Source: a virus
Reading direction: 5' to 3' (one strand)
Length of the DNA: 25,465 nt
IMG/VR virus record: IMGVR_UViG_3300030419_002672
Location: 1 to 25,465 of that record
The notes beneath the pieces are model-generated. The model saw nothing but the letters and a program-made list of their open reading frames with translations, did not search any database and had not been told where the DNA came from. Positions 1 to 25,465 of this stretch are shown piece after piece. Each line of letters starts with the position of its first letter. Position 1 is the stretch's first letter. A program made the translations under genes and the position numbers.

Positions 1-1585
1 CGCCACTTTTCTTATAATATATTCTTGCACCATATATTCTTTTATCTCCACCAAGAGCCTTAGCATTAGCATGGACTAGTGAAAGATTAAAGCTTAACTT
101 GTTATTACTAAAAGCAATTCCATTAGATGCAGCATCATCCCCATCATCAGTTCCAAAAGAAGTTAGTCCAGTCTCAAGACTTTCATCAAAAAGCCATGAA
201 ATATAGAAAAAATATGTTCCATTCCAAGTACCAGTTCCGGTTGGAGCACAATCAGCAATTAATGTTCCATTAACGCTTGCAGTTCCTCCATTATGAGTAC
301 ATTTAACTGTTCCTGCAGCCATATCGTCATCAGCATCAGAATCATAAGTTGGAGAATCAATCATGAACTTTCCTTCAACCCATCCACTAACAGTATTACT
401 ACCAGCATCTTCTCTATAAACCCAAATCTTTGCCCTTGGAGTATTTTGAAAACTAGCATCTCCAGCAAATACACCATTTTGAAAAGCATAATAAACTTGT
501 GCAACATCATGATTATCAGTAGAACCAAGCGTCATCCATGCACTATCATTACCACCACCTGCACTATAAGCATCAACGTGATTACCATCAGCAGTCAAAG
601 TAATAGTTTCTTGACCTGAAGCTCCATCTTGGTCAACAACAGCATTGAATTGAAATAACCCAAACCCAGGTGCACCACCATCAGCACCAGTAACATCATC
701 ATTATCACCAACAGTTATACTATTATTAGTTCCTTTAATATCACCAACCGGCATTATTCTTCCAATTTTTGAGAATGTAACATTTGTAGCTTCTTGGCAT
801 TCATTGTCAGCAATATCCCTTGGAGAAGATTTTTGATTTATACCACCATGAAATTGAGATAATTGATAAAGTCTCTTTCTTTGCCCAGACATTGCTGGTA
901 AAGGTTGAAAACCCCCAGGAATAGCCTTCCAATTAACATTTCCTGTAGGTGCTATAGACCCCACATTAGAAGCACTTGTCAATGAAGGGACTGGAACAGT
1001 TTGATTGACAGTAGCCATATCAGGTTCAAAAGTTTGAGAAGCCAAAGGATCTGGAGCATCACCACCCTCGTCCTTCCCTAGTCCATAATTCATTATAGCT
1101 TCAAGTTCCTCAGGGGAAGCTCCTTGTGCTCGACCAGCCACCATATCTAGTACACTCACCCCACCATCCTTATTAAAATCAAGTGGATCATAAGTATCTC
1201 CAACACCAGCAGACATACTTGCATCTACAGTAGCACCACTTGCAATTCCTGCATCTACAACAGTTGGAGGTTGAGGTGGTGGAGCAGCAATAGTACCTGC
1301 AGGCTGAGGTTTATTAGCAAGATTACCCTGTCCATGCATTGTTCGCAGTGAGCCAAACAAATTACCAAATCCAATATTTAAACCACTAAATCTATTAGGG
1401 TTATTCAAAGCTTCTAAAGTAGGTGGTGGTGGTGGAGCTACCTGTGCAGGAGGAGGTGGTGGAGTTGGAGTAGGTGCAAAAGATCTCATAGAACTCATAG
1501 CTGTAGGGCTAAATGTCATAGACCCTCCTCCAATACCAAGTCCTCCAGTGAAGAAATTTGTTGGCGATGATAATGGTTTCGCCAT
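1..1585 (-). CDS. Tail nozzle-like structural protein with Pro-rich, EF-hand-like N-terminal extension (partial)
   Basis: The frame opens at the ATG at 1585 and stays open to the left edge, so about 528 residues are visible and the C-terminus is missing. Residues 1-60 are rich in Gly, Ser and Pro, with runs of five prolines. Residues 136-147 (DFNKDGGVSVLD) fit the EF-hand/dockerin calcium-loop pattern exactly. From about residue 232 the protein changes character: FHGGINQKSSPRDIADNEC followed by NVTFSKIGRI resembles the start of podovirus tail nozzle (tubular B-like) proteins, followed by beta-rich sequence typical of propeller-like tail proteins. It is the most distal late gene seen, after the fibre and membrane-protein genes. 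The nozzle assignment is inferred from the N-terminal motif and gene order; a general structural protein is the fallback. Confidence 0.72.
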   Translation of the reverse strand, partial: MAKPLSSPTNFFTGGLGIGGGSMTFSPTAMSSMRSFAPTPTPPPPPAQVAPPPPPTLEALNNPNRFSGLNIGFGNLFGSLRTMHGQGNLANKPQPAGTIAAPPPQPPTVVDAGIASGATVDASMSAGVGDTYDPLDFNKDGGVSVLDMVAGRAQGASPEELEAIMNYGLGKDEGGDAPDPLASQTFEPDMATVNQTVPVPSLTSASNVGSIAPTGNVNWKAIPGGFQPLPAMSGQRKRLYQLSQFHGGINQKSSPRDIADNECQEATNVTFSKIGRIMPVGDIKGTNNSITVGDNDDVTGADGGAPGFGLFQFNAVVDQDGASGQETITLTADGNHVDAYSAGGGNDSAWMTLGSTDNHDVAQVYYAFQNGVFAGDASFQNTPRAKIWVYREDAGSNTVSGWVEGKFMIDSPTYDSDADDDMAAGTVKCTHNGGTASVNGTLIADCAPTGTGTWNGTYFFYISWLFDESLETGLTSFGTDDGDDAASNGIAFSNNKLSFNLSLVHANAKALGGDKRIYGARIYYKKSG

Positions 1586-1586
1586 A

Positions 1587-1742
1587 CTACTTAACTAAAA
1601 TCTTTTTAACTTGTGCCCATAGTTTATCATCAAGCTTATTCTTAGAGCTTGCAACTAAATAATCACCAAGAACTATAAGAAGTTTCTTTAACATTGCCTC
1701 TGTTAAAAAAGTCTTGGTTATAAATCCTAATATTGCTGGCAT
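1587..1742 (-). CDS. Small 51-aa amphipathic protein, unknown function
   Basis: ATG at 1742 is preceded by AGGAGAATAG, a clear ribosome binding site that lies within the last codons of the upstream gene. The product starts MPAILGFITK, has a hydrophobic stretch around residues 19-31 (LKKLLIVLGDYLV), and ends in a Lys-rich tail. It lies one base beyond the upstream membrane-protein gene and one base before the nozzle-like gene, so it is translated within the same late operon. It could be a small membrane-associated protein linked to lysis or tail assembly. No family is recognised. Confidence 0.7.
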   Translation of the reverse strand: MPAILGFITKTFLTEAMLKKLLIVLGDYLVASSKNKLDDKLWAQVKKILVK

Positions 1743-1743
1743 T

Positions 1744-1992
1744 CTATTCTCCTTTTTTAAATAGTTTAATTACTATATCTTTTATTGTGTTAACTGATGT
1801 CATTGTTTTTTTTGTTTCATCTTTTGCTTTTCTATTACTATCTATAAGCTTAACAGTAATATCATACAAATTCTTTATGTCAGCTTTTACTTCTTTTGTG
1901 ACAAATTTTATTAGATACATAAGGGCATAACCCAAACCTATCGCCACTGCGACTGGGATACCAACAGTTTCTATTATACCTATTATATCCAA
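1744..1992 (-). CDS. Small membrane protein, possible holin (BhlA/UviB-like layout)
   Basis: The product has 82 residues. One strong membrane segment lies at about residues 9-30 (VGIPVAVAIGLGYALMYLI), followed by a long charged, helical cytoplasmic-type tail (KEVKADIKNLYDITVK onward). A short N-terminus, one membrane helix and a charged helical tail is the layout of BhlA/UviB-type holin-like peptides. The start is TTG at 1992, preceded by GGGGGATTTAG on the coding strand. A nearby ATG upstream is in another frame. It lies between two other small membrane-type genes, downstream of the phosphoesterase. Holin is an inference from topology and neighbourhood, not from a recognised motif. Confidence 0.72.
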   Translation of the reverse strand: MDIIGIIETVGIPVAVAIGLGYALMYLIKFVTKEVKADIKNLYDITVKLIDSNRKAKDETKKTMTSVNTIKDIVIKLFKKGE

Positions 1993-2006
1993 CTAAATCC
2001 CCCATT

Positions 2007-2162
2007 CTATTTTAGTTCTTTATATATTTTAATCACTAAGTACGTTAAAGTTGCAATACCCACTAAAAGGGATACAACCTCCGGAAGCCATCCACTAACT
2101 GATAACCACCATCCACTCATTCCTGCTCCTGTTGTTTTTAATGTATCTACTATTCCTTCCAT
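2007..2162 (-). CDS. Small 51-aa single-pass membrane protein, possible holin
   Basis: ATG at 2162 directly follows the TAA of the upstream gene, so translation is probably coupled. The 51-residue product has a polar, Trp-containing N-terminus (GWWLSVSGWLPE), one membrane helix at about residues 28-46 (VVSLLVGIATLTYLVIKIY), and a short basic end (KELK). Small single-pass proteins of this size next to lysis genes are often holins or holin partners. It lies beside a second membrane protein (1744-1992), so the pair may act together. No catalytic or conserved motif allows a firm name. Confidence 0.7.
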   Translation of the reverse strand: MEGIVDTLKTTGAGMSGWWLSVSGWLPEVVSLLVGIATLTYLVIKIYKELK

Positions 2163-2333
2163 TTATTTTTCTTCACTATCTTTAAGATCGTCTTTAGTTG
2201 CATCAAACATAACCTTTGCAACTACCTCTTGTAAGTCATCAAAGTCTCTTGATTTCTCACCAAATATTTCAACAAGCTTATCAGGTTTTTGACGTTCTAT
2301 ATCTTGCATATTTTGTTGTTCTGGTATTTTCAT
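2163..2333 (-). CDS. Small acidic 56-aa protein, unknown function
   Basis: ATG at 2333 is preceded by AGGGAAATAATATT, a modest ribosome binding site. The product (MKIPEQQNMQDIERQKPDKL at its start) is charged and probably helical, with no membrane segment and no cysteines. It follows the phosphoesterase gene by four bases and touches the next gene (TAA then ATG). Size, charge and frequent overlap are typical of small phage accessory proteins. Nothing points to a particular role. Confidence 0.68.
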   Translation of the reverse strand: MKIPEQQNMQDIERQKPDKLVEIFGEKSRDFDDLQEVVAKVMFDATKDDLKDSEEK

Positions 2334-2337
2334 AATA

Positions 2338-3111
2338 TTATTTCCCTGTTATTAGTTCACCCCATAAAGAGGTCTTACCATCTATTATTTGTATTACATG
2401 AACAGTAAAAAAGCCTTTATTGTAGAAATCTACGATTGCAAATGCATGACTCCAATTATGCATTCTATTTTGCAAAAAGCTATTTTTTCCTGCTGTCATG
2501 TCTTTTAGACATCCGATACTCCACGCTGACTTTACCCCATCCAGATGGGTAACTGATGACTGCTGAATATCGTGGTGATGACCATACATAATGCTCTTTC
2601 CAAGCCTCATCAAGTGATTCCTTGTATGATTTATCCCAGCAAAGTGATGTCCGTGATACAGTGCTAGTTTCCCAATCTGAAAATATTTCCCCACTGGATG
2701 ATACGTATAACCTCTTCCTTTTAAATCTACGCATTTTTCAAACCTATATTTATCCATGAATGGATGCTCTTCGACAAACCTATTCATCCAATCATCGTGA
2801 TTGCCTTCTATCATATGTTTCTCTTTGCAGTTTGCCTTGTCAAGAGACTCATCTATTTGATCCATACCTTTGTTTACAGCTTTTATATCTTTCTCAATAG
2901 CTGGAGTTTGGTATTCTAGTGGAGGTCTTTTCTTTTTCTTCCACTTCCAATGTGAAGCACCTTCCCATTCTCCTACATCTCCTAAATCTACATATATATC
3001 TGGTTTTACTATTTCTATTGATTGACATAAGCAACTTATTGCCTTCTTATCAGCCAAAGGGAAATGTTTATCTGGCGTTACTATTGCTCTTTTAACTATG
3101 CTTTTTGCCAT
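2338..3111 (-). CDS. Calcineurin-like metallophosphoesterase
   Basis: The 257-residue protein carries the ordered metal-binding motifs of the calcineurin-like phosphoesterase fold: D14-x-H16 (PDKHF), LGD at 43-45 with D45, GNHDD at 103-107, H153 in YHGHH, and a GHHH motif at 177-180. These bind two divalent metals and hydrolyse phosphomono- or diesters. All expected ligand positions look intact, so the enzyme is probably active. Start ATG at 3111 is preceded by TGAGGGTTT. It lies in the late operon between fibre genes and small membrane proteins, so a role in nucleic acid or nucleotide processing late in infection, or in lysis, is possible. The substrate cannot be read from the sequence. Confidence 0.9.
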   Translation of the reverse strand: MAKSIVKRAIVTPDKHFPLADKKAISCLCQSIEIVKPDIYVDLGDVGEWEGASHWKWKKKKRPPLEYQTPAIEKDIKAVNKGMDQIDESLDKANCKEKHMIEGNHDDWMNRFVEEHPFMDKYRFEKCVDLKGRGYTYHPVGKYFQIGKLALYHGHHFAGINHTRNHLMRLGKSIMYGHHHDIQQSSVTHLDGVKSAWSIGCLKDMTAGKNSFLQNRMHNWSHAFAIVDFYNKGFFTVHVIQIIDGKTSLWGELITGK

Positions 3112-3126
3112 AAACCCTCATAATTG

Positions 3127-3666
3127 TTAAAAATTTGTCCCAAAAAATACTGAGTTATCTGTTGTTGCTACTACTGCAGCTTCTGTATAATCAACATCTA
3201 AATACATATAAGCAACTCTTAAATATTTAAATCTTGCAGGTCTACCAGTACATTTAATTTTTATTTGTACATTTTCAAGACCTGTATAATCCCAAGCTGT
3301 CCCAGGAGATTTAAGTGTAGTGGCACTACCACTATAAGCAGGATATGCTGAGTTATCTACAGCTACTGTACTTGCAACTCGAAGTATACCAGTTCCTGTT
3401 AATTGTATTGTCATATTCACACTTCCAGTTCCAGTATAGTGTGCATGAACCCTTGGGGTAACTGTCACATCTTCTCCAAAATCAATACCTGATTCTGCTA
3501 CAGATGGATTGGCAAGTGTATATGTTATTTCCCCATTTTGCAATGTTTCCCAAACATAAGTAGAATCATCATCTTCATCTACAAGATCAACAAAGTCACT
3601 ACCAGTACTACATGACCAATTATTAGTACCTGTTGTTCCATCTGGCAATAAAATAAAATTAGCCAT
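3127..3666 (-). CDS. Beta-rich virion or fibre-associated protein
   Basis: The product starts MANFILLPDGTTGTNNW and has 179 residues of mostly alternating polar and hydrophobic sequence rich in Thr, Ser and Gly, as expected for a beta-sandwich. The acidic segment DLVDEDDDSTYVW lies near the N-terminus. ATG at 3666 overlaps the TAA of the upstream gene (TAATG). An in-frame ATG at 3696 would add ten residues but lies inside the upstream gene, so 3666 is preferred. The position among fibre genes suggests a receptor-binding or appendage protein. Specific function unknown. Confidence 0.75.
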   Translation of the reverse strand: MANFILLPDGTTGTNNWSCSTGSDFVDLVDEDDDSTYVWETLQNGEITYTLANPSVAESGIDFGEDVTVTPRVHAHYTGTGSVNMTIQLTGTGILRVASTVAVDNSAYPAYSGSATTLKSPGTAWDYTGLENVQIKIKCTGRPARFKYLRVAYMYLDVDYTEAAVVATTDNSVFFGTNF

Positions 3667-4379
3667 TAAAAATTTAAACTCGCAACGCCATAGCAAACTT
3701 CTTCATCTGCATCCCAATAAAAACTTAAAATATCTCTTTTACTACCACCATCAGTTAAATCTGGTGCAGTACCACCAGACCATCTAATAGCTCCACCAGT
3801 ACCACCATCATTATCAGCATCATTACCAGCAGAATCTAAAGCCTTAAAAGCAGCAATAGTCCTCGTTGAACCATCCTGTTCTACAACTAAAACAAAATTA
3901 CCAGAAACATCAGGAAATTTTAATGATAATGTTCCACTTATACTTCCACCAGTTAAATCTAAATGAGCTTTATTACAATTTGTAAAATCAATAGTAACAT
4001 TTGTATCATCGTCATAATTGGCTGGCTTATCGAATCCAGCTGCACATGCCTCAAACTTTACCACTCCACCAGCATCTAAGACAATATCTTTAGCTGCTGA
4101 AGTTTCAATCTCTATTTCAACGCTAGAGGTTGAACCAGCAACTTTTAAAAGATTAGTACTAACATAAATAAAGGCACGTTCAGTTCCAGCAGAAAATATT
4201 TGCAATCTTTTATTAGAGCCAACTTTGAAATTAATATCTTCATCAGATACTACATTTATATCTGTTCCATCACCTACAATATGTTCACCAGCCTCTCCAA
4301 ATATAAGCTTCTTATTTGAAGCCAACGTAGTATCTTGCACTAAATTATGCTTATTGATTGATATTTTATTAGCACCCAT
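3666..4379 (-). CDS. Tail fibre or appendage structural protein
   Basis: The 237-residue protein is beta-rich and Gly/Asp/Thr-rich. The N-terminal half has short repetitive strands (SNKKLIFGEAG, DINFKVGSNKRLQIF) like fibre shafts. The C-terminal half includes LTGGSISGTLSLKFPDVSG and GGTAPDLTDGGSKRDILSFY, a kind of sequence common in fibre-like proteins of uncultured marine phages. It is three bases from the upstream fibre gene and overlaps the next by one base. No enzyme motif is seen. Role in adsorption is inferred from composition and neighbours. Confidence 0.75.
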   Translation of the reverse strand: MGANKISINKHNLVQDTTLASNKKLIFGEAGEHIVGDGTDINVVSDEDINFKVGSNKRLQIFSAGTERAFIYVSTNLLKVAGSTSSVEIEIETSAAKDIVLDAGGVVKFEACAAGFDKPANYDDDTNVTIDFTNCNKAHLDLTGGSISGTLSLKFPDVSGNFVLVVEQDGSTRTIAAFKALDSAGNDADNDGGTGGAIRWSGGTAPDLTDGGSKRDILSFYWDADEEVCYGVASLNF

Positions 4380-4382
4380 ATA

Positions 4383-5495
4383 TTATGTAAAATAGGTGTA
4401 TCTCACACCTTCTCCACTTACAGTTGCATCAATATAAATAAGGTTTAAATCGCTAATTTCTAAAGAATAAACATCACCAGCGTATAATATGACACCAGTA
4501 CCAGTAGCCTCAGTAGCATCTACACTAGTAAACCCTACTGCGATTAATCCAGTATTGTCAGTTTGTGCCTGTATATCAACTTTCTTACAAGCAGTACTTG
4601 ATGCTAAAGCTACATCAGTGCCAGCACTTGAAACAGTTGTCACTCCATCACCTCCACCAGTAATATCATGTCCTACTTTTCCTATTATATTAGAACCTGC
4701 TGTAATACTGGCTATATCCACATTTCCAATATTATTATCTCCAGCTGCTATACTAGCTATATCTACATTTCCTATATTGTTATCCCCTGCTGCTATAGAT
4801 GCTATATCTACATTTCCTATGTTATTATCTCCTGCTGAAATACTTTTTACTTCCACTTCAAGCTGATTGCTACTATTGATATTTGCAATACCTGCTCCAT
4901 CAGTTATAGCTACATGCAAAGCATTATGAGTACTATCCTCACATGTAATTCCTACTGTTGTATTTGCATCTACTCTTCCTGCTAGCAATGAATATGTCCC
5001 AACCACTGTCTGCGTATCCATATTTGGATTACTATCGCTACTTAGTGTTAATGCATATTTTTCCATACTGACCCTTAGAAAACCATGTGCATCTAATTGT
5101 AATAAAGCAGCATCTCCATCACTATATGAAGTATATGAACTTCTATACTCACCACCTACATTTACAAGCACTGGAGCAGCAGGCATCCCACTAGCATCTA
5201 TATTTATAGCAGGTTTAGCACCACTATCGTTGGTTAACGTAGCATAGGTAACACCATATCGTGAACATGCTAATCTAGCAGCTTGACCTTCAGATACAAT
5301 ATTTGGAAACACACTACCATCAACAACCTTTGCCTCTCCAAGTATTTGTGTTCCATCAGCAACGACAGAAGAACCATGAGTACCAGCACCACCACCTGAG
5401 TCTACTTTTATTTTAAGAGCACCAGTAGCAGCATCATCTATTGCATCACCACTGGAATCAACTATTTGGACAGCACCTGTACCTACACTACCCAT
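4383..5495 (-). CDS. Fibre-like structural protein with 15-residue tandem repeats
   Basis: The 370-residue protein is low in charge and rich in Gly, Ala, Ser, Asp and Val, typical of phage fibre or baseplate-attached proteins. Residues about 205-265 contain a tandem 15-residue unit, SIAAGDNNIGNVDIA, with three good copies and degenerate copies at both ends, probably forming a repeating beta or triple-helical shaft. The C-terminal part (GIVILYAGDVYSLEISDLNL-like strands) looks like a separate beta domain. Start ATG at 5495 overlaps the end of the coiled-coil gene by eight bases. Copy number of the repeat could vary between related phages. Confidence 0.75.
   Translation of the reverse strand: MGSVGTGAVQIVDSSGDAIDDAATGALKIKVDSGGGAGTHGSSVVADGTQILGEAKVVDGSVFPNIVSEGQAARLACSRYGVTYATLTNDSGAKPAINIDASGMPAAPVLVNVGGEYRSSYTSYSDGDAALLQLDAHGFLRVSMEKYALTLSSDSNPNMDTQTVVGTYSLLAGRVDANTTVGITCEDSTHNALHVAITDGAGIANINSSNQLEVEVKSISAGDNNIGNVDIASIAAGDNNIGNVDIASIAAGDNNIGNVDIASITAGSNIIGKVGHDITGGGDGVTTVSSAGTDVALASSTACKKVDIQAQTDNTGLIAVGFTSVDATEATGTGVILYAGDVYSLEISDLNLIYIDATVSGEGVRYTYFT
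4699..4833 (-). repeat. 45-bp tandem repeat, three copies, inside fibre gene
   Basis: Three adjacent 45-bp units at 4699-4743, 4744-4788 and 4789-4833 encode the 15-residue unit of the fibre protein. They match closely, with differences mostly at third codon positions (for example CCAATATTA, CCTATATTG and CCTATGTTA). Weaker copies flank both sides. The synonymous drift shows selection on the protein rather than very recent duplication. Confidence 0.85.
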
Positions 5496-6414
5496 TTAAT
5501 ATCTCCGATAATCCAGCTTTATCTATATTCTCAACTTTTCCTTTTAATTTCATCCTTGCAACCTCTTCAAGAGCTCCAATACGCCACTCAGCAAATCTTG
5601 CTTTTGCCTTTTTAATACGCTCCTCTTCTTTCTTTGCTTTTTCAGAAATCTTAACTATCTTATGTTCCCATTCAATATACTTATCTTCAGTATTGTCTTT
5701 AAGATTCTTAATAGCTTGAAGCTCATCATTCATAGTTTGTTTTTCTTTTTCAAATTTTTTCTTAGCATTCTCAAGGCTCTTCTCTTCATCTGACATTTGA
5801 TCCTTAGTCTCAAACAGACGTTGCTCAAACTGATGAACCATATCTTCATGTTTTTTAGCTTTCTCTTCAAGTTTATCATATTCAACTTCATAAGTAGCTA
5901 TTTTAGTATTATATTTTATACGAAGGTCATCTATCTTGTTTTCAAACTTGTCAATATCTTCTAAGGCTTTATCTTTTTTAACTTGAAGTCCGGCAAGATC
6001 AACTTTATATGATTCACATTTAACTTTATAAAACTTAAGATTTTCAATATCAGAATTAAGTTTATCTTGCTGTTCTATCAAGCCTTCGATGATTTCTCTT
6101 CCTTTATCACATTTTGATTCAATATCTGATATTTTATCAAGCTTAGACTTTAAAAGCATCTCATTAGAATGATTAGCACCACTTATATGTTGGAATCTTT
6201 CTTCTTGAAACTCTACATCTTTATATAATTTCCCAAGCTTTTTAGAATTAGAATCACATTCCTTTTCTAAAGATTTTATCTCTTTCTCTTTATTCTTAAT
6301 TTGAATATCAAGAGCTTTATTCTTCCTGTCTAAAGATTGATTCCTCTTTACAATAGATTTTTTTAAATCACTATTACTTATAGGTAATTTATTTTTTTGA
6401 CCTATTTTAGCCAT
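5488..6414 (-). CDS. Long coiled-coil protein, unknown function
   Basis: Of 308 residues, about 20-270 are almost continuous charged heptad-like sequence rich in Lys, Glu, Asp, Leu and Ile (for example KNKEKEIKSLEKECDSNSKK), so a long coiled coil is expected. There is no signal peptide or membrane segment. The C-terminus (MKLKGKVENIDKAGLSEILN) is less regular. The gene sits among fibre genes and overlaps the next one by eight bases. It may be a fibre shaft, a fibre assembly factor or an internal scaffold. No family is recognised. The start ATG at 6414 follows AAGGAGATTAA on the coding strand. Confidence 0.75.
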   Translation of the reverse strand: MAKIGQKNKLPISNSDLKKSIVKRNQSLDRKNKALDIQIKNKEKEIKSLEKECDSNSKKLGKLYKDVEFQEERFQHISGANHSNEMLLKSKLDKISDIESKCDKGREIIEGLIEQQDKLNSDIENLKFYKVKCESYKVDLAGLQVKKDKALEDIDKFENKIDDLRIKYNTKIATYEVEYDKLEEKAKKHEDMVHQFEQRLFETKDQMSDEEKSLENAKKKFEKEKQTMNDELQAIKNLKDNTEDKYIEWEHKIVKISEKAKKEEERIKKAKARFAEWRIGALEEVARMKLKGKVENIDKAGLSEILNG

Positions 6415-6423
6415 TTAATCTCC

Positions 6424-6777
6424 TTAGTGAAAAGATATTACTTCAAAAACTTCTGCTGTGCTATCCCCACTGTCACTTTGCAATTTAACTTGATCTATCA
6501 ATAAATTATTAAAAGTTATTGGAAAATCATCAAACTTAACAGTTATTGGATCTCCATATCCTCCATTTATTTTAAGCCATATTTTAATTACAGCTGTAGC
6601 ATCACCACTAAACGGAACAAAAGTTACTTCTTTAGCTGGCCCATCACCACTTGTAAGCCAATTAGTTCCTGCGTTATCTGCATCATCATCATCAACAGTT
6701 ATAGTTTGTGATGAATATCCTGTATAGACTTGTAAGTTATTTGCTTCTTGAACTGTATATTTTTGTAAACCTGCCAT
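6424..6777 (-). CDS. Small beta-rich virion protein
   Basis: The 117-residue protein starts MAGLQKYTVQEANNLQ and has alternating hydrophobic and polar strands with an acidic DDDDAD segment at about residues 29-34. It ends AEVFEVISFH. Composition fits a small beta-sandwich structural or capsid-surface protein. The ATG at 6777 is preceded by AAAGGAGAATAAA, a strong ribosome binding site. It lies between a short coiled-coil gene and the long coiled-coil gene in the fibre region. Function is not recognised. Confidence 0.75.
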   Translation of the reverse strand: MAGLQKYTVQEANNLQVYTGYSSQTITVDDDDADNAGTNWLTSGDGPAKEVTFVPFSGDATAVIKIWLKINGGYGDPITVKFDDFPITFNNLLIDQVKLQSDSGDSTAEVFEVISFH

Positions 6778-6826
6778 TTTATTCTCCTTTCAAGAGTTTC
6801 TCTAAGCCATGACTGGCGTGAATGAG

Positions 6827-7021
6827 TTATTTAGTTTCTTGCAACTCCGGATGCATTTGTATTAATACTTCCATTGCACCTTGAGCTTTAACAGCCATCG
6901 TTGAATGATGCTCTGCTTGTTTTTGATGTTCATTAAATTGAACCCTTAAAGACTGAAATACTTCTTTTGGATCAGCCTTTTTCTCTTCTACTTTTTTTTC
7001 TACTACTTTATTATTTCCCAT
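6827..7021 (-). CDS. Short helical protein, possible assembly factor
   Basis: The 64-residue product is highly charged and helical: a Lys/Glu-rich start (VVEKKVEEKKADPKEVF) followed by a His/Gln-rich helix (EHQKQAEHHSTMAVKAQGAM). An in-frame ATG four codons upstream (7033) exists, but the ATG at 7021 has AGGAGAAAA at ideal distance and is preferred. It follows the large fibre gene by a short gap. A fibre chaperone or small virion component is possible. No family is recognised. Confidence 0.68.
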   Translation of the reverse strand: MGNNKVVEKKVEEKKADPKEVFQSLRVQFNEHQKQAEHHSTMAVKAQGAMEVLIQMHPELQETK

Positions 7022-7056
7022 TTTTCTCCTCATTGTTGTTATTTATTTTATTCTGT

Positions 7057-8535
7057 TTATTGTGCTCCGTCATAAACCCTAATCCATTTTGTTACTCCAT
7101 TTATTTGTATCATTATAGCACCAAATTTAGCATCATTCTCAGTAGTATCGGTAGATACACTCCTTGTCTCTGCACCCCCAGTACTTCCTGAAAAATCAAT
7201 AAATGGTTTATCTGCATCATTCTGATGTAATTTCATAACATTTATAGCAGCTGTTGACCCTCCTTGATTGACTTGGAGTGAAGCAGTTGGAGTGTCCTCC
7301 CCAATACCAACTTTTCCATTTTCATCTATTGTCATTGCTACTGCTGGATTAGAGCCCTCTAATCTTGTGAGAAATTCCATCACAGAGCTTTCATTGGCAC
7401 TCGTAGAATTTAATTTCTTTACATGTATTGCACCTAAAGCTACAGCACCAGTAGAACCATCAATATTTCTACCAGAAAAACTTATTCCTGCAACAGGAGA
7501 ACCATCAAAATCGCTAGTATCTTCAATTCTAAGCTGTGAAAAAGTAGTAGTAGAAGATGTTGTCTTTGCCCCAACAATATGCAAAGGAAATCCAGGAGTA
7601 GTCCCAATACCAACATTACCATTATCAAGAATCCTCATACGTTCACTAGAAGTAGTGTCATCATCCTGATTTTCTGGAGCAGTGCCAAATGTCAAATAAC
7701 CACCTTTATCGCTAGTTCCATGAGATTCCGAAGCATAAGCAGCTATATAAGCAGATGCTTCTAAATTATTATCAGGAACATTCCCATCATAGCTATCAAA
7801 TCCAATAGAGCCAAGAAGCTGATCACCAGCTATACTTGTATCTGTGTTGGCTAATAAAAGACCTTTCCCTTGTGTACCAGTATCTTCATATGCAATCTCA
7901 AGTAAATTTGATGGCGAAGTAGCTCCAATACCAACTTTACCAGACTTATCTATCCTCATTCTTTCAGCAGAACTTCCGTCAGCCTTTGTATGAAATGCTA
8001 AAAATCCAGATCGAGTACCACTAGCTGCAAATGTTTCCTCTTTTCCTCCTACTATTTTTGCACCAAACGTAGAGCTATTAGCATCACCACTATTGTAAAA
8101 ACTAAAATAAAGTTCAGCAGTCTCATCTGTGCTTGCCCCAGAGTGAGGATTTTGTATAATCAAAGAAGCTGCACCACCATCATTTGCATTGGAAACTACA
8201 AAATCAGAGGGTGGGGTGCTAGTCCCTATCCCAACTCTATTATTACCACCATCTACAAATAACATGTTTGCATTGCCATTTGATTCTACTCTAAAATCTG
8301 CGTCTACACTTCCTTCATTTATAGCAAGAACACTAGCAGAACTTGTTAGCATTTGAATACCACCAACATATAAATCAAATGTATCTGCTGAGGACTCAGT
8401 TATATAGGTATTACCACCACCATCTAAATATAATTTTTTTGTTGCTTGTATGGATATATCAGAGCTAGAAGAAGCTAAACTTCCACCAGCCTTCGTATTA
8501 CCCTCTACTGACCATGAAGTATTTGTTGATGACAT
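7057..8535 (-). CDS. Large fibre-type protein with repeated VGIG modules
   Basis: The 492-residue protein contains at least four spaced copies of an RMRI(D/L)xxGxVGIGxxxP-type module (RVGIGTSTP, KVGIGATSP, NVGIGTTPG, KVGIGEDTP), each followed by a variable beta-rich segment with sequences such as AAYASESHGTSDKGGYLTFG. This modular pattern is common in phage fibre and large bacterial surface proteins. It likely forms a long trimeric shaft with varied loops that contact the host. It opens the fibre gene cluster directly after the neck genes. ATG at 8535 is preceded by AAGGAGAATAT. No peptidase or endosialidase chaperone domain is apparent at the C-terminus. Confidence 0.8.
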   Translation of the reverse strand: MSSTNTSWSVEGNTKAGGSLASSSSDISIQATKKLYLDGGGNTYITESSADTFDLYVGGIQMLTSSASVLAINEGSVDADFRVESNGNANMLFVDGGNNRVGIGTSTPPSDFVVSNANDGGAASLIIQNPHSGASTDETAELYFSFYNSGDANSSTFGAKIVGGKEETFAASGTRSGFLAFHTKADGSSAERMRIDKSGKVGIGATSPSNLLEIAYEDTGTQGKGLLLANTDTSIAGDQLLGSIGFDSYDGNVPDNNLEASAYIAAYASESHGTSDKGGYLTFGTAPENQDDDTTSSERMRILDNGNVGIGTTPGFPLHIVGAKTTSSTTTFSQLRIEDTSDFDGSPVAGISFSGRNIDGSTGAVALGAIHVKKLNSTSANESSVMEFLTRLEGSNPAVAMTIDENGKVGIGEDTPTASLQVNQGGSTAAINVMKLHQNDADKPFIDFSGSTGGAETRSVSTDTTENDAKFGAIMIQINGVTKWIRVYDGAQ

Positions 8536-8544
8536 ATATTCTCC

Positions 8545-9156
8545 TTAAAGTCCTGGTATTGATAAAACTCTAACGCCAGATTTTCTTGACCTTTGTCTCA
8601 TCATTAATTTTTGATACATAGCTAAATAATATTGTGACTTTTGAACATCACCTGCATCTTCATGCAATCTTGCTTTTACATAGGCAACTAGAGCTGGATG
8701 TAGACTTGTATCTAATCCTATATCTGCATCTAAGTCATCAGTAATAGCATCTACAGTTTCATACTTAGATTTATATGTAATACGTAATCCATTATCTATA
8801 AATAACGATACCCATGACCCAGTTTCACTAGACTCACTATTTGTAGCACCTACAGTAAAAGTATTTGTTGTTACAGCTGTTATAGTATATGTAGAATTAT
8901 AACTAGTAGTTCCACTAACAGTAACTCTATCACCAACAGCTAAACCATGAGAAGCAGATGTTATAGCTACGCTTGAACCAGCCGAAGTACTTGTTGCAGT
9001 TATAGTCCCACTTAAATTCCCACTTCCTTGCCATGTATCATACTTTTCTGTAGTTTTTTCATTAGATGTAGATTCAGTATCTTGGGAAAGTATTGCTAAT
9101 CTTCTATCATCATTATACCATACAAAATTATCATTAGGGAAGTCTCTTTTAGCCAT
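8545..9156 (-). CDS. Neck or head-tail adaptor protein with inserted beta domain
   Basis: Residues 1-45 (MAKRDFPNDNFVWYNDDRRL at the start) and 115-203 (LRITYKSKYETVDAITDDL, then a helical VAYVKARLHEDAGDVQKSQ region and a basic end) look like a conserved neck-type core. Residues about 48-114 are a Thr/Ser-rich beta module containing SHGLAVGDRVTVSGT and NTFTV, a pattern seen in many phage tail and fibre proteins and similar to FCCH-like beta modules. The module appears inserted into the core. The ATG at 9156 overlaps the preceding stop (TAATG), linking it to the two other neck-type genes. The adaptor role is inferred from order and helical content. Confidence 0.7.
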   Translation of the reverse strand: MAKRDFPNDNFVWYNDDRRLAILSQDTESTSNEKTTEKYDTWQGSGNLSGTITATSTSAGSSVAITSASHGLAVGDRVTVSGTTSYNSTYTITAVTTNTFTVGATNSESSETGSWVSLFIDNGLRITYKSKYETVDAITDDLDADIGLDTSLHPALVAYVKARLHEDAGDVQKSQYYLAMYQKLMMRQRSRKSGVRVLSIPGL

Positions 9157-9461
9157 TATTTAAGTTCTCCATCTGAAGCATCTGTATCACCTCTTAATAT
9201 TCTATGGGGATCACTAAGTTTTGGAATCATAATATATCTATCATTAGTATCTAATATTTCTACTTTTTCAATACTTAAAACTCTAGAAGATAGTTCGTAC
9301 CATCTTTTCCTGTACTCTAAATCTGTGGTAGAAGAAACAATATAAGATCCTTTATTATTAGCTATATCTATCAACCCATCATTTAAAATTTGCATTATAT
9401 AATTCTCAGGCTGTCTGCCTAAAGCTTTCTCTATCTGTGAAATAATATTCTTTACTGTCAT
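9156..9461 (-). CDS. Small neck or tail-completion protein
   Basis: The 101-residue protein starts MTVKNIISQIEKALGRQPEN, with an N-terminal helix followed by strands around TTDLEYRKRWYELSSRVLSI and VEILDTNDRYIMI. Phage neck proteins that join portal to tail have this size and placement. It overlaps the upstream neck gene by four bases (ATGA) and the downstream gene by one base (TAATG), so the three are likely translated together. No exact family is recognised. Confidence 0.7.
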   Translation of the reverse strand: MTVKNIISQIEKALGRQPENYIMQILNDGLIDIANNKGSYIVSSTTDLEYRKRWYELSSRVLSIEKVEILDTNDRYIMIPKLSDPHRILRGDTDASDGELK

Positions 9462-10099
9462 TTTCTACCTCCACTTTGTTTTGCAAACCCAGCTAAACCT
9501 CTTTGATAGTCTTGAGATAGCATTTGATACCTTTGTGACCACATACCATAAAGCTCAGAATCTTCATTATCTAACTCAGCTTGCATATTTTGAGCAGCTT
9601 GCTTCATTGCTGCATATAAAACTATAACATACTCAGCCTCATCAGGAAAATTTGCAATAGCATTATGACTTGCATCGACAGTAGGATATGATAAATGCTG
9701 TATATATCCTTTCTGATTTGAAGTGGGAGTTGGGAAAACATACAATATTGAGTTCTGAACTATAAAGACAGGATCAGTCACAGTTGCATAAAATAATAAA
9801 TCTTCGGAATCTCCAACCCTTCCAATAAATTTTGAATTAACCTGTCTGCATGGTTGTTTTTTCCCACTAGTATCAGCATCATTTCTTGTTACATCAATTA
9901 TCTTACCCTTACCATCTAAATCCATCCCATTGCCATCAGCAAGCTCAGTTATACTAGAGCATTTATATAAAAATCTATCTGGAGCTATATTCATTATTTC
10001 AATTACAGCTTCTGAAAGCCAATCATCTAAGGCATCCTCATCAAGAGATGTCTGCCCTATAAGATTTTCTATCTTTGCACTAAATGAGCTAGTAGCCAT
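9458..10099 (-). CDS. Neck or adaptor (tail-terminator-like) structural protein
   Basis: The 213-residue protein begins with helices (MATSSFSAKIENLIGQTSLD, DDWLSEAVIEIMNIAPDRF), then a beta section (VTDPVFIVQNSILYVFPTP), and ends with a long helical segment (FPDEAEYVIVLYAAMKQAAQ). This mixture fits head-tail adaptor proteins of podoviruses, which attach under the portal. The helix DEAEYVIVLYAAMKQAAQ, annotated near the end, is the type of segment that packs against the portal. It overlaps both neighbours. The ATG at 10099 overlaps the stop before it. Family name uncertain. Confidence 0.75.
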   Translation of the reverse strand: MATSSFSAKIENLIGQTSLDEDALDDWLSEAVIEIMNIAPDRFLYKCSSITELADGNGMDLDGKGKIIDVTRNDADTSGKKQPCRQVNSKFIGRVGDSEDLLFYATVTDPVFIVQNSILYVFPTPTSNQKGYIQHLSYPTVDASHNAIANFPDEAEYVIVLYAAMKQAAQNMQAELDNEDSELYGMWSQRYQMLSQDYQRGLAGFAKQSGGRK

Positions 10100-10305
10100 T
10101 ATTCACTCATCTTTCTTATAGAGTCATCCATACTAATTGCATTAAACTCCATTTTGGTAGTTCCGGATAACGTCTTTCTCATATTTATATAATTGCTTGA
10201 TCTATCACTATCATCAACATAGCTACCACAATCGCAGTGCATTTCTTTCTTGGTTTCAAACTCACCTTTTTTATTGCATCTATGACAGTAAAATATTATA
10301 GCCAT
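10099..10305 (-). CDS. Small Cys-pair (zinc-ribbon-like) protein in structural operon
   Basis: The 68-residue protein has two cysteine pairs near its N-terminus, C7-x2-C10 and C24-x-C26 (FYCHRCNKKGEF then MHCDCGSY), which could bind one zinc. The rest is polar, with SSNYINMRKTLSGTTKMEF. It is one base from its upstream gene and overlaps the downstream gene by one base, so it is embedded in the head-neck gene order. A short zinc-binding protein here might be a virion stability or assembly factor. The function is unknown. Confidence 0.72.
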   Translation of the reverse strand: MAIIFYCHRCNKKGEFETKKEMHCDCGSYVDDSDRSSNYINMRKTLSGTTKMEFNAISMDDSIRKMSE

Positions 10306-10306
10306 A

Positions 10307-11032
10307 TTATTTCTTCTTTCCTTTTATTACTTTTTTTGCCTTTTTCTTAAGCCTTCGCTCTTTTAATTTGCCTGCAATAGCATGTCCAGCCACAGTTCCC
10401 ATTGCCCCTCCTAAAGCTGTGGAAGCTAACTTAGTAAATTTCTCACCTTTAGTAGAGACCTTCGATTCTTTAACAACATCAGTAACGTCTTTTGCCTCAG
10501 ACTTTGGTCTTTTTGCAAATTCTTGTGGATATTTGCCTCTAGCTGCTACTGGTTTTACTTCACCACCTTCTTCAAATGTTTGCTTACGATCTCTTGCATC
10601 TGTTGTAACTAAACCACCAAATTTCATTTGTGGAGCATCAGCTTCACCCATAACATTTGGAGGAGAACCACCAGACATAGCAGGAGCACCAGGGATAGCA
10701 GGAGGTGCTTCACCCTCTTCTACAGCCCCAGGAGCAGGAGCAGCTGCCCCAATAACCGGATTATCTCCAAGCTGATTCTCAGGGGGAGGTATTGGTGAAG
10801 ATGGCATCGTAGGATCACCTTCAGGCGAAAGCCCAACATTCTGTGGATTACGTGATGAAAATGGATCTACAACTCCACCCATTTGATATGTTTGCCCTCT
10901 TTGACGTGCATCTGTAACAGACCCACCTGCATAATATTTATCTACACTATCACCTGTCTTACCTGCATATGCCTTTGCAGCTTTTTCGCCCTCTTTTGTA
11001 TAAGGGAATTTTTTTCCACCTACTTTTGGCAT
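10307..11032 (-). CDS. Low-complexity Pro/Gly-rich protein with DAR repeats
   Basis: The 241-residue protein starts MPKVGGKKFPYTKEGEKAAK. It carries two copies of a DAR motif (VTDARQRGQTYQMGG and TTDARDRKQTFEEGG), a central Pro/Ala/Gly-rich section (PAIPGAPAMSGGSPP), and a strongly basic tail ending KKAKKVIKGKKK after a small Ala/Gly-rich segment that could touch a membrane or DNA. The basic tail could bind packaged DNA. Start ATG at 11032 overlaps the upstream stop (TAATG). Such proteins are frequent but uncharacterised in marine phages. Internal virion protein is a guess. Confidence 0.72.
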   Translation of the reverse strand: MPKVGGKKFPYTKEGEKAAKAYAGKTGDSVDKYYAGGSVTDARQRGQTYQMGGVVDPFSSRNPQNVGLSPEGDPTMPSSPIPPPENQLGDNPVIGAAAPAPGAVEEGEAPPAIPGAPAMSGGSPPNVMGEADAPQMKFGGLVTTDARDRKQTFEEGGEVKPVAARGKYPQEFAKRPKSEAKDVTDVVKESKVSTKGEKFTKLASTALGGAMGTVAGHAIAGKLKERRLKKKAKKVIKGKKK

Positions 11033-11292
11033 TATTGATTTCTCCTTTCTCTAGCATCAGAAACAGGTAAGTCTCCATGCTCATTGATATGTTCTAAAGT
11101 ATTTATCGTGTCTTGATTGACAGAATCTTTTTTAATTATATACTCTCCACCCTCAGCTTCAATAGGAATACCACCTCTAGCATGAGACTCTCCAGTGAGC
11201 ATCCCACCATCTGGATATTTTTCAAATTGTTGAGCCATCTCCGGCTTATTTGAATGCATCCAACGTCTTTGCTTATTTGATTTAAATGGCAT
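11032..11292 (-). CDS. Small basic protein with DAR motif, possible internal virion protein
   Basis: The 86-residue protein starts MPFKSNKQRRWMHSNKPEMA, a basic start found in many phage proteins. The middle (ESHARGGIPIEAEGGEYII) resembles a motif seen in tape-measure-type and internal virion proteins. The end, VSDARERRNQ, shares the DAR motif with the neighbouring 241-residue protein. ATG at 11292 has AAAGGAAACT before it and follows a gene-free gap with a hairpin, so it may start a new translation group. Function unknown. Confidence 0.7.
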   Translation of the reverse strand: MPFKSNKQRRWMHSNKPEMAQQFEKYPDGGMLTGESHARGGIPIEAEGGEYIIKKDSVNQDTINTLEHINEHGDLPVSDARERRNQ

Positions 11293-11323
11293 AGTTTCCT
11301 TTCGTTAAATTTTGAAAGTTCTT

Positions 11324-11353
11324 TAGGGGAAACCCTTTATACGATTTCCCCTA
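11324..11353 (-). terminator. Perfect 9-bp hairpin after decoration gene
   Basis: TAGGGGAAA (11324-11332) pairs exactly with TTTCCCCTA (11345-11353) around a 12-base loop. It sits 37 bases beyond the stop of the probable decoration gene and 32 bases before the next start, reading the minus strand. There is no long U-run after it, so it is a partial terminator, an RNA-processing or a stability element rather than a strong intrinsic terminator. T7-like phages also place a terminator after the capsid gene. This is analogy, not homology. Confidence 0.5.
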
Positions 11354-11389
11354 CAGTGAACTAAAACTGTTAAACCTTATTTATTCAGT

Positions 11390-11875
11390 TTATGTGAATG
11401 GTGTAGCTAGAGTACCATCTCCATATAGCATGCCAGATATTTGCCACTTAGATTCAGATATACATTGATATTTTACCATACCACCTATAAATCTACCCTT
11501 AGTGTCAGCATCAGCAACTATTTGATGATCTGCAGCAGCAGGACAAGACCATCCTACTGTTGCACCAGCATTAGAAGCTACATGTGCACCTACAGTGTCT
11601 TTATCTACAAGAAGAATGTTTCCTTGTAAAGTATCTGAAGATGAGGCTGCATCTATACCAAATGTTCCAGTAAATGTAGTTCCTACATGGAACTCATATA
11701 CTAATCCAGGCTCTGCTGCAGGAAGTGTAATTACAATCCCTGCTGCACGATTCAAGTCATAAATTGTACCTGAATCTGCTGCTAGCACAGTATATGTTGC
11801 AACATTGATATTTACAACCTTCTGATTAGCTTCTCCAAAGCTACCACTACTCTCGTTTAATCTATCGCTTCTCAT
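11390..11875 (-). CDS. Probable head decoration or capsid-stabilising protein
   Basis: The 161-residue protein lies 11 bases after the major capsid gene. It is beta-rich (INVATYTVLAADSGTIYDL, GIVITLPAAEPGLVYEF, KWQISGMLYGDGT) with few charges, as expected for a protein sitting on the capsid surface. Position straight after the capsid gene is where many phages encode a decoration protein. ATG at 11875 follows AAGGAGATAAATA. No enzyme motif is seen. Decoration is inferred from order and composition; a fibre-like head protein is an alternative. Confidence 0.65.
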   Translation of the reverse strand: MRSDRLNESSGSFGEANQKVVNINVATYTVLAADSGTIYDLNRAAGIVITLPAAEPGLVYEFHVGTTFTGTFGIDAASSSDTLQGNILLVDKDTVGAHVASNAGATVGWSCPAAADHQIVADADTKGRFIGGMVKYQCISESKWQISGMLYGDGTLATPFT

Positions 11876-11886
11876 TATTTATCTCC

Positions 11887-13272
11887 TTATACTACAGCTT
11901 CAAAGTTATATAAACAATGTGTCTCAGGAAGAGTTATTTCAAGACCTGCTTCTGTAAGAATCATATCTTTACGTAAATCTTCATCTGCTTGTTGCACATT
12001 AGTGATAATATGAGTGTCACGATTTAAACCATTACCAACAAGAGGTCGATAAGCAACTTGTTGCATATCAACTATCATCATATAGGCACTAGAGAACTGT
12101 CTAAATAAAGGCTCTCTTACTATGTTTATATCGCCATGCACAGTATTAACTGCAAGCAATTTATGACCATAAGATCCATCAACATAGCCACTAATATCAT
12201 GTCTTTGGTAAGTAGCAGCATCGTATTGCTCTTTTATCAAACCACCAGCACCAAACTTATTGAATAAAGTTATAACTGGAAGACCTGCTAAAGCAAGCTT
12301 GGCAGATGAACCACCACGAGCCGGATCAAATAAGACTTCAAAGTCAGATAATAATCTATCGTAAGTAAATTCAGCTTCTGCTAATGTACGATTGTATGCA
12401 ACCCCTGGTGTGTAAGATAAGTTACCATCACCGGAAGTTGGAGCACTATTAGCCACACAGTGACCAACAATACCTTCAGTATACTGAATACCATCAACAC
12501 GATTACGCTGACCAAAAAGCATTGCACGCTCTATGTCAACTTTATGTTCTCTTAGTTTAAGATTCCAGATTCGTTGCCATTCATTTGCATATCCTCTGTA
12601 TTTAGTCGCAATCGCAGTATTTGTCATCTCGGCAGCAGTTTTGAAAATTTGTGTATAACCATAATCATCATCAAGACTTTTTGACCATACATCAGGAGAG
12701 CCTGAGCCCTCTTCAAAAGAAGTACCGATAACTTGACATTTAGCATTATTAGCCATCACAGCGTAGTCACCACCAAAATCAGAACTAGGTAATGCTACTA
12801 CTCTGCCTGTAAATGTATTAGCTGAACCAGTATCTGTCACAGCCGAATCTATACGGACTGTAGCATAACTTGTACCAGCTGTTGTGTCAAGTGTTTGTAC
12901 TGCGAAAACCATACCTTTTTGTAACCAATTAACATCAGTTGCTGAACCACTAGAACTATCATCAACAGTAAATGTATATTGTGAACCTGCACTAACTGCA
13001 GATCCACCATTAACTTGAGCTGCTAATTCAAATGTACGAGTTGTCCAGTCGATTTTTGATCTATTCTCTAAAAAACGAAATAGAGAATCATCAGTAGGGT
13101 TTTTCGACATTTTATTTAGATAAACAAAAAATGGTGACTCTTCTGGCGATAATTCTGCGACCCTATCACTAAAGTCATACAGTCTCCGTTGATCAGGAGC
13201 TGTTCCGACATCAGCACTAGTGGCTGCAGCTGTTATATTGGACGATTTCAATTGTCCTGCTGTTATTGCCAT
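11887..13272 (-). CDS. Major capsid protein, SU10-like HK97 fold
   Basis: The 461-residue protein directly follows the scaffold gene, the usual place for the major capsid protein. Its N-terminal part contains DFSDRVAELSPEESPFFVYL, typical of SU10-type (DUF5309) capsid proteins. Residues about 90-210 hold a beta-rich segment (YTFTVDDSS, FTGRVVALPSSDF), and the C-terminal half has the helical and strand pattern of the HK97 A- and P-domains (AEFTYDRLLSDFEVLFDPA, MIVDMQQVAYRPL). Length suits a shell with a separate scaffold protein. The ATG at 13272 follows TGGAGAAATAAA. Many copies would build the icosahedral shell. Confidence 0.88.
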   Translation of the reverse strand: MAITAGQLKSSNITAAATSADVGTAPDQRRLYDFSDRVAELSPEESPFFVYLNKMSKNPTDDSLFRFLENRSKIDWTTRTFELAAQVNGGSAVSAGSQYTFTVDDSSSGSATDVNWLQKGMVFAVQTLDTTAGTSYATVRIDSAVTDTGSANTFTGRVVALPSSDFGGDYAVMANNAKCQVIGTSFEEGSGSPDVWSKSLDDDYGYTQIFKTAAEMTNTAIATKYRGYANEWQRIWNLKLREHKVDIERAMLFGQRNRVDGIQYTEGIVGHCVANSAPTSGDGNLSYTPGVAYNRTLAEAEFTYDRLLSDFEVLFDPARGGSSAKLALAGLPVITLFNKFGAGGLIKEQYDAATYQRHDISGYVDGSYGHKLLAVNTVHGDINIVREPLFRQFSSAYMMIVDMQQVAYRPLVGNGLNRDTHIITNVQQADEDLRKDMILTEAGLEITLPETHCLYNFEAVV

Positions 13273-13299
13273 TTTATTTCTCCATTATTTTTTATTTAA

Positions 13300-14019
13300 T
13301 TAAAACTTGATTTTGTCCCCAGAGTTCTTAATCCCTTCCCACATTACATCAAGATCATTCTTCCTTACAGGCTGTTGTCCTTGAAGGACTCCAGCTGATG
13401 TAGGAGTAGTTTGATTTTGACGAACCTTGTTCAAAGGATTCTCTCTAGACTCCTGAGGTGCTTGAGTTACAGCTTGCCACATTTTTAGCACATTGTCTAA
13501 GCCATATTCAGATGGATGTCTTTCAGCAAACTCGAAAAAATTATTTATCTGAGCATCATCTAGTCCCCTAGAGGATAATTGAGCTCTCAAATTTGTTTTT
13601 CCTTGTTGCACTTGTATTCCACTTACAGCCTCGTCAACTGCACCATCTATAGCATTCTGCATCTCTTGCATCCTAAATTTATAAGATGCTGATGATGGGT
13701 CATTATAGGCTTCCCAAGGATCGAACTCTTCAGGCTTTTCAATAACCGGCTGTTTTGGTTGACCATTTACCTCAGACATTAGATTTTCAACTAAGTCTGG
13801 ACGTGATTCCAAAAACTTGCCTACTTTCTCATATTGTTTAAGCTGTTGATTTTCAGCGTAGAGCTTATCCTTCTCTGATTGGTGATACTTAGCTTGAGAT
13901 TCCCAATCTTGTGAAGAACTCTCTTCGTGAATCGTTCCTTCATCTTGCCCTACTCCTGCTTCGTTGGTTTGACCATCTTGATCTCCAACAACAGAAGCGA
14001 TAACGTCTTGATCTGACAT
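13300..14019 (-). CDS. Capsid scaffolding protein
   Basis: The 239-residue protein is acidic and highly polar, with a coiled-coil section (SEKDKLYAENQQLKQYEKV) and a C-terminal basic/aromatic end (RKNDLDVMWEGIKNSG) of the kind that contacts the capsid protein. It lies between portal and capsid genes, exactly where scaffolds are found. It would guide assembly of the procapsid and then leave. ATG at 14019 follows AAGGAGTAAACA. No protease catalytic motif is seen, so a combined protease-scaffold is not supported. Confidence 0.85.
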   Translation of the reverse strand: MSDQDVIASVVGDQDGQTNEAGVGQDEGTIHEESSSQDWESQAKYHQSEKDKLYAENQQLKQYEKVGKFLESRPDLVENLMSEVNGQPKQPVIEKPEEFDPWEAYNDPSSASYKFRMQEMQNAIDGAVDEAVSGIQVQQGKTNLRAQLSSRGLDDAQINNFFEFAERHPSEYGLDNVLKMWQAVTQAPQESRENPLNKVRQNQTTPTSAGVLQGQQPVRKNDLDVMWEGIKNSGDKIKF

Positions 14020-14038
14020 TGTTTACTCCTTATGTATG

Positions 14039-21516: not shown

Positions 21517-21556
21517 AAGCCCTAGTTAATTAAATTTAGCTAGGGCTTTTTGTTTC
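21517..21556 (+). terminator. Rho-independent terminator after first early gene
   Basis: AAGCCCTAG (21517-21525) pairs perfectly with CTAGGGCTT (21540-21548) around a 14-base loop, and is followed by TTTTGTTTCC. The combination of 9-bp stem and U-tract on the plus strand is a standard intrinsic terminator. It lies 26 bases after the stop of the 127-residue gene, so later early genes need readthrough, antitermination or another promoter. Confidence 0.82.
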
Positions 21557-21613
21557 CCCTAATATTTGTTAGTGTATACATTTATAAAGATTATAAAGGA
21601 AAGGTAAGGCAAT

Positions 21614-21850
21614 ATGGATAAGTACAATGTAAAGAAAGAAAGAATAGATGAAGATACTTACAAAGTAACTTATACTTTAAAGGAAAGGAAATGTAGTATC
21701 TGTAGTAATAAAAGGAAAGCAAAGGACATAAGTATAGTAAAGTATCCAATCATACATGAAACAATGGGCAGATTGATAATGACAAAGAAAGTCTGTACCG
21801 AATGCTATGATGATGTGAAAGAGATACTTGACAACTTAACTTATAACTAA
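21614..21850 (+). CDS. Small zinc-finger-like protein
   Basis: The 78-residue protein has C27-x2-C30 (RKCSICSNKRKA) and C61-x2-C64 (KKVCTECYDD), a typical four-Cys zinc site. The N-terminal part (MDKYNVKKERIDEDTYKVTY) is charged with strands. Small zinc-finger proteins in phage early regions often bind nucleic acids or host polymerase, but this is not shown here. ATG at 21614 follows AAAGGAAAGGTAAGGCAAT. It opens a chain of closely spaced genes after the terminator. Confidence 0.75.
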   Translation: MDKYNVKKERIDEDTYKVTYTLKERKCSICSNKRKAKDISIVKYPIIHETMGRLIMTKKVCTECYDDVKEILDNLTYN

Positions 21851-21865
21851 AGGAAAGGTAATATA

Positions 21866-22045
21866 ATGCCTAATGTCAATGTAAAGGAATGGACAGAAAC
21901 AGAAGGTCGTGAAAGATGGGTAACACAAGGTATAATGTCTAATGGAAAGAAATGGACTTGTTATAGCTATGGAGTAAAGCAAAGGAAGGCAAGTGCTGTA
22001 AAGGAAGTGTACACGAAAGGTAAATGGAAAGTAAAAGATAACTAG
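21866..22045 (+). CDS. Small basic 59-aa protein, unknown function
   Basis: ATG at 21866 follows AAAGGAAAGGTAATATA, almost the same leader as the previous gene. The product starts MPNVNVKEWTETEGRERWVT and is rich in Lys and Trp, with a TCYSYGVKQRKASAV segment and a basic end (KGKWKVKDN). The Trp/Lys content suggests a small beta fold that could bind nucleic acid, similar in feel to short phage DNA-binding proteins, but there is no recognised family. Confidence 0.7.
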   Translation: MPNVNVKEWTETEGRERWVTQGIMSNGKKWTCYSYGVKQRKASAVKEVYTKGKWKVKDN

Positions 22046-22065
22046 TAAAGGAAAGGAAGGGCAGT

Positions 22066-22290
22066 ATGAGTAAGCAAGGGTTGGCTTGGAGTAAGTTAAA
22101 TGATTATGTATCAAGCAAGACTGGAATGCACTTACATGATTTCTCTGATATTGATATGTATATGTGGATTGATGATGACATGACAGAAAAGGAAATAGAT
22201 GATTTAATTCCAGAAATGGCATGGGACTTGTTAGATAATAATGGTATGGACAGAGATACATTAGATGAATTAATATATGGGGAGGAATAG
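22066..22290 (+). CDS. Small acidic protein, unknown function
   Basis: The 74-residue product starts MSKQGLAWSKLNDYVSSKTG and is strongly acidic after residue 25 (DIDMYMWIDDDMTEKEIDD, then ELIYGEE at the end). There is no cysteine or membrane segment. ATG at 22066 follows AAAGGAAAGGAAGGGCAGT. Small acidic proteins may mimic DNA and inhibit host DNA-binding proteins, but that is a general possibility only. It ends one base before the next start. Confidence 0.7.
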   Translation: MSKQGLAWSKLNDYVSSKTGMHLHDFSDIDMYMWIDDDMTEKEIDDLIPEMAWDLLDNNGMDRDTLDELIYGEE

Positions 22291-22291
22291 T

Positions 22292-22609
22292 ATGCCAGCA
22301 TCACCTGTAGTAAAACAATTACCACATTATCCTAAAGGATATAGAAGGTTGGAGAAAGTAATAATACCAGATAGTAAAACAGACCACTATTATAGTGTAT
22401 GGTATGACAAGACTGTAAATGAGAAAGGTAGAGATGAATGGTATGCATCACTTATGTGCTGTCAGATGTATGACAGACCAAGTATTACTGATAATTGGTA
22501 TCACGTAGAAGAGTTATCAGAAGAACACTATGATTTAATCTGTACAATAGAGGTTGTATTTGATATATCATTTCATAGGAGTATATTTACACTGAACCCT
22601 TCGGAGTGA
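22292..22609 (+). CDS. Early hypothetical protein, 105 aa
   Basis: The product starts MPASPVVKQLPHYPKGYRRL and contains DHYYSVWYDKTVNEKGRDEW, a mixed strand and aromatic segment, and CTIEVVFDISFHRSIFTLN near the end. The chosen ATG (22292) has GGGGAGGAATAGT just before it. An in-frame ATG at 22277 overlaps that site and is less likely. Two adjacent cysteines and a third later are present. It is the last gene before the structured gene-free stretch. Function unknown. Confidence 0.72.
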   Translation: MPASPVVKQLPHYPKGYRRLEKVIIPDSKTDHYYSVWYDKTVNEKGRDEWYASLMCCQMYDRPSITDNWYHVEELSEEHYDLICTIEVVFDISFHRSIFTLNPSE

Positions 22610-22620
22610 GAAGGAGGAAC

Positions 22621-22706
22621 GCATACAGCTAGGTCTGTATGTTATACTAGAAAAGGGCAGTTCGAAGTAATAGTAGATTAAATACTAAACATGTAGTAGC
22701 TGCCCT
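22621..22706 (+). ncRNA. Candidate structured RNA element 1
   Basis: The strand has stops in all three plus frames here. CATACAG (22622-22628) and CTGTATG (22635-22641) form a perfect 7-bp hairpin. AGGGCAG (22654-22660) and CTGCCCT (22700-22706) pair perfectly and enclose TAGTA-GATTAAA-TACTA, a 5-bp stem with a 7-base loop at 22671-22687. A competing pairing, CAGCT (22626-22630) with AGCTG (22698-22702), corresponds to the outer stem of the neighbouring element. Sequence similarity to that element supports a real repeated structure. Whether it is a free RNA or a leader element cannot be told. Confidence 0.45.
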
Positions 22707-22723
22707 AAGATTTGTTACAAAAA

Positions 22724-22817
22724 ACCAGAGCTGATAGTCTGCAGCCTATAAGATAGCTATCGAAGTAATTATAGAGGCATAAAGATACATAAAGGTAACT
22801 GTATTGACAGCTCTGGT
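22724..22817 (+). ncRNA. Candidate structured RNA element 2, cloverleaf-like
   Basis: ACCAGAGCTG (22724-22733) pairs without error with CAGCTCTGGT (22808-22817), closing a 94-base element. Inside, three short hairpins are possible: ATAG/CTAT (22734-22737 with 22746-22749), CTAT/ATAG (22757-22760 with 22771-22774), and ATAC/GTAT (22785-22788 with 22801-22804). The outline recalls a cloverleaf, but the T-loop signature, a 5-bp anticodon stem and CCA-type end are missing, so it is not called as a tRNA. It shares TCGAAGTAAT and other blocks with element 1. The next gene starts 27 bases later. Confidence 0.5.
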
Positions 22818-22843
22818 AAATATTAAAAAAGAAAGGAAAGAAA

Positions 22844-22999
22844 ATGCAGAATGTAAGATATGATTGGCTAGAACAGAAAATGATGGCTGATGAGTTCAAG
22901 CAAAAGCTTATGGACTTAGGAGAGGAAGACTTTGTTATGTATATAATACAGGAAGCAAAGAGAACTGTTGAACTTGTAAAAGGAGAGGATAATGAATAA
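22844..22999 (+). CDS. Small 51-aa helical acidic protein
   Basis: ATG at 22844 follows AAAGAAAGGAAAGAAA. The product starts MQNVRYDWLEQKMMADEFKQ and is a probable pair of helices (KLMDLGEEDFVMYIIQEAKR), acidic at the end. Its stop overlaps the next gene by eight bases. It opens a long chain of overlapping genes after the structured stretch. No family is recognised. Confidence 0.7.
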   Translation: MQNVRYDWLEQKMMADEFKQKLMDLGEEDFVMYIIQEAKRTVELVKGEDNE

Positions 23000-23153
23000 A
23001 TCAAGTAAAGGCTGGAGTGTCTGGGTTGGTGGCACTGAAGTTAATGATTATTATCTTAACTATGAAAAGGCATCAGAACTATATATTAAATATATAGACA
23101 ATGGATATACAGATGTTGTGATAAGATGGGAGTTAATAAAAAATGAACTGTAA
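22992..23153 (+). CDS. Small 53-aa protein, unknown function
   Basis: ATG at 22992 lies eight bases inside the end of the previous gene, with AAAGGAGAGGATA as ribosome site. The product starts MNKSSKGWSVWVGGTEVNDY, followed by YYLNYEKASELYIKYIDNGY and VVIRWELI, a strand-helix-strand pattern of a compact fold. Similar tiny proteins that sense or modify are common in phage early blocks, without known role. It overlaps the next gene by 11 bases. Confidence 0.72.
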   Translation: MNKSSKGWSVWVGGTEVNDYYLNYEKASELYIKYIDNGYTDVVIRWELIKNEL

Positions 23154-23325
23154 ATATTGCAAAGATAAGTTAGTCAAGGGTGACAATGCTAATAATGATA
23201 GTGATGTTATCTGCGTAGAATGTAGTGAAGAGGGATATAGTATATGGGTTAATTCAACTGTCAAGGGTGATGTTGAACATATACTTGGAAATAACAAAGA
23301 AAGGAAAGAAAATGATAATAGATAA
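23143..23325 (+). CDS. Small zinc-ribbon-like protein
   Basis: The 60-residue product has C3-x2-C6 (MNCKYCKDKL) and C24-x2-C27 (VICVECSEEG), a compact four-Cys zinc site. The rest is polar with a charged end (NNKERKENDNR). Its last codons contain the ribosome site of the next gene. Its start overlaps the previous gene by 11 bases with a weak leader (GGGAGTTAATAAAA). It could bind nucleic acid or a host protein; nothing more specific can be seen. Confidence 0.72.
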   Translation: MNCKYCKDKLVKGDNANNDSDVICVECSEEGYSIWVNSTVKGDVEHILGNNKERKENDNR

Positions 23326-23542
23326 ACCACATCAGATAGAACTGTATAGATTAGCTGCACTTAAATCTATGCTAAAGCTGGAAATATTGGGTATGAAGAG
23401 ACATGGTAGGTCTGCATATTCAATAGCAAAGGAAGAATTTGGTATCAAGGGTAATAAGAAGAAGGTACTTGAACAAATTACAGAAATAATAAGAATAATC
23501 AAACAATACGATGTAATCAAGGGAGGCAAAGCAAATGGATAA
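23312..23542 (+). CDS. Conserved small phage protein, 76 aa
   Basis: The product starts MIIDKPHQIELYRLAALKSM and contains LEILGMKRHGRSAYSIAKEE followed by FGIKGNKKKVLEQITEIIR. I recall this pattern from small proteins of many phages, of unknown function. The basic, helical GMKRHGRSAYSIAK section may bind nucleic acid. ATG at 23312 follows AAAGAAAGGAAAGAAA, identical to the leader at 22844. An in-frame upstream ATG (23225) would overlap the zinc-ribbon gene heavily and is rejected. Overlaps both neighbours. Confidence 0.78.
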   Translation: MIIDKPHQIELYRLAALKSMLKLEILGMKRHGRSAYSIAKEEFGIKGNKKKVLEQITEIIRIIKQYDVIKGGKANG

Positions 23543-23765
23543 AATAAAAGTACAGGGGAAGAACCCTAATAGATGTGATGTATGTGTAGGAGTATATCTT
23601 TCAAATGTTCCTATTGGATTAGCATCAGAAGACTACTTGGAGTTTTTAAAAGATGATATGAGAGATGGAGCATTACATATAACTGGTCATGATACTGTAG
23701 AGGCATGGTATGATGCAGACCATGAAGATGCAAGAGATTATAAAAAAGGAGAAGTAAATGAATAA
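23535..23765 (+). CDS. Small acidic protein, 76 aa
   Basis: The product starts MDKIKVQGKNPNRCDVCVGV with one CxxC pair (CDVC) and a second half that is acidic and His-containing (LHITGHDTVEAWYDADHEDA). A single CxxC is not enough for a zinc site alone, though the histidines could help. ATG at 23535 follows AAGGGAGGCAAAGCAA and overlaps the previous gene by eight bases. Its stop overlaps the next start. Unknown function. Confidence 0.72.
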   Translation: MDKIKVQGKNPNRCDVCVGVYLSNVPIGLASEDYLEFLKDDMRDGALHITGHDTVEAWYDADHEDARDYKKGEVNE

Positions 23766-24174
23766 AGAACAGAAACAAGATATGATGTTAAAGATAATAC
23801 AAGACACTGTAACCTTTTATGGTGATAACCCAAAGGAGCGTAGGTGTATAGCTGATGATGGTAGCTGTCAGTATACCTTTGAAGATAAGCACTGTGCTAT
23901 AGGTAGATACTTAAAACCACAGTACCAATCAGAGAATTGGAGAGAGAATGAAGAGAGTGTTAGGGGGCTTATGGATGTTGGTGAAGAACATAATGAGATA
24001 GACTGGTGCTTAGAAGACGAGGTGCATGGGCTTGGTGTTGAGTTTTGGGCAGACTTACAGGATATGCATGACGGCAGGACAAACTGGGACTATGAAGACA
24101 AGGGATTAAGCCCTCATGGAGAAATGCAGTGTAAAAAAATGATACGTAATGTCAAGGATGATATGTATGAGTAA
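23758..24174 (+). CDS. Conserved phage hypothetical protein, 138 aa
   Basis: The product contains FYGDNPKERRCIADDGSCQY and HCAIGRYLKPQY, a pattern I associate with an uncharacterised protein shared by many phages. Four cysteines and several histidines lie along the chain (RRC, GSC, KHC, DWC, MQC), suggesting a metal site or disulfides. The middle is acidic and rich in Trp (EIDWCLEDEVHGLGVEFWAD). ATG at 23758 follows AAAGGAGAAGTAA. Overlaps both neighbours by eight bases. No membrane or signal segment. Confidence 0.78.
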   Translation: MNKEQKQDMMLKIIQDTVTFYGDNPKERRCIADDGSCQYTFEDKHCAIGRYLKPQYQSENWRENEESVRGLMDVGEEHNEIDWCLEDEVHGLGVEFWADLQDMHDGRTNWDYEDKGLSPHGEMQCKKMIRNVKDDMYE

Positions 24175-24394
24175 GCAGAAGTGTAATGGATGTGATAATA
24201 CAACAGAGTCACATAGACCAATAACTCAGCATTGGTGGGCAAGGTGTGATACATATGGTATATATACTGGAATCTATTGTGATGAGTGCTATGACTCTGA
24301 TGATAGTGATAAGTACCCATATCGTAAAGATGACTATGCTCCAGACTTAGAGCATGGTGAACATATATATTCAGAAGAAGAAAGGAGTAACTAA
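24167..24394 (+). CDS. Small Cys-rich zinc-binding-like protein
   Basis: The 75-residue product starts MSKQKCNGCDNTTESHRPIT, with C6-x2-C9, and later C27 and YCDECYDSDD (C38-x2-C41), a probable four-Cys zinc site. The C-terminal half is very acidic (DDYAPDLEHGEHIYSEEE). The chosen ATG (24167) follows AAGGATGATATGT and overlaps the previous gene by eight bases. An in-frame ATG at 24149 is less likely. Function unknown. Confidence 0.72.
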   Translation: MSKQKCNGCDNTTESHRPITQHWWARCDTYGIYTGIYCDECYDSDDSDKYPYRKDDYAPDLEHGEHIYSEEERSN

Positions 24395-24642
24395 TGGCAC
24401 ATTTTAGAGCCGAAATAAAAGGTGGTAGAGGTTCTGCTAGTAGGTTAGGACATAAAACCACAGGAATAAAAGGTCATACATATGGCTGGAGTTCCGGTGT
24501 AAGAGTAGAAGGCAGGTACGATGAAGACTTAGAGTGTGATGTGTTTGTATTATATCAAACAACAGGTTCTAGTCTTCGTGGTGGAGATAAAATGATAGGC
24601 AAACTTGTAGGTGAGAAGTTTGTAGCTGTAGAGAATACATAA
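24394..24642 (+). CDS. Conserved small phage protein, 82 aa
   Basis: The product starts MAHFRAEIKGGRGSASRLGH and continues KTTGIKGHTYGWSSGVRVEG, then DVFVLYQTTGSSLRG. This pattern recurs in many phages and is uncharacterised, to my knowledge. It is basic at the start and has strand-type alternation later, so it could be a small beta-barrel nucleic acid-binding protein. ATG at 24394 follows AAGAAAGGAGTAACTA. It overlaps both neighbours by one base (TAATG). Function not shown. Confidence 0.8.
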   Translation: MAHFRAEIKGGRGSASRLGHKTTGIKGHTYGWSSGVRVEGRYDEDLECDVFVLYQTTGSSLRGGDKMIGKLVGEKFVAVENT

Positions 24643-24725
24643 TGACTAGTATTATAAGTTTTATAATGACTGTTGTTATAATTGCATGTTTAATAAATGA
24701 ACTAATAAGGGGAACAGATGATTGA
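24642..24725 (+). CDS. Very small 27-aa membrane peptide
   Basis: ATG at 24642 overlaps the previous stop (TAATG). The product MTSIISFIMTVVIIACLINE continues LIRGTDD: one hydrophobic helix with a short charged end. Its final codons hold the ribosome site (AAGGGGAACAG) of the next gene, which starts eight bases before its stop. The frame fits exactly between two real genes, which supports it, but it has no strong site of its own. A membrane peptide that affects the host is possible. Confidence 0.55.
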   Translation: MTSIISFIMTVVIIACLINELIRGTDD

Positions 24726-24945
24726 ATTTAAATACAATGATGTAATGAAGAGATGGGATGTACTTGTACCTTTCACTTTAAAGACAGAAGGATATAAAGA
24801 AGAAGGTCATCAGCATGTAGCATCTATATCTGAAGATGACAAGATCACAGTACACAAAGATGTACACTTAACACTTATGAGGCAGATTCTCTTAGGTTGG
24901 GATGAGTTCTCATTAGAAATTGTAGAAGATGAGGAGGTATTATAA
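24718..24945 (+). CDS. Early hypothetical protein, 75 aa
   Basis: The product starts MIEFKYNDVMKRWDVLVPFT, then EGHQHVASISEDDKITVHKD and VHLTLMRQILLGWDEFSLEI. Strand-rich start and a helix near the end indicate a compact fold. No cysteine or membrane segment. ATG at 24718 is preceded by AAGGGGAACAG. Overlaps both neighbours (last base shared with the next gene). No family is recognised. Confidence 0.72.
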   Translation: MIEFKYNDVMKRWDVLVPFTLKTEGYKEEGHQHVASISEDDKITVHKDVHLTLMRQILLGWDEFSLEIVEDEEVL

Positions 24946-25442
24946 TGGGATTTGATTTACATGGAATGAATCCAGAAACATCAACACCAGAGCCTACATG
25001 GAAAAAAGGTGATCCATGGATTGTAGATGGCAACAGAAGATATCTTGATCCAAAGATAGAAAAAGAATATCGTGAGCATATGGATGCTGTTATTGAGTGG
25101 CAAGATAACAGCGAGGGTGCTTACTTTAGGAGTAATGTATGGTTCTGGAGACCACTATGGAGTTATGTATGTAGTGTCTGTGAGTTTATTACAGATAAAG
25201 ATATGAATGAAGGATTCATGAATAATGGACATACAATAGCCAAGACAAAGTCAAAACGCATAGCTAGTAGATTGCGTAAACTATTTAACAGAGGTGATGT
25301 CCATGCTTATGATGACTACTACAAAAACAAAGCAAAGAAATTAAGTGATAGTGATTGGAGTAAGAATTATCCATTCGATGTCAAGCATGTATTAGAGTTT
25401 GCTAATTTCTGTGAAAAGTCTGGAGGTTTCCAAATATGGTAG
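24945..25442 (+). CDS. Conserved phage hypothetical protein, 165 aa
   Basis: The product starts MGFDLHGMNPETSTPEPTWK and contains GAYFRSNVWFWRPLWSYVCS, a Trp-rich pattern that I recall from many phage proteins of unknown function. The C-terminal part is basic and helical (SKRIASRLRKLFNRGDVHAY), then VLEFANFCEKSGGFQIW. No catalytic motif is seen. ATG at 24945 follows AGGAGGTATTATA. Overlaps the next start by seven bases. Largest protein of the early block in this window. Confidence 0.8.
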   Translation: MGFDLHGMNPETSTPEPTWKKGDPWIVDGNRRYLDPKIEKEYREHMDAVIEWQDNSEGAYFRSNVWFWRPLWSYVCSVCEFITDKDMNEGFMNNGHTIAKTKSKRIASRLRKLFNRGDVHAYDDYYKNKAKKLSDSDWSKNYPFDVKHVLEFANFCEKSGGFQIW

Positions 25443-25465
25443 ATAAAGATGATATAATAGATCAA
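25436..25465 (+). CDS. Start of a further early gene (partial)
   Basis: ATG at 25436 follows GGAGGTTTCCAAAT and overlaps the end of the previous gene by seven bases, as most genes in this block do. Only the first ten codons are inside the window (MVDKDDIIDQ). The rest lies beyond the right edge, so neither length nor function can be given. Confidence 0.62.
   Translation, partial: MVDKDDIIDQ

Follow-up and report, generated by a model that had tools for sequence, protein, structure and literature searches.

In phage lambda, sib is a 3′ retroregulator of int, and the early region of T7 has RNase III sites. The put RNA of phage HK022 consists of two adjacent stem-loops that lie in early phage transcripts, near the early promoters (PMC9378689). 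Structured RNA domains in bacterial 3′ UTRs have been called highly unusual, the L17 downstream element being one of them (PMC2864571). Here we describe a structured RNA, element 1, lying behind a 110-aa gene in the early block of an uncultivated phage. It appears to found a new family of a known general kind, that of cis-acting structured RNAs between phage genes.

The Phage, Its Relatives, and the Upstream Gene

The window (the whole stretch of DNA analyzed, 25,465 nt, an IMG/VR virus record) belongs to a tailed phage with terminase, portal, and major capsid genes. Among the matches listed from an annotated phage collection, relatives of the terminase show only ~24–27% identity, and the upstream 110-aa protein has no relative in that collection. 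Queries of GTDB genomes for a host of the phage, made with the upstream gene or the terminase, gave no match. The terminase and the upstream protein each served as query in scans of viral contigs, from which the relatives were collected. Their sequences are strongly diverged and share a common order: P0 with GAGTGA, GGAGGA, P1, TATAC, and P2, after which come AU-rich sequence and the next gene.

The upstream gene (22277–22609, + strand) is the conserved partner of element 1, and its start is more likely at 22292 (MPASP...) than at 22277. Orthologs occur in 16 other contigs with 38–48% identity (97% in L104). The protein was assigned to no Pfam family and no PHROG, and a fold search gave nothing significant.

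Architecture of Element 1

Element 1 is one conserved RNA on the + strand, composed in order of P0, GGAGGA, P1, UAUAC, and P2. P0 (22598–22614) pairs CCTTC (22598–22602) with GAAGG (22610–22614) around the loop GGAGTGA. It places the 5′ limit of the element at 22598, within the end of the upstream gene and further 5′ than in the original prediction. A stem at this position is found in most relatives' folds, in a shifted register. The stop codon of the upstream gene (22607–22609) sits in the P0 loop. Several relatives have their stop codon further upstream, yet they retain the sequence around GAGTGATGGAGGA, GAGTGA included, which indicates conservation independent of coding. The conserved GGAGGA linker (22613–22618) overlaps the 3′ arm of P0, and GGAGG is found in every relative of the family.

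P1 (22621–22642) pairs GCATACAG (22621–22628) with CTGTATGT (22635–22642); it contains the 7-bp hairpin originally noticed, CATACAG (22622–22628) with CTGTATG (22635–22641). The TATAC linker that follows (22643–22647) is invariant, with the same letters in 13/13 distinct sequences. P2 (22654–22706) pairs AGGGCAG (22654–22660) with CTGCCCT (22700–22706), as had also been read from the sequence. P1 and P2 are both supported by covariation. The stretch was correctly taken to be noncoding on the + strand, as no + strand gene spans it.

Evidence for Selected Structure

In an alignment of 13 sequences, 13 of the 16 modeled pairs change on both sides (6/8 in P1 and 7/8 in P2) and 98.1% of the cells are paired, a level of covariation that none of 500 shuffles equals. 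The alignment was trimmed by hand, with apical loops removed, linkers shortened, a few linker letters adjusted, one A inserted in L103 ahead of P1, and the short loop of P1 in L091 spelled out; the untrimmed sequences were therefore folded singly as well. In the 14 contigs these give folding z-scores of −2.4 to −5.8, the + strand folding better in every one, and the individual best folds of the relatives contain P1 and P2 in nearly all cases (in L088 a longer stretch folds P1 in another way). The base of P1 is a G-U pair in 11/13 sequences, and G-U pairs are frequent, which points to the + strand, in agreement with the folding preference. That P1 and P2 are under selection as RNA structure is thus secure. 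Their loops are very variable in both letters and length.

Conserved pairing across related phages, and the failure to find a coding frame in them, are what the original prediction of a selected RNA structure implied; compensatory change is seen in element 1 across relatives and, for the neighboring element 2, in two compensated pairs, none broken, in one relative. The distance from GGAGG to TTATAC varies through all three frames among the relatives, which also lack a conserved start codon, so element 1 is not a reading frame, and a coding peptide after GGAGGA was rejected. A closing pair between GUUAU (after P1) and AUAAC (after P2) can be seen by eye in many relatives; it was discarded, showing no compensatory change and being missing in the window. 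Element 1 was also likened to protelomerase sites, but the palindrome that these require is missing, and the likeness was dropped.

Seen from the window alone, the pairing is less impressive. The strong stems first reported are present but only mildly unusual: perfect 10-bp stems within 120 nt number 5 in the window and 6.25 on average in shuffled windows, so a long stem is not significant by itself, and the folding z-scores of elements 1 and 2 in the window are about −3. The word TCGAAGTAAT does occur twice (22662–22671 and 22760–22769), as noted at the outset. The old tandem duplication proposed for the two elements is nevertheless unsupported, since their similarity is matched by 98/2000 shuffles and by 77/1035 pairs of 97-nt blocks from the same region; the elements are not copies of one another. 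The supposed pair-preserving change from CAGCT/AGCTG to GAGCT/AGCTC is not confirmed, as homology of the two elements is unsupported. Moreover, the bases of CAGCT (22626–22630) belong to P1 and its loop, and AGCTG (22698–22702) overlaps the 3′ arm of P2; pairing of the two would require both stems to be broken.

Distribution and Genomic Context

Element 1 lies directly 3′ of the upstream-gene ortholog in thirteen other distinct phage sequences. A covariance model matches it solely behind such orthologs, once per record, and these matches include contigs retrieved by the terminase alone. DNA-pattern scans of IMG/VR in which the protein was not used returned the same phages and chance matches. 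The upstream gene is present and element 1 missing in L101, and in L105 and L106 P0 is accompanied by a single hairpin. A search with the families of Rfam 15 at their gathering scores (including C4 antisense RNA, the L17 downstream element, tRNA, riboswitches, and ribozymes) gave no match in the window and 16 related loci, and a permissive Rfam search gave one match, at chance level. ARAGORN detected no tRNA cloverleaf, either in the window or among 12 related stretches. These results leave no support for the idea of a decayed tRNA-like pair.

The gene after element 1 comes from eight families among 14 contigs, which disfavors the leader switch for that gene that had been suggested. Its start codon usually lies 16–30 nt past the modeled end of element 1, so the stems leave its ribosome-binding site uncovered.

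The sole + strand intrinsic terminator found in the early block follows the block's first gene (21517–21548), upstream of element 1. The eight relatives scanned have an intrinsic terminator at the equivalent place, and in the blocks scanned it precedes element 1 by 0.6–1.3 kb. This strong terminator and its counterparts give the early block the look of being controlled by termination. The letters behind P2 are AAGATTTGTTAC in the window and AAATTTAATAA in relatives, and scans for + strand terminators found no GC-rich stem with a direct U-run at this place. Promoter-like matches in the region are no more frequent than in shuffles.

Element 2 and Other Structured RNAs

Between P2 and the next gene, the window and one close relative (L104) contain a separate branched RNA, element 2 (22724–22817, + strand). 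Its closing stem pairs ACCAGAGCTG (22724–22733) with CAGCTCTGGT (22808–22817), enclosing 94 nt as first described. Inside are arm A (22744–22751/22769–22778, with a tip hairpin 22752–22754/22759–22761) and arm B (22785–22789/22800–22804). Element 2 was not found in more distant relatives, where the P2 loops of element 1 are unrelated. Between the window and L104 there are two compensated changes and no broken pair among 26 modeled pairs, a pattern with a probability of ~0.0002 for four random stem changes in a simple simulation. Column shuffles do equally well in 117/500 cases, two sequences being too few for a formal covariation test. Hairpin-templated mutation could mimic the compensation, the tip changing from GATAGCTATC to GGTGTACACC, each palindromic. 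Element 2 is a lineage-specific folded RNA, distinct from element 1, at the same junction, and it probably acts like element 1.

Other structured insertions lie close to the same place in L028/L103 and in L051/L086, and with element 2 they give a junction that seems to gather folded RNAs. L103 has two more long-stem stretches (~170 and 80 nt) between P2 and the next gene (3442–3736). The word GTCATCATTGGATAAAAGTTAAC is found at the P1 tip in both L086 and L100, and a slightly altered copy lies within a separate structured insertion of L086 (word sites L086:3394–3417, L086:3823–3846, and L100:3375–3397). This recurrence of a sequence suggests that RNA modules may have been exchanged.

Relatives also contain a second, unrelated RNA family, a three-way junction between early genes. 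Its closing stem is AGGGGTGGG/CYCACCCC, its two arms change on both sides, and its 3′ strand CACCUUUC is conserved. This family was described from an alignment and individual folds only, at L119:642–726 (− strand), L125:9177–9257, L120:12762–12848, L132:2711–2785 (− strand), and L116:5281–5361 (− strand). A counterpart in the phage studied here would lie past the window's end. In L120, 31 bases (14767–14797) match part of that contig's three-way-junction RNA on the opposite strand with 93.5% identity, so that two stretches of early transcript could pair.

Possible Roles of Element 1

We propose that element 1 acts in cis between cistrons and influences how the early message is processed or how stable it is, a role inferred with a probability of roughly 0.45. 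This cis role in processing or 3′ protection is preferred because of the position of the element, its variable loops, and the variable genes downstream. Element 1 would act from within a co-directional early block, where it occupies the intercistronic 3′ UTR of the 110-aa gene. Processing of the polycistronic transcript may take place close to element 1, for instance where the sequence past P2 is AU-rich. P1–P2 would then be left as a 3′ barrier stabilizing the upstream message, by which expression of the upstream gene would be set apart from that of the next gene, and GGAGGA and UAUAC could be recognition points for a nuclease or an RNA-binding protein. The P1 of L091 has just 7 bp, which is short for RNase III. 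The invariant UAUAC and GGAGGA demand more than a generic barrier and argue for specific recognition, and they keep in play both a protein-binding and a put-like role.

In the protein-binding case, element 1 would be a regulatory site where an RNA-binding protein, upstream-encoded or another of phage or host, recognizes GGAGGA and UAUAC between the stems, regulating its own expression or that of the operon. Conservation is highest in the letters of the single-stranded linkers, and element 1 and the upstream gene travel together; the upstream protein, however, has no detectable RNA-binding family or fold, and we consider such a site somewhat unlikely. In the put-like case, the stems of the nascent RNA would bind the elongating polymerase and allow passage of later termination signals in the early block. 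Two adjacent stem-loops in an early transcript recall HK022 put (PMC9378689). Put antiterminates with no protein partner, by way of the β′ zinc-binding domain of RNA polymerase, and is expected just past an early promoter and ahead of the terminators that it overcomes, whereas element 1 comes after a gene, and the single + strand intrinsic terminator detected in the early block lies 0.6–1.3 kb before it. The lengths of its P1 and P2 loops also differ greatly, and antitermination is thus decidedly improbable.

A discrete folded block between genes could also be a free small RNA with trans targets in the host or the phage. With no U-run terminator behind P2, promoter-like matches at shuffle frequency, and unconserved loops, this seems very unlikely. 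A signal at the level of DNA is hardly credible, be it a palindromic operator or a promoter whose extended −10 would be TGTTATAC: TGTTATACT in the window does look like an extended −10, but the base following TATAC differs among relatives, the arm-to-arm distance of P1 is widely variable, G-U pairs are frequent, and the + strand folds better. The promoter at TGTTATAC was rejected, as neither its spacing nor its last base is conserved. Beyond the preferred role in message processing or stability, element 1 might represent a new class of phage RNA, a two-stem module with an invariant UAUAC linker that RNA polymerase, or a protein of phage or host, would specifically recognize, and that would switch early-operon expression within a network that includes the unrelated structured RNAs of the same operons. 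We regard this as an unlikely extension.

Comparison with Known Systems

With element 1, uncultivated phages that have no close kin in the annotated phage collection searched gain an RNA family supported by covariation, tied to a single 110-aa gene without Pfam or PHROG assignment. Few structured RNAs of 3′ UTRs are on record for bacteria and phages; this one is amenable to compensatory mutation. Like lambda sib and the T7 RNase III sites, it consists of intercistronic or 3′ stem-loops in cis, lying behind the gene in all members and with stems that covary; unlike them, it has three stems, conserved GGAGGA and UAUAC linkers, and a P1 of down to 7 bp. It resembles HK022 put in its two neighboring stem-loops and, in the smaller relatives, in size, but differs in lying behind a gene and downstream of a terminator, and in its very variable loops. 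With the L17 downstream element it shares the nature of a structured RNA in a 3′ UTR, while it has no Rfam match, follows another gene, and belongs to a phage genome.
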